Source: an uncultured Caulobacteraceae bacterium
GTDB lineage: Bacteria > Pseudomonadota > Alphaproteobacteria > Caulobacterales > Caulobacteraceae
Direction: 5' to 3'
Assembly: GCA_903929535.1 (NCBI GenBank)
Contig: CAIYVC010000130.1
Coordinates: 1-50,529, forward strand
DNA length: 50,529 nucleotides
Position numbers and translations under genes: made by a program. Shown here piece after piece: positions 1 through 50,529 of this stretch; positions within the stretch are counted from its first letter, which is position 1; each line of letters opens with the position of its first letter. The notes below the pieces were generated by a model. That model had not been told where the DNA came from. It did no database searches and saw only the letters and a list, made by a program, of their open reading frames with translations.

Positions 1-92
1 ATCAGGATGCCGAAGCCCATCAGATTGATGAAAACGACCGCCAGCAGCACGAGCGTGGCGGCCCGGCCGGGCGGAGGGGCCTCGACCGACAT
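1..92 (-). CDS. MFS transporter, N-terminal fragment (runs off the window)
   Basis: Reading leftward from an ATG at 92, thirty codons are visible before the window ends. A short polar, proline-rich N-terminus is followed by a hydrophobic helix containing VVFINLMGFGIL. That helix is typical of the first transmembrane segment of major facilitator drug exporters of the TetA/Bcr type, where a similar motif precedes the first periplasmic loop. The gene begins 8 bases beyond the infC stop on the same strand, so it may be co-transcribed with infC. Substrate cannot be judged. The family call rests on one helix and could be another polytopic membrane protein. Confidence 0.55.
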   Translation of the reverse strand, partial: MSVEAPPPGRAATLVLLAVVFINLMGFGIL

Positions 93-100
93 CCTCTGTT

Positions 101-634
101 TTAGCGGGGCGCCAGGATCATGATCATCTGGCGGCCTTCCATGCGCGGCTCGTACTCGACCTTGGCCACCGGGTCGAAGTCGCTTTTGACCTGCATCAGC
201 AGCTTCATGCCCAGCTCCGGGTGGGCCATCTCGCGGCCACGGAAGCGCAGGGTCACCTTGACCTTGTCGCCCTCCTCGAAGAAGCGGTGCATCGCCTTGG
301 CCTTCACCTCATAGTCGTGGGTGTCGATGTTGGGCCGCAGCTTGATCTCTTTGATTTCGACCGTCTTTTGACGCTTGCGCGCCTCGTTCTTCTTTTTCTG
401 CTCCTGGAACTTGTACTTGCCGTAGTCCAGGATCTTGCAGACGGGCGGATCGGAGTTGGGGGAGATTTCCACCAGGTCCATGCCCACTTCTTCCGCGGCT
501 TCGATCGCTGATGTGATCGGCATAATCCCTTGCTTCTCGCCGTTTTGGTCGATCAGCAGCACCTTTTGGGCGCGGATTTCATCGTTGATGCGGGGTCCAT
601 CTTTGGACGGGGGTGCGGGCATAGGACGGCGAAT
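101..634 (-). CDS. infC: Translation initiation factor IF-3, probable AUU start
   Basis: IF-3 binds the 30S subunit, keeps it apart from 50S and proofreads the initiator tRNA-start codon match. The protein shows the N-terminal domain with GPRINDEIR and VLLIDQNGE, a basic linker rich in Lys/Arg ([14 protein letters not shown]), and the C-terminal domain with [17 protein letters not shown] and [15 protein letters not shown]. An ATG at 622 is available, but four codons upstream lies ATT at 634-632. Starting there gives (M)[16 protein letters not shown], which resembles the RRPM-type N-terminus I recall for alphaproteobacterial IF-3. A GGAG sits 9 bases before the ATT but 21 bases before the ATG. 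An AUU start is the known hallmark of infC and allows IF-3 to repress its own translation. From ATT the protein is 177 residues. Family certain; start fairly sure. Confidence 0.96.
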
Positions 635-650
635 AGGCGTAAACTCCGGG
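632..650 (-). promoter_or_regulatory. infC ribosome binding site and AUU start codon
   Basis: On the minus strand a CCCGGAG Shine-Dalgarno (GGAG at 647-644) is followed after 9 bases by ATT at 634-632. The ATT is in frame with infC. The in-frame ATG at 622 has no purine-rich element at a normal distance. In Escherichia coli the AUU codon of infC is the target of IF-3 autoregulation; the same control is inferred here. Confidence 0.7.
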
Positions 651-739
651 AGGCTAATTACACAAAGAGGCGCGCGGGTCGCAGAGGTGCGAACCGATCA
701 CACGCCACACACGATATATGAACAAGGGGCGATGCGCTA

Positions 740-1738
740 TCAAGCGGCGCCGATGATCCGATCCACCGCTTTCGTCACCTCATCGACCGAAAGATCGGCG
801 AGGTCATCCCGCTGCAACACCCGCACCCCTGCCGAGCGCGGCGCGCACAGGGCCGGATCGGAATCAGCGGAGAACAGCACCAGGGTCGGCGCCCCGGCGA
901 AGGCGGCCAGATAGGTCGGTCCGGTGTCGTTGCCGACAGTCAAGACGGCGCCCGCGCCCAGCGCGGCCAGCTCGATCATCTTGGTCCGTCCCGTCAGGGC
1001 CAGGCTGGAGGGCGCTTCGCGGACGATGGCTTCCGCCAGGGCGATTTCCTGTCCGCCACCGATCACCACCGGAGTGACCCCTCGGGCTTCGAGCGCCTTG
1101 GCCAGGGCGATGAAGTTGCGCAGCGGCCAGCGTTTCCCGGGACGGCCGGGCGAGGCCCCCGGCGCCAGCAGGGCGTAGCGGTCGGGCATGGTGAAACGCT
1201 TGGCCAGGGGAGGGTTTTCGCGGGCGGCCGCCTCGATGGCCCAGGACAGGTCCGGCCCGGGCGCCCGGCCTTCCGGCAGCGGCGTCACCACTCCGGTTCC
1301 AGCCAGCTGATCCCACAGGCGGTCGAGGGTCTGCATCAAGTCGCGGCGCGGATTGGCGTGGTGGTGCGAGGCGCCGGGGGTGATCCCCGACCATTCGGGG
1401 AAATTGGGCGCGAAGGCGTAGTAGTAGTTCCGGCTGCGCGACGACGTCTGCAGATCATAGACCCTCTCGTAGCGGCCCATCCGCAGGCGCAGGATCATGC
1501 GCAACATGGCCAGCACGCCGCTGGGCCTGCCGTCGGCGTCGATCGCGTCGAAATAGCCGCTGGCCCTGGCCAGCTCGGCATAGGTGGGGGTGGTGAGTAG
1601 GGTGATCTTCGCGGAGGGATGGGCCCGGCGGATTTCGGCCATGGCGCGCATGGCCTGAACGAAGTCGCCCAGGGCGCCGAGCTTGATCACTAGTATCCGG
1701 CGATAGGCGTCCAGGGGCTTGATTGGCGCGCCACTCAA
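740..1738 (-). CDS. Glycosyltransferase family 9 (heptosyltransferase-like)
   Basis: This 332-residue protein resembles ADP-heptose:LPS heptosyltransferases, which add sugars to the lipopolysaccharide inner core on the cytoplasmic face of the inner membrane. The N-terminus RILVIKLGALGDFVQAM is the usual first strand and loop of GT9. The C-terminal half shows LLAPGASPGRPGKRWP and then VGNDTGPTYLAAFAGAPTLVLF, the nucleotide-sugar binding region. The start is a TTG at 1738-1736 inside a TTGA that also carries the stop of the upstream glycosyltransferase, with GGAGGGG just before it, so the two genes are translationally coupled. The frame stays open far upstream, but that part is antisense-like arginine-rich noise. 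The donor sugar is not known from sequence. Confidence 0.88.
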   Translation of the reverse strand: MSGAPIKPLDAYRRILVIKLGALGDFVQAMRAMAEIRRAHPSAKITLLTTPTYAELARASGYFDAIDADGRPSGVLAMLRMILRLRMGRYERVYDLQTSSRSRNYYYAFAPNFPEWSGITPGASHHHANPRRDLMQTLDRLWDQLAGTGVVTPLPEGRAPGPDLSWAIEAAARENPPLAKRFTMPDRYALLAPGASPGRPGKRWPLRNFIALAKALEARGVTPVVIGGGQEIALAEAIVREAPSSLALTGRTKMIELAALGAGAVLTVGNDTGPTYLAAFAGAPTLVLFSADSDPALCAPRSAGVRVLQRDDLADLSVDEVTKAVDRIIGAA

Positions 1739-2889
1739 AGCCGCCCCTCCAGCACCTCGGCGTAGACCTTGAGCGTGGCGGCGGCCATGACGTCGACCGA
1801 GTAGAGACGACGCACCCGTTGCATGGCGGCTTCGCCCATGGCGGCGCGGCGCTCGGGCCCGGCGGCGAGCGCCTGCCCCAGGGCTTCGGTCCAGGCGGCG
1901 GCGTCGCCGGGCTTGGCCAGCCAGCCGGTTTCGCCAGGGGCGACGGTCTCGCGAGTGGCGCCGTGGTCGGCGGCGATCACTGGCCGGCCCATGGCCTGGG
2001 GCTCCACGGCGGTGCGGCCGAAGGCTTCCGGGTCCAGCGAGGGGGCGATGGCGATGTCGGCGAGCAGATAGGCGGCGGGCATGTCGGCGCAATGGCCGAC
2101 GATCCGCACATTGTCCTCCAGCCCCTTGGCGCGCACGGCCGCCTCCAGTTCAGCCAGATAGTTGACGCGGCCCTGGCTGTCGCCGGCCAGGATCAGCAGG
2201 AAGCCGTTTTCGCCCTCCGCCTTCAGCCGCCCGGCGGCCTCGATGGCCAGGGTCTGGCCCTTCCAGCGGGTGAGACGGCCGGCGAGCAGGATCTTCACCC
2301 GGTGATCGGTGGGCTCCAGCTTCCAGGACTGACGCAGGGCGTCCAGCCGTTCAAGTGCTACGGCGGCAGGATCGAAACGGTGGATATCGACGCCGCGCGG
2401 GACGGCGATGACCTTGTCTGGGTCCACGCCGTGCTGGGCGATGACGTGCTGGCGCGTGTATTCGGAGTTGGCGATGACCACCTTCCCGCGGGTCATCACC
2501 CCATTGTACCAGCGCTTCAGCGCCGAGCGGGCGTTGTAGACCCCGTGATAGGTGGCGATCAGGGGCGCCCCGGTGGCCTTGGCGGCCCATAGGGCGCTGA
2601 ACGCCGGCGCCCGCGAGCGCACATGCACCAGGCTGACCTTGTGGCGCCTGATCAGCCAAGCCAGCCGCACGGCGTTGCCGATCATCACCAGGGGATTCTT
2701 CGAGTGGACCGGCATCCGCTTCAGGTGCTGAAGGCCGCCTTCCATCCGCCCGCCCATGGAGGCGACGAGGGCGCGGCCGCCTTCCGCCTGCACGGCGGCG
2801 GCGATGTCCAGCGTGGTCTGTTCGGCGCCGCCGGTTTCGAGCCGGGGCACAACCTGCAGCAGGGTGAAATTGGAGGGTAGGGCGTTCAA
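1735..2889 (-). CDS. Glycosyltransferase family 4
   Basis: A GT-B fold retaining glycosyltransferase of about 384 residues. The N-terminal acceptor domain has LLQVVPRLETGGAEQTT, the usual GGAE loop of GT4 enzymes. VPRGVDIHRFDP precedes the donor domain. The donor domain has ILLAGRLTRWKGQ and, near residue 300, EAFGRTAVEPQAMGRPVIA, the EX7E motif that binds the nucleotide sugar. HVRSRAPAFSA and TYHGVYN resemble LPS-core or capsule transferases of Caulobacterales. No ATG fits the conserved N-terminus; a TTG at 2889 giving (M)NALPSNFTLLQ is the most likely start, though its ribosome site is weak. The stop overlaps the start of the GT9 gene. Both probably act on the same surface glycan. Confidence 0.87.
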   Translation of the reverse strand: MNALPSNFTLLQVVPRLETGGAEQTTLDIAAAVQAEGGRALVASMGGRMEGGLQHLKRMPVHSKNPLVMIGNAVRLAWLIRRHKVSLVHVRSRAPAFSALWAAKATGAPLIATYHGVYNARSALKRWYNGVMTRGKVVIANSEYTRQHVIAQHGVDPDKVIAVPRGVDIHRFDPAAVALERLDALRQSWKLEPTDHRVKILLAGRLTRWKGQTLAIEAAGRLKAEGENGFLLILAGDSQGRVNYLAELEAAVRAKGLEDNVRIVGHCADMPAAYLLADIAIAPSLDPEAFGRTAVEPQAMGRPVIAADHGATRETVAPGETGWLAKPGDAAAWTEALGQALAAGPERRAAMGEAAMQRVRRLYSVDVMAAATLKVYAEVLEGRL

Positions 2890-2961
2890 GCCGGTTTCCG
2901 CAGAGGCTCTGGGGGGATAAGCCACTGGCAGTCTAGTTAGCCGATAGAAGGCCGTCGCGCC

Positions 2962-3690
2962 ATGAGTGAAACCAGCGGCGCGCTCGCACGCCCAGACGGC
3001 GGGCAGCTGGCTTGGCGGCGCACGGCGGGCGCCGGGCCGACAGTGGTCTGGCTGGGCGGTTTCGGCTCCGACATGACCGGAACCAAGGCTCAGGCCCTGG
3101 CCGATTGGGCCGAGCGGCGGGGCCACGACTACCTTCGCTTCGACTATTCGGGTCACGGCGCTTCGTCGGGGAATTTCCTTCAGGGCAGCATCACCCGCTG
3201 GCGGGCCGACGTCCTGGCGGTGATCGACGAGATGACGCAGGGGCCGCTGGTGCTGGTGGGCTCTTCCATGGGCGGCTGGCTGTCGGTCCTGGCGGCGGTG
3301 GCGCGCCCCGAACGGATCGGCGGCATGGTTCTGATCGCCCCGGCGCCGGACTTCACCGAGGCCCTGGTCAAACCGAACCTGTCGCCGGAAGCGGCGCGAT
3401 CCCTTGCCCGCGATGGCGTCTTCGAAGGCGCCGGCGTTCCGATCACCCGTCTGCTGCTAGAGGACGGCGCCCGCTGGTCGGTGCTGCCGGGGCCGCTGGG
3501 CGTCCAGGCGCCGGTGCGCATTCTGCAGGGCGGCCGGGACGACGCGGTGCCCTGGACCCATGCGCAGGAGCTGGTGAAGGCGCTGGCCGGGGAGGACGTG
3601 GTCTTCACCCTGATCAAGGACGGCGACCACCGCCTGTCGCGACCTCAGGATCTCGAGCGCATCATCGCTGCGGTGGAAGAGCTGACCTAG
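2962..3690 (+). CDS. Alpha/beta hydrolase (ABHD10-like esterase)
   Basis: A compact 242-residue alpha/beta hydrolase with no signal peptide, hence cytoplasmic. The oxyanion region is VVWLGGFGSDMTGTKA. The cap-free core has RFDYSGHGASSG, the nucleophile elbow is VGSSMGGW (Ser), the acid is in ILQGGRDDAVPW (Asp), and the catalytic His is in KDGDHRLSRP near the C-terminus. All three triad residues are present. The layout is like that of mitochondrial ABHD10 and its alphaproteobacterial relatives, which cleave thioesters or acyl esters. The gene is divergent from the GT4 gene and convergent with the metallophosphoesterase, so it is probably transcribed alone. Physiological substrate unknown. Confidence 0.88.
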   Translation: MSETSGALARPDGGQLAWRRTAGAGPTVVWLGGFGSDMTGTKAQALADWAERRGHDYLRFDYSGHGASSGNFLQGSITRWRADVLAVIDEMTQGPLVLVGSSMGGWLSVLAAVARPERIGGMVLIAPAPDFTEALVKPNLSPEAARSLARDGVFEGAGVPITRLLLEDGARWSVLPGPLGVQAPVRILQGGRDDAVPWTHAQELVKALAGEDVVFTLIKDGDHRLSRPQDLERIIAAVEELT

Positions 3691-3703
3691 CCGGCTAAGG
3701 CCT

Positions 3704-5113
3704 CTAACCCGCTCTGGCCGCCTTGACCTGCTGGATGTCGCAGGACGAGACCTTGCCCTGGGCGGTGCAGTGGTTGACCACCTTGCCGTTGACGTCGTGG
3801 ACCAGCACGGTCCAGGCCTCCTTGCCGGTGCGCTCCATGGTCATGAAGCCGAAGCCATCGACCCAGTTGCTGAAGGACGCGGCCACGGCGCCGGGCGCGA
3901 CGTTGAGCTCGGCGGGCATGGAGGCGGGCAGGGGCACGATGTCCTCCAGGGTGCCCGAGAAGCCGGCGACGAACTGGGAGGGGTGGCTGGTGGAGAAGCT
4001 CAGCTGTTCCCACACATGGACATGGCCGGCCAGTAGCAGCTTGACCGAGCCCGGCACGTACCAGGGGTTGCCTGCGCCGAACACCGACAGCAGGCCGGGA
4101 TTGCCGCCGAAATATCTGACGTCCTTGCCGTTCTGCTCGGCGGCGAGCGCTAGGATCGGGTGGTGTTCCACCATGATCGAATAGGGGGTCTTAGCGGCCA
4201 GGGCGGAGAACTTGACGTACATGTCCTTGTATTCGGCCCCGATGTGGCTGGCGGGATCGACGTCCTTGTTGGGGGTGTTGGAGGAGTCCAGCACGATCAG
4301 CTGAGCCCCGTTGCCCAGCGGCACGGCGTAAGGATCGTCGTAGTCGCCGACGCCGTCATTGGCCGCGTCGATGCAGTCGCGGCCCGCCTTCAGGGCGCGC
4401 GGCTCGACGATCCGCCACCAGCCTTGGCCGCCTCGGTTGCAGCTCTCGTGATTGCCCCGTGCGGCGGCCCAGGGCGCGGCGGCCAGCAGCGGCGCGGCGG
4501 GGGCGAAGAAGTCGGCGTTCCACGCATCCCAACCGTAACCCCAGACGCTGCCCGCGCAGCCCGCGTTGCCGGCGGGGCAAGGGTTCTCGCGATAGAGGTA
4601 GTCGCCCACGTGGATGACAAGGTCCGGCTTGAAGGCGGCGGCCGCCGCGGCGACCCTGCCGAAGGGGTATTCGTTCACGTCGTTGCAAGCCTGGGCGGCG
4701 TTGTCGGCGGTCTTGATGCGGCAGCCGGTGTCGCCGATCACGACGATACGCTTGGGGTCGGACACGGGCGCGGGCAGGGGGTGGCTGCCGACGGCGGCCT
4801 TGCGCACTCCGCGCGGCAGGGCGGCTTCGCATACGGTGACGGGGAATTCCGACGGTTTGGTCTCCGCCGGGGTCGAGCGGGTCGGCCGCAGCGGCAGGGT
4901 TCCCGGCGCGGCGCGCACAGTCATTGGCAAGGCCTTGCCGTCGGCCTGGATGGCGGGGCAGGCGGCGTCGGTTGTGACCACGCGGGCCTGGGCCGCGCCG
5001 TTGTCGCCCAGCACGACAAAGGCGGATTGGATGGGGTCGTCAGCCGCAAAAGCCAGACCGGAGGCGGCCAGCGCCAGGGCCGCCGTGAATGTCGCGATCA
5101 GTCTGCTGTTCAC
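3704..5113 (-). CDS. Secreted metallophosphoesterase
   Basis: The 469-residue protein begins with a clear Sec signal peptide (positive start, hydrophobic stretch, cleavage after AFA near residue 23), so it is exported to the periplasm or beyond. After an N-terminal domain of about 100 residues comes a calcineurin-like phosphoesterase domain. Its metal motifs are IGDTG near 127, GDYLYRE near 170, GNHES near 220, EHHP near 316 and GHVHVWEQ near 363. All five dinuclear-metal motifs are intact, so it should be active as a phosphatase or phosphodiesterase. Several cysteines suggest disulphides. The start is a GTG at 5113 with a G-rich stretch before it. It stands alone between convergent and tandem neighbours. 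The substrate is not evident. Confidence 0.9.
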   Translation of the reverse strand: MNSRLIATFTAALALAASGLAFAADDPIQSAFVVLGDNGAAQARVVTTDAACPAIQADGKALPMTVRAAPGTLPLRPTRSTPAETKPSEFPVTVCEAALPRGVRKAAVGSHPLPAPVSDPKRIVVIGDTGCRIKTADNAAQACNDVNEYPFGRVAAAAAAFKPDLVIHVGDYLYRENPCPAGNAGCAGSVWGYGWDAWNADFFAPAAPLLAAAPWAAARGNHESCNRGGQGWWRIVEPRALKAGRDCIDAANDGVGDYDDPYAVPLGNGAQLIVLDSSNTPNKDVDPASHIGAEYKDMYVKFSALAAKTPYSIMVEHHPILALAAEQNGKDVRYFGGNPGLLSVFGAGNPWYVPGSVKLLLAGHVHVWEQLSFSTSHPSQFVAGFSGTLEDIVPLPASMPAELNVAPGAVAASFSNWVDGFGFMTMERTGKEAWTVLVHDVNGKVVNHCTAQGKVSSCDIQQVKAARAG

Positions 5114-5187
5114 CGTTGCCGCCCCTGCCGTTTGTCCGCTCAGTTATGCGCTTACCGCCAAGCCGCGCAACATGGGTGCGCGCCTTG

Positions 5188-6075
5188 TCAGTTCGATGAC
5201 GATTTGAGGCCGTTCGCCTGTTCCTGCGCCAGAATGGCGGCCAGCCCCTCGCGATAGGTGCGATAGGCCGGAAACCAGTCGAGCTCGGCCTTGGCGCGGG
5301 CGTTGGAGACGCGTTTGCACTCCTCGTAGAAGCGCTGGGCGGCGGGTGTCAGAGCGGCGGCGTCGAACGGTTCTTCCGGGGGCGGATCAATGCCCAGCAG
5401 ACCGGCGGCGTAGGCGGTGACCTCGGCGGCGGAGGCGGGCTCGTCGTCGCAGAGGTTGTAGATCCCCGCGGCGCGGGGGCGGGCGATGGAGGCCTCCAGA
5501 CCGGAAGCCAGATCCTCAACATGGATGCGCGAGAAGACGTGACCGGGCTTGACCAGGCGGCGCGCGGTCCCCCGGCGCAGCCGGTCGAAGGGCGAGCGGC
5601 CGGGGCCGTAGATGCCGGGCAGGCGGAAGGCGGTGACGGTCAGCCCCATGCCGCGGCCGATCTGGCGCCAGTCGCGTTCAGCGGCTACGCGGCGCGCGCC
5701 TTCCACCGAATGCGCGTTGAGCGCGCTGGTCTCCGACACCCAGCGGCCCTCGCGGTCACCGTAGACTCCGGTTGTCGACAGATAGCCGATCCAGTCGGGA
5801 AAGGCGCCGGAGGCGGCGATAGCGGGCGCCAGGGCGGCCAGGCCGGGGCAGCCGCGCTCGCCGGGAGGCGCGGTCACCAGGATGGCGCGGGCCTGCGCGG
5901 CGGCGTTCGCCAGGGCGGACTCGTCGGCGGGGTCGACAGGCGTCACGCCGAGCGCCAGCGCGTCTTGCCGATCCTCGGTTCTGCGCACCGTCGCCGATAC
6001 GCTCCAGCCCTTGGCCATCAGGCGCCGGGCGAGGGCCTTGCCGCTGTAGCCGAAGCCGAAGACCAGTAGGTTCAA
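5188..6075 (-). CDS. NAD(P)-binding epimerase-like protein (extended SDR)
   Basis: The 295-residue protein opens with LLVFGFGYSGKALA, a Rossmann GxGxxG loop. It continues with YLSTTGVYGDREGRWVSE, where Ser and Tyr of the SDR active site are visible but the usual YxxxK lysine is not in the standard position. FRLPGIYGPGR and IHVEDLA follow, both typical of the YeeZ/NAD-dependent epimerase branch. A TTG at 6075 is the start; it lies 7 bases after the galU stop, so the two are probably one transcript. Substrate is unknown; nearby galU hints at a nucleotide sugar, but YeeZ-like proteins are not proven epimerases. Confidence 0.82.
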   Translation of the reverse strand: MNLLVFGFGYSGKALARRLMAKGWSVSATVRRTEDRQDALALGVTPVDPADESALANAAAQARAILVTAPPGERGCPGLAALAPAIAASGAFPDWIGYLSTTGVYGDREGRWVSETSALNAHSVEGARRVAAERDWRQIGRGMGLTVTAFRLPGIYGPGRSPFDRLRRGTARRLVKPGHVFSRIHVEDLASGLEASIARPRAAGIYNLCDDEPASAAEVTAYAAGLLGIDPPPEEPFDAAALTPAAQRFYEECKRVSNARAKAELDWFPAYRTYREGLAAILAQEQANGLKSSSN

Positions 6076-6082
6076 GGCGGGG

Positions 6083-6949
6083 CTATTTCAGAAGGTCGAG
6101 CAGCGCGTCCCGCACCGGACCGAGATCGTCCCGTTGCAGGGCCATGGCGACGTTGGCGCGCAGCAGCCCAAGCTTGTCGCCGCAGTCATAGGTGACGCCC
6201 TCGTACTCCAGGGCGTGGAAGTCCTGGGTCTTCATCAGCCGGGCCATGGCGTCGGTCAGCTGGATTTCGTTGCCGGCGCCGCGTTCCTGATCGGCCAGGA
6301 TGGCGAAGATCTCGGGTTGCAGGACATAGCGGCCGGAGATGGACAGGTTGGACGGCTCTGTCCCCTTGGGCGGCTTCTCGACCATGCCGGTCATCTTGTT
6401 ACGGCGGCCAGTGGCGCTTTCCAGGGCGACAACCCCGTACTTGTGCGCCTCGCCTTCGGGGCAGGCCTCCACCACGATGATATTGCCGCCGACCGCCTGA
6501 TAGGCGTCGATGGCTTGGCGCAGGGGAGAGACCGGGCCGGTCATCAGCACGTCGGGCAGCATCACAGCGAAGGGCTCGTCGCCGACGATGTCGCGGGCGC
6601 ACCAGACGGCGTGGCCCAGGCCGTGCGGTTGCATCTGGCGCACGAAGGACATCTCGCCGGGCCGCGGCAGCTCGCCGACGATCTCCGCCAGAAGCGAGGT
6701 CTTGCCCTTGGCCTGGAGCTGGGCCTCCAACTCGATGTGGTGATCGAAATAGTCCTCGATGGCGCCCTTGCCGCGCCCGGTGACGAAGACGAAGTGCTCG
6801 ATCCCCGCCGCCCGGCCCTCGGCCACGACGTAGGACAGGATCGGCCGGTCGACCACGTTGAGCAGCTCCTTGGGCACGATCTTGGAGCCCGGCAGGACGC
6901 GGGTGCCCAGACCGGCGACAGGCAGGACGGCTTTGCGGACGGGTTTCAT
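6083..6949 (-). CDS. galU: UTP-glucose-1-phosphate uridylyltransferase
   Basis: GalU makes UDP-glucose from UTP and glucose-1-phosphate in the cytoplasm. The 288-residue length is normal. The nucleotidyltransferase signature KAVLPVAGLGTRVLPGSK is at the N-terminus, with PKELLNVVDRP after it, FVRQMQPHGLGHAVWCA in the middle, and VEKPPKGTEPSNLSISGRYVL near residue 190. The sugar-binding Glu-Lys pair of this last motif is present. The ATG at 6949 has GGAGA about 9 bases upstream. UDP-glucose from this enzyme is the substrate of the UDP-glucose dehydrogenase encoded 3.6 kb downstream. The epimerase-like gene follows after 7 bases. Confidence 0.96.
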   Translation of the reverse strand: MKPVRKAVLPVAGLGTRVLPGSKIVPKELLNVVDRPILSYVVAEGRAAGIEHFVFVTGRGKGAIEDYFDHHIELEAQLQAKGKTSLLAEIVGELPRPGEMSFVRQMQPHGLGHAVWCARDIVGDEPFAVMLPDVLMTGPVSPLRQAIDAYQAVGGNIIVVEACPEGEAHKYGVVALESATGRRNKMTGMVEKPPKGTEPSNLSISGRYVLQPEIFAILADQERGAGNEIQLTDAMARLMKTQDFHALEYEGVTYDCGDKLGLLRANVAMALQRDDLGPVRDALLDLLK

Positions 6950-7077
6950 GCGGACGGCGTCTCCGTGATCGGGGTCTAGTTAGTGGAAGCGGGGCGATCC
7001 GGCTAGCGGGGTGCTTTGTGCGGTAACGATTGGGGATTAGAAGAGGTGCAGCGACACAGGCCCAGAGACGAATCCGC

Positions 7078-8430
7078 ATGAGCAAACGCTCCTATTTCGG
7101 CACCGACGGCATCCGCGGCCCGGCCAACAAGCATCCCATGACGGCGGAAGTCGCCCTGCGGGTGGGGTTGGCGGCGGGCAGGCTGTTCCGCTCGGGCGGC
7201 GAGCGGCGCCATCTGGTGGTGATCGGCAAGGACACGCGCCTGTCCGGCTACATGATCGAGCCGGCCCTGGTGGCGGGCTTCACCAGCGTCGGCATGGACG
7301 TGCGCCTGTTTGGGCCCTTGCCGACCCCGGCCGTGGCGATGATGACCCGATCGATGCGCGCGGACCTCGGAGTGATGATCTCCGCCTCGCACAACTCCTT
7401 CGAGGACAACGGCATCAAGCTGTTCGGCCCGGACGGCTACAAGCTGTCCGACACCCGCGAGCTGGAGATCGAGGCGCACATGGACGAGGGCCTGCAGGAG
7501 AGCCTGGCGGCTCCGCGCGAGCTCGGCCGGGTGGTGCGGATAGACGACGCACAGGCCCGCTACGTGGAAATTCTCAAGGCCACCTTCCCGCGCCACCTGA
7601 GCCTGACCGGCCTCAGGGTCGTGATCGATTGCGCCAATGGCGCCGCCTACAAGGTCGCGCCCACCGCCCTCTATGAGCTGGGCGCGGAGGTGATCGAGGT
7701 CGGGGTCAGCCCCAACGGCATGAACATCAACGAGGACTGCGGCTCGACCCATCCCAAGGCGATGGCCGCGGCGGTCAAGGAATACCGCGCCGATATCGGC
7801 ATCGCGCTGGACGGCGACGCGGACCGGCTGGTGATCTGCGACGAGAAGGGCGCGGTGGTCGACGGCGATCAGATCATGGCCATCATCGCCAAGTCCTGGG
7901 CCGACAGCGGGCGGCTCAGCGGCGGCGGGGTGGTCGCCACGGTGATGTCCAACCTCGGTCTGGAGCGGTTCCTGGGCAAGATGGACCTGAAGCTGGAGCG
8001 GACCCAGGTCGGCGACCGCTATGTGATGGAGAAGATGCGTTCGGGCGGCTTCAACCTGGGCGGCGAACAGTCGGGCCATGTGATCCTGTCGGACGTGTCC
8101 ACCACCGGCGACGGCATGATCGCGGCGCTGCAGGTGCTGGCGGTGATGGTCAAGAGCGGCAAGCCGATGAGCACCTTGGCGCGTCAGTTCGAGCCGGTGC
8201 CGCAGAAGCTGGAGAACGTCCGCTTTTCGGGCGGCAAGCCGTTGGAGCAGGCCGAGGTCAAGAAGGCGATCGCCGACGCTGAGGCTATGCTGAAGGGCTC
8301 AGGGCGGCTGGTGATCCGCGCCTCGGGCACCGAACCCCTGATCCGCATCATGGCCGAAGGCGACGACGAAGCGGTGGTCGGCAAGCTGGTCAAGGAACTG
8401 GTCGGGGTAGTCAAGAAGGCCGCGGGCTAA
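7078..8430 (+). CDS. glmM: Phosphoglucosamine mutase
   Basis: GlmM converts glucosamine-6-phosphate to glucosamine-1-phosphate, the route to UDP-GlcNAc for peptidoglycan and LPS. From the ATG at 7078 the protein has 450 residues, the family norm. It shows FGTDGIRG at the N-terminus, the phosphoserine loop [15 protein letters not shown] near residue 100, the magnesium loop LDGDADR near 240, the sugar loop GGEQSGH near 325 and the phosphate-binding [14 protein letters not shown] near the C-terminus. The upstream in-frame extension lacks the conserved start. The TPR/GT9 gene follows after only 3 bases. Confidence 0.97.
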
Positions 8431-8433
8431 GAG

Positions 8434-10533
8434 GTGCCGCCGCCGTTCCGCCCCATGGCGCCGGGACTGCCGGCGGCCCTGGCCCAGGCCAAGTTCAAGG
8501 AGGCCGTGGCCCTGCACCAGAGCGGGCAGCTCGATCAGGCCCAGGGCATCTACGAGTATATCGTCAAAAAATTCCCGGGGAACTTCGACTCCCTGCACCT
8601 GCTGGGCTTCCTGCTCTACCAGAAGGGGGAGCACCAGCGGGCCGTCGAGCTGATCGGCAAGGCCATCAAGCTCAATCCGAAGAACGCCTCGTTCCACTAC
8701 AACCGCGGCCTGATCTACCAGGACATGGGCCGGCTGGACTCGGCCGCCGCCTGCTTCGAGCGGACCGTGGCCCTTCGGCCCGACGATGCGGACGCCTGGG
8801 CGCGGCGCGGCCAGATGCAGCACGCACTGGGCCAGTTGGAGCCGGCGGCGGCCAGCTACGGCAAGGCGCTGGCGCTGCAACCGAACTATGTCGAGGCGCA
8901 GGCCAATCTGGCCAATGTGCTGCTGGCGCTTGGGCGAACGAACGAAGCCCTGGCCGCCTATGACCGGACCCTCGCGCTCAATCCACGCCATAGCGACGCC
9001 CATTCCAACCGGGGCGTGGCCTTGAGGCGGCTGGGACGGCTGGACGAGGCCCTGGCCAGCTACGCCGGCGCTATAGCGGCTGACCCGAGGAACGCCGAAG
9101 CCTATTCCAACCGGGGCAATGCGCTCAGGGACTTGGGCCGTTCCGAGGCGGCGCTTGCCGACTACGATGCCGCCATCGCCGTCGCGCCGAGTTACGCCGA
9201 AGCCCACTCCAACCGCGGCAACGCCTTGAAGGACCTGGGCCGGCTGGACGAGGCGGTGGCCAGCTACGACCGCGCGGTTACGCTGAAGCCTCGCTACGCC
9301 GACGCCTTGTCCAACCGAGGCGTGGCGCTGAAGAACCTCGGGCGTCTAGATGACGCCTTGGCCAGCTACAGCCAGGCGGTGGAGGCCGAGCCGGCTCGAG
9401 CCGACAGCTATTCCAACCGGGGCAATGGGCTGCGTGACCTCAACCGCCCCGCCGAGGCCCTGGCCGATTTCGACAAGGCTATTCGGCTGGAGCCCAGCAA
9501 CGCCCTGGCTCACTCCAACCGGGGCAATGCGCTGCGTGATCTGGGTCGAATGGACGAGGCGCTGGACAGTTTCGCCAAGGGCATCGCGCTCGATCCCGAG
9601 TTCACGGATGCGCGGCTGAACCGGGCGGGGGCCCTGCTGCTGACCGGCCGGTTCGAGGAAGGCTTTGAGCTCTACGAATGGCGCTGGCGGCGCGGCAAGG
9701 ATGGGCCTCAGCCCCGCGTCATGGATAAGCCGCTCTGGCTGGGCGAGCCGTCGCTGCAGGGCAAGACCATCCTGCTGCACAGCGAACAGGGCTTGGGCGA
9801 CACCATTCAGTTCGCCCGCTACGCCCGGCTGGCCAAGGCGCAGGGCGCCCGCGTGATCCTGGAGGTCCAGGCGCCTCTGAAGGGCCTGCTGACCGGGCTG
9901 GCCGGTGTGGATCAGCTGATCGCCGCGGGCGATCCCCTGCCGTCTTTCGACTTCCACACGCCGCTGGGCTCCCTGCCGCTGGCCTTCGGCGCTACGCCGG
10001 ACAACCTGCCCTCGACCGAAGGCTATCTCGCCGCCGATCCGGCCAAGACCAAGGCTTGGTCCGACCGCCTCGGGCCGAAGACCCGCCCGCGCGTGGGCTT
10101 GGCCTGGAGCGGCAGCACCGGCCACTCCAATGACCGCCACCGCAGCATTCCGCTGGTGCAGCTGATGGCCGGGCTGCCTGATGGCTACGACTACATCAGC
10201 CTGCAGAAGGAGGTGCGCGAGGCGGACGCCCCGGTGCTGGGGGGCTCCCAAATCCGCCACTTCGGCGACGATCTGCAGGACTTCACCGACACCGCCGCGC
10301 TGGCGGGCCTGATGGACGTGGTGATCAGCGTCGACACCGGCGTGGCGCACCTTGCGGGCGCGATGGGCAGGCCGGCCTGGGTGCTGTTGCCCCGGGCGAA
10401 CGTCGACTGGCGGTGGCTGCTGGGGCGTGACGACAGCCCCTGGTACCGGTCGATGCGCCTCTATCGGCAGGGCGCCGACTGGGATTGGAGCGGGCCATTG
10501 GCCGCCGTCAGCCGGGACCTGGCCGCGATCTAA
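8434..10533 (+). CDS. TPR-repeat protein with C-terminal GT9-like domain
   Basis: The 699-residue protein begins, from a GTG at 8434, with about eleven or twelve 34-residue tetratricopeptide repeats (residues 15-420). The units 187-390 are unusually alike, each starting with SNRGNALRDLGR or close variants. The remaining 280 residues form a GT-B-like domain. ILLHSEQGLGDTIQFARYA matches the N-terminal GT9 loop and VDTGVAHLAGAMGRPAWVLLP matches the donor site of heptosyltransferase-like proteins. Proteins with this layout occur in Caulobacterales and rhizobia, where some act in protein or flagellin glycosylation; that role is only possible here. No signal peptide is seen. The gene is tightly linked to glmM, and its stop overlaps that of the convergent ugd by 4 bases. 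Confidence 0.87.
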   Translation: MPPPFRPMAPGLPAALAQAKFKEAVALHQSGQLDQAQGIYEYIVKKFPGNFDSLHLLGFLLYQKGEHQRAVELIGKAIKLNPKNASFHYNRGLIYQDMGRLDSAAACFERTVALRPDDADAWARRGQMQHALGQLEPAAASYGKALALQPNYVEAQANLANVLLALGRTNEALAAYDRTLALNPRHSDAHSNRGVALRRLGRLDEALASYAGAIAADPRNAEAYSNRGNALRDLGRSEAALADYDAAIAVAPSYAEAHSNRGNALKDLGRLDEAVASYDRAVTLKPRYADALSNRGVALKNLGRLDDALASYSQAVEAEPARADSYSNRGNGLRDLNRPAEALADFDKAIRLEPSNALAHSNRGNALRDLGRMDEALDSFAKGIALDPEFTDARLNRAGALLLTGRFEEGFELYEWRWRRGKDGPQPRVMDKPLWLGEPSLQGKTILLHSEQGLGDTIQFARYARLAKAQGARVILEVQAPLKGLLTGLAGVDQLIAAGDPLPSFDFHTPLGSLPLAFGATPDNLPSTEGYLAADPAKTKAWSDRLGPKTRPRVGLAWSGSTGHSNDRHRSIPLVQLMAGLPDGYDYISLQKEVREADAPVLGGSQIRHFGDDLQDFTDTAALAGLMDVVISVDTGVAHLAGAMGRPAWVLLPRANVDWRWLLGRDDSPWYRSMRLYRQGADWDWSGPLAAVSRDLAAI

Positions 10534-11831
10534 ATCCGGCCGACGCTGCGGTATTCGAAGCCGCGCGCCTTCATTTCCGCCGGGCGGTAGATGTTGCGCA
10601 GGTCCACCACCAGAGGGCGGCGCATCAGCAGTTTGACGCGGTCAAGGTCCAGGGCGCGGAACTGGTCCCATTCGGTCAGGATCACCAGCACATCGGCGTC
10701 CTCGGCGGCCTCGTAGGGACCGGACTTGAATTCGACGTCGCGCAGCAGCTGGCGCGCCTCGTGGCCCTCGGGATCATAGGCCTGAACCACCGCGCCGCCG
10801 GCGATCAGGGCCGGGACGATATCGAGCGACGGGGCGTCGCGCATATCGTCGGTATTGGGCTTGAAGGTCAGGCCGAGGATGCCGATGCGTCGGCCTTTGA
10901 CGTCGCCGCCGAGCGCTTTGACGATCTTGTCGGCCATCGACTTTTTGCGCGCGTCGTTGACCGCGACGGTGGTCTCCACCAGCCGGATCGGCGAGCCGGC
11001 GTCTGCTGCCGTGCGCACCAGGGCCAGGGTGTCCTTGGGAAAGCAGGAGCCGCCGTAGCCGGGGCCGGCGTGCAGGAACTTGGAGCCGATCCGCTTGTCC
11101 AGGCCGATCCCGCGCGCCACCTGCTGCACATCGGCGTCCAGCGCTTCGCAGAGGTCGGCCATCTCGTTGATGAAGGTGATCTTCATGGCGAGGAAAGCGT
11201 TGGCCGCATACTTGACCAGCTCGGAGGTGCGCCGGCTGGTGAACAGGATCGGCGTTTCGTTGAGGTTGAGCGGGCGGTAGAGCTCGCGCATCACCGTCTG
11301 GGCGCGGTCGTCCTCTGTCCCCACCACCACCCGGTCCGGCCGCTTGAAGTCGTTGATCGCCGCGCCCTCGCGCAGGAATTCCGGATTGGAGACCACGGCG
11401 AAGTCGCCGTCAGGGCGGGTGCGGCGCAGGATGGCCTCGATCTCGTCGCCGGTGCCCACCGGCACGGTGGACTTGGTGACCACCACGGTGAAGCCATCGA
11501 TCAGTCCGGCGATCTCCTCGGCGGCTGCGTAGACGTAGCTGAGGTCGGCGTGACCGTCGCCCCGGCGCGAGGGGGTGCCCACGGCGATGAAAACCGCGTC
11601 GGCCTCGCGCACCGCCTTGGCGGCGTCGGTGGCGAAGAACAGCCGGCCCTCGCGGGCATTGCGCGAAACCAAATCTTCCAGGCCGGGCTCGAAGATCGGG
11701 ATCTGGCCCTCTTCGAGCCGCGCGATCTTCGAGGCATCCTTGTCGATGCAGGTGACCGTGTGGCCGAAGTCGGCGAAACAGGCGCCGGACACTAGTCCGA
11801 CATAGCCCGTTCCGATCATCGCGACGCGCAT
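10530..11831 (-). CDS. ugd: UDP-glucose 6-dehydrogenase
   Basis: Ugd oxidises UDP-glucose twice to UDP-glucuronate, a precursor of acidic exopolysaccharide and LPS sugars. The 433-residue protein has the NAD site MRVAMIGTGYVGLVSGACFA, then AVGTPSRRGDGHADLS, VTKSTVPVGT, the substrate helix YAANAFLAMKITFINEMADLCE, and the catalytic cysteine in GPGYGGSCFPKDT near residue 260. GLTFKPNTDDMRDAPS follows in the C-terminal domain. The start is an ATG at 11831 with GGAG upstream. Its substrate is supplied by GalU encoded nearby. The stop overlaps that of the convergent TPR/GT9 gene. Confidence 0.97.
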   Translation of the reverse strand: MRVAMIGTGYVGLVSGACFADFGHTVTCIDKDASKIARLEEGQIPIFEPGLEDLVSRNAREGRLFFATDAAKAVREADAVFIAVGTPSRRGDGHADLSYVYAAAEEIAGLIDGFTVVVTKSTVPVGTGDEIEAILRRTRPDGDFAVVSNPEFLREGAAINDFKRPDRVVVGTEDDRAQTVMRELYRPLNLNETPILFTSRRTSELVKYAANAFLAMKITFINEMADLCEALDADVQQVARGIGLDKRIGSKFLHAGPGYGGSCFPKDTLALVRTAADAGSPIRLVETTVAVNDARKKSMADKIVKALGGDVKGRRIGILGLTFKPNTDDMRDAPSLDIVPALIAGGAVVQAYDPEGHEARQLLRDVEFKSGPYEAAEDADVLVILTEWDQFRALDLDRVKLLMRRPLVVDLRNIYRPAEMKARGFEYRSVGRI

Positions 11832-11862
11832 GCTGCTAAACCTGCTCCTAGTTTAAGTGTTG

Positions 11863-11910
11863 GAGCATGATGGCCGCCAAAACCGGCATCCACTTTTGGC
11901 TATCATGCTC
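11863..11910. repeat. Imperfect palindromic intergenic element
   Basis: A 48-base inverted repeat lies between ugd and the phosphomutase gene. The left arm GAGCATGATGGCCGCCAAAA pairs with the right arm TTTTGGCTATCATGCTC around a CCGGCATCCAC loop. The core AAAACCGGCATCCACTTTT resembles short palindromic elements I recall scattered between genes in alphaproteobacteria. It starts 5 bases beyond the stop of the phosphomutase gene, so it may also act as a 3' stabiliser or terminator for that minus-strand transcript. I see only one copy in this window. Confidence 0.65.
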
Positions 11911-11915
11911 TGGGA

Positions 11916-13418
11916 TCAGACTTCCTGGTTATAGGGGCCGACGCCCGGATATTTGGCCAGGCGCGGCTTCACTTCCTGATGGAACAGGGCGCGCATGTCC
12001 GCGTCCGATTGGGCGCTCTCCACCACCACCACCATCTCCGGCTTGTTGGACGAGGCGCGCACCAGAACCCACGATGCGTCCTCCAGCGTCACGCGCACGC
12101 CGTTGACCGTCAGCACGCTGGCGATCTTGCGGCCGAGGATAGAGCCGCCGGCGGCGAACAGGTCCTCGTACTCCTTCACCACCTTGTCGACCGTCGCATA
12201 CTTGGTCTCGTCCGAGGCGTGGGGCGACATGGTCAGGGAAGTGTAGGCGACCGGCAGGGCCTTCTTCAGGTCGGAGAGCTTCTTGCCGGGGTTGCGATCC
12301 ATCATGGCCAGTATGGCGGCGGCGGCGACGAGGCCATCGTCATAGCCGCGTCCGAGCGGTGCGTTGAAGAAGAAGTGGCCTGACTTCTCGAACCCGGCCA
12401 GGGCCCCAAGCTCAGCGGTCTTGCGCTTGATGTAGCTGTGGCCGGTCTTCCAGTAGACGGTCTTGGCGCCGTTCTTCTTGAGCACCTCGTCGGTGATGAA
12501 CAGGCCGGTGGACTTCACGTCGACGATGAAGGTGGCGTTGGGGTGCAGGCCCGACAGGTCGCGCGCCAGCATCAGGCCGATCTTGTCGGCGAAGATCTCC
12601 TCGCCCTCGTCGTCGACCACGCCGCAGCGGTCGCCGTCGCCGTCGAAACCGAGCGCCAGATCCGCGCCGAACTCGCGCACGGCATCGGCCATGGCGTGCA
12701 GCATGACCTGATCTTCCGGGTTCGGATTATAGCGTGGGAAGGTGTAGTCGAGCTCGGCGTCCATCTCGATCACCACCGCCACGCCCATGCGGCGCAGGGC
12801 GTCCGGAGCGAAGGCTCCGGCGGTGCCGTTGCCGCAGGCGGCGACCACCTTGAGCGGGCGGGTAAGCTTCACCCGCGAGGCGACGTCGGCGATGTAGCGC
12901 TCGGCCACGCCCGCCACATGGGTCACCTTACCGCCGGGCTTTTCCTTCCAGGTCCCGCCGAGCACGATCTCCTTCAGCCGGCCCATTTCGTCGGGGCCAA
13001 AGGTGAGGGGCTTCTGGGCCCCCATCTTGACGCCGGTCCAGCCGTTCTCGTTGTGGCTGGCGGTGACCATGGCCACGCAGGGAGCGTCCAGGTCGAACTG
13101 GGCGAAATAGGCCATCGGCGAGACGGCCAGGCCGATGTCCAGCACCTCGCAGCCGGCGGCCACCAGGCCCAGCATCAGGGCGTTCTTGATCGACAGGGAA
13201 TAGGAGCGGAAGTCGTGACCGACCACGATCTTGGTCTGGCCCAGCTCCTGGATGTAGGTGCCCAGGCCCAGGCCCAGGGCCTCGATGCCCAGCAGGTTGA
13301 TGTCCGGCCCGAACAGCCAGCGGGCGTCGTATTCGCGAAAGCCGGTGGCTTTGACGAGGGGCTGGTTCTCATAATCGAGGGTATTGGGCTTCAGGTCTGC
13401 GCGCGGCGCGGCAAGCAT
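11916..13418 (-). CDS. Phosphomannomutase/phosphoglucomutase
   Basis: A 500-residue alpha-D-phosphohexomutase that interconverts hexose-6- and hexose-1-phosphates, feeding GalU and GDP-mannose synthesis. ATGFREYDARW near residue 25 is the family N-terminus. The active phosphoserine is in VTASHNENGWTGVKMG near 120, the magnesium loop is GFDGDGDRCGVVDD near 255, the sugar-selectivity loop is FEKSGHFFF near 345, and the phosphate site VRASSNKPEMVVVVES lies near the C-terminus. The SGH loop is in the form seen in AlgC-like enzymes acting on both mannose and glucose phosphates. The ATG at 13418 has a GAGAG upstream. Family sure; sugar preference inferred. Confidence 0.93.
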   Translation of the reverse strand: MLAAPRADLKPNTLDYENQPLVKATGFREYDARWLFGPDINLLGIEALGLGLGTYIQELGQTKIVVGHDFRSYSLSIKNALMLGLVAAGCEVLDIGLAVSPMAYFAQFDLDAPCVAMVTASHNENGWTGVKMGAQKPLTFGPDEMGRLKEIVLGGTWKEKPGGKVTHVAGVAERYIADVASRVKLTRPLKVVAACGNGTAGAFAPDALRRMGVAVVIEMDAELDYTFPRYNPNPEDQVMLHAMADAVREFGADLALGFDGDGDRCGVVDDEGEEIFADKIGLMLARDLSGLHPNATFIVDVKSTGLFITDEVLKKNGAKTVYWKTGHSYIKRKTAELGALAGFEKSGHFFFNAPLGRGYDDGLVAAAAILAMMDRNPGKKLSDLKKALPVAYTSLTMSPHASDETKYATVDKVVKEYEDLFAAGGSILGRKIASVLTVNGVRVTLEDASWVLVRASSNKPEMVVVVESAQSDADMRALFHQEVKPRLAKYPGVGPYNQEV

Positions 13419-13537
13419 GGAATCTCTCGTTCAAAAGCGCTGGCGCCTCATAGCGGCAAAGCCGAGGCCAAGGCCAGCCGAATAGCTATGGCTGGGGATG
13501 GTTCCGATTCGATGACAGTGGGCGGACGATCCGCCGT

Positions 13538-14500
13538 TTAGATGACCCCGGCGCGCACCAGGTCGTGGATGTGCAGGATGCCGACCGGCTTGCCGTTGTC
13601 GATCACGAACAGGACGGTGGAGGCGGGGGCGGTGGCGGTCATGCGCTTGAGCGCCTCGGCGGCGAGCATGGATGGGACGGCGGTCTTGGGCGAGGCGGTC
13701 ATGACGTCGCCGGCGGTATGGTCGAACAGGCCGTCGATATGGCGGCGCAGATCGCCGTCGGTGATGATCCCGGCCAGGGTGCCGCCGGGGCCGAGCACGC
13801 CGACGCAGCCGAACCGCTTTTCGGTCATCACCAGCAGGGCCTCGCGCATCGGGGTCCAGGGCTCGACCAGGGGAGTCTCGTCCGCGCCGTGCATCAGCTC
13901 GCCGACCGTGCGCAGCATCGCGCCAAGCTTGCCGCCGGGGTGGAAGACGCGGAAGTCGCCGGGGGTGAAGCCGCGCCGCTCCAGCAGAGCCACCGCCAGG
14001 GCGTCGCCCAGGGCCAGCTGCAGGGTGGTGGAGGTGGTGGGGGCGTTGACCTCGGGCGTCGCCTCGGGGGCGTCGGGCATCAGCAGCAGGATGTCCGCGG
14101 CGCGACCGAGCGCGCTGTCGGCGGCGGCGGTCATGGCCAGGAGCGGCATGTCGAACCGCTTGGCGTAGGCGACGATATCAGCCAGCTCGCTGGCCTCGCC
14201 GGACTTGGACAGGGCCAGCACCACATCGCCTGGCCCGACCATGCCGAGATCGCCGTGACTGGCTTCGGCGGGGTGGACGAAGGCGGCGGGGGAGCCGGTG
14301 GAGGCGAGGGTGGCGGCGATCTTGCGCGCCACATGGCCCGACTTGCCCATGCCGGTGCAGACGATCTTGCCCTTGGCGCTGAACAGGGCCTCTACAGCGG
14401 CGTTGAAGCTGTCCCCCAGCCCGGCGGCTAGGGCGCCCAGCGCCTCGGCTTCCACGGTCAGGACACGGCGGCCGACCAGGGCGGCGTCGAAATCGCTCAT
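13538..14500 (-). CDS. kdsD: Arabinose-5-phosphate isomerase (KdsD/KpsF)
   Basis: The enzyme interconverts ribulose-5-phosphate and arabinose-5-phosphate, the first step of Kdo synthesis for LPS. The 320-residue length is typical. The N-terminal SIS domain (about 35-170) contains KIVCTGMGKSGHVARKIAATLASTGSPA and FVHPAEASHGDLGMV, including the conserved Lys, Glu and His of the active site. GDALAVALLERRGF and FHPGG follow. Two CBS domains fill residues 205-320. The start overlaps the stop of an upstream small-protein gene as ATGA. Kdo made here is used by WaaA encoded 14 kb away. Confidence 0.95.
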   Translation of the reverse strand: MSDFDAALVGRRVLTVEAEALGALAAGLGDSFNAAVEALFSAKGKIVCTGMGKSGHVARKIAATLASTGSPAAFVHPAEASHGDLGMVGPGDVVLALSKSGEASELADIVAYAKRFDMPLLAMTAAADSALGRAADILLLMPDAPEATPEVNAPTTSTTLQLALGDALAVALLERRGFTPGDFRVFHPGGKLGAMLRTVGELMHGADETPLVEPWTPMREALLVMTEKRFGCVGVLGPGGTLAGIITDGDLRRHIDGLFDHTAGDVMTASPKTAVPSMLAAEALKRMTATAPASTVLFVIDNGKPVGILHIHDLVRAGVI

Positions 14501-14688
14501 TTGGCGGGCGTGTCGGCCAGGGCGCCGCCGGGCGCGTAGGGACCGGGCGCCTGCTCGGTCAGATGGCCGAAGGGGCCCCAGGAACGGGCGCCCTGGCCCT
14601 GCGGATAGACCGCCGCCAGGGCGATCAGCGCCAAGGCGGCCAGGACGGCCAGGGGATAGAAGATGCGGTCCGGAGTCATGGGGCCCAT
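14497..14688 (-). CDS. Small single-pass membrane protein, coupled to kdsD
   Basis: A 63-residue protein of unknown function. It has a short N-terminus (MGPMTPDRIFYP), one hydrophobic helix at about residues 12-27 rich in Leu and Ala, and a polar Gly/Pro tail ending in ADTPAK. The start is uncertain: ATG at 14688 or ATG at 14679, three codons apart. A longer reading to 14820 is possible but its extra part is compositionally unlike a membrane protein. The stop lies inside the ATGA start of kdsD, so its translation probably feeds that of kdsD. In other bacteria kdsD is followed by lptC-lptA; this protein is not LptC. Whether it helps Kdo or LPS metabolism is a guess from position. Confidence 0.6.
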   Translation of the reverse strand: MGPMTPDRIFYPLAVLAALALIALAAVYPQGQGARSWGPFGHLTEQAPGPYAPGGALADTPAK

Positions 14689-14834
14689 ATGAAGCGTCTG
14701 CCCCGCGTCTATATCAGCCGCCGGGCGCGTGGGCCAATCGCGCTCCAGCTTTACCTCAGCGCCTTGACGCCCTGGCCGCGAGGGCTTAGCCCGCGCCCAG
14801 CATCCCACCGGCTCCTTCACGGCGAAATCCGCTC

Positions 14835-15560
14835 ATGCCCACCCTCGTCCTCCTGCGTCACGGCCAGAGCCAGTGGAACCTGGAAAACCGCTTCACCGGC
14901 TGGGTGGACGTCAACCTGACCGCCGAGGGCGAGGCCCAGGCGAAGAAGGGCGGGGAGCTGATCAAGGCGGCGGGTATCGTGTTCGACCACGCCTTCACCT
15001 CGGTGCTGACCCGCGCCGTCCGCACCTGCAACCTGGCCCTGACAGCCGCCGGCCAGGCGTGGGTGCCGGTGACCAAGGACTGGCATCTGAACGAGCGCCA
15101 CTACGGCGGGCTGACGGGACTGGACAAGGCCGAGACTGCGGCGCGCCACGGCGACGAGCAGGTCAAGATCTGGCGCCGCTCCTATGATGTTCCGCCGCCG
15201 CCGCTGGAGGAGGGTGGAGAGTACGATTTCGCCGCCGACCCCCGCTATCGGGGCGTCGAGGCGCCGGACACCGAAAGCCTGAAGACCACGCTGGACCGGG
15301 TCGAACCCTACTGGGACGAGGAAATCGCGCCGGAACTGCTGGTCGGCGAGACCCTGCTGATCGCCGCCCACGGCAACAGTCTGCGGGCCATCGTCAAGCT
15401 GCTCTTCGCCGTGCCCGACGACGCCATCGTCGAGGTTGAAATCCCCACCGGCAATCCGCTGCTGATTGAGCTGGACGCCAAGCTGCGCCCGACCGCCGCG
15501 CGCTATCTGGACACCGCGCGGGCGACCCCGCTGCCGGCCCTGCCGACCGGAGCCAAGTGA
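14835..15560 (+). CDS. gpmA: 2,3-bisphosphoglycerate-dependent phosphoglycerate mutase
   Basis: GpmA interconverts 3- and 2-phosphoglycerate in glycolysis and gluconeogenesis. The 241-residue protein carries the phosphohistidine motif LVLLRHGQSQWNLENRFTGW at the N-terminus, TSVLTRAVRT, the ERHYGGLTGLDKAE loop near residue 90, and the second histidine in LLIAAHGNSLRAIVKLL near 185. These are all the residues expected for the cofactor-dependent enzyme. The stop overlaps the GTG start of the deaminase-like gene as GTGA, an operon with coupling. The ribosome site before the ATG is weak. Confidence 0.96.
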   Translation: MPTLVLLRHGQSQWNLENRFTGWVDVNLTAEGEAQAKKGGELIKAAGIVFDHAFTSVLTRAVRTCNLALTAAGQAWVPVTKDWHLNERHYGGLTGLDKAETAARHGDEQVKIWRRSYDVPPPPLEEGGEYDFAADPRYRGVEAPDTESLKTTLDRVEPYWDEEIAPELLVGETLLIAAHGNSLRAIVKLLFAVPDDAIVEVEIPTGNPLLIELDAKLRPTAARYLDTARATPLPALPTGAK

Positions 15561-16183
15561 GCCGCGCGCTCGATGAGCAGTATATGCGCCGCGCCATCGC
15601 TGCGGCCCACGCCCGCCTGGGCCGGGCCTGGCCCAATCCGGTGGTCGGCTGCGTCATCGCCCGGGACGGCGTGTTGCTGGCGGAGGCCGCCACGGCGGAC
15701 GGCGGACGGCCTCATGCGGAGGAGCAGGCGCTGGCCCTGATCGGCGAGGCGGCGCGCGGCGCCACCGCCTATGTGACCCTGGAGCCCTGCGGACGGCGCT
15801 CGACCGACACGCCCTCCTGCTCCGAACGTCTGGCCCTGGCGGAAATCGGGCGGGTCGTGATCGCCGCCGACAATCCCAGCCCCCTGTCAGCGGGCCTTGG
15901 GCTGATCCGGCTGGCGGAGGCGGGGGTGCCGGTGGAGTTGGGCTTCCTGGCCGCCGAGACCGAGCCGCTTTACCGCGCCTTCCGCCATCGCCTACTGACC
16001 GGCCTGCCGCTGATCGAGACCAGCGGAACAGGCGAGGGATTCGACGCCGCCTTCCGGCCTGAGCCCGGCGAATCGCCCGCCCAGGCTCTTCAGCGCCACG
16101 CCGAGACCGGGCACATACGCTTATGGGTTGAAAGCGGAGCATCCCTGGCCGGCGAACTGAAAGATCTTGGCCTTTTGGGTTAG
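15557..16183 (+). CDS. RibD-like zinc deaminase with a collapsed reductase domain
   Basis: The first 130 residues match the deaminase domain of RibD, which removes ammonia from the pyrimidine intermediate of riboflavin synthesis. NPVVGCVIARDG is near residue 27, the zinc and proton-shuttle motif HAE is at 53-55, and zinc cysteines 78 and 88 are in LEPCGRRSTDTPSC. The usual CSHxGRTPPC is altered here: the His after CS is Arg and one residue is inserted. The reductase half, normally over 200 residues, is cut to about 70. It keeps the linker-like FRHRLLTGLPLIE and an end, LWVESGASLAGELKDLGLL, similar to the WVEAGPTLAGALL stretch near the C-terminus of full RibD. It starts with GTG overlapping the gpmA stop. 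It may be a repurposed or decaying paralogue. Confidence 0.72.
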   Translation: MSRALDEQYMRRAIAAAHARLGRAWPNPVVGCVIARDGVLLAEAATADGGRPHAEEQALALIGEAARGATAYVTLEPCGRRSTDTPSCSERLALAEIGRVVIAADNPSPLSAGLGLIRLAEAGVPVELGFLAAETEPLYRAFRHRLLTGLPLIETSGTGEGFDAAFRPEPGESPAQALQRHAETGHIRLWVESGASLAGELKDLGLLG

Positions 16184-16275
16184 TTTTTCGGGCCTCGGCA
16201 AGCTCATCGCAGGACGGCGTTAACCACATCCGCGCCAAGGTCCGAGCCAGTCGCGTTCACCCCCGGGAAATCCAG

Positions 16276-17532
16276 ATGGCAGGGCAATCCGCCCCCACTC
16301 AGCATCGCCGTCTGACTCAGATGGAAGCGGACGCGATTTGCGCCCGCCACGATCGGCTTTGGGCAGCTCGGCCCGGCGGCGCCCGCGCCGTGTTCGCTTG
16401 GCATGACCTGACCGGCCTGGATCTGTCCGGACGCAACCTGTCTGACGCTGACTTCACCTGCGCGGTGATGAACGACTGTCGTCTGGTGGGCACGCGGCTG
16501 GATCACGCCATCTTCTTCTGCGCCGACATGCAGCACGCCGACCTGTCGGAGGCGAGCCTCAAGCGGGCCGATCTGCGCGGGGCCTGTCTGCGGGGGGCGG
16601 ACCTGACCGCCGCCGACATGTTCGAGGCGGACCTGCGCGAAGGCTCCATCGCCGCCGCCGATCCCAAGATGGGCTTCCGCATGCTGGAGCATGGCCGCCG
16701 CCTGAGCGAGGCCCAGGGCGCGATCCTGGCCGGCGCCAATCTTGAGCGGTCGCGCATGTCCGGGATCATCGCCATGCGGGCGGACTTCACCGACGCGGTG
16801 CTCAAGGACGCCAAGCTGGTGCGCGCCAACCTGAAGCAATGCTCGATGTCGGGCTGCAACATGGCCGGGGCGGACCTGTCCGGCGCCGATCTGGCGGGGG
16901 CGGACCTGCGCGACGCGGTGATGGTGGGCGCGACGCTCAACTCCTGCAGCTTCGACGGCGCCCAGATGGAAGGGGCCCTGACCGACAAGCCGAACCGCGA
17001 CGCGCCGCTTCTGCCTTATGGCGACATGCTGCGCGCCCATGCCCTCTGGTGCGAGACCCAGGGGACGCAAGGGGCGCCTTCGGTGTTCGACGGGGCGGAC
17101 CTGCGCACCCTGGCTTCGATCAAGGGCTACAACCTGACCGCCCTGTCCGCGAAGGGCGCGATCTTCTACGGCCTGGATATGGAAGGCGTGCAGCTTCAAG
17201 GCGCGCAGCTACAGGGAGCGGACCTGCGCGGGTGTAACCTGCGCCGGGCGGATTTGCGCGGCGCGCGCATGAGCCGGGTCAAGCTGGCCGGGGCAGACCT
17301 GCGCGAAGCCCAGATGGGGCCCCTGCTGCTGGGCAGCGATCGGGTGCTGCCGTGTGACCTGTCGCGCGCCTCGATCAAAGGCGTGGACCTGCGCGGGGCG
17401 GACCTGCGCCGAGCCGTGCTGAACGACGCCGACCTGTCCCGCTCGGATTTCACCGGGACCAATGTCCGTGAGGCCGAGCTCGAGGGTGTGGTGACCAAGG
17501 GCTGCAAGGGTCTGCAGCTTCCGCCCAAATAA
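16276..17532 (+). CDS. Pentapeptide-repeat protein
   Basis: The 418-residue protein is built mostly of A(D/N)LxX pentapeptide repeats, which fold into a right-handed square beta-helix. One run spans about residues 50-130 (for example LSEASLKRADLRGACLRGADL), a second about 150-235, and a third about 270-415. Non-repeat linkers lie near 130-150 and 236-270. There is no signal peptide or membrane helix, so it is probably cytoplasmic. Some pentapeptide proteins protect DNA gyrase, but most have no known role and nothing here points to a target. It lies 92 bases after the deaminase-like gene. A hairpin beyond its stop serves the opposite strand. Confidence 0.9.
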   Translation: MAGQSAPTQHRRLTQMEADAICARHDRLWAARPGGARAVFAWHDLTGLDLSGRNLSDADFTCAVMNDCRLVGTRLDHAIFFCADMQHADLSEASLKRADLRGACLRGADLTAADMFEADLREGSIAAADPKMGFRMLEHGRRLSEAQGAILAGANLERSRMSGIIAMRADFTDAVLKDAKLVRANLKQCSMSGCNMAGADLSGADLAGADLRDAVMVGATLNSCSFDGAQMEGALTDKPNRDAPLLPYGDMLRAHALWCETQGTQGAPSVFDGADLRTLASIKGYNLTALSAKGAIFYGLDMEGVQLQGAQLQGADLRGCNLRRADLRGARMSRVKLAGADLREAQMGPLLLGSDRVLPCDLSRASIKGVDLRGADLRRAVLNDADLSRSDFTGTNVREAELEGVVTKGCKGLQLPPK

Positions 17533-17562
17533 AAGGCCCTCCTCCCCGGAGGGAGAAGGGCC
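17526..17562 (-). terminator. Rho-independent terminator of hsp20
   Basis: Read on the minus strand, GGCCCT pairs with AGGGCC (17562-17557 with 17540-17535). The inner part is also partly self-complementary, and the T-rich tail TTTTATTT follows at 17534-17527. It lies 24 bases after the hsp20 stop. On the plus strand no T-run follows, so it should mainly end the hsp20 transcript. Confidence 0.7.
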
Positions 17563-17586
17563 GGAACGCTGGGTGGGAAAGGGGCC

Positions 17587-18045
17587 TTAGGCCGCTTTGC
17601 TGGAGCCTTTGATCTGCGGGGCGCCGGTGGCGATCTCGATACGGCGCGGCTTGAGCTGCTCGGGAAGCTGGCGCTCGAGCGAAATGGACAGCAGGCCGTC
17701 CGCAAGGTCGGCGCCCGTCACCACCACATGGTCGGCCAGCTGGAAGCGGCGCTCGAAATTGCGCTCGGCCAGGCCGTGATGAAGGAAGCGGCGCGGCTCG
17801 TCGTTCGCGGGCTTGGAGCCTTGGACGGTGAGGGTGTTTTCCTTGGCCTCGATGTTCAGTTCGGCGGGCTTGAAGCCGGCGACGGCGATCTCGATCCGGT
17901 AGGCGTTCTCGCCCACGGTTTCGATATTGTAGGGCGGATAGCCCGTCGGCCCTTCGCTGCGGGCGGCGGTTTCAAGCAGGGCGGCCAGACGGTCGAAGCC
18001 GACGGCGGAGCGGTACAGGGGCGAAAAATCCACGGTGGTGCGCAT
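17587..18045 (-). CDS. Small heat-shock protein, Hsp20 family
   Basis: An ATP-independent holdase that binds unfolding proteins in the cytoplasm. The 152-residue protein has a short N-terminal arm (VDFSPLYRSAVGFDRL, as in IbpA/HspA-type proteins of alphaproteobacteria). An alpha-crystallin domain at about 38-135 contains YPPYNIETVGENAYRIEIAVAGF, the FERRFQLADHV strand and the ADGLLSISL motif near the end. A short Lys/Ala tail follows. The start ATG at 18045 has an AGGAAG 6 bases upstream that is part of a predicted temperature-sensing hairpin. A sigma-32-type promoter lies about 105 bases upstream and a terminator follows the stop, so the gene is a single heat-shock unit. Confidence 0.95.
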   Translation of the reverse strand: MRTTVDFSPLYRSAVGFDRLAALLETAARSEGPTGYPPYNIETVGENAYRIEIAVAGFKPAELNIEAKENTLTVQGSKPANDEPRRFLHHGLAERNFERRFQLADHVVVTGADLADGLLSISLERQLPEQLKPRRIEIATGAPQIKGSSKAA

Positions 18046-18143
18046 AGAGAGCTTCCTTCTGCATCAGCAAGGTTGCGGTTCATGTGCAGGCTGGGCGACC
18101 CGGATCGGCGTCGCTGCCCGGAGGACCCGAATTCGGCGCCCTC
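18046..18143 (-). promoter_or_regulatory. 5' leader of hsp20 with ROSE-like RNA thermometer
   Basis: Just before the hsp20 start the RNA reads CUUGCU (plus-strand 18071-18066), an 8-base loop, then the Shine-Dalgarno AGGAAG (18057-18052). These pair as C-G, U-A, U-A, G-G, C-G, U-A. The G opposite G inside a UUGCU anti-Shine-Dalgarno is the signature of ROSE thermometers, which mask the ribosome site at low temperature in alphaproteobacterial small heat-shock genes. Farther 5', GCGAC pairs with GTCGC to form another stem, consistent with the multi-hairpin ROSE layout. The leader length of about 100 bases, counted from the predicted promoter, also fits. The folding was done by eye. Confidence 0.6.
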
Positions 18144-18149
18144 GAAGCC

Positions 18150-18178
18150 CATTTAGGAGCCCGTTTTGGCTCCGCAAG
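18150..18178 (-). promoter_or_regulatory. Sigma-32 (RpoH) promoter of hsp20
   Basis: On the minus strand CTTG (18178-18175) is followed after 17 bases by CCTAAATG (18157-18150). The alphaproteobacterial heat-shock consensus is CTTG-N17/18-CYTATNTNNG, so there is one mismatch in the -10 box. The spacing to the gene gives a leader of about 100 bases. A perfect 6-bp inverted repeat, GGAGCC/GGCTCC (18156-18161 and 18168-18173), lies within and at the edge of the spacer. Confidence 0.65.
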
Positions 18179-18283
18179 GGTAGATGCGGTTGAAAATATG
18201 CCGCTTTGACCCCGGCGCCACGCCGCGCTAAGCCGACAGCCGGGCGGGCTCCGGGGGCGGCTGCCGTCCTGGGGTTAAGGTCT

Positions 18284-19195
18284 ATGCAAGCCTGGTCCGC
18301 GCGCTTTTCAAGGCGGGGCATTTGCCTGAACGCGGCTGCAATGGGCGGCCTGCTGCTTGCCGCCTGCGGGCGTAAAAATCGGGCTGCGTCCGCCAACGAT
18401 CCGGCCGCGTTCGGCCCCGCGGGGCCATCGCCGGGGACCCTGGAATGGGCGGCGGCAGGTGACTGGCGCAGCGCCGACGACAAGTCTCACGACATATGGC
18501 GCCATCCCGTGCAGACCCTGCGGTTCTGGGGCCTGAAGCCCGGTATGACGGTGCTGGAGTTCTGGCCGGGGCTGGGCTGGTACAGCGACATCCTCGCCCC
18601 CTATCTGGCCCGCAGTGGTGGCCGGCTGATCGCCGCCCAGTTTCCCGCCGCCGCCAACGATCCCGCTCAGGCCCAGATTCTCAATGCCTACCGCAAGAAG
18701 ATGACCGCCCGCCCGGGCCTTTATGGCGTGCCGCAGATGGAGGACTTCGGCCCCGCCAGCGGCCCACTGGCTGCGTCGGACACCGTCGATCTGGTCCTGT
18801 TTCCCCGCAACCTGAACACCTTCATGGCCGCCGGCATCGCCGACAAGGCCTTCCACGACGCCTTCCGGGCGTTGAAACCCGGCGGGGTGCTGGGCATCGA
18901 GGCGCACCGGGGGACGCCCGGCGGCGTGCAGGACATCCTGGCCACGGACGGCTATGTGCAGGAGGACTATGTGAAGCAGCTAGCTGCCGAGGCCGGTTTC
19001 CGCTTTGACGGCTCCAGCGAGATCAACGCCAATCCCAAGGACAATCACAATCATCCCTACGGCGTCTGGACCCTGCCGCCGACACGGCGGTCGGCGCTGG
19101 TCGGCCAGCCGGACAATCCCAAGTTCGACCACGCCGCCTATGATGCGATTGGCGAAAGCGACCGGATGACCCTACGGTTCATTAAGCCGAAGTAG
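18284..19195 (+). CDS. Exported lipoprotein with class I SAM-methyltransferase domain
   Basis: The 303-residue protein starts at ATG 18284. Its N-terminus has twin arginines in SRRGICL (residues 9-15), a hydrophobic stretch and a lipobox LLAAC with Cys28, so it is predicted to be exported and lipidated. From about residue 55 a methyltransferase-like Rossmann fold follows: a helix with DIWRHPVQTLRFWG, then TVLEFWPGLGWYSDILAPYL (motif I), DTVDLVLFPRNLNTF (motif IV) and FRALKPGGVLGIEAHRG (motif VI). Motif I has Glu in place of the usual Asp and a bulky FWPGLGW loop. Related signal-bearing methyltransferase-like proteins are common in proteobacteria, but their substrates are unknown to me. The SCP2 gene follows after 9 bases. 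Confidence 0.8.
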   Translation: MQAWSARFSRRGICLNAAAMGGLLLAACGRKNRAASANDPAAFGPAGPSPGTLEWAAAGDWRSADDKSHDIWRHPVQTLRFWGLKPGMTVLEFWPGLGWYSDILAPYLARSGGRLIAAQFPAAANDPAQAQILNAYRKKMTARPGLYGVPQMEDFGPASGPLAASDTVDLVLFPRNLNTFMAAGIADKAFHDAFRALKPGGVLGIEAHRGTPGGVQDILATDGYVQEDYVKQLAAEAGFRFDGSSEINANPKDNHNHPYGVWTLPPTRRSALVGQPDNPKFDHAAYDAIGESDRMTLRFIKPK

Positions 19196-19204
19196 AGAGT
19201 TCCC

Positions 19205-19504
19205 GTGGCCACCGTTTCCCAGATCACCGACCGCCTGCGCGCGGCCCTGCAGGGCGAGCCCGGCCTCGGCAAGACCCTCAAGATCGATTTCAAGGGAGAG
19301 GGCGTCATCCATGTCGATGGCGCTCAGGTGACCAACGACGACGCACCCGCCGACTGCACGGTGCTGATCTCCCGCGAGGACCTGGAGGCCATGGCCAAGG
19401 GCGAGCTGGACCCGATGGCGGCGATGATGCGAGGGCGGCTGAAGATCCAGGGCGATATGTCTGTGGCGATGAAGCTGCAGTCCATGCTGCGGACCCGGAA
19501 CTGA
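19205..19504 (+). CDS. SCP2 sterol-carrier domain protein
   Basis: A 99-residue protein consisting only of an SCP2 domain, a small cavity-forming fold that binds lipids or acyl chains. The visible features are TLKIDFKGEGVIHVDG, DCTVLISREDLEAMAKGELDPMAAMMRGRLKIQGDM and an amphipathic C-terminal helix with AMKLQSML. The LDPMAAMMRGRLKIxGD stretch is the most diagnostic. The start is a GTG at 19205, 9 bases after the methyltransferase lipoprotein. The hydrolase follows after 3 bases, so the three genes form one operon. A role in handling a lipid substrate for the neighbouring hydrolase is an inference from context. Confidence 0.88.
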   Translation: MATVSQITDRLRAALQGEPGLGKTLKIDFKGEGVIHVDGAQVTNDDAPADCTVLISREDLEAMAKGELDPMAAMMRGRLKIQGDMSVAMKLQSMLRTRN

Positions 19505-19507
19505 TCG

Positions 19508-20461
19508 ATGCCGGCGGCGCCCCTCACAGCGACCGCCGAGGCTCCTGTTCCGGATGGCGCGCGGGGGTTCTGGTACGAGGGGGCTCGGGGCGCTCGGCTG
19601 CGGGCCGCGATGTTCCCGGCGCCGGGTCCGGCGCGCGGGTCGGTGGTTCTGAGCGGGGGACGCACCGAACCGATCGAGAAGTATTTCGAAGTCATCGGCG
19701 AGTTGCAGCAGCGGGGGTTCGTGGTTCTGGCGCACGACTGGCGCGGCCAGGGTCTGTCGCACCGGATGCTACCCGCCCGCAATCGAGGCCATGCCGAGAG
19801 CTGCGCCGACTTCCTGGGGGACCTGCGTCTGCTGCTGGCGCGCACCCAGGGCGAACTGCCCCGGCCGTGGATCGTGTTCGGCCATTCGATGGGCGGCGCC
19901 CTGTCGGCTCTGGCGGTCGCCAAGGGGGTGGCTGAGTTCGAGGGCGTCTTCCTGTCTGCGCCGATGATGGGCCTGGCGGCGGTGCGCCGGTTCCCTCAGG
20001 GCGCGGCCCTGATCGCCAAGGCCATGCTGGGCGCGGGGCGGGCGGGCCACTATGTCGTGCAGGATAGTTTCGAGCCTCTGCTGGGACCGTTCGAAGGCAA
20101 TATCCTGACCCATGACCGGGGGCGATATGATCGCTACAGTGGCCAACTGGAGGCTTGCCTAGATCTGGCCCTCGGCGGGGTCACTTGGGGGTGGCTGGAT
20201 TTCGCCCTGACCGCCGGTTCGATCCTGGGGCGGACGTCGACCGCCAAGGCCGTGCGGGTTCCGCTGACAATCGTGGCCGCTCAGGAGGATCACCTGGTCC
20301 TGAACGGCCCGTCACGCCGCTTCGCCGAGCGTGCGCCGCAGGGACGGTATGTCGAGATCGCCGGCGCCTACCACGAGGTGCTGATGGAGACCGACGCACG
20401 GCGGGCGCTGGTCTGGGCGGAGTTCGACGCCTTGGCGGACCGTATGGCCCGGCCCGGTTAG
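19508..20461 (+). CDS. Alpha/beta hydrolase, lysophospholipase/monoacylglycerol lipase type
   Basis: The 317-residue hydrolase belongs to the serine aminopeptidase S33/lysophospholipase L2 group. After a short N-terminus come ARGSVVLSGGRTEPIEKYFEV and VLAHDWRGQGLSHR, the nucleophile elbow IVFGHSMGGALS (Ser near residue 127), the acid region VPLTIVAAQEDHLV and the His in EIAGAYHEVLMETD. The DWRGQG and HEVLMETD motifs are typical of monoacylglycerol lipase-like enzymes. There is no clear signal peptide. It is the third gene of the methyltransferase-SCP2-hydrolase operon. Its TAG stop overlaps the TAA stop of the convergent DoxX gene by 4 bases. Confidence 0.9.
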   Translation: MPAAPLTATAEAPVPDGARGFWYEGARGARLRAAMFPAPGPARGSVVLSGGRTEPIEKYFEVIGELQQRGFVVLAHDWRGQGLSHRMLPARNRGHAESCADFLGDLRLLLARTQGELPRPWIVFGHSMGGALSALAVAKGVAEFEGVFLSAPMMGLAAVRRFPQGAALIAKAMLGAGRAGHYVVQDSFEPLLGPFEGNILTHDRGRYDRYSGQLEACLDLALGGVTWGWLDFALTAGSILGRTSTAKAVRVPLTIVAAQEDHLVLNGPSRRFAERAPQGRYVEIAGAYHEVLMETDARRALVWAEFDALADRMARPG

Positions 20462-20874
20462 CGCCTGCGCGGATCGGGCGATGGGACCAGGGCGAAGGGG
20501 CCGTCGCCCAGCATCACCTGAAGGCCCAGGAGCAGGAACCAGACGATCGGCATTTCGGCGCCCGCCTTGGTGAAGAAGAAGCCCGTGCGCACCGACCAAT
20601 ACTGAGCGGCGCCGGCCATCATCGGCATGGCGTAGAGAGCGACATAGCGCGGCGCCACGCCCGGGATCAGCAGCAGGGCGCCCAGGAACTCCACCGACAA
20701 CGTGTAGATCGGCACGATCACCGGATAGCCGTTCTTGATCAGGTTGTTCCACCAGGCGACGATGCCGCCGGGCAGGATGGTGAACTTCCAATAGAGGTGG
20801 GCGATGAACAGCGCGCCCAGCAGCAGGCGCAGCGCAAACGGCGCGTAGTCGCGCAAGGTCGATGGACGCCCCAT
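20458..20874 (-). CDS. DoxX family membrane protein
   Basis: A 138-residue inner-membrane protein with four predicted hydrophobic segments. FALRLLLGALFIAHLYWKF is the DoxX signature helix; the others are around residues 50-70 (VPIYTLSVEFLGALLLIPG), 75-92 and 110-128. An ATG at 20874 matches the conserved MGRPSTLRDYAPFALRLLLG start; the open frame beyond it looks like noise. DoxX-like proteins are linked to redox or thiosulphate metabolism in some bacteria, but most are uncharacterised. It shares overlapping stops with the lipase-like gene and lies 64 bases downstream of hisN on the same strand. Confidence 0.87.
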   Translation of the reverse strand: MGRPSTLRDYAPFALRLLLGALFIAHLYWKFTILPGGIVAWWNNLIKNGYPVIVPIYTLSVEFLGALLLIPGVAPRYVALYAMPMMAGAAQYWSVRTGFFFTKAGAEMPIVWFLLLGLQVMLGDGPFALVPSPDPRRR

Positions 20875-20938
20875 GGTTTCCCCCCGGTCGCGCGTTGGCC
20901 GCGCCTGAGGCCACGATAGTCCCGTCCCGCGCGTTGCG

Positions 20939-21781
20939 CTACGCCGTGCTCGCGGGCTGAAGCAGGGTGAGGGCTTCGTCCAAACAGCGCCGGTCGCCCG
21001 CGGCCAGAACCTGCCCGCCATCGCGGCCAAGGCGGCTACCCCGCCAGTCGGTGACGAAACCGCCGGCGTTCTCGATCACCGGGACGATAGGGTCGATGTC
21101 CCAGACCTTCAGGGCGGTCTCCAGCACCAGGTCGATGGCGCCCAGAGCGATGAGGGCGAAGATGTAGCTGTCGCCGCCCAGGCGCACGAGACGGGCGGCG
21201 GCGCGGGCACGGTTCCAGGCCTCCAGCTCCGGCGGCGTGTAGTAGGCGTGCGGATCGGTGGCGGCGATGGTCGCCTCTGCCAGGGACGCACAGGGGCGCA
21301 CGCGCAGGGGCCGCTCGCCGTCCGGCCGGATCAGGCGCGAGCCGGAGGGTGCGCCGAGGAAGACTTCCTGCAGGTAGGGTTGGCCGATCACCCCAAGCAG
21401 CGGCTCGCCCTGGTAGCGCAAGCCGATCAGATGGGCCCAAAGCGGAATGCCCGCAACGAAGGCGCGGGTGCCGTCGACGGGATCGAGCACCCAGACGAAC
21501 TCGGCGTCGGGACGGTCGGAGCCGTATTCCTCGCCGATCACGCCGTGATCTGGGAAACGCTCGGAGATCAGTTTGCGGATGGCCGCTTCGGCGCCCTTGT
21601 CGGCGACGGTGACCGGATCGAAGTCGGCGGCGGGGCCGGCCTTGTTGTCGATGCCGATTTCGGTGCGGAACAGCGGCAGGGTCACTGCGGCGGCCGCGGC
21701 GTTAAGCGTCTGGATGAAGGTCTCAAGCTCGCCCAGCAGAGCGGGCGGCGGGACGGGGCGGGCGGAAGGTCCTTGCGGCAT
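20939..21781 (-). CDS. hisN: Histidinol-phosphatase, inositol-monophosphatase family
   Basis: HisN dephosphorylates histidinol phosphate in histidine synthesis. The 280-residue protein has the family's metal motifs: DPVTVADKGAEAAIR, GVIGEEYG (metal Glu), WVLDPVDGTRAF (DPxDGT) and WDIDPIVPVIENAGGFVTDWRG near residue 225. Motif order and length fit HisN of alphaproteobacteria rather than SuhB, since WAHLIGLRYQGEPLLGVIGQP and the IVPVIENAGG form are typical. CysQ at 33352 is a distant relative within the same fold. The start ATG at 21781 has no strong ribosome site. Specificity is inferred from similarity alone. Confidence 0.87.
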   Translation of the reverse strand: MPQGPSARPVPPPALLGELETFIQTLNAAAAAVTLPLFRTEIGIDNKAGPAADFDPVTVADKGAEAAIRKLISERFPDHGVIGEEYGSDRPDAEFVWVLDPVDGTRAFVAGIPLWAHLIGLRYQGEPLLGVIGQPYLQEVFLGAPSGSRLIRPDGERPLRVRPCASLAEATIAATDPHAYYTPPELEAWNRARAAARLVRLGGDSYIFALIALGAIDLVLETALKVWDIDPIVPVIENAGGFVTDWRGSRLGRDGGQVLAAGDRRCLDEALTLLQPASTA

Positions 21782-21798
21782 GAGCTAGGCTTAGAGGC

Positions 21799-21816
21799 TT
21801 TCCCCGCCGGGGAAAA
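21799..21816. other. Short GC-stem hairpin between the XRE and hisN genes
   Basis: TTTCCCC and GGGGAAA form a perfect 7-bp stem with a 3-base loop. It lies between the XRE regulator stop and the hisN start, both on the minus strand. There is no T-run after it on either strand, so a terminator role is doubtful; it could be a weak attenuator or just a chance palindrome. Confidence 0.35.
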
Positions 21817-21845
21817 CCGCTTCGCTCAGATTGGCCCAGGCCTGT

Positions 21846-22124
21846 CTAGGCGACCCGGGCGCGGCGCTCGGTCTCGCCTTCGTCTTCCGAGCCGGCCTCC
21901 ACGTCGTCGCCCATACCCTCGAAGAAAGACCCCACCGGAGCCCCCAGGGCCTTGGCCAGCAGCCACAGACGGGCCGCCGAAATGCGGTTGGCTCCGCACT
22001 CGTACTTCTGGATTTGCTGAAAACGCACGCCCACCGCTTCTGCGATCTGTTGCTGCGTTTGGCCGAGCATACGGCGGCGCTGACGAAGGCGCTTGCCGAG
22101 ATGCCGGTCGATTTCGTTCGTCAT
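21846..22124 (-). CDS. XRE-family transcriptional regulator (PraR/PhrR-like)
   Basis: A 92-residue DNA-binding protein. The helix-turn-helix spans about residues 10-65: LGKRLRQRRRMLGQTQQQIAEAVGVRFQQIQKYECGANRISAARLWLLAKALGAPVGSFF. The QQIQKYECGxNRISAxRL stretch is the mark of the alphaproteobacterial PraR/PhrR group, which includes regulators of quorum-sensing, surface and stress genes. An acidic and then basic tail follows. ATG at 22124 gives the conserved MTNEIDRHLG start; an earlier frame-open ATG at 22160 adds twelve weakly coded residues. It is divergent from lpxL (128 bases between starts) and precedes hisN. Its targets are unknown. Confidence 0.88.
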   Translation of the reverse strand: MTNEIDRHLGKRLRQRRRMLGQTQQQIAEAVGVRFQQIQKYECGANRISAARLWLLAKALGAPVGSFFEGMGDDVEAGSEDEGETERRARVA

Positions 22125-22252
22125 GCCTGACGTCCCCGTTCCTGTCCCAACTCGGGACACCGTACCGTTAACAACGCAAGTGCGGCGCCAGCTTTAGTGA
22201 CGCAGGGGGCGTGACAGATTGCGCCGGGGCGCTGCAGCCGCCAAATAGGGCC

Positions 22253-23170
22253 ATGCCCGACGCGCGCGCCTCCCTTTCGCAGGACCTGATCTGGAGGCTG
22301 GAAGCCCTGGGCTTCGACCTTCTGGGCGGCTTCTTCCGCCTCTTGCCGTTGGAGACGGCGTCTTCGCTCGGAGGTGCGGCGTTGCGGTTGCTGGGGCCGC
22401 TCAGCGGAGCGCACAAGACCGCCGACAGCAACCTGCGCATCGCCTTCCCGGATATGCCTAAGGCCGAGCGGGACCGCCTGCTTGTCGCACAGTGGGATAA
22501 CCTCGGTCGGCTGACGGCCGAATTCCAGCTGATGGATCGGCTGACGCCCAATTCTGGCCGGATAGAGATCGTCGGCGCGGAACATCTAAGGGCTGTGGCC
22601 GAGTCGGATCTACCGGCGGTGCTGATCTCCGGCCACTTCTCCAACTGGGAGGTGATGGCGGCGGTGATCGTGCACCTGGGGGTGCGCTGCGACGTGACCT
22701 ACCGGGCGGCCAACAACCCCTATATCGACGCCCGCATCATCGAGACCCGCCGCCGCTATGGGGTGCAGCTGATGGCGCCCAAGGGCGAGACCGGCTCACG
22801 CGAAGTGATGCGCGCCATGGGCAAGGGCATGTCGGTGGCCCTGCTCAACGATCAGAAGTTCAACAAGGGGATCGCCGCGCCCTTCTTCGGCGTCACCGCC
22901 TTCACCGCGCCGGGACCGACCCGGTTCGCCCTGAAGTTCGACTGCCCGATGATCCCGATGTGCGTCGAGCGCACCACCGGCGCCCGCTTCAAGGTGACCA
23001 TCTACGAATCCCTGACCCCACCCCACACCGGTAATCTGGCCGCGGACATTGAAGAGGGCGTGCGCCGGGTCAACGCCTTCATCGAGGCGCGCGTGCGCGA
23101 GCGGCCGGATCAGTGGTTCTGGACCCACAAGCGCTGGCCGGCGGAAGCCTATGCGGCTCTGAAGGACTAG
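22253..23170 (+). CDS. Lipid A lauroyl/myristoyl acyltransferase (LpxL/HtrB family)
   Basis: The 305-residue protein belongs to the late acyltransferases that add secondary acyl chains to lipid A at the inner membrane. It has the catalytic HX4E box in SGHFSNWEVMA near residue 128 and the MSVALLNDQKFNKGIAAPFFG loop near 200, then CVERTTGARFKV and the C-terminal RPDQWFWTHKRWP, which matches the PEQYxWxHRR element. No cleaved signal is seen; an N-terminal amphipathic region (GFDLLGGFFRLLPL) may contact the membrane. The ATG at 22253 is preferred to the GTG at 22211. It is divergent from the XRE regulator and its stop overlaps that of the M23 gene. Confidence 0.92.
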   Translation: MPDARASLSQDLIWRLEALGFDLLGGFFRLLPLETASSLGGAALRLLGPLSGAHKTADSNLRIAFPDMPKAERDRLLVAQWDNLGRLTAEFQLMDRLTPNSGRIEIVGAEHLRAVAESDLPAVLISGHFSNWEVMAAVIVHLGVRCDVTYRAANNPYIDARIIETRRRYGVQLMAPKGETGSREVMRAMGKGMSVALLNDQKFNKGIAAPFFGVTAFTAPGPTRFALKFDCPMIPMCVERTTGARFKVTIYESLTPPHTGNLAADIEEGVRRVNAFIEARVRERPDQWFWTHKRWPAEAYAALKD

Positions 23171-24039
23171 TCGGTCTGACGGCCGCCCGGCTGCAGCGCG
23201 CCCACCATCAGCGTGGGATCGAGGTTCCTGCCCCGCCACTTCATGCGCCAGCACAGATGCGGACCGGTGGCCCGGCCCTCCTTGCCGACCAGGCCGATCT
23301 GCTGACGGCGGCTCACCGTCTGCCCGGCCTTCACGTCGATCCTGGACAGATGCAGGTAGGCGCTGATCAGGCCCTGGCCGTGATCGATCAGGATCAGGGC
23401 GCCTTCGAAATGCAGGCCGGTTTCGGCGAAGCTGACCACGCCGTCGGCGGGCGCGACGACTGGCGTTCCGACGGGCGCGGCGAGGTCGGCTCCGTAATGC
23501 GGCCGCTCCGGCACGCCGTTCAGCACCCGCTGGCCGCCGAACCGGGCCGACAGGCGATAGCCCGACACGGGCTCCACGAAGCCGTCGCGGAAGCCCGCTG
23601 AATCGACATCGCTGGCGAAGCCCACGGCCTTGCGCTTGGCCTCCTCGCGGATGCGCTCCAGCAAAGCCGGATCGCTCGGCGTCACCTGATCCTGGGGCAG
23701 GCCGTCGATGCGCTGGACGTCATAGGTCACCGGGGCGATGTCGAAGGTGTGGTCCAGCGCGCCCCACGGCATCTTGATGCCCAGCTTGGCCTTGGGCGCC
23801 TCATCCCGGTCGAAGCCGATCACGAACAGGCCGTCGGTGGTCGCCATGCCGACCGGCTTGTCGTTGACCAGGATTTCCGCGCGCGGCGACGTTCGGCCGA
23901 TGACGAAACCGCCTTGCATGGCCTTGCCGCTTACGGCCAGGGGCGGGCTGGGGATGACCAGGGCGGCTTGAGAAAAGGCGCTGGGAGCCAGGGCCAGGGC
24001 CGGAGCGGCGGCGAGGAGCGCGCGCCGATCCGGTTTCAC
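23167..24039 (-). CDS. M23-family (LytM) peptidase with Cys replacing a zinc-ligand His
   Basis: The 290-residue exported protein has an N-terminal RRALLAA signal of Sec or Tat type ending near residue 24. A beta-rich domain with VIGRTSPRAEILVNDKPVG follows, then a C-terminal LytM domain from about residue 165. The LytM motif HxxxD is intact (His181, Asp185 in RPHYGADLAAP) and the catalytic-loop His230 is in SAYLHLS. The last motif, normally GPHLHW, reads GPHLCW (His261, Cys263), so the third zinc ligand is Cys. Active members cut peptidoglycan peptides; degenerate ones activate amidases. The start is a GTG at 24039 overlapping the DUF2093 stop (GTGA), with GGAAGG before it. Activity is uncertain. 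Confidence 0.9.
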   Translation of the reverse strand: MKPDRRALLAAAPALALAPSAFSQAALVIPSPPLAVSGKAMQGGFVIGRTSPRAEILVNDKPVGMATTDGLFVIGFDRDEAPKAKLGIKMPWGALDHTFDIAPVTYDVQRIDGLPQDQVTPSDPALLERIREEAKRKAVGFASDVDSAGFRDGFVEPVSGYRLSARFGGQRVLNGVPERPHYGADLAAPVGTPVVAPADGVVSFAETGLHFEGALILIDHGQGLISAYLHLSRIDVKAGQTVSRRQQIGLVGKEGRATGPHLCWRMKWRGRNLDPTLMVGALQPGGRQTD

Positions 24040-24263
24040 TTGCCTTCCAATTCCTGGAACCGCTGCAGCGCCTCCTTGGCGCCGGCGTAGGCTTCCTGTC
24101 GCTCGGCGCTCCAATAGCGGAGCGTTTCCAGCGGAATGGTCTGGCCGGACACGGCGCAGATAACGTAACGGCCGGGCTTCATCACAGCGAATTCGCCATC
24201 GCCATAGTGCAGCTTGGCTTCATCGGCAGGAGAGCGGGACGCGGTGCGATCGTGGGCGTTCAT
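24036..24263 (-). CDS. DUF2093 protein
   Basis: A 75-residue protein with the conserved core LHYGDGEFAVMKPGRYVICAVSGQTIPLETLRYWSAERQEAYAG that defines DUF2093, a small family of unknown function. The core has a single cysteine and no second metal-ligand cluster. From ATG 24263 the length is normal; the open frame beyond is not conserved. It lies between xseA (25 bases upstream) and the M23 peptidase, with which it overlaps by GTGA. As I recall, DUF2093 commonly sits beside xseA in alphaproteobacteria, so the three are probably one transcript. Confidence 0.87.
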   Translation of the reverse strand: MNAHDRTASRSPADEAKLHYGDGEFAVMKPGRYVICAVSGQTIPLETLRYWSAERQEAYAGAKEALQRFQELEGK

Positions 24264-24288
24264 GCCGATAATGTAAGGCGCCAAGGGG

Positions 24289-25818
24289 TTAAAACAAATC
24301 ACCCTGTTGGCTAGTTGGCGGCCTGGGCCTTGTCTGCACAGGCTTTGCGGCGGACGGGGCGGGGGCTGCCGCGCCGTCGATCACCGCGCCGCGCCGGGTG
24401 TCGGCGAACTCCAGAGTCACCGGCTCGCCCGACTGGAGGGCCGCGCCGCTGCGGGCGATCGAGCCGTCAGCCCGGTGAACCAGGGCGAACCCCAGGCTGA
24501 GGGGCCGGTTCGGGTCCAGCGACAGGCGCAGCTTGTCCAGTTGGGTGAGCTGGTCCCGCGCGCCCTTGAGGCGGCGTTCGGCGGCGGCGCTCAGGCGGGC
24601 GCCCAGGGCGGGAAGGCGGGCGTGCTGGGCGATGCGCTCTGGCCCGCGTCGGGCGGCCGAAGCGAAGCGCGTTGCCAAAGTCTGCAGCCGTTCCGCCTTA
24701 AGCCTGCGCGGACGCTCCAGCAGGCCTGGGCCGAACCGGGCGGTGGTGCGCACCAGCTCTCGCTCGTGGGCCGAGGTGTTCTTTTCCAGCGCGGCGCCCA
24801 GACGGCCGGCGGCCAGATCGAACCGCTGGGTCGCCAAGGCCAGGACATCGGCGGGGCGGGGCAGGCCGCGCGCGGCGGCGCTGAGCCGGTTGCGGCGGTC
24901 TTCCATTAGACGCGTCGTGCAGTTGAGCATCCGCCGCTGGTAGTCGGCGACCATGGCGCGAAGCTCGCCCAGAACCGGCGTCGCCATCTCCGCGGCGGCG
25001 GTGGGCGTAGGCGCGCGGCGGTCCGAAACGAAGTCGATCAGGGTGGTGTCGGTCTCGTGTCCCACCGCCGAGATCAGGGGGATGGCGCTGGCCGCCGCCG
25101 CCCGGGCCAGGGCTTCGTCATTGAAGGCCCACAGATCCTCCACCGAGCCGCCGCCGCGGGCGACGATCAGGATGTCCGGCCGGGCCAGCTTGCCTCCGGG
25201 GGTGATGGCGTTGAAGCCCTCGATTGCGGCGCGCACCTGCACGGCGGCGGCGTCGCCCTGGACCACCACCGGCCAGACGATCACGTGACAAGGCCAGCGG
25301 TCGCGGATGCGGTGCAGGATGTCGCGGATCACCGCGCCGGTGGGGCTGGTGATGACGCCGATGACGGCAGGCATGGTCGGCAGGCGGCGCTTGCGGGCCG
25401 CGTCGAACAGGCCCTCCTCGTGCAGTCGGGCCTTGAGCCGTTCCAACTGGGCCAACAGCGCGCCGACGCCGGCAGGCTCCATCGTCTCGATGACGATCTG
25501 GTACTTCGATGAGGCAGGGTAGGTGGTGATGCGGCCGGTGACGATCACCTCCAGCCCCTGCTCGGGCTGGCACTGCAAGCCCCGCACCTGGCCCTTCCAC
25601 ACCACGCCGTCGATGGAGGCGCGCTCGTCCTTCAAAGTCAGATAGCAGTGGCCCGAGGCGTGGCGGGTCACCTTGCTCAGTTCCGCGCGCACCCGCACGA
25701 AGCCGTAAGCGTCCTCCAGCGTGCGCTTCAGGGCGAAGGCTAGCTCGGAGACGGAGTAGGGCTTGGCGTTGCCGTCTTCTGCTGGAGCGGCGGGGGCTTC
25801 GGTTTCAGCGTCGGTCAT
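24289..25818 (-). CDS. xseA: Exodeoxyribonuclease VII large subunit
   Basis: XseA with several XseB subunits degrades single-stranded DNA from both ends. The 509-residue protein has an N-terminal OB-fold ([29 protein letters not shown], then [11 protein letters not shown]). The catalytic domain contains [45 protein letters not shown] and [28 protein letters not shown] near residues 135-300. A long Arg-rich coiled region follows. The last residues, QQGDLF, resemble a beta-clamp-binding peptide. ATG 25818 is preferred because GAGG lies just upstream; ATG 25830 would add four residues. xseB is not in this window. The gene is divergent from purD. Confidence 0.95.
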
Positions 25819-25898
25819 CGGCCTCAACATAGGCGCGGATGGCGAGTCGCGTGAGGGGCTGTCTTGACCTTGCGGGCGGGCCGGGCGACAGGCGGGCC

Positions 25899-27161
25899 AT
25901 GAACATCCTGCTCATCGGTTCCGGCGGGCGTGAGCACGCCCTGGCCTGGAAGATCGCCCAGTCGCCGCTGCTGACGCGCCTGGTCTGCGCGCCGGGCAAT
26001 CCGGGCATCGCCGGGATGTGCGAGACGCGGCTGGTCAAGGTCACCGACGTCGACGGGCTGGCGGCCCTGGCGCAGGAGATCGGCGCCGATCTGGTGGTGG
26101 TTGGGCCGGAATCGTCTCTGGAAGTGGGCATCGCCGACCGGCTGGCGGAACTGGGCATCCCCTGCTTCGGCGCGACGGCTGCGGCTGCGCAGCTGGAGAC
26201 CTCCAAGGCCTTCACCAAACAGTTCGCCGACCGCCACGGCCTGCCCACCGCCGCCTATGGCGTGTTCGAGGACGCCGCCTTGGCCAAGTCCTATCTGAAC
26301 CAGTTCGACCCGCCCTATGTGATCAAGGCCGACGGCCTGGCGGCGGGCAAGGGCGTGGTGATCGCGGAAAGCCGGACCGAAGCTGACGCGGCGATTGACG
26401 ACATGCTCGGCGGCCGGTTCGGCCAGGCCGGCGCGCGGGTGGTGATCGAGGAGTTCATGACCGGCGAGGAGGCCTCGCTGTTCGCGCTTTCCGATGGCCA
26501 GACCGCCATGCTGCTGGGCGCGGCCCAGGACCACAAGCGCGCCTTCGACGGCGATCAGGGGCCGAACACCGGCGGTATGGGCACCTATTCACCGACGCCT
26601 GCCTTGACTGACGCCCTGGTCGAGGAAGCCCGGCTGAAGATGATAGCGCCCACCGTGGCGGGGATGGCCGAGGAGGGCATGCCCTATCGCGGCGTGCTCT
26701 ACGCCGGGCTGATGCTGACGCCGACGGGCCCGCGTCTGGTGGAATACAACGCCCGCTTCGGCGATCCGGAATGCCAGGTGCTGATGCTGCGGCTGAAGAG
26801 CGACCTGGTTCCGTTGTTGCTGGCGGCGGCCACGGGGATGCTGGACAAGGCCGTTGTCCCGGAATGGCACAGCGAAGCGGCGATCTGCGTGGTCCTGGCT
26901 GCCAAAGGCTATCCGGAAGCCCCGGAAACCGGGTCTGTCATCGTCGGCGCCGACCAGGACTTCGGTCCCGATGTGGAAGTGTTCCATGCTGGGACAGTTT
27001 TGGACAGCGGCGCCCTGAAAGCCGCCGGTGGGCGGGTCCTGAACGTCTGCGCCCTGGGCGCCACCTTGGGACAGGCGCGCGAGCGGGCCTATGCGGCCGT
27101 GGACAGGATCGACTGGCCGGGCGGATTCCACCGCCGCGACATCGCCTGGCGGGCCCTTTAG
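25899..27161 (+). CDS. purD: Phosphoribosylamine-glycine ligase
   Basis: PurD (GAR synthetase) joins glycine to phosphoribosylamine using ATP, the second step of purine synthesis. The 420-residue protein begins with the signature [19 protein letters not shown]. It continues with [16 protein letters not shown], the ATP-grasp region [19 protein letters not shown] near residue 140, [16 protein letters not shown] near 230 and [17 protein letters not shown] near 290. All are canonical. ATG 25899 is the conserved start. It lies 80 bases from the divergent xseA and its TAG stop overlaps the TAA of the convergent DUF427 gene. Confidence 0.97.
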
Positions 27162-27529
27162 CTGATCGAGATAGAATCGATCCGGTCGCCGTAGAAGGCG
27201 ACGTGATCCTTGATCTCGGCCACCGCGTCATGGGGCGTTTCGTAGGTCCAGATGGCGTTGACCGAGCGTTCGCCGCCCATCGGGATGCTGAAGTAGGACG
27301 CGTCGCCCTTGTAGGGGCACCAGGTCGAATGATCGGTGCGCTCCAGCAGGGCCATGTCGAGGTCCTTGCGCGGTATGTACTGCACCGGCGGATAGGACGC
27401 TTCTTGCAGGGTCAGGGCGTCGGTGGTGTCGGCGATCACCGTGGCGCCTAGTCGGACGACGACGCGCTTGCCTGTCGGGGTGACGGTGATCGGATGGTCC
27501 GGGCCGGGAATCTTGACGGGGCGGGTCAT
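27158..27529 (-). CDS. DUF427 protein (canonical, with CPYKG motif)
   Basis: A 123-residue single-domain DUF427 protein. It shows VRLGATVIADTTDALTLQEASYPPVQYIPRKDLDM, TDHSTWCPYKGDASYF with the CPYKG motif at residues 71-75, and the C-terminal AIWTYETPHDAVAEIKDHVAFYGDRID. This is the full family pattern. DUF427 folds as a small beta-barrel; its biochemical role is not known to me. ATG 27529 gives the normal start. It lies 28 bases downstream of lpxK on the same strand, so it may be the last gene of the lipid A cassette. A diverged paralogue is at 47135. Confidence 0.9.
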   Translation of the reverse strand: MTRPVKIPGPDHPITVTPTGKRVVVRLGATVIADTTDALTLQEASYPPVQYIPRKDLDMALLERTDHSTWCPYKGDASYFSIPMGGERSVNAIWTYETPHDAVAEIKDHVAFYGDRIDSISIS

Positions 27530-27557
27530 GGCGGGTCCTCGCTGAAAGAGCAGCCCT

Positions 27558-28565
27558 CTAGATAGGAAGCTTCGCCAGAAGCGCATCCAGCGCCGCCTCG
27601 TCCTCGAACACTGCCCGCACCGGCCAGGCCCGCACCTTGGCCCGCCATTCGGGGGGGAGCCGCATCCAGTCCTTTTCCGTCGTCACGAGACCGGCGCCGT
27701 AGAGCTCAGCTCGATCTTCCAAAAACCGCAGGGTGCTGTCGCTGAAGCTAGCGTGGTCGGGGAAGCTGGCGAAGTCGGCCAGGTCGCAGCCGGCGGCTTT
27801 GAGGGCGCGCTCGACCTTCCAGGGTTTGCCGACCCCGGCGAAGCCGACCTGAGGGCCGGTCGGGGGAGGTTCTGAGGGCAGAAGGCGGGCGATCAGCACC
27901 GGCTTACCGGCGAATACGGACAGCAGGTCCGGGTCGGCCTCGGCCACATCGGCGGGCAACATCACAACCACCGCGTCGGCGCGCTTCAGGCCAACAGCGA
28001 GCGGCTCGCGCAGCGGGCCTGAGGGAAAGACGGCGTTGTCGCCGAACGGCCATTCGTTGTCGCGGGTCTCGCCATCGACCACGACCAGGGACAGGGTCTT
28101 TTTCAGGCTGGGGTTCTGGTGGCCGTCGTCCAGGACGATGGCTTGCGCTCCGGCCTGCACGGCGGCTCTGGCGCCCTCGGCGCGGTCGCGCGCGATCCAG
28201 AAGGGGCCGTCGGCGGCCAGCATCAGAGGTTCGTCGCCGACATCGATGGCGGTGTGGAGGGCCGGATCGACCTTGAGCGGCCCCGCCTCGCGCCCGCCAT
28301 AGCCGCGCGACAGACCGTGGGCATCGACGCCCCGCGCGCGCAGCCGGGCGAGAATTTCGCGGGCGACAGGGGTCTTTCCGGCGCCGCCCATGGTCAGGTT
28401 GCCGACGCAAATCACCGGGACGCCCGGATCGAAGGGCGTGGCGCGCGCCATCTTACGGGCTCCGACCGCCGCCCAGATCCAGGACAGGGGCCGCAACAGG
28501 GCGCGGGTGATCGGCGCCGGGGCGCCGTCGCGCACGTACCACCAACGCGGCGTGCCCAGCTTCAT
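27558..28565 (-). CDS. lpxK: Tetraacyldisaccharide 4'-kinase
   Basis: LpxK phosphorylates the 4' position of the lipid A disaccharide at the inner membrane to give lipid IVA. The 335-residue protein has the N-terminal hydrophobic stretch PRWWYVRDGAPAPITRALLRPLSWIW, the Walker A loop VICVGNLTMGGAGKTPVA near residue 55, SRGYGG near 85, VLDDGHQNPSL (DDGHQN Walker B-like) near 140, and FAGVGKPWKVERAL, followed by FPDHASFSD near 260. All signature motifs are present. It starts with an ATGA overlap with waaA, so it is translationally coupled as the last lipid A step of the cassette. Confidence 0.96.
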   Translation of the reverse strand: MKLGTPRWWYVRDGAPAPITRALLRPLSWIWAAVGARKMARATPFDPGVPVICVGNLTMGGAGKTPVAREILARLRARGVDAHGLSRGYGGREAGPLKVDPALHTAIDVGDEPLMLAADGPFWIARDRAEGARAAVQAGAQAIVLDDGHQNPSLKKTLSLVVVDGETRDNEWPFGDNAVFPSGPLREPLAVGLKRADAVVVMLPADVAEADPDLLSVFAGKPVLIARLLPSEPPPTGPQVGFAGVGKPWKVERALKAAGCDLADFASFPDHASFSDSTLRFLEDRAELYGAGLVTTEKDWMRLPPEWRAKVRAWPVRAVFEDEAALDALLAKLPI

Positions 28566-29830
28566 GATGCGCCCGGCAGCAGGGGTGTGAGCGCCACCAT
28601 CGCGGCGGCCAGGGTGGCGCGGCCGCGTTCGGCGTAAGTCTTGGCGCGCTGCCCCATCTGGCGGGCATGATCGGGATTGGCCATCAGTTCGGCCACCGCC
28701 TGGTTCAGCGCCTTCTGGTCATCGACCATCACCGCGGCCCCGCTGTCCATCAGCCCGGCATAGGTCTCGCTGAAGTTGGCGACGTCGGGCCCGGTGATGA
28801 CCGGAACACCGAAATGGGCCGGCTCCAAAGGATTGTGGCCGCCGACGCCGCCGGTCAGGCTGCCGCCCATCACCACCGCCTGAGCCATGCGGAAGAAGAG
28901 GCCCAGTTCTCCCAGAGTATCGGCCAGATAGACCTGGGTGTCGGATCGTAGCGGCTCGCCGGTTGAGCGGCGGGCGTGGGTCAGGCCCTGGACGGTCAGG
29001 GCGGCGGCGATGCGGTTGGCGCGCGCCGGGTGCCGGGGGACCAGGATCAGCAGGCCCGGCGGTGTCGCGGTGTGGGCGAAGGCCTCGGCGATCATCTCGT
29101 CCTCGCCCGGATGGGTGCTGGCGGCGACCAGGATGGGCCGGTTGCGGGTCGGAAAGGCCAGGGCGGAGAGCGCGGCTTCATCGCAGGGCAGGGGGGCAGC
29201 GGCCTGTTTCAGGTCGAGCTCGCCGGCGACCGTGCCGCCCAGCATCTCGATGCGGGCGCGGCTGTCGGCGTCCTGGGTCAGGATTAGGTCGAAGGCGCCC
29301 AGCAGCGTCTTGGCCGCCACCGGTGCGCGCATCCAGCCATCGGCGGAGGTCTGGGAAATGCGGGCGCCCAGCAGGGCCAGCTTTACGCCCAGCGCCTTGG
29401 CCTGCAGCAGCACGTTGGGCCACAGCTCGCTTTCCGCGAACACGGCGGCGGCTGGGCGCCAATGAGCCAGGAAACGGCGGGCGACGTTGGGCGCGTCGAT
29501 GGGGGCATACTGGTGGATGGCGCCGCTGGGCAGGCGGCGGGCCAGCAGCTGCGCGGCGGTGACGGTGCCGGAGGTCACCAGCAGGGTCAGGTCCGGGCGC
29601 TGCTCGGTCAGGGCCTCGATCAAGGGCAGCAGCGAGAGGCTCTCGCCGACGCTGGCGCCGTGCAGCCAGATCAGGTCGCTGGAGGGGCGGGCCACAGTGG
29701 AGCGGCCCAGGCGCTCATGTACCCGCGCTGTCTCCTCCTTGCCGCGCGCGGCGCGCGCCTTCAGCAGCAGCGGGGCCAGGGGCTCCAATGCCGCGGTCGC
29801 CATCCGATAGGCGGCGAGGGCCGCGCTCAT
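28562..29830 (-). CDS. waaA: 3-deoxy-D-manno-octulosonic acid transferase
   Basis: WaaA (KdtA) adds Kdo from CMP-Kdo to lipid IVA on the cytoplasmic face of the inner membrane. The 422-residue protein has an N-terminal membrane-contact region, the acceptor-domain motif LIWLHGASVGESLSLLPLI near residue 55 with the catalytic Glu, VFAESELWPNVL near 130, LLGARIS, and in the donor domain VAASTHPGEDEMI, LVPRHPAR and MGGSLTGGVGGHNPLEPA near 325. The ATG at 29830 overlaps the stop of the DUF374 gene (ATGA) and its own stop overlaps the lpxK start. Whether it adds one or two Kdo units cannot be read from sequence. Confidence 0.96.
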   Translation of the reverse strand: MSAALAAYRMATAALEPLAPLLLKARAARGKEETARVHERLGRSTVARPSSDLIWLHGASVGESLSLLPLIEALTEQRPDLTLLVTSGTVTAAQLLARRLPSGAIHQYAPIDAPNVARRFLAHWRPAAAVFAESELWPNVLLQAKALGVKLALLGARISQTSADGWMRAPVAAKTLLGAFDLILTQDADSRARIEMLGGTVAGELDLKQAAAPLPCDEAALSALAFPTRNRPILVAASTHPGEDEMIAEAFAHTATPPGLLILVPRHPARANRIAAALTVQGLTHARRSTGEPLRSDTQVYLADTLGELGLFFRMAQAVVMGGSLTGGVGGHNPLEPAHFGVPVITGPDVANFSETYAGLMDSGAAVMVDDQKALNQAVAELMANPDHARQMGQRAKTYAERGRATLAAAMVALTPLLPGAS

Positions 29831-30525
29831 CGGGCGATGGCCGCTTCGGCGCGGGCGCAGGCGGCGGTCATGGCCGCGCTCCACTCCACGCCCAGCCGAT
29901 CCATGTCCTCGTCCGAAGCGTCCGGCGGGCAGTGGTAAGGGCCATCCCAGACGATGCAGCCGCGGCCGAACAGGCGGGGCAGCTTGGTCCCGTCCCAGGT
30001 GTTCAGGCGTAGGGCGGGGGCGGCGGCGAGGCCTAGCAGGAAGACCGGAACGCCGGCGCGCCGGGCCATGCGCACCGTGCCGGGGGCCATCTGCCGAGCG
30101 GGGCCGCGCGGGCCGTCGGGGGTGACCACCAGGATGCCGCCGTCCGCCAGCAGATCGAGCGCCTCGCGGAAGGCGGCGGCGCCGCCCTTGGCCTTGCCCT
30201 TCTTGGCCGAGGAGCCGCGGATCGGCGGCATCTTGTGGCGGACCATCGCGCGGGCGATGAACTCGCCGTCCGGCGACAGGGAGATCAGGATGCGGGTCAC
30301 CTTGCGCTCGATCACCGCGACCTTGGCCGTGATCGAGAGGGCGATGTCGCCGTGCCAGAAGCAGCCAATCATGCCGCCGGGGCCGGCCAGCACCTGATCA
30401 AGGGCCCCGCCCGGCTCCTCGCCGATGCGGGTCCAGCGGATCGTCTTGATGACCAGGGCCAGATAGAGCCAGCTCAGCCAGCCCAGAAACGCCTGCACGG
30501 CGTCGGAGCGCAGCAGGCTCTTCAA
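29827..30525 (-). CDS. DUF374 lysophospholipid acyltransferase-like protein
   Basis: The 232-residue protein is of the DUF374 group within the acyltransferase superfamily. An N-terminal hydrophobic segment (FLGWLSWLYLALVIKTI) would anchor it. CFWHGDIALS provides the HX4-type catalytic His near residue 58. ISLSPDGEFIARAM, GSSAKKGKAKGGAAAFREAL and VTPDGPRGPARQMAPGTVRMAR near 140 complete the conserved set. Members are often found in lipid A cassettes and are thought to acylate a lipid, but the acceptor is not settled. It sits between msbA and waaA and overlaps both by 4 bases (ATGA), which argues for a role in LPS or phospholipid assembly. Confidence 0.9.
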   Translation of the reverse strand: MKSLLRSDAVQAFLGWLSWLYLALVIKTIRWTRIGEEPGGALDQVLAGPGGMIGCFWHGDIALSITAKVAVIERKVTRILISLSPDGEFIARAMVRHKMPPIRGSSAKKGKAKGGAAAFREALDLLADGGILVVTPDGPRGPARQMAPGTVRMARRAGVPVFLLGLAAAPALRLNTWDGTKLPRLFGRGCIVWDGPYHCPPDASDEDMDRLGVEWSAAMTAACARAEAAIAR

Positions 30526-32303
30526 AGCGCCGGTTCCTGATCCAGATCCTGGCTGCGCGCCAGGCGGGCGTAGAGGCGGCCATAGGCCATCAGGCTGTCG
30601 TGCGTGCCGATCTCGGCGACGCGGCCCTTGTCGATGACGTAGATGCGGTCGGCGTGGCGCACGGTGGACAGGCGGTGGGCGATCAGCACCGTGGTGCGCC
30701 CGGCCATCAGCCGCTCCAACGCCTCCTGCACCCGCGCCTCGCTTTCGGTGTCCAGGGCGCTGGTGGCCTCGTCCAGCAGCAGGATCGGGGCGTCCTTGAG
30801 GAAGGCGCGGGCGATGGCGATGCGCTGGCGCTGACCGCCGGAGAGGCGTGAACCGAGTTCGCCGACGGGGGTGTCGTAGCCCTGGGGCAGAGCCATGATG
30901 AACTCATGTGCCGCGGCGGCCTCGGCGGCCTGTTCGATGCGGAATTGCGAGGCATCGGGGCGGGCGTAGGCGATGTTGGCGCGGACGGTGTCGTCGAACA
31001 GGAAGGGCTCCTGGGTCACCAGGGCGATCTGCTCGCGCAGGGACGCCAGGGTGACCTGGCGCACGTCGCGCCCGTCCAGGCTCACCGATCCGCCCTGCAC
31101 GTCGTAGAAGCGCGGGATCAGGTTCAGCACCGTGCTCTTGCCGCCGCCGGAGGGTCCGACCAGGGCGATGGTCTCGCCGGGCTTGGCTTCGATGCTGACG
31201 CCGTCCAGCGCGGGGATGTCCGGATCGTAGGCGAAGCGCACGTCGGTCAGGCTGATATGGCCCTCGGCGCGGGGCAGGGCGGCGGCGCTCGGCGCGTCCC
31301 CGATCTCAGGCGTCACATCCAGCGCTTCGAACAGGCGATTGGCGGCGGCCAGGCCTTCGCCCATCACCGCCTGCAGGTTGGCGACTTGGCGCAGCGCCTG
31401 GGAAGCCATGGCCAGGGCGGCCAGGAAGACCATCAGGTTGCCGACGCCGAAGCCCCCGTGGATGGCGCGCCAGCCGGCGTAGGCGATGACGGCGGCGGTG
31501 ATCAGGGTCATCACCGCCTCGGTGGCCGGGGCGGCGGTGGACCGGGCGTTGGCGCCCTTGATCAGATGGGCCTCGCGGCGGGCGACGACCTCGGCCACCC
31601 GGCCCTCCTCGAAGGCCTCGCGGTTCTCCATCTTGACGATCTTGACCCCGTCCAGGCTCTCCATCACCGCGGTGGACAGGGCGGAGGTCTCGGCCATGGC
31701 CCCCTGGGCGGCCTTGCGGGTGCGCTTGGAGTAGCGCTGCATCACCGTGGAGGCGATCGGACCGCCGATCAGGACCAGCAGGCTAAGGCCCACGTCCTGC
31801 TTCAGCATCAGGACCACGGTGGCGACGATGGTCAGGGCGTTCTGGACGTAGTTGACCAGACCGTTGGTGGCCGCTTCGCGGACCAGCCCCGCTTCATAGA
31901 GGATCGAGGACAGATGGGCGCCAGAGTGGGCGGCGCGAAGCTGGGCCAGGTCAGCTCTGACAAGACGCCCGAACAGCTGCACCTGGATCTCGCCGACCAT
32001 GCGGTTGCCGATGCGGTTGACCAGCACCGCCTGGCCCACCTGGGCGATGGTGCGGGCGATAGCGGCGGCGGCGATGGCGGCGGGGACCACCAGCAGGGCG
32101 GAAGCGCGTTTCTCGACGAAGAGTTGCTGCACGGCGGGGCCGAGCAAACCGGCCAGAAGGGCGCTGAATCCCGCCACGGCGGCTGCGCAGACCATCGACA
32201 GAGCCAGGGATTTCGAGTGCGGCGCCAGATAGGTCCGGTAGATGCGTAACGCGACCGCTCGGCTGGAGTAGCCTTGTCTGCTGGGGGGCGGCGGATCGAG
32301 CAT
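30522..32303 (-). CDS. msbA: MsbA-like lipid A/lipid exporter ABC protein
   Basis: A half-transporter of 593 residues with an N-terminal six-helix domain (about 20-320) and a C-terminal ATPase. The ATPase shows the Walker A loop GPSGGGKST near residue 385, Q-loop VTQEPFLF, ABC signature SRLSGGQRQRIAIARA, Walker B ILLLDEATSALD and switch IAHRLST. MsbA flips lipid A-core across the inner membrane. The assignment rests on similarity and on the coupled downstream genes DUF374, waaA and lpxK, since other lipid exporters look alike. The start codon at 32303 heads the operon. A tyrosine-phosphatase-like gene is divergent. A second exporter-type ABC protein at 41507 is not in a lipid A context. Confidence 0.9.
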   Translation of the reverse strand: MLDPPPPSRQGYSSRAVALRIYRTYLAPHSKSLALSMVCAAAVAGFSALLAGLLGPAVQQLFVEKRASALLVVPAAIAAAAIARTIAQVGQAVLVNRIGNRMVGEIQVQLFGRLVRADLAQLRAAHSGAHLSSILYEAGLVREAATNGLVNYVQNALTIVATVVLMLKQDVGLSLLVLIGGPIASTVMQRYSKRTRKAAQGAMAETSALSTAVMESLDGVKIVKMENREAFEEGRVAEVVARREAHLIKGANARSTAAPATEAVMTLITAAVIAYAGWRAIHGGFGVGNLMVFLAALAMASQALRQVANLQAVMGEGLAAANRLFEALDVTPEIGDAPSAAALPRAEGHISLTDVRFAYDPDIPALDGVSIEAKPGETIALVGPSGGGKSTVLNLIPRFYDVQGGSVSLDGRDVRQVTLASLREQIALVTQEPFLFDDTVRANIAYARPDASQFRIEQAAEAAAAHEFIMALPQGYDTPVGELGSRLSGGQRQRIAIARAFLKDAPILLLDEATSALDTESEARVQEALERLMAGRTTVLIAHRLSTVRHADRIYVIDKGRVAEIGTHDSLMAYGRLYARLARSQDLDQEPAL

Positions 32304-32428
32304 CAGGTTCGGTCGGTTTTTTGGGTTCGGCTGTCAAGGTTGGACTTGATTGGACTTGGGGGGCGCCCCTTGGGTTCGGCGGCGCATCAGGGTATCAGGG
32401 CCGCGTAACGAAAGAAGCGGCTTATCCC

Positions 32429-33094
32429 GTGGCGGACTTCGACCTCAAAACACGGCTCGGCCGGTTTCGCACCTATCTCCACTACCTGTGGAACGACCAC
32501 GCCTACCTGAGGGTGGGATTCCAGAACGCCCATTGGGTCAGCCCCGAACTGGTGCGGACCAATCAGCCCTGGCCGTTCCAGCTGAAGTGGTGGCGGGACC
32601 GTGGCATCAAGACCATCATCAACCTGCGCGGCGGGTTCGACGGCAGCTTCTACGCTCTGGAGAAGGACGCCTGCGAGCGGCTCGGGCTGAAGATGGTCGA
32701 CTTCGTGGTGACTTCCCGCGAGGTCCCGTCGCGGGTGCGGGTGATGGGCGCCAAGGAGCTGTTCGAGACCATCGAATATCCGGCCCTGATGCACTGTAAG
32801 TCGGGCGCGGACCGCGCCGGGATCATGAGCGTGCTCTACGCCCATTTTCGCCTGGGTCTGCCGATCCGCGAGGCGATGAAGGAGCTGAGCCTGCGCTACC
32901 TGCACATGAGCGCGGGCAAGACCGGGGTGCTCGACTACACCTTCGAGCGCTATCTGGCCGAAGGCGAGCCCAAGGGGTTGAGCTTCACGCAATGGGTCGA
33001 AAGCCCGGCCTATGATCCCGACGCCATCAAGGCGGATTTCCGGGCCCAGTGGCTGGGGACGCTGCTGACCGAGAAGCTTCTGCGGCGAGAGTAG
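32429..33094 (+). CDS. Tyrosine/dual-specificity phosphatase-like protein
   Basis: About 221 residues from a GTG at 32429; a TTG at 32321 would add 36 residues of weak character. IKTIINLRGGFDGSFYALEKDACERLGLKMVDF matches the N-terminal part of the DSP-PTPase/NAD-kinase-like phosphatase group. The P-loop MHCKSGADRAGIMSVLY carries CX5R (Cys and Arg intact), and a later LRYLHMSAGKTGVLDYTFERYL fits the same group. The general acid Asp is not obvious. It is divergent from the lipid A cassette, and its stop is 5 bases from that of the convergent DUF4170 gene. In this group the substrate may be a phosphoprotein, a lipid phosphate or a sugar phosphate; unknown here. Confidence 0.78.
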   Translation: MADFDLKTRLGRFRTYLHYLWNDHAYLRVGFQNAHWVSPELVRTNQPWPFQLKWWRDRGIKTIINLRGGFDGSFYALEKDACERLGLKMVDFVVTSREVPSRVRVMGAKELFETIEYPALMHCKSGADRAGIMSVLYAHFRLGLPIREAMKELSLRYLHMSAGKTGVLDYTFERYLAEGEPKGLSFTQWVESPAYDPDAIKADFRAQWLGTLLTEKLLRRE

Positions 33095-33099
33095 GGCGC

Positions 33100-33312
33100 C
33101 TAGTCGTTGTGCGCCGGTTCCAGCATTTTGGCCGCGTCGATGACGAAGTAGCGGGCCAAGGCGTTGTCGACCGTCTGCTGCGCGCGGCCGCGCCAGGCCT
33201 TCACGGCCTCCTCGTAGGTGGCGTAGGCGCCGACGAACTCGACGCTGGCGGGATTGCGGAAAGCCAGCGGGCCGTCCAGTTCCTTCAGCTCTCCGCCCAT
33301 GACGATGAACAT
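33100..33312 (-). CDS. DUF4170 protein
   Basis: A 70-residue protein from ATG 33312. The pattern FIVMGGELKELDGPLAFRNPASVEFVGAYATYEEAVKAWRGRAQQTVDNALARYFVID is that of DUF4170, a small alphaproteobacterial family of unknown function with one mixed alpha/beta unit and a conserved W-R-x-A-x-x-T-V-D helix. The open frame extends twelve codons further up without conservation. It lies 39 bases downstream of cysQ and probably shares its transcript. I cannot propose a role. Confidence 0.85.
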   Translation of the reverse strand: MFIVMGGELKELDGPLAFRNPASVEFVGAYATYEEAVKAWRGRAQQTVDNALARYFVIDAAKMLEPAHND

Positions 33313-33351
33313 AGCGACTCTCCGGTCAGAATGGTGTTGAGCCGGCAACGG

Positions 33352-34143
33352 CTACGCGGGCGGATCGATATGGCTGACGCGCTGTAAAATCAACTCATGC
33401 AGGCCGGGGGCGCTGCACAAAAGGCTGCGTTGCATCGGCGCAGGGCGGTTGTAGGTGAAGGGACGGCCATGATGGTCGCCGATGCAGGCTCCGGCTTCGC
33501 GCGCGATCAGGTCCGCGGCTGCCAGGTCCCAATCGTTCTTGGGCGTCAGCGCCAGGGCGGCGTCGAAGTCCCCGCAGGCGACCTGCACCACCCGGTAGGC
33601 GATGGAGTTGCGCGATTCGATGCGCATGGGCGGCCAGGGCGCCGGCCAGCGCGGATCGGCGAACATGCGGGCGTCGCCGAGCATGGCGCAGCCCTCCAGG
33701 CTTGAGGCGTTGCTGGGCATGATCGGCTTGCCGTTGAGAAAGGCGCCGCCGCCCACGGTGGCTTCGTACATCTCGTCGAGCTCGGGAGCGTAGACCACCG
33801 CGCAGGTCGGCTGACCGTTCTGCACCACGGCGATGCAGACGGTGAACCAGGGCTTGCCCTTCAGATAGGCGGCGGTGCCGTCGATGGGATCGACCAGGAA
33901 CAGGCGCGGGATGGTCATGCGGATCGGGTCGTCGACCGTCTCCTCCGACAGCCAGCCGTAGTTGGGCCGGGCGGTCAGCAGGCGCAGCTTGAGCAGGCTA
34001 TCGACCGCGATGTCGGCGTCGGTAACCGGCGAGCCACCCTCCTTGGACCAGATCTTCAGCCCGTCCGCGCGCGCCTGCAGGGCCAGCTTGCCGGCCTCGA
34101 CGGCAGCGCCGCGGATCAGGTCCAGATCGGCCTGCAGCGTCAT
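33352..34143 (-). CDS. cysQ: 3'(2'),5'-bisphosphate nucleotidase
   Basis: CysQ hydrolyses 3'-phosphoadenosine 5'-phosphate, recycling the by-product of sulphate assimilation and sulphation. The 263-residue protein has KIWSKEGGSPVTDADIAVD, SEETVDD (metal Glu), FLVDPIDGTAAYLKGKPWFTV (DPxDGT) and NDWDLAAADLIAREAGACIGDHHGRPF, the complete Li-sensitive phosphatase set. The K-G-x-PVTxAD loop and the DGTxxYLKG form favour CysQ over inositol monophosphatase. Its ATG overlaps the tldE stop as ATGA, so the two are coupled. DUF4170 follows. Confidence 0.93.
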   Translation of the reverse strand: MTLQADLDLIRGAAVEAGKLALQARADGLKIWSKEGGSPVTDADIAVDSLLKLRLLTARPNYGWLSEETVDDPIRMTIPRLFLVDPIDGTAAYLKGKPWFTVCIAVVQNGQPTCAVVYAPELDEMYEATVGGGAFLNGKPIMPSNASSLEGCAMLGDARMFADPRWPAPWPPMRIESRNSIAYRVVQVACGDFDAALALTPKNDWDLAAADLIAREAGACIGDHHGRPFTYNRPAPMQRSLLCSAPGLHELILQRVSHIDPPA

Positions 34144-35471
34144 CGTCCGGCGATCGCCAGCCCCTCGACCATCAGGGAGGGGGAATTGCGCGAGCCCCGG
34201 AATTCCAGGTCCGAGCCGGCGATCACGCGGCCGTAGATGTCGATCAGGTTGCCCGCCACGGTGATCTCGGTGACCGGATAGGCGATCTGACCCTTCTCGA
34301 ACCAGAAGCCCGAGACGCCAATCGACCAGTCGCCGGTGTTTCCGTTCAGGGACGGGCCGAACAGGGAGGTGACCAGCAGCCCCTCGCCCGCGTCGCTCAT
34401 CAGCCCGGCCAGGTCCTTGTCTCCCGGCTGCACGGTGAGGTTGGTGGTCCCCACGCCCGGCGGACCGGCCAGGCCGCGTGAGGCGTGGCCGGTGGTTTCC
34501 AGGCCCAACTGACGGGCCGAGGCGCTGTTGAGCAGCCAGGTGGTCAGCACGCCCTTGTCGATCAGGGCGGTGTCGCCGTTGACCACGCCCTCGTCGTCGA
34601 AGGGCTGTGAGCCGAGGCCGCGCTTCCTATGCGGTTCGTCCAGGATGGTGATGGCGGACGAAAAGACCTGTTGGTGCAGCTTGGTCTTCAGGAACGAGGC
34701 GCCCCTGGCGATGGCTGGGCCGGCGATGGCGCCGATCAGGGGCGAGATCAGCGACATGGCCACGCGGTCCTCGAAGATGACCGTGGCGGTCTGGCTGTCG
34801 ATCTTGCGCGCGCCCAGGCGCTGGACGGCGCGCTTGCCGGCTTCGGCGCCGATCGCCTGAAGGTCCGGCAGGTCTGACTGCCAGCGCACCGAGCGGCCGT
34901 CGCCGCCGCGCTCCATGCCGTTCTCGTCGCCAGCGATGGCGCCCGCGTAGACCGAGAAGCTGGAGGCCTGGTGGCGGCCCGAGAAGCCGCTAGAGGTGAC
35001 CATGAAATACTCAGCGGAAGACCAGGAGCCTGAGCCCCCGTCCGAATTGGTCACGCCCGGCACCGCGCGGGCGGCGTCCTCGGCGGCCAGGGCCTGGGCC
35101 TCCAAGGTCTCGGGCGAAGGTTCGGTGGGGTCGTAGAGATCGAGGTCGATGAACGGGCCCTTGGCCAGGCGATCGGCGGGGGCGAGACTGGCGTAGGGCT
35201 CTTCGGGCGCCAGGCGAGCCATGTTCATGGCGCGGTCCAGCAGTTTGCCGCGCGCCTCGGGTGAGATGTCGGAGCCGGACACGGTGGCCTGACGCTTGCC
35301 GATGAAGACGCGCAGACCGAGGTCGCGGGCCTCCTCGCGCTCGACTTCCTCAAGCTCGCCCAGGCGCACGCCGACGGACAGGGATTGCCGGGCGCCGACG
35401 ACGGCTTCGGCGGCGTCCGCGCCGGCCTTCAGGGCGCCGCGAACCAGCTCATGCAACAGATTTTCGTCCAT
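34140..35471 (-). CDS. tldE: TldE/PmbA subunit of the TldD/E metalloprotease
   Basis: The 443-residue protein is PmbA/TldE, the non-zinc partner of TldD. In enterobacteria the heterodimer trims unfolded peptides and processes microcin B17 and CcdA. Visible are LGLRVFIGKRQATVSGSDIS near 50, VIFEDRVAMSLISPLIGAI near 230, SSAITILDEPHRKRGLGSQPFDDEG near 275, and DWSIGVSGFWFEKGQIAYPVTEITVAGNLIDIY near 390. It lacks the HExxxH motif of TldD, as expected. The TldD gene begins beyond the right end of this window, 14 kb away, so the partners are not in one operon. cysQ overlaps its stop by ATGA. Confidence 0.95.
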   Translation of the reverse strand: MDENLLHELVRGALKAGADAAEAVVGARQSLSVGVRLGELEEVEREEARDLGLRVFIGKRQATVSGSDISPEARGKLLDRAMNMARLAPEEPYASLAPADRLAKGPFIDLDLYDPTEPSPETLEAQALAAEDAARAVPGVTNSDGGSGSWSSAEYFMVTSSGFSGRHQASSFSVYAGAIAGDENGMERGGDGRSVRWQSDLPDLQAIGAEAGKRAVQRLGARKIDSQTATVIFEDRVAMSLISPLIGAIAGPAIARGASFLKTKLHQQVFSSAITILDEPHRKRGLGSQPFDDEGVVNGDTALIDKGVLTTWLLNSASARQLGLETTGHASRGLAGPPGVGTTNLTVQPGDKDLAGLMSDAGEGLLVTSLFGPSLNGNTGDWSIGVSGFWFEKGQIAYPVTEITVAGNLIDIYGRVIAGSDLEFRGSRNSPSLMVEGLAIAGR

Positions 35472-35520
35472 GCGGCCATATGGGGGAGGCGGCGGGTGCG
35501 CCGCAAGAGATCAGGCATGC

Positions 35521-35544
35521 AAAAGGGCGCGCCGAAGCGCGCCC
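35521..35544 (-). terminator. Rho-independent terminator of the DUF1236 gene
   Basis: On the minus strand a perfect 8-bp stem, GGGCGCGC with GCGCGCCC, is closed by a UUCG tetraloop and followed by TTTT. It lies 22 bases after the DUF1236 stop and before the tldE start. This is a textbook intrinsic terminator and separates the DUF1236 unit from tldE-cysQ. Confidence 0.88.
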
Positions 35545-35565
35545 TCCGCAGTCTTAATGGCTGGA

Positions 35566-36033
35566 TCAGTTGGCGTAGATGGCCACGACGTTGTGGGTGT
35601 CGGTGTCGATCACAACCCGTTCGCCGTTCAGATAGGCCCAGCGGTATTTGGGGTAGCTGGGCACGTCCAGCCAAGTCACTTCGCCGGCGATCGGCTTGCC
35701 CATCTCGACGGCGCCCGAATAGGCGATGGGGGCCGAGGTCTGGGTGGTGATGTAGCTGCGCACCTGGGTCGGCGGGGCGACAGAGTGGCCGACCGTGGCG
35801 CCGGCGATGCCGCCGACCACCGCGCCTATGGGGCCGGCCACCAGAGCGCCGGCGATCACGCCGCCGGCCGCGCCGGGCGCCGTGCCGCCGGCGTCCTTCT
35901 TGACGGTCTTGGTCGTGGTGGTGGTCGAGCCGTCGGCGTTTTCCGTGGTGGTGCTGCGCACCGTGGTCTGGGCCAGGACGGGCGCAGCGGTCAGGGCGGC
36001 GATGGCCGCGCCGAGGACAAGATAGGTCTTCAT
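35566..36033 (-). CDS. DUF1236 exported protein with glycine zipper
   Basis: A 155-residue secreted protein with a clear signal peptide (hydrophobic LVLGAAIAALTAAPVLAQ, cleavage near residue 22). A Ser/Thr-rich stretch with TTTTTKTVKK follows, then a Gly/Ala-rich hydrophobic stretch (about 55-83, AGGVIAGALVAGPIGAVVGGIAG) of glycine-zipper type that could insert in or associate with a membrane. The C-terminal DUF1236-like domain has VTWLDVPSYPKYRWAYLNGERVVIDTDTHNVVAIYA, close to the family's YRYAVVNDRTVLVDPRTRRIV pattern. The function of DUF1236 is unknown. It is a single-gene unit, ending in a strong terminator and lying 79 bases after ubiD. Confidence 0.87.
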   Translation of the reverse strand: MKTYLVLGAAIAALTAAPVLAQTTVRSTTTENADGSTTTTTKTVKKDAGGTAPGAAGGVIAGALVAGPIGAVVGGIAGATVGHSVAPPTQVRSYITTQTSAPIAYSGAVEMGKPIAGEVTWLDVPSYPKYRWAYLNGERVVIDTDTHNVVAIYAN

Positions 36034-36112
36034 GGGGGGCTCCGGTCAAAAAGGAAACTGATGGAGCCAAAACGCCAATCAAACGGAGCCGTTCCGGAGC
36101 GCGGCGCGTCGG

Positions 36113-37642
36113 TCAGTCCCAGATCGACTTGCCGTCCCCCGGCAGTCCCAGCCGCGCCCACTTCTCGGTGACGGTCTTCACCACATCCGGATCCATGGCG
36201 ATCTTCTCGCCCCATTCGCGATGGGTTTCCGGCGGCCATTTGTTGGTGGCGTCCAGGCCCACCTTGGAGCCAAGGCCGGATTCCGGGGAGGCGAAGTCCA
36301 GATAGTCGATCGGAGTGTTCTCGATCAGGGTGATGTCGCGGGCGGGGTCCATGCGGGTCGACAGCGCCCACATAACGTCCTTCCAGTCGCGGGCGTCGAT
36401 GTCGTCGTCCACCACGATCACCCACTTGGTGTACATGAACTGGCGCAGGTAGGACCACACGCCCAGCATCACCCGCTTGGCGTGGCCGGGGTAGGCCTTC
36501 TTCATCGACACCACGGCGATGCGGTAGCTGCAGCCCTCCGGCGGCAGCCAGAAGTCGACGATCTCCGGGAACTGCTGGCGCAGCAGGGGGATGAACACCT
36601 CGTTCAGCGCCTCGCCGAGCACGGACGGCTCGTCCGGCGGCCGACCGGTAAAGGTGGTCAGGTAGATGGGGTCCTTGCGCATGGTGACGGCGGTGATCTC
36701 GAACACCGGGAAGCGCTCGACGGAATTGTAGTAGCCGGTGTGGTCGCCGTACGGGCCCTCGTCGGCGTACTCGTCCAGATGGACATAGCCCTCCAGCACG
36801 ATCTCGGCCTCGGCGGGCACCATCAGGGGCACGGTCTTGGCCTTGACCAACTCGACCTTGGCGCCGCGCAGCAGGCCCGCGAACTGGTATTCGGAGAGGG
36901 TGTCGGGCACCGGCGTCACGGCGGCCAGGATCACGCCCGGATCGGCGCCGAGCACGGCGCAGGCGGGGAGGGGCTCCCGCTTGCCGGCGGCCTTCCAGCG
37001 GCGGTGATGCTGGGCGCCCCCGCGATGGGCCAGCCAGCGCATGATGGTCTTGTCCGGCCCCAGCACCTGCATGCGGTAGATGCCGAGGTTGAAGTCATCC
37101 TCCTTGGCGTCGCTGGGTCCCTTGGTCACGATCAGCGGCCAGGTGATCAGGGGCGCCGGCTCGCCGGGCCAGCAGGTCTGGATCGGCAGCTTGGAAAGGT
37201 CGATCTGATCTCCGGTGAGGACGACTTCCTGCACGGGCGCGTTCTTGACCACCTTGGGCCGCATGGCCATGACCGCCCCGGCCAGGGGCAGCAGCTCCAG
37301 CGCCTCACCGATGCCGCGCGGCGGGTCGGGCTGGCGCAGGAAGGCCAGCAGTTCGCCCACTTCGCGCAGCTCCGCCCCGGTGGTGCGGGCCTTGCCTTGC
37401 AGCGTTACGCCCATGGCCACGCGCTTGACCGTGCCGAACAGGTTGGCCAGGCAGGGGATGGGCGAGGGGGAGCCGTCGGCCAGGACCGGGTTTTCGAACA
37501 GCACGGCAGGACCGCCGGTCGCCAGCAGCCGGGTCTGGATCTCGGTCATCTCCAGCACGGTGGATACCGGCTCGGAGACGCGCACCAGCTCGCCCGCCGC
37601 CTCCAGCACCGCCATGAATTCGCGCAACGATCGGTAGGCCAT
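36113..37642 (-). CDS. ubiD: UbiD-family decarboxylase (4-hydroxy-3-polyprenylbenzoate decarboxylase)
   Basis: UbiD decarboxylates the prenylated benzoate in ubiquinone synthesis, using prenylated FMN made by UbiX. The 509-residue protein shows [36 protein letters not shown], the metal and cofactor region [29 protein letters not shown] near 200, the catalytic [16 protein letters not shown] (Glu-Asp-Glu relay) near 280, and [25 protein letters not shown] near 400. ATG 37642 has GAGGG before it. The prenyltransferase UbiA of the same pathway is encoded 3 kb downstream of its start side, at 40508. Divergent from an epimerase-like gene. Confidence 0.95.
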
Positions 37643-37786
37643 ACGCCCTCGCTTCAAGCAGCGCGGAAGCTAGGGGGAGGGAAGGCGGTTGTCACGCCTG
37701 CTGCTTGAACCGGCGAAATCGCCTTTTGCGGCCAGAGCCGCGCGGGGGCTGTTGCCGACGCCCTGTGGGAATCGGAAGATCGCTGC

Positions 37787-38656
37787 ATGACCGACGCCGC
37801 GAATCCTCCGCTGAAGCTACCCCTGCTGGTGCTGGGGGCGACCAGCCTGATCGGGCGGTTCCTGATGCCCCGCCTGACCGCTGCGGGCGTGGGGGCCGTG
37901 GGCCTCAGCCGGACGGCGCCGGAGAAGGCGGGCTGGGTGCGGGCCGACCTTTCCGCCGAGGATCTGCAGATGCGCCTGCCGCGCGCGGCGACGGTGCTCA
38001 GTCTGTCGCCGATCTGGCATTTGCCGCAAGCTCTCCCGGCCTTGAAAGCCAAGGGAATGCAGCGGCTTGTGGCATTTTCCTCGACCAGCGTCTTCACCAA
38101 GGCGACGTCGCCCGACGCCCATGAGCAGGAGGTGGTTCGCAGGCTACAGGCGGGGGAGGCGGGAGTGCGGGCCTTCTGCGAGGCCAATCTGGTGGCCTGC
38201 ACCATCCTGCGTCCGACGATGATCTACGCCGAAGGGCAGGACAACAACGTCAGCCGTCTGGCCGGGCTGATCCGGCGGATCGGGGTGCTGCCGCTCTACG
38301 GCAAGGGCGAGGGCTTGCGCCAGCCTGTGCACGCCGACGATCTGGCGGGCGCGGCCCTGGCGGCGGCGGTCAGCAAGGAGGCGGAGGGGCGGGCCTTCGA
38401 CCTGGCGGGTGGCGAAATCCTGACTTACCGCCAAATGGCCGAGCGGGTGTTCGAAGGGATGGGCCGCAAGCCGCGCATCCTGGCCTTGCCGGAATGGCTG
38501 TGGCGGCTGGCCTTCACTCTCGCACGGCCCCTGCTGCCCGGCGCCACAGCGCAGATGGGCGCGCGGATGAGCGAGGATCTGGTCTTCAACAATGGTCCAG
38601 CAAAACGAAGTTTCGACTGGAATCCCAGAAGCTTCCGGCCAAAATTTAAGGCTTAG
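37787..38656 (+). CDS. NAD-dependent epimerase/dehydratase-like protein
   Basis: The 289-residue Rossmann protein has the nucleotide loop LLVLGATSLIGRFLM at the N-terminus, LVAFSSTSVFTK near residue 90 where Ser is visible but the YxxxK active-site pair is absent, TILRPTMIYAEGQDNNVSRL near 140 and QPVHADDLAGAAL near 180. It belongs to the atypical or extended SDR group, whose members include complex I-associated and sugar-nucleotide proteins. Loss of the Tyr-Lys pair suggests binding rather than classic epimerase chemistry. It starts 145 bases from the divergent ubiD, and its TAG stop overlaps the TAA of the convergent VOC gene. Confidence 0.83.
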   Translation: MTDAANPPLKLPLLVLGATSLIGRFLMPRLTAAGVGAVGLSRTAPEKAGWVRADLSAEDLQMRLPRAATVLSLSPIWHLPQALPALKAKGMQRLVAFSSTSVFTKATSPDAHEQEVVRRLQAGEAGVRAFCEANLVACTILRPTMIYAEGQDNNVSRLAGLIRRIGVLPLYGKGEGLRQPVHADDLAGAALAAAVSKEAEGRAFDLAGGEILTYRQMAERVFEGMGRKPRILALPEWLWRLAFTLARPLLPGATAQMGARMSEDLVFNNGPAKRSFDWNPRSFRPKFKA

Positions 38657-38988
38657 AGCGAAGTCCAAACCGCCAGCTCGTTGCCGGCGGGGTCGCGGAA
38701 GTGGAAACGGCGGCCGCCGGGGAACTCGAAGATCGGAACGGTGATCGCGGCGCCCGCGGCCTGCACCTTCGCCAGCATGGCTTCCAGATCATGGGCATAG
38801 AGGACTGGCAGGGGTTTGGGGGTCGCTTCTTCCGTCCTGAAGCCGCCGTCCAAGCCTTCGCTGAAGGCGGCGTAACCGGGACCATAATCGACGAAGGTCC
38901 AGCCGAAGGCCTGACCGTAAAAGGCCTTCACGGCGGGCAGATCGCCGCCCGGCATTTCCAGATAGTCGAGTTTGCCGTCTTCGCGCAT
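38653..38988 (-). CDS. VOC-superfamily (glyoxalase-like) protein
   Basis: A 111-residue single VOC domain made of two beta-alpha-beta-beta-beta units. LDYLEMPGGDLPAVKAFYGQAFGWTFVDYGPGYAAF is the first unit, and YAHDLEAMLAKVQAAGAAITVPIFEFPGGRRFHFRDPAGNELAVW the second. RRFHFRDPAGNELAVW carries the usual C-terminal metal-ligand Glu; the N-terminal ligand position is occupied by Glu in LEMPGGD. Such proteins include glyoxalases, fosfomycin-resistance enzymes and many of unknown activity. Its ATG has GGAGG 7 bases upstream. The stop overlaps that of the convergent epimerase-like gene. Confidence 0.9.
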   Translation of the reverse strand: MREDGKLDYLEMPGGDLPAVKAFYGQAFGWTFVDYGPGYAAFSEGLDGGFRTEEATPKPLPVLYAHDLEAMLAKVQAAGAAITVPIFEFPGGRRFHFRDPAGNELAVWTSL

Positions 38989-39024
38989 GACATGCCTCCG
39001 TGTTCCTTATTTGTTCCTATCCGC

Positions 39025-39675
39025 TCAACTGGGCAGAGTCCAGACGCCTGTGCGCTTGATCTCGATGTCTTCCAGTTCGCGGGTGGTCTGGACCTGATAG
39101 TCGGCCAGGGGAATGAGGCCGGTGCGGGGGAAGTAGCTGCGGCCCGGGTCGCCGATCAGGACGTGGGCGCCGCTCGCCGCCGCTGCGGCCAGCCAGGCCA
39201 GGACCCGCTCGGCCAGGGGCTTTTCGTAGCAGATGTCGCCGGCCAGGATCACGTCGACGGCGGGTGGCGGACGGTCCAGGAGGTCGGCGATCACGCTGTC
39301 GACCACCACGCCATTGGCCTCGGCGTTGAGGGCGATGGCGGCGCGGCAAAAGGGGTCGATGTCGCAGGCCAGGGCCCGGTCGGCGCCCGCCTTCATCGCG
39401 GCGACGGCGCACATTCCCGAACCGGAGGCGAAGTCCAGCACCGCCTTGCCGCGCACCACCTCGGGGTTGTCCAGCAGATAGCGGGCGATGGCTTGGCCGC
39501 CGGCCCAGGCGAAGGCCCAGAAGGGCGGAGCGAGCCCCATCTCGCCCAACGCATCTTCGGTCATCTTCCAGATCGGGGTGATCTCGCTGGCGACGTGCAG
39601 CACCAGCTCCGGCGCATGCGGCACCGGCAGCAGGACCGTGTTGGCGCGGATGAAGGCTTCGGGGTCGTCGATCAT
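39025..39675 (-). CDS. Class I methyltransferase, ETF-beta lysine methyltransferase-like
   Basis: The 216-residue protein is a seven-strand SAM methyltransferase of the METTL20/nicotinamide-N-methyltransferase-like group. PPFWAFAWAGGQAIARYLLDNPEVVRGKAVLDFASGSGMCAVAAMKAGA holds the PFWA element and motif I (DFASGSG). LACDIDPFCRAAIALNAEANGV carries the acidic SAM ligand, and DVILAGDICYEKPLAERVL carries the DxxYE post-motif that marks protein methyltransferases of this family. Bacterial members methylate lysines in the electron-transfer flavoprotein beta subunit. The target here is inferred from similarity only. The lipoprotein gene lies 20 bases upstream on the same strand. Confidence 0.85.
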   Translation of the reverse strand: MIDDPEAFIRANTVLLPVPHAPELVLHVASEITPIWKMTEDALGEMGLAPPFWAFAWAGGQAIARYLLDNPEVVRGKAVLDFASGSGMCAVAAMKAGADRALACDIDPFCRAAIALNAEANGVVVDSVIADLLDRPPPAVDVILAGDICYEKPLAERVLAWLAAAAASGAHVLIGDPGRSYFPRTGLIPLADYQVQTTRELEDIEIKRTGVWTLPS

Positions 39676-39695
39676 CTCGCTCCCCTCGGCAGGCG

Positions 39696-40496
39696 CTATT
39701 TTGATTTGAACGCGGGGCTCGGCGATCCGGTGAAGTCCCCCGCCCAGCCCTCGGCCAGGACCGGCTGGAATTCGGACAGAGGCATCAGCACCTCATAATC
39801 GCCCTCAGCATAGGCCCCGATCACATAGGGGTCGAACAGGAACATCATCCCTCCGATGCGGTAGGGCGTCGCGGAAGGGATCAGCACGGCCCGGCCGTCC
39901 GACCATTTGGGGCAGCGCCAGCTCGTGGGATCGGTGTGGCCCATACGCGCGGCCTTGGCCCGGGTGACCGCTTCGCAGAGGGCGGCGTCCTGCAGGCTGG
40001 TGTCGGCGCCGGGCTTGATCAGGTCGGACAGCAGCACCGCCACGTTACGCTGGCGATCCCACAGCAGGATCTTGGTGCCGTGGTTGGGGTGGACGCCGCC
40101 GGTGTCGTCGTACCAGGCGGCGCGCAGGCTGATCAGGTGGGGGCTGATCGCGGTAATGGTCCAGGCCACCCGGTGCTCGTAGGGGGTCGGCTCGGCCTTG
40201 CCCTTGGCGGCGAAGCGGGCGCGGTCCTGGGCCGCCGTCTTGACGAAATCCAGAAGCTCCTGACGGCCGTCGGCGTAGAGCTTGGCGTGCAGCTCGCCGT
40301 AGCGGTCGATGCCGGACGGCAAGATCAGCCTGACCTTCGCGTCCGGCGTATCCAGTTCGTAGTGGGTTGGGACCGGCGGGGCAGCGACGGCGGCGTCGGC
40401 CTTGGTGAACTCGGCGATTTCCTGCTTCTTGCTCTGGCCGCATCCGGCGACGGCCACAGCCGCCAAAAGGATCATGGCGGCACGGCCCGAGAGCAT
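39696..40496 (-). CDS. Lipoprotein with a DUF4163/DUF3298 (RsiV/PdaC-like) domain
   Basis: A 266-residue lipoprotein: from ATG 40496 a short positive start, the hydrophobic stretch ILLAAVAVAGC and Cys19 as the lipidation site. The rest is exported. A DUF4163-like part (YELDTPDAKVRLILPSG...) leads into a DUF3298-like part near residues 140-260. That part contains HPNHGTKILLWDRQRNVAVLLSDLIKPG, where the HPN pattern is typical, and SATPYRIGGMMFLFDPYVIGAYAEGDYEVLMPLSEF, the family's closing beta region. Related domains occur in anti-sigma factor RsiV and in PdaC of Bacillus, but here the rest of those proteins is absent. The gene follows ubiA after 11 bases with GGAAG before it. Confidence 0.83.
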   Translation of the reverse strand: MLSGRAAMILLAAVAVAGCGQSKKQEIAEFTKADAAVAAPPVPTHYELDTPDAKVRLILPSGIDRYGELHAKLYADGRQELLDFVKTAAQDRARFAAKGKAEPTPYEHRVAWTITAISPHLISLRAAWYDDTGGVHPNHGTKILLWDRQRNVAVLLSDLIKPGADTSLQDAALCEAVTRAKAARMGHTDPTSWRCPKWSDGRAVLIPSATPYRIGGMMFLFDPYVIGAYAEGDYEVLMPLSEFQPVLAEGWAGDFTGSPSPAFKSK

Positions 40497-40507
40497 GGAG
40501 CGTCTTC

Positions 40508-41434
40508 CTAGATCGGGGCGCGCCAGATCCCTGCGATCAATCCCGCAAACAGGATAAGCCCCGCCGCGCGGTTGGACTTGAACAAGCGTAACGCTCCAGC
40601 GCCGTCGTCGATCCGCACCTGCCGGGCCTGGTTGAATAGATGCAGGGCGTAAAGCACCCCAAACGCCAGGAAGACGGGGCCGAGCGCGGCGGTGTATGCG
40701 GCGGCGAAGGCGAAGATGGCGGTCAGGCCGTAGAAGGCCAGCACCCCCTGGGCCGCGCCGGACCCGAGACGGCGGGCGCTGGATTTCACGCCGGCCAAGG
40801 CGTCGTCCTCCATGTCCTGGATGGCGTAGATGGTGTCGTAGCCGAGGGTCCAGAAGACGCCGGAGACATAGAGCAGCAGGCAGGGCAGGGCGATAGTTCC
40901 GGTGACCGCCGCGTAGCCCAGGAGGGCGCCCCAATTGAACGTGAGGCCGAGCCAAGCCTGGGGCCACCAGGTGATGCGTTTCATCAGGGGATAGGCGGCG
41001 ACCAGGGCCAGGGAGCCGACGCCCAGGCCGATCGCCACGGGCGGCATGGTGGCCAGGATGGTGAAGCTGACCAGGCTGCACGCCGCCAGGAAGCCCAGGG
41101 CCTGTTTCACGCTGATCTGGCCGGAGGCGACGGGGCGGGCCGCCGTGCGGGCGACCTTGGCGTCGATGTCCCGGTCGAGGATGTCGTTCCAGGCGCAGCC
41201 CGCCGCCCGCATCAGGAAGGCGCCGACGGCGAACTTCAGGATGAGCACGAGATTGGGCAGGGCGTGGGCCTGGGAGGCGGCCAGGGCGATCCCCTGCCAT
41301 CCCGGCAGCAGCAACAGCCAGGCGCCGGCTGGCCGGTCGAAGCGGCCGAGCTTGAGCCAGGGCTGCAGACGCGCGGGGGCCCAGCGGTCGACCCAGTTGT
41401 CGTTGGCGGCGTCGGGCAGGGGGGCGGTGCTCAT
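40508..41434 (-). CDS. ubiA: 4-hydroxybenzoate polyprenyltransferase
   Basis: UbiA attaches the polyprenyl tail to 4-hydroxybenzoate in the inner membrane. The 308-residue protein has about eight or nine hydrophobic helices. Both aspartate motifs are present: CAWNDILDRDIDAKVARTAARPVASG near residue 75 (NDxxDxxxD) and LGYDTIYAIQDMEDDALAGVKSSARRLG near 190 (DxxxD). WLLLLPGWQGIAL is the usual first helix. ATG 41434 begins the conserved protein; the frame stays open far upstream, but that part is opposite the ABC exporter gene and not real. The lipoprotein gene follows after 11 bases. It is divergent from the ABC exporter. Confidence 0.95.
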   Translation of the reverse strand: MSTAPLPDAANDNWVDRWAPARLQPWLKLGRFDRPAGAWLLLLPGWQGIALAASQAHALPNLVLILKFAVGAFLMRAAGCAWNDILDRDIDAKVARTAARPVASGQISVKQALGFLAACSLVSFTILATMPPVAIGLGVGSLALVAAYPLMKRITWWPQAWLGLTFNWGALLGYAAVTGTIALPCLLLYVSGVFWTLGYDTIYAIQDMEDDALAGVKSSARRLGSGAAQGVLAFYGLTAIFAFAAAYTAALGPVFLAFGVLYALHLFNQARQVRIDDGAGALRLFKSNRAAGLILFAGLIAGIWRAPI

Positions 41435-41506
41435 TGGCAGGCTTTTTGCGACGGTTGCGCCCGCACGGCTACAGCAAAACGGCGCAAGGCCCTCTACATT
41501 GGCGCT

Positions 41507-43297
41507 ATGACCGACTCTCCTGAACAGGACGGCCAGACCCGTAAGGTCCTGAGCAACGGCCAGGTGCTGGCCTTTGTCGTGCGCCAATGGATGCGCCAGC
41601 CGCGGGCGTTCGCCCTTTCGGCGGGGCTGATGCTGGCCGCGGTGCTGTGCGACCTGAGCGCACCCTGGATGGCCGGAGGGCTGGTCAACGCCGTGTCCGC
41701 GCCGCCCGCCGCCGCCGGAGTGCCACACGCCTGGCAGGCCTGGGGCGCCTTCGTCGCCATCTATGTGGTGCTGCTGGCGATCCGCAATCTGGGCTTCCTG
41801 AGCTGGAACCCCTTCGCGGCCTGCAACATGGAGGCCCTGATCAACGAGGCCTTCGAGCGAGTGCAGTCCTTCTCGTCGGACTGGCACGCCGACACCTTCG
41901 CCGGGGCCACCGTTCGGCGAGTCAGCCGGGGCATGTGGGGTTACGACACGATCTCGGACCAGCTGGTCCTGTGGCTAGGGCCCTCGACCCTGGTGCTGCT
42001 GGGCCTGGCGACCTCGATGCTGATGCGATGGCCCGTGGTCGGCGCCTTCGCCCTGGTGATGGTGGCGGCCTATATGGCGGTCAGCCTGACCATGGCCCAG
42101 CTGTGGATTCGCCCGGCTAACCTGAAGTCGGCGGCGCTGGATTCCGAGATCGGCGCCAACCTGGCCGACGCCATCACTTCCAACGCCGTGGTCAAGACCT
42201 TCGGCGCCGAGACGCGCGAAGAGGCCCGCTTCGCCGTCACCGCCAGCGCTTGGCGGCGGGCTTCGGTCAAGTCCTGGAACCGGGCGATCATGACCGGAGC
42301 AGTGCTGAACGCCCTGATGGTCACGCTGCAGGCTGGCCTCACGGGCCTGCTGGTGATGATGTGGTCGCGCGGCGAGGCGCGAGCTGGGGACGTGGCCTTC
42401 GTCATCACCGCCTTCATGCTGATGAGCGGCTATCTGCGCAATTTCGGCGAGAACGTCCGCAATCTGCAGAAGGGTCTGGACGACACCGAGGCGGTGGCCG
42501 GTTACATGCAGACTGAGGCCCAGGTGGCCGATCATCCGGACGCTGCAATCTTCCGGCGCGGGCGCGGCGAGATCGTGTTCGACCGGGTCAGCTTCAAATA
42601 CAAGGGCCAGGATCAGGCCTTGTACGAGCGTTTCACCCTGGCCATCGCGGCGGGCGAGCGGGTGGCCCTGGTGGGGCCGACGGGGTCGGGCAAGTCGACC
42701 TTCGTCAAGTTGATCCAGCGCCTTTATGACCTCGACGATGGCCAGATTCGCATCGACGGCCAGGACGTGGCGTCAGTGACCCAGGAGAGCCTGCGCCGGT
42801 CCATAGCCGTGGTGCCCCAGGATCCGGCCCTGTTCCACCGCTCGATCGGCGAGAACATCGCCTACGGCAAGCCGGACGCTGACCTGGAAGACATCATCGC
42901 CGCTGCCAGGAAGGCGAGGGCCCACGACTTCATCGCCCGTCTGCCGAACGGCTACGACACTCTGGTTGGCGAGCGCGGGGTCAAGCTGTCGGGAGGCGAG
43001 CGCCAGCGCGTGGCCATCGCCCGGGCCCTTCTGGCCGACGCGCCGATCCTGATCTTCGACGAGGCTACGTCATCACTGGACGTGGAGACCGAGCGCGACG
43101 TGCAGGTGGCTGCCGAGGCTCTCATGGCTGGGCGCACCACCATCGTCATCGCCCACCGCCTATCGACCATCCGCGGCGCGGACCGCATCCTGGTGTTCAA
43201 CGAGGGCCGGGTCGTCGAGGAGGGCCGCCACCGCGATCTCGTGGCGATGAACGGCGCCTATGCTCGACTGCATGCGGTGACGGAAGGCGCAGCCTAA
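41507..43297 (+). CDS. Exporter-type ABC transporter (fused membrane and ATPase domains)
   Basis: A 596-residue half-transporter with six membrane helices (about 25-320) and a C-terminal ATPase. The ATPase shows the Walker A loop GPTGSGKST near 390, Q-loop VPQDPALF, signature VKLSGGERQRVAIARAL, Walker B ILIFDEATSSLD and switch VIAHRLST. The Asp-Glu pair needed for ATP hydrolysis is present. Type and length are like MsbA/LmrA-like exporters, but the context (ubiA, peroxiredoxin) gives no hint of substrate. The ATG at 41507 is favoured; the frame is open for over 280 codons upstream, but that part is the antisense of ubiA. Its TAA stop overlaps the TAG of the convergent peroxiredoxin gene. Confidence 0.9.
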   Translation: MTDSPEQDGQTRKVLSNGQVLAFVVRQWMRQPRAFALSAGLMLAAVLCDLSAPWMAGGLVNAVSAPPAAAGVPHAWQAWGAFVAIYVVLLAIRNLGFLSWNPFAACNMEALINEAFERVQSFSSDWHADTFAGATVRRVSRGMWGYDTISDQLVLWLGPSTLVLLGLATSMLMRWPVVGAFALVMVAAYMAVSLTMAQLWIRPANLKSAALDSEIGANLADAITSNAVVKTFGAETREEARFAVTASAWRRASVKSWNRAIMTGAVLNALMVTLQAGLTGLLVMMWSRGEARAGDVAFVITAFMLMSGYLRNFGENVRNLQKGLDDTEAVAGYMQTEAQVADHPDAAIFRRGRGEIVFDRVSFKYKGQDQALYERFTLAIAAGERVALVGPTGSGKSTFVKLIQRLYDLDDGQIRIDGQDVASVTQESLRRSIAVVPQDPALFHRSIGENIAYGKPDADLEDIIAAARKARAHDFIARLPNGYDTLVGERGVKLSGGERQRVAIARALLADAPILIFDEATSSLDVETERDVQVAAEALMAGRTTIVIAHRLSTIRGADRILVFNEGRVVEEGRHRDLVAMNGAYARLHAVTEGAA

Positions 43298-43950
43298 CCG
43301 GGCTGCTTGGTGGTCCGCAGGTAGGGCTTCAGGGTCTTGAAGCCGGGGAACAGGCTGGCGGCGTCCTCGTTGCTGACCGCCGTGGTGATGATCACGTCGT
43401 CGCCCTGCTTCCAGTTCACCGGCGTCGCCACCTTATGTTTGGCCGTTAGTTGCAGGGCGTCGACCGTCCGCAAGATCTCGTCGAAGTTCCGGCCCACCGC
43501 CATCGGATAGATGATCATCAGCTTGATCTGCTTGTCGGGGCCGATGATGAAGACGTTGCGGACCGTGGCGTTGTTGGCCGGGGTGCGGCCGTCCGAGGTC
43601 GGCGGGGCGTCGGCGGGCAGCATGCCGTAGAGCTTGGCGACCTTCAGTTCCGGATCGCCGATCATCGGATAGTTGACCTTCGCGCCCTGAGTTTCCTCGA
43701 TGTCGGCGGCCCATTTGGCGTGGTTGTCGACCGGGTCGACCGACAGCCCGATCACCTTGACGCCGCGCTTGTCGAACTCGGGCTTCAGCTTGGCCACGGC
43801 GCCCAGTTCGGTGGTGCAGACCGGGGTGAAGTCCTTGGGATGGGAGAAGAGCACGACCCAGCTGTCGCCGGCCCAGTTGTAGAAATCGATCGGGCCTTCG
43901 GTGGTGTCGGCGTGGAAGTCCGGCGCGACGTCGTTGATCTGCAGCGGCAT
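43294..43950 (-). CDS. 1-Cys peroxiredoxin (Prx6 type)
   Basis: The 218-residue protein reduces peroxides through a single cysteine. The active site VLFSHPKDFTPVCTTELGAV has the PxxxTxxC motif (Cys near residue 45), and the matching Arg lies in the ATVRNVFIIGPDKQIKL region. The long C-terminal arm ATPVNWKQGDDVIITTAVSNEDA is the Prx6-type extension that builds the dimer. There is no second Cys in the usual resolving position. ATG 43950 has GGAGA upstream. It lies 68 bases downstream of ppk2 on the same strand, and its stop overlaps that of the convergent ABC exporter. Confidence 0.94.
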   Translation of the reverse strand: MPLQINDVAPDFHADTTEGPIDFYNWAGDSWVVLFSHPKDFTPVCTTELGAVAKLKPEFDKRGVKVIGLSVDPVDNHAKWAADIEETQGAKVNYPMIGDPELKVAKLYGMLPADAPPTSDGRTPANNATVRNVFIIGPDKQIKLMIIYPMAVGRNFDEILRTVDALQLTAKHKVATPVNWKQGDDVIITTAVSNEDAASLFPGFKTLKPYLRTTKQPG

Positions 43951-44018
43951 GATCGTCTCCCTGGATGAGCCGGGAGATCAGCCACAAAAGCCGCCAACCG
44001 GCAAGGCGCCCAAACGGC

Positions 44019-44777
44019 CTATCGGGCCAGCCGCCCGTCGGTCAGGGCGTCGGCGTCGAACGGGAACAGGACGTCCTTGTCCGGGGCGGCGATCTTCTTG
44101 GCGATGGCCGGGTCGGCCAGGACATGCAGCATGTGGCGCATGATGTTTAGCCGGGCGGTCTTCTTGTGGTCCGAGCGTACGCAGATCCAGGGCGCGCCGG
44201 GCGAATGGGTGCGCATCAGCATGTCGTCGCGGGCGCGGGTGTAGGCGTCGAAGCGCTTTTCGGCCTCCACGTCCATCGGCCCGGTCTTGAGCGTCTTGAG
44301 CGGGTCGGTGCGCCTCTCCTTGAGGCGCTTGTGCTGCTCGTCCCGCGAGACGTCGAGCCAGTATTTGATCAGGACGATGCCGGACTGGACCAGCATCCGC
44401 TCGAAGGAGGGCACGTCCAGCAGGAACTGCTCCTGCTCGGCGAGCGTCGAGAAGCCCATCACCACCTCGACCCCGGCGCGGTTGTACCAGGAGCGGTTGA
44501 ACAGCACCCATTCGCCGGCGCTGGGCAGGTAGCGGACATAGCGCTGGAAGTACCACTCGCCCTGTTCGCGGTCCGAGGGCTTGGGCAGGGCGACCACGCG
44601 GGTGGCCCGCGGCGACAGGTGTTCGGCGATGCGCTTGATCGCTCCGTCCTTGCCCGCGGCGTCGCGGCCTTCGAAGATGACCAGCGCCTTCTGCCCAGCG
44701 GCGATCGCCTTGATCTGCGAGCGGACCAGCTCGATCTGCAGCTTGCGCAGCTCCTGTTTGTATTTCTCGTCGTCCAT
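44019..44777 (-). CDS. ppk2: Polyphosphate kinase 2
   Basis: PPK2 transfers phosphate between polyphosphate and nucleotides. The 252-residue single-domain protein has Walker A VIFEGRDAAGKDGAIKRI near residue 35, the YFQRYVRYLP element, FNRSWYNRAGVE (Walker B-like) near 95, and the lid region RRTDPLKTLKTGPMDVEAEKRFDAYTRARDDML near 160. The family usually has Trp after DPLK plus one residue; here it reads DPLKTLK, a mild change. APWICVRSDHKKTARLNIMRHML closes the domain. It is divergent from rsmE. Nucleotide preference (GDP or ADP) cannot be told from sequence. Confidence 0.93.
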   Translation of the reverse strand: MDDEKYKQELRKLQIELVRSQIKAIAAGQKALVIFEGRDAAGKDGAIKRIAEHLSPRATRVVALPKPSDREQGEWYFQRYVRYLPSAGEWVLFNRSWYNRAGVEVVMGFSTLAEQEQFLLDVPSFERMLVQSGIVLIKYWLDVSRDEQHKRLKERRTDPLKTLKTGPMDVEAEKRFDAYTRARDDMLMRTHSPGAPWICVRSDHKKTARLNIMRHMLHVLADPAIAKKIAAPDKDVLFPFDADALTDGRLAR

Positions 44778-44850
44778 GATTTCACTCTAGGCCCAGGAAG
44801 CCGCCTGCATAGGGCTTCACCGTTGCAACGCGCAGGCTGTAGGAAAGCCC

Positions 44851-45615
44851 ATGATCCGTCTGCATGTCACCCAGCCACTGTCGCAAGGCGCAGCCGTCGC
44901 GCCGTCGCCCGAGCAGTCCCGCTACCTGACCCAGGTGATGCGCCAGGCGGTCGGCGACGAGATCCTGCTGTTCAACGGCGCGGACGGGGAATGGCGGGCA
45001 CGGATCGCCGAGGTGTCCAAGCGCGGCTGCGTGCTGACGGCGCACGAGCGGACCCGGGAGCAGTCGACCGGGCCGGATCTCGATCTGGTCATCGCCCTGG
45101 TGAAGCGGGCGCGGCTGGAGACCATCGTGGAGAAGGCGACCGAGCTGGGCGCACGTCGTATCCGCCTGGTAACCACCCGCCGCACCAACGCCGATCACAC
45201 CAATGTGTCCCGTCTGCAGGCCATAGCGGTGGAGGCCGCCGAGCAGACCGGACGGCTGGACGTGCCCGAGGTCGCGGCGCCGGAGAAGCTGGAGCGGCTG
45301 CTGGAGGGCTGGGACGCCGGGCGGGCTCTGATGTTCTGTGACGAGGCGGGCGACGATCCGTCCGAGGAATGGGGCGGCGAGCATGGCCGCGCGAAGCCGG
45401 CGCTGGACGCGCTCAGAGCCGGGCGTGCTGGGCCATGGGCGGTGCTGATCGGGCCGGAGGGCGGTTTCGCGCCCGAAGAACGCCAGCGGCTGCGGGGTCT
45501 TCCCCATGTCACGCCGGTGACGCTGGGACCGCGTATCCTGCGCGCCGATACCGCCGCGATCAGCGCCCTGACCCTGTGGCAGGCGACGCTCGGCGACTGG
45601 GCGGCAGGAACCTAA
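44851..45615 (+). CDS. rsmE: 16S rRNA (uracil1498-N3)-methyltransferase
   Basis: RsmE methylates N3 of U1498 in helix 44 of 16S rRNA. The 254-residue protein has an N-terminal PUA-like domain (LSQGAAVAPSPEQSRYLTQVMRQAVGDEILLFNGADGEW) and a SPOUT-type knotted methyltransferase domain with ATELGARRIRLVTTRRTN near residue 95. AVLIGPEGGFAPEERQRLRGL and VTLGPRILRADTAAISAL complete the SAM-binding knot near 195-245. All are typical. The ATG at 44851 has AGGAAA a few bases before. gshA follows 112 bases later on the same strand, an adjacency I recall from related genomes. Confidence 0.95.
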   Translation: MIRLHVTQPLSQGAAVAPSPEQSRYLTQVMRQAVGDEILLFNGADGEWRARIAEVSKRGCVLTAHERTREQSTGPDLDLVIALVKRARLETIVEKATELGARRIRLVTTRRTNADHTNVSRLQAIAVEAAEQTGRLDVPEVAAPEKLERLLEGWDAGRALMFCDEAGDDPSEEWGGEHGRAKPALDALRAGRAGPWAVLIGPEGGFAPEERQRLRGLPHVTPVTLGPRILRADTAAISALTLWQATLGDWAAGT

Positions 45616-45727
45616 ACAGGGCGGCGACCACTTGAGCTTGGCCGCGTTGACGCTTAACTGCGCTTCGCCGGGCGTTTTTGACTGGCGGCGGCGCGACTTA
45701 ACGCGCGTTTGGGGTGGGGAGATAAGG

Positions 45728-47083
45728 ATGGCTTCTGCCGCGGTGGACGACAGGCCGCTGACAGCCGACATGCTGGCGGCCCATCTCGCCGAGGGCTGCA
45801 AGCCGGAATCCCGTTTCCGCGTCGGCGCCGAGCACGAGAAGTTCGTCTTCCGCCACGGCTCCAACGCCACGGTTCCTTACGAGCCTGATGGCATCAAGGC
45901 GCTGCTGACGGGGCTGATGCAGTTCGGCTGGCAGGGCGTCTACGAAGGCGAGACCCTGATCGCGCTGGAGCGCAACAAGGCCAACATCAGCCTGGAGCCC
46001 GCCGGCCAGTTCGAGCTTTCCGGCGCGCCGCTGGAAACCATCCACGAGATCTGCGCGGAAACCCGCTCGCACCTGGAAGAAGCCAAGGCAGTGGCCGACC
46101 CGCTCAACATCGGCTTCCTGGGGCTGGGTTTCGCCCCGACATGGACACGCGCCGAATGCAAGATCATGCCCAAGGGCCGCTACGTCATCATGCGCCGCTA
46201 CATGCCGCTGGTGGGGGGCAAGGGCCTGGACATGATGCTGCGCACCTGCACCGTGCAGGCCAATCTCGATTTCTCGTCCGAGGCGGACATGATCGAGAAG
46301 TTCCGCGTCAGCCTGGCGCTCCAGCCCATCGCCACGGCCCTGTTCGCCAATTCACCCTTTGTGGAGGGCAAGCCCACGGGCATCCTGTCCAACCGCGCCA
46401 ACGTCTGGACCGACACCGACCCGGACCGCACCGGCATGCTGCGCTTCGTGTTCGAGGACAGCTTCAACTTCGAGACCTACGCCCGCTACGCCCTCGACGT
46501 GCCGATGTATTTCGTCAAACGCGGGCACAAGTACATCGACGTGGCCGGCCAATCCTTCCGCGCCTTCATGGCCGGGGAACTGCCGGGCCTGCCGGGCGAG
46601 AAGCCGACGCTGGGCGACTGGTCCGACCACCTGACCACCCTGTTCCCCGAAGTGCGGCTGAAGCAGTACCTGGAAATGCGCGGATCGGACTCCGGCCCGG
46701 CCAGCCGCATCTGCGCCCTGCCGGCGCTGTGGACCGGCATCTTCTACGACAAGGCTGCGCTGGCCGCCGCCTGGGACCTCTGCAAGGCCTGGGCGCCCGA
46801 GAGCCGCGAGAAGCTGCGGGTGGATGCGGTGCGATTGGGGCTGAAGGCCGAGGTCGAGGGCCGCTCCGCCCGTGACGTAGCCGTCGACATGGTGGCCATC
46901 GCCAAGGAAGGCCTGAAGCGCCGCGCGCGGCTGAACGCCGGCGGCGTGGACGAGACCGGCTTCCTGTCGGAACTGGAAGAGATTGCCGACAGCGGCATGA
47001 CCCCCGCTGACCGGCTGCTGGAGCTCTATCATGGCCCCTGGAAGGGCGATGTGAGCCAGGCGTTCGAGGACTTCGCCTACTAG
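45728..47083 (+). CDS. gshA: Glutamate-cysteine ligase (plant-type)
   Basis: GshA makes gamma-glutamylcysteine, the first step of glutathione synthesis. The 451-residue protein is of the plant/alphaproteobacterial type, not the enterobacterial one. FRVGAEHEKFVFR near residue 33, YEGETLIALERNKANISLEPAGQFELSGAP near 80, FLGLGFAPTWTRAECKIMPKGRYVIMRRYMP near 140 and SFRAFMAGELPGLPGEKPTLGDWSDHLTTLFPEVRLKQYLEMRGSD near 280 are all characteristic. ATG 45728 has GGAGATAAGG just upstream. The stop is 51 bases from the convergent DUF427 paralogue, with a hairpin terminator between them. Confidence 0.95.
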   Translation: MASAAVDDRPLTADMLAAHLAEGCKPESRFRVGAEHEKFVFRHGSNATVPYEPDGIKALLTGLMQFGWQGVYEGETLIALERNKANISLEPAGQFELSGAPLETIHEICAETRSHLEEAKAVADPLNIGFLGLGFAPTWTRAECKIMPKGRYVIMRRYMPLVGGKGLDMMLRTCTVQANLDFSSEADMIEKFRVSLALQPIATALFANSPFVEGKPTGILSNRANVWTDTDPDRTGMLRFVFEDSFNFETYARYALDVPMYFVKRGHKYIDVAGQSFRAFMAGELPGLPGEKPTLGDWSDHLTTLFPEVRLKQYLEMRGSDSGPASRICALPALWTGIFYDKAALAAAWDLCKAWAPESREKLRVDAVRLGLKAEVEGRSARDVAVDMVAIAKEGLKRRARLNAGGVDETGFLSELEEIADSGMTPADRLLELYHGPWKGDVSQAFEDFAY

Positions 47084-47091
47084 GCTGCCGG

Positions 47092-47114
47092 AAACTCCCC
47101 GCCGAAGCGGGGAG
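47092..47114 (-). terminator. Rho-independent terminator of the DUF427 paralogue
   Basis: On the minus strand a perfect 8-bp stem, CTCCCCGC with GCGGGGAG, is closed by a UUCG tetraloop and followed by TTTCC. It lies between the convergent gshA and DUF427 stops. The T-run favours the minus strand; on the plus strand (loop CGAA) no T-run follows, though the stem could still stabilise the gshA transcript end. Confidence 0.72.
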
Positions 47115-47134
47115 CCCGGGAGAGGGTAGCGCGT

Positions 47135-47557
47135 CTAGGCGACGCTGCGGTGGACGTGGGTGGCGCGGGGCATGGCGGCGACGTCGCCGGCGTTCAGCTC
47201 ATAGACTTCGAAATGATCCTCGGCGAAGCAGAGGTAGCCGCGCAGGGCCTCCATGCCGGGCGCCGGATTGTCGTAGGCGCAGACCGCGTTCTCAAGAATC
47301 TCCCCTTCCATCACCAGGGTGTAGCAGGAGGCTTCGCCGAGGCCGTGATGCAGGCTGCGGTGGCCGGTCTTGCCCATGTAGCCGGTCTCGACATCCTTGG
47401 CCGGGAAGAGGTGGACCGGGTCCTTGCCGTCTTCGCGGACGGTGAGGGCGGCGCTGGTGTCGGCGATCACATGGCCGGCGAACATGGCGCGCACGCGGTT
47501 AGGATTGGCTTCGATACGGATGGAGGCGGTGCGGTTACCAGAGAAGCTTGTAATCAT
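47135..47557 (-). CDS. Diverged DUF427 paralogue lacking the CPYKG motif
   Basis: From ATG 47557 this is a 140-residue protein. The family framework is clear: VRAMFAGHVIADTSAALTVREDGKDPVHLFPAKDVETGYM, then NAVCAYDNPAPGMEALRGYLCFAEDHFEVYEL. But where the copy at 27158 has TDHSTWCPYKGDAS this one has TGHRSLHHGLGEAS, so the Cys-Pro-Tyr-Lys are replaced. A C-terminal extension of about 17 residues contains RATHVHRS. GGGAGAG precedes the start. It is divergent from the peptide transporter, 149 bases between starts. The function of the family is unknown, and this copy may have a different one. Confidence 0.82.
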   Translation of the reverse strand: MITSFSGNRTASIRIEANPNRVRAMFAGHVIADTSAALTVREDGKDPVHLFPAKDVETGYMGKTGHRSLHHGLGEASCYTLVMEGEILENAVCAYDNPAPGMEALRGYLCFAEDHFEVYELNAGDVAAMPRATHVHRSVA

Positions 47558-47677
47558 AGTTTTTTCTCTCCCATATCCGATCAACGCCCGGGACTAGGTT
47601 TTAGGTCCAAGTTGATGCGTCAACCGCTTAAAGGAAACATGGTCCTCTTGATCTTCCACCGCAAGAGGTCCCGAAAA

Positions 47678-47710
47678 ATGTTCACGGAACTGTTTGGGGT
47701 CGCTGAATGA
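47678..47710 (+). CDS. Possible 10-residue leader peptide coupled to the POT transporter
   Basis: ATG 47678 opens a ten-codon frame ([10 protein letters not shown]) whose TGA stop overlaps the transporter's ATG as ATGA. An AAGAGG lies about 9 bases before it, a better ribosome site than the GGGG before the transporter start. It could be a translational leader that carries ribosomes to the transporter. It is too short to judge by codon use, and it could be chance. Confidence 0.3.
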   Translation: MFTELFGVAE

Positions 47711-49467
47711 TCGTGATCGTGGCCGGCGTTATCATCACGCTGCTGACCTGCATTCCCGTTTTGCTGCAACTGCGAACACATCCGCGAGGACTGTTCGTAC
47801 TGTTCTTCGCCGAGATGTGGGAGCGGTTCTCCTACTACGGCATGCGCGGCATCCTGATCTTCTACCTGACGCAGCACTTCCTCTACGATGATGCTTACGC
47901 CCAGGGGCAGTACGGGGCCTATACGGCGCTAGTCTATCTGCTGCCGCTGATCGGCGGGGTGGTTGCCGACAAATGGTTGGGCACGCGCAAGGCAGTGGCG
48001 TTCGGCGCGCTGCTGCTGGTGGCGGGCCATTTCGCCATGGGCATCGAGGGCCGCCCGGCGGTGCAGACCCTGCAGGTCGCCGGCCACAAGTACGAGTTCG
48101 TCACCACCGGCCGCATGGAAGGCCGCCATTCCTGCCTGAAGGCCGGGGACGGCTGCTACGATGTCGGGCCGGCGGCGGACGGCGGGCTGCAGATCAAGGG
48201 GATGCCCGCGGGCGGGACCTTGCCGCAGGTGCTGGTCAAGGGAAGCTATGAGCTGGGCGTTGAGAAGCGCGACCCGATCACTGCCAATATCATGTACCTG
48301 GCCCTGTCGCTGATCATCATGGGGGTGGGCTTCCTGAAGGCCAACATCTCCTCGATCGTCGGCCAGCTTTACGAGCAGGACGATCCCAGGCGCGATCCCG
48401 GTTTCACCCTCTACTACTACGGCATCAACCTCGGAGCCTTCTGGGCCGCCATCCTGTGCGGCTATCTGGGGCTGCGGGTCGGCTGGTGGGCTGGGTTCGG
48501 GCTGGCGGGTGTCGGCATGGCGGCGGGCTATGTCGGCTTCATGCTGGGCAAGCCGCTCCTGGAAGGCCACGGCGAGCCGCCTCATCCCGAGCGCTTGGCC
48601 AAGAAAGTTCTGGGACCGCTGAACGGCGAGGGGCTGATCTATCTGTGCGGCGTGCTGGGCGTCGGCGTGGTCTGGCTGCTGGTGCAGCGCTACCAGTCGG
48701 TCGGCTTCATGCTGGGCGCGGGATCGGTGGCGGTGCTCGGCTACATGGGCTGGTTCATGGTCACCAAGTGCACCAAGGTCGAGCGGGATCGGCTGTTCCT
48801 GGCTCTTGTGCTGGTGGCCGGCTGGGCGGCGTTCGAGGTGCTGTTCGAACAGGCCGGCTCGTCGATGAACCAGTTTGCTGAGCGCAACAGCCAACCGCAG
48901 CTGGCCGGGGTGACCATCTCGGCCGCCCAGACCCAGTCGTTCAACTCCGCCTTCATCCTGATCTTCGCCCCGGTGTTCGCCGCCCTCTGGGCCTGGCTCG
49001 GCCAGCGCGGGCGGGACCTCGATCCCATGATCAAGTTCGGCATAGCCTTGCTGCAGGTCGGCGCGGGCTTCGGGGTGTTGGTGTGGGGCTCCAGCTTCGC
49101 CGACGCCGGCTACCGAGTGCCGATGATCTTCCTGGCGCTGGCCTATCTGCTGCACACGACGGGCGAGCTATGCCTGTCGCCGGTTGGGCTGTCGCAGATG
49201 ACCAAGCTGGCGCCGCTGGCTGTGCTGTCCACGGTCATGGCGACCTGGTTCCTTGGCGCCTCCTGGGCCCAGTACATCGCCGCCATTATCGCCAAGCTGA
49301 CCGCCGCCGAGACGGTCGCCGGCCAAGTGCTGGACCCGGCCGCTGCGCTGCGCACCTACACCCATGTGTTCGGCATGATCGGCCTGTGGGGCGTTGGCGC
49401 TGGGGTGGTGTTCCTGGCGCTCAGCCCCCTCCTCAAGAAGTGGGCGCACGCCAAAGAGACGGTCTAG
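47707..49467 (+). CDS. POT-family proton-dependent oligopeptide transporter
   Basis: The 586-residue protein imports di- and tripeptides with protons across the inner membrane. [26 protein letters not shown] is the POT signature with the ExxER-like [69 protein letters not shown] and [16 protein letters not shown] are further family motifs. About twelve to fourteen helices are seen. An insert near residues 110-180 contains a loop with four cysteines, probably periplasmic. An extra hydrophobic segment ([19 protein letters not shown]) precedes the usual first helix. The stop overlaps that of tldD. No regulator is adjacent. Confidence 0.93.
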
Positions 49468-50529
49468 ATGCTGGTCCCGCCGACCGTCAGGCCGGTGAGC
49501 TTCAAGCTCGGCTGACCCACGCCCACCGGCACGCCTTGGCCGGCCTTGCCGCAGACGCCGACGCCGGGGTCGAAGCAGAAGTCGTCGCCGATCATCTGCA
49601 CCCGGGTCAGGGCCGAGGGGCCGTCGCCGATCAGGGTCGCGCCCTTGACCGGAGCGGTGATCTTGCCGTCCTCGATCAGATAGGCCTCGGTGCACTGGAA
49701 GACGAACTTGCCGTTGGTGATGTCCACCTGGCCGCCGCCGAAGTGGGCCGCGTAGAGCCCCCGCTTGACCGACTTGATCATCTCCTCGCGGGGCGTGTCG
49801 CCGCCCATCATGGCGGTGTTGGTCATGCGCGGCAGAGGCATGTGGGCATAGGACTCGCGGCGGCCGTTGCCGGTGGCCTTCATGCCCATCAGGCGCGCGC
49901 TCATGCGGTCATGCATGTAGCCGACCAGGATGCCGTCCTCGATCAGCACGGTGCGCTCGGTGGGAGTGCCCTCGTCGTCGATGGTCAGCGAGCCGCGGCG
50001 GCCCAGGACCGTGCCGTCGTCGAACACGGTGACGCCGGGGGCGGCCACCCGCTCGCCGATGCGGCCGGAGAAGGCGGAGATGCCCTTGCGGTTGAAGTCG
50101 CCTTCAAGCCCGTGGCCGACCGCCTCGTGCAGCAGCACGCCGTTCCAGCCGGGGCCGAGCACCACGTCCATCTCGCCGGCGGGGGCGGGCACGGCGTCGA
50201 GGTTGACCAGAGCCTGGCGCAGGGCCTCGTCGATCTGCTCTTCCCACTTGTCTTGAGTGATCCAGGTCTCGAAGCCGGTGCGCCCGCCGGCGCCCGAGGA
50301 GCCGGATTCGCGGCGACCGTCCTTTTCCACGGTGACCTGGACGTTGAGGCGCACCAGGGGGCGCACGTCACGCAGCAGGCGTCCGTCGCCGCGCAGAATC
50401 TCGATCTGGCGGCGCTCGCCGTGCAGGGAGGTCATTACCTGGACCACGCGCGGGTCGCGGGCGCGGGCGGCGGCGTCGATCTGCTGAAGCAGGGAGACCT
50501 TGTCGGAGAAGGCCGGGGAGGCGAGGGGG
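49464..50529 (-). CDS. tldD: TldD zinc metalloprotease subunit (5' end beyond the window)
   Basis: The last 355 codons of tldD are visible. The zinc motif is in [20 protein letters not shown] (HExxxH). [58 protein letters not shown], and [39 protein letters not shown] complete the family pattern, with [20 protein letters not shown] at the C-terminus. The frame stays open to the window edge ([21 protein letters not shown]), matching the conserved TldD N-terminal half, so the gene is intact but cut by the window. TldD forms a heterodimer with TldE, encoded at 34140. Its stop overlaps that of the convergent POT gene by 4 bases (CTAG). Confidence 0.95.

Follow-up and report, generated by a model that had tools for sequence, protein, structure and literature searches.

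Among RNA thermometers, the ROSE and fourU types have been described (excerpt of PMC4166951). ROSE elements are defined by a U(U/C)GCU sequence set against the Shine-Dalgarno sequence before genes of small heat-shock proteins (sHsp), and more than 40 such candidates have been predicted in alpha- and gammaproteobacteria; carriers of the classical elements include Caulobacter crescentus (excerpt of PMC3669281). An element of the Rfam family RF00435 before an Hsp20 gene has been listed in Gluconobacter (excerpt of PMC5756330). As for structure, a bulged G is predicted for the class and is found in the crystal of the oppF element, and the earlier NMR structure from B. japonicum shows a pair between G83 and G94, G83-G94 (excerpt of PMC11342760). 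The excerpt of PMC9111926 holds nothing further on Caulobacter thermometers. A literature search with most subscription papers outside its scope, including the 2005 survey cited by PMC4166951, returned no title about ROSE elements in Caulobacteraceae and, within the same scope, no paper combining Phenylobacterium with an RNA thermometer.

The locus described here lies in a window of 50,529 nucleotides, the whole stretch of DNA that was analysed, from a draft genome of an uncultured Caulobacteraceae bacterium (3.02 Mb in 172 contigs, with two Hsp20 genes). From sequence evidence, the leader of the hsp20 gene in this window is assigned, with a probability of about 0.88, to the ROSE-type RNA thermometers as a Caulobacteraceae hsp20 member. 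The features of the locus, in window coordinates, are the following (MFE, minimum free energy fold).

17535-17562, minus strand: terminator-like stem and T run 3' of hsp20 (terminator search)
17587-18045, minus strand: hsp20 coding sequence, 152 aa (PF00011, E 1.5e-18)
18051-18076, minus strand: outer GC/GC pairs of hairpin III, past an AA/AA internal loop (MFE)
18054-18058, minus strand: Shine-Dalgarno-like AAGGA, 8 nt 5' of the AUG (read from the letters)
18055-18072, minus strand: hairpin III, predicted thermosensing core, with CCUU/AAGG, bulged G18068, CUG/CAG and the loop AUG
18088-18119, minus strand: hairpin II, the middle stem as predicted from the window leader alone (MFE)
18121-18143, minus strand: hairpin I, at the 5' side of the leader and containing a bulged G (MFE and family conservation)
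18151-18156, minus strand: -10-like box CTAAAT, 16 nt from the -35 box (pattern count)
18173-18178, minus strand: -35-like box CTTGCG of a heat-shock-type (sigma-32-like) promoter (pattern count)

The terminator search 3' of hsp20 gave two overlapping sites, shuffled sequences giving a mean of 1.0 (sd 1.0). Divergently, an ORF on the plus strand (window 18206-19195) resembles by eye a lipoprotein-signal methyltransferase; Pfam gave it no match at E<=0.001.

The sequence-only reading of this DNA had proposed that a ROSE-like thermometer masks the ribosome site of hsp20, and as a prediction this proposal is upheld by the UYGCU motif, two covarying hairpins, the promoter pattern, the sHsp gene and weak Rfam matches that are all to ROSE families. 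The letters that it cited are also correct: re-read on the minus strand, CUUGCU (18071-18066) and AGGAAG (18057-18052) flank the 8-base GAUGCAGA (18065-18058) before the Hsp20 gene, whose AUG is at 18045. Similarly to other members of the class, the leader places a UYGCU hairpin over the Shine-Dalgarno sequence of an sHsp gene, with imperfect pairing (the bulged G18068) and a hairpin number within the range of two to four; three hairpins are found in the MFE of the window leader, and two to five across the 85 family leaders folded. With the classical ROSE elements of rhizobia and C. crescentus (RF00435) the window shares the sHsp gene, a U(U/C)GCU that faces the Shine-Dalgarno sequence and the number of hairpins, three to four in those elements (excerpt of PMC3669281). 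Moreover, the printed structure line of RF00435 has an unpaired G inside UUGCU, as in the bulged pairing register considered below; the family differs in giving no match in the window and in its consensus strand, which is of the CCAUGUU type whereas CCUU/AAGG stands beside the window motif. The Pseudomonas ibpA and Providencia stuartii oppF elements likewise have a UYGCU hairpin over the ribosome site, with a bulged G in the oppF crystal, but the ibpA leaders contain two hairpins (excerpt of PMC3669281) where three are predicted here, and oppF is an ABC transporter gene (excerpt of PMC11342760) whereas the window gene encodes an Hsp20. A fourU thermometer was considered and rejected, such elements requiring four consecutive U opposite the Shine-Dalgarno sequence (excerpt of PMC4166951) and the opposite strand here reading CCUUGCUG. 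Class, gene and even a Caulobacter member are thus already in print, and the predicted window element is an ordinary member of the ROSE class.

The motif was followed through the family, an hsp20 match being present in 148 of the 149 Caulobacteraceae genomes searched. The leader of the best match was read in 142 of these 148 genomes, window included (30 loci from the first survey listing and 112 added loci; 6 genomes were left out), and UYGCU stands 18-45 nt 5' of the AUG in 141 of the 142. In 200 dinucleotide shuffles the motif fell within this interval in a mean of 10.2 and a maximum of 21 leaders of 142. The sole leader lacking it, L147 (genome G009), has the sequence CUGCUCCAAGGAGG, which places a tight hairpin without the motif over the ribosome site and is perhaps a natural variant. 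Among named loci (L033-L112, the best 80 of 579 confirmed candidates), the nearest belong to Caulobacteraceae, many of them Phenylobacterium and Caulobacter, and the host is assigned to this family accordingly; UYGCU is found in 23/24 of L033-L056, the exception being L056, and in 54/56 of L057-L112, which are mostly from other Alpha- and Gammaproteobacteria. A simple pattern, CTTGCTN{2,10}AGRAG, had 12 matches in the genome itself against 29 for its backward control, so that taken alone it is unspecific; in the flanks shown, its matches followed by an hsp20-type start are the window locus and one on contig C61.

A search with the Rfam ROSE models, which the sequence-only reading had named as a check, left the window below the curated cut-off, with a match at E<=10 to ROSE_3 (RF02523) of 19 bits against a gathering score of 43. 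This match lies upstream (18145-18078) and aligns hairpin I with the first hairpin of the model. At the gathering cut-off no Rfam model matched the window or 20 related loci. The short leaders of 20 relatives gave seven matches at E<=1, distributed over six leaders, and all were to ROSE, ROSE_2 or ROSE_3; in the best of them, to ROSE_3 in the relative's leader L157 (34 bits, E 3.2e-4), hairpin I and a sensing hairpin of the CU(G)CUGA/UCAG type align with the model and the motif G is unpaired in the structure line. Across 190 genomes of the class, searched with stricter filters, RF00435 reached E<=0.01 in 9 and RF02523 in 5, none of them above the cut-off; the gathering cut-offs of both families, reached in 0/190 genomes under these filters, are narrow. 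RF01832 scored above its cut-off in one genome of 14 used as controls but not in the source genome, where the sole match of RF00435 is on contig C61, at 32.4 bits against a cut-off of 45. These results indicate that nearly the whole of the sampled Caulobacteraceae keeps a ROSE-type element before hsp20 and that the Rfam models miss it at their cut-offs. With the conserved pairs identified, the family alignment could widen the Rfam ROSE models and guide the choice of mutants.

Upstream of the leader, the pattern CTTG[AC]N-N14-18-C(T/C)A(A/T), which we take to be that of sigma-32, is found in 85 of the 142 leaders and in none of the 142 reversed sequences, with a spacing of 16 in 79 of the 85 matches. 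In the window it reads CTTGCG, 16 nt, CTAAAT and ends 105 nt before the AUG, which is consistent with the leader of about 100 nt proposed earlier. The further stem proposed upstream also holds, since two are predicted by MFE and the first of them, hairpin I, is conserved in the family. Counted on the leaders with a promoter match (86/142 in this count, 80 distinct), hairpin I lies directly 3' of the predicted start and has 688 of 717 cells with standard pairs, against 485 of 678 for its best slid version; its compensatory changes switch pairs among G-C, A-U and C-G. The stability of the whole window leader is ordinary for its composition (z -0.53) and lends no support. In the window MFE the start codon of hsp20 is itself paired, 18084-18081 with 18046-18043 through an upstream CAUG, which would bury the AUG along with the ribosome site.

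The sequence-only reading had paired CUUGCU with AGGAAG, leaving G18068 opposite G18055 as in the G83-G94 pair seen in B. japonicum (excerpt of PMC11342760). In the window a second register is available, shifted by three nucleotides, in which CCUU (18072-18069) pairs with AAGG (18058-18055) and CUG (18067-18065) with CAG (18061-18059), and G18068 is bulged. The two were compared on an alignment of 130 distinct leaders over their last 52 nt, built without the use of structure (12 of the 142 were dropped as identical over these 52 nt); the counts rest on this longer alignment and on no covariance model because an alignment of the short hairpin misplaced the 3' strand. The six family-wide pairs of the bulged register are standard in 758 of 779 cells and all intact in 114 of 130 leaders, while sliding the same pairs by 1-3 columns leaves 52-74 % of cells standard. 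Next to the bulge the pair is U-A in 69 leaders, U-G in 42 and C-G in 19 (one of the 19 being the misaligned L147), and the closing pair C-G in 108 and U-A in 12. The motif G is present in all 130 rows. For the register with G opposite G, the five ordinary pairs hold in 463 of 650 cells, and all five strictly in 2 of 130 leaders. A G does stand opposite the motif G in 108 leaders, and with this G-G contact required but one pair, mostly U opposite U as in the NMR structure, left free to hold any letters, this register is available in 87, window included, of which 86, again with the window, can form both registers. The 19 UCGCU-type rows, one of them the misaligned L147, separate the two: the bulged register is complete, with its six pairs, in 10 of them, and the other is formed by none even with the mismatch.

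Energies point in the same direction. At 37 C the window core is at -4.8 kcal/mol with the G bulged and at -3.2 kcal/mol, that is 1.6 weaker, with G opposite G, with pair probabilities of 0.96 and 0.0; in the window model the latter register is populated at <=0.003 from 15 to 60 C. Energies alone do not exclude it, because thermodynamic models treat G-G poorly. In addition, for the 26-nt window hairpin folded alone at 42 C a third structure with the G paired is as stable as the bulged form (-4.74 against -4.69), and when the last 52 nt are folded the MFE leaves the conserved G unpaired in only 89 of 129 leaders (L147 left out). Covariation is 0.195 in the bulged register (shuffle mean 0.138) and 0.062 in the other (0.043); neither value was reached in any of 500 shuffles, so this control, exceeded by both, picks neither register. 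Kinship among sequences can lift covariation above shuffles without any structure, and for this reason the register was chosen from the numbers of standard cells and of fully intact leaders, together with the UCGCU clade. Taken on these counts and on the modelled energies, G18068 is more likely bulged than opposite G, and the pairing proposed earlier was probably off by three bases; a thermometer with G opposite G as its main pairing, which the window letters permit, appears unlikely. The mutation of the G-G pair to a pair with C, suggested as a lock, would not discriminate the registers, since the G-to-C change in silico stabilises the one with G opposite G (-7.5 kcal/mol; wild type -5.8, 37 C). 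Deletion of G18068 in silico stabilises the bulged register (-9.6 against the same -5.8 kcal/mol).

With a ROSE-type thermometer in the bulged register, the following sequence of events can be proposed. Heat would raise transcription from the heat-shock-type promoter; at growth temperature the Shine-Dalgarno strand AG-AAGG would be paired to CCUU and CU in the last hairpin of the leader, in a stem that the invariant G, best placed as a bulge, would weaken; and on warming within the physiological range hairpin III would melt, allowing the ribosome to bind and the chaperone to be made. The motif, the predicted hairpins I and III, the promoter pattern and the gene are established at the level of letters and alignment; the leader hairpin very probably opens with heat. 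The modelled melting is shallow, the mean unpaired probability of the ribosome site being 0.28 at 20 C, 0.35 at 42 C and 0.48 at 60 C, which would also suit a conserved hairpin that does not sense temperature and only reduces translation, or has a role in mRNA stability or for a small RNA; such a role is quite improbable, given that motif, gene and position match those of heat-responsive ROSE elements in other bacteria (excerpts of PMC3669281 and PMC11342760).

The conserved G costs the core about 3.3 kcal/mol on average (-3.3 with it and -6.7 without it; 129 leaders, L147 left out), as would be expected if the stem is kept weak. With A in its place the core is at -3.1, the same cost, and weakness alone therefore fails to explain why the G is invariant. 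An explanation would be offered if the hairpin slid between registers, from a bulged G in the cold to a G opposite G when warmer, and its opening would then pass through a defined intermediate; the 86 of 130 leaders able to form both registers speak for this idea, and the 0/19 UCGCU-type rows together with the model population of <=0.003 against it, leaving it only a slim chance. Conservation through an overlapping or upstream reading frame, for which there are an AUG at 18083-18081 and a 98-codon ORF crossing the region, is rejected with near certainty, since just 4 of 142 leaders have an AUG 13-14 nt 5' of the motif, the frame being absent in the relatives, and the paired positions change together.

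Other leaders with the motif were observed in the genome and in the family. The other Hsp20 gene of the genome (contig C125, L002:1860-2080, minus strand) has UCGCU about 30 nt upstream of what may be a GTG start. A further hsp20 type is represented by eight leaders (L230-L237) from five family genomes, which all contain ACUUGCUC...GAGGAGAUGG and form a second ROSE type in Caulobacteraceae. On contig C61 (5717-6304; L113:1440-2027) an orphan ROSE leader is fused to another gene. It can be aligned with the paralogous hsp20 leaders L230-L237 from the promoter through to the first codons, after which the ORF encodes an unrelated protein that looks secreted; this fused form was found in 1 of 149 family genomes. 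In this case another gene may have acquired the thermometer, or an hsp20 copy may be decaying.
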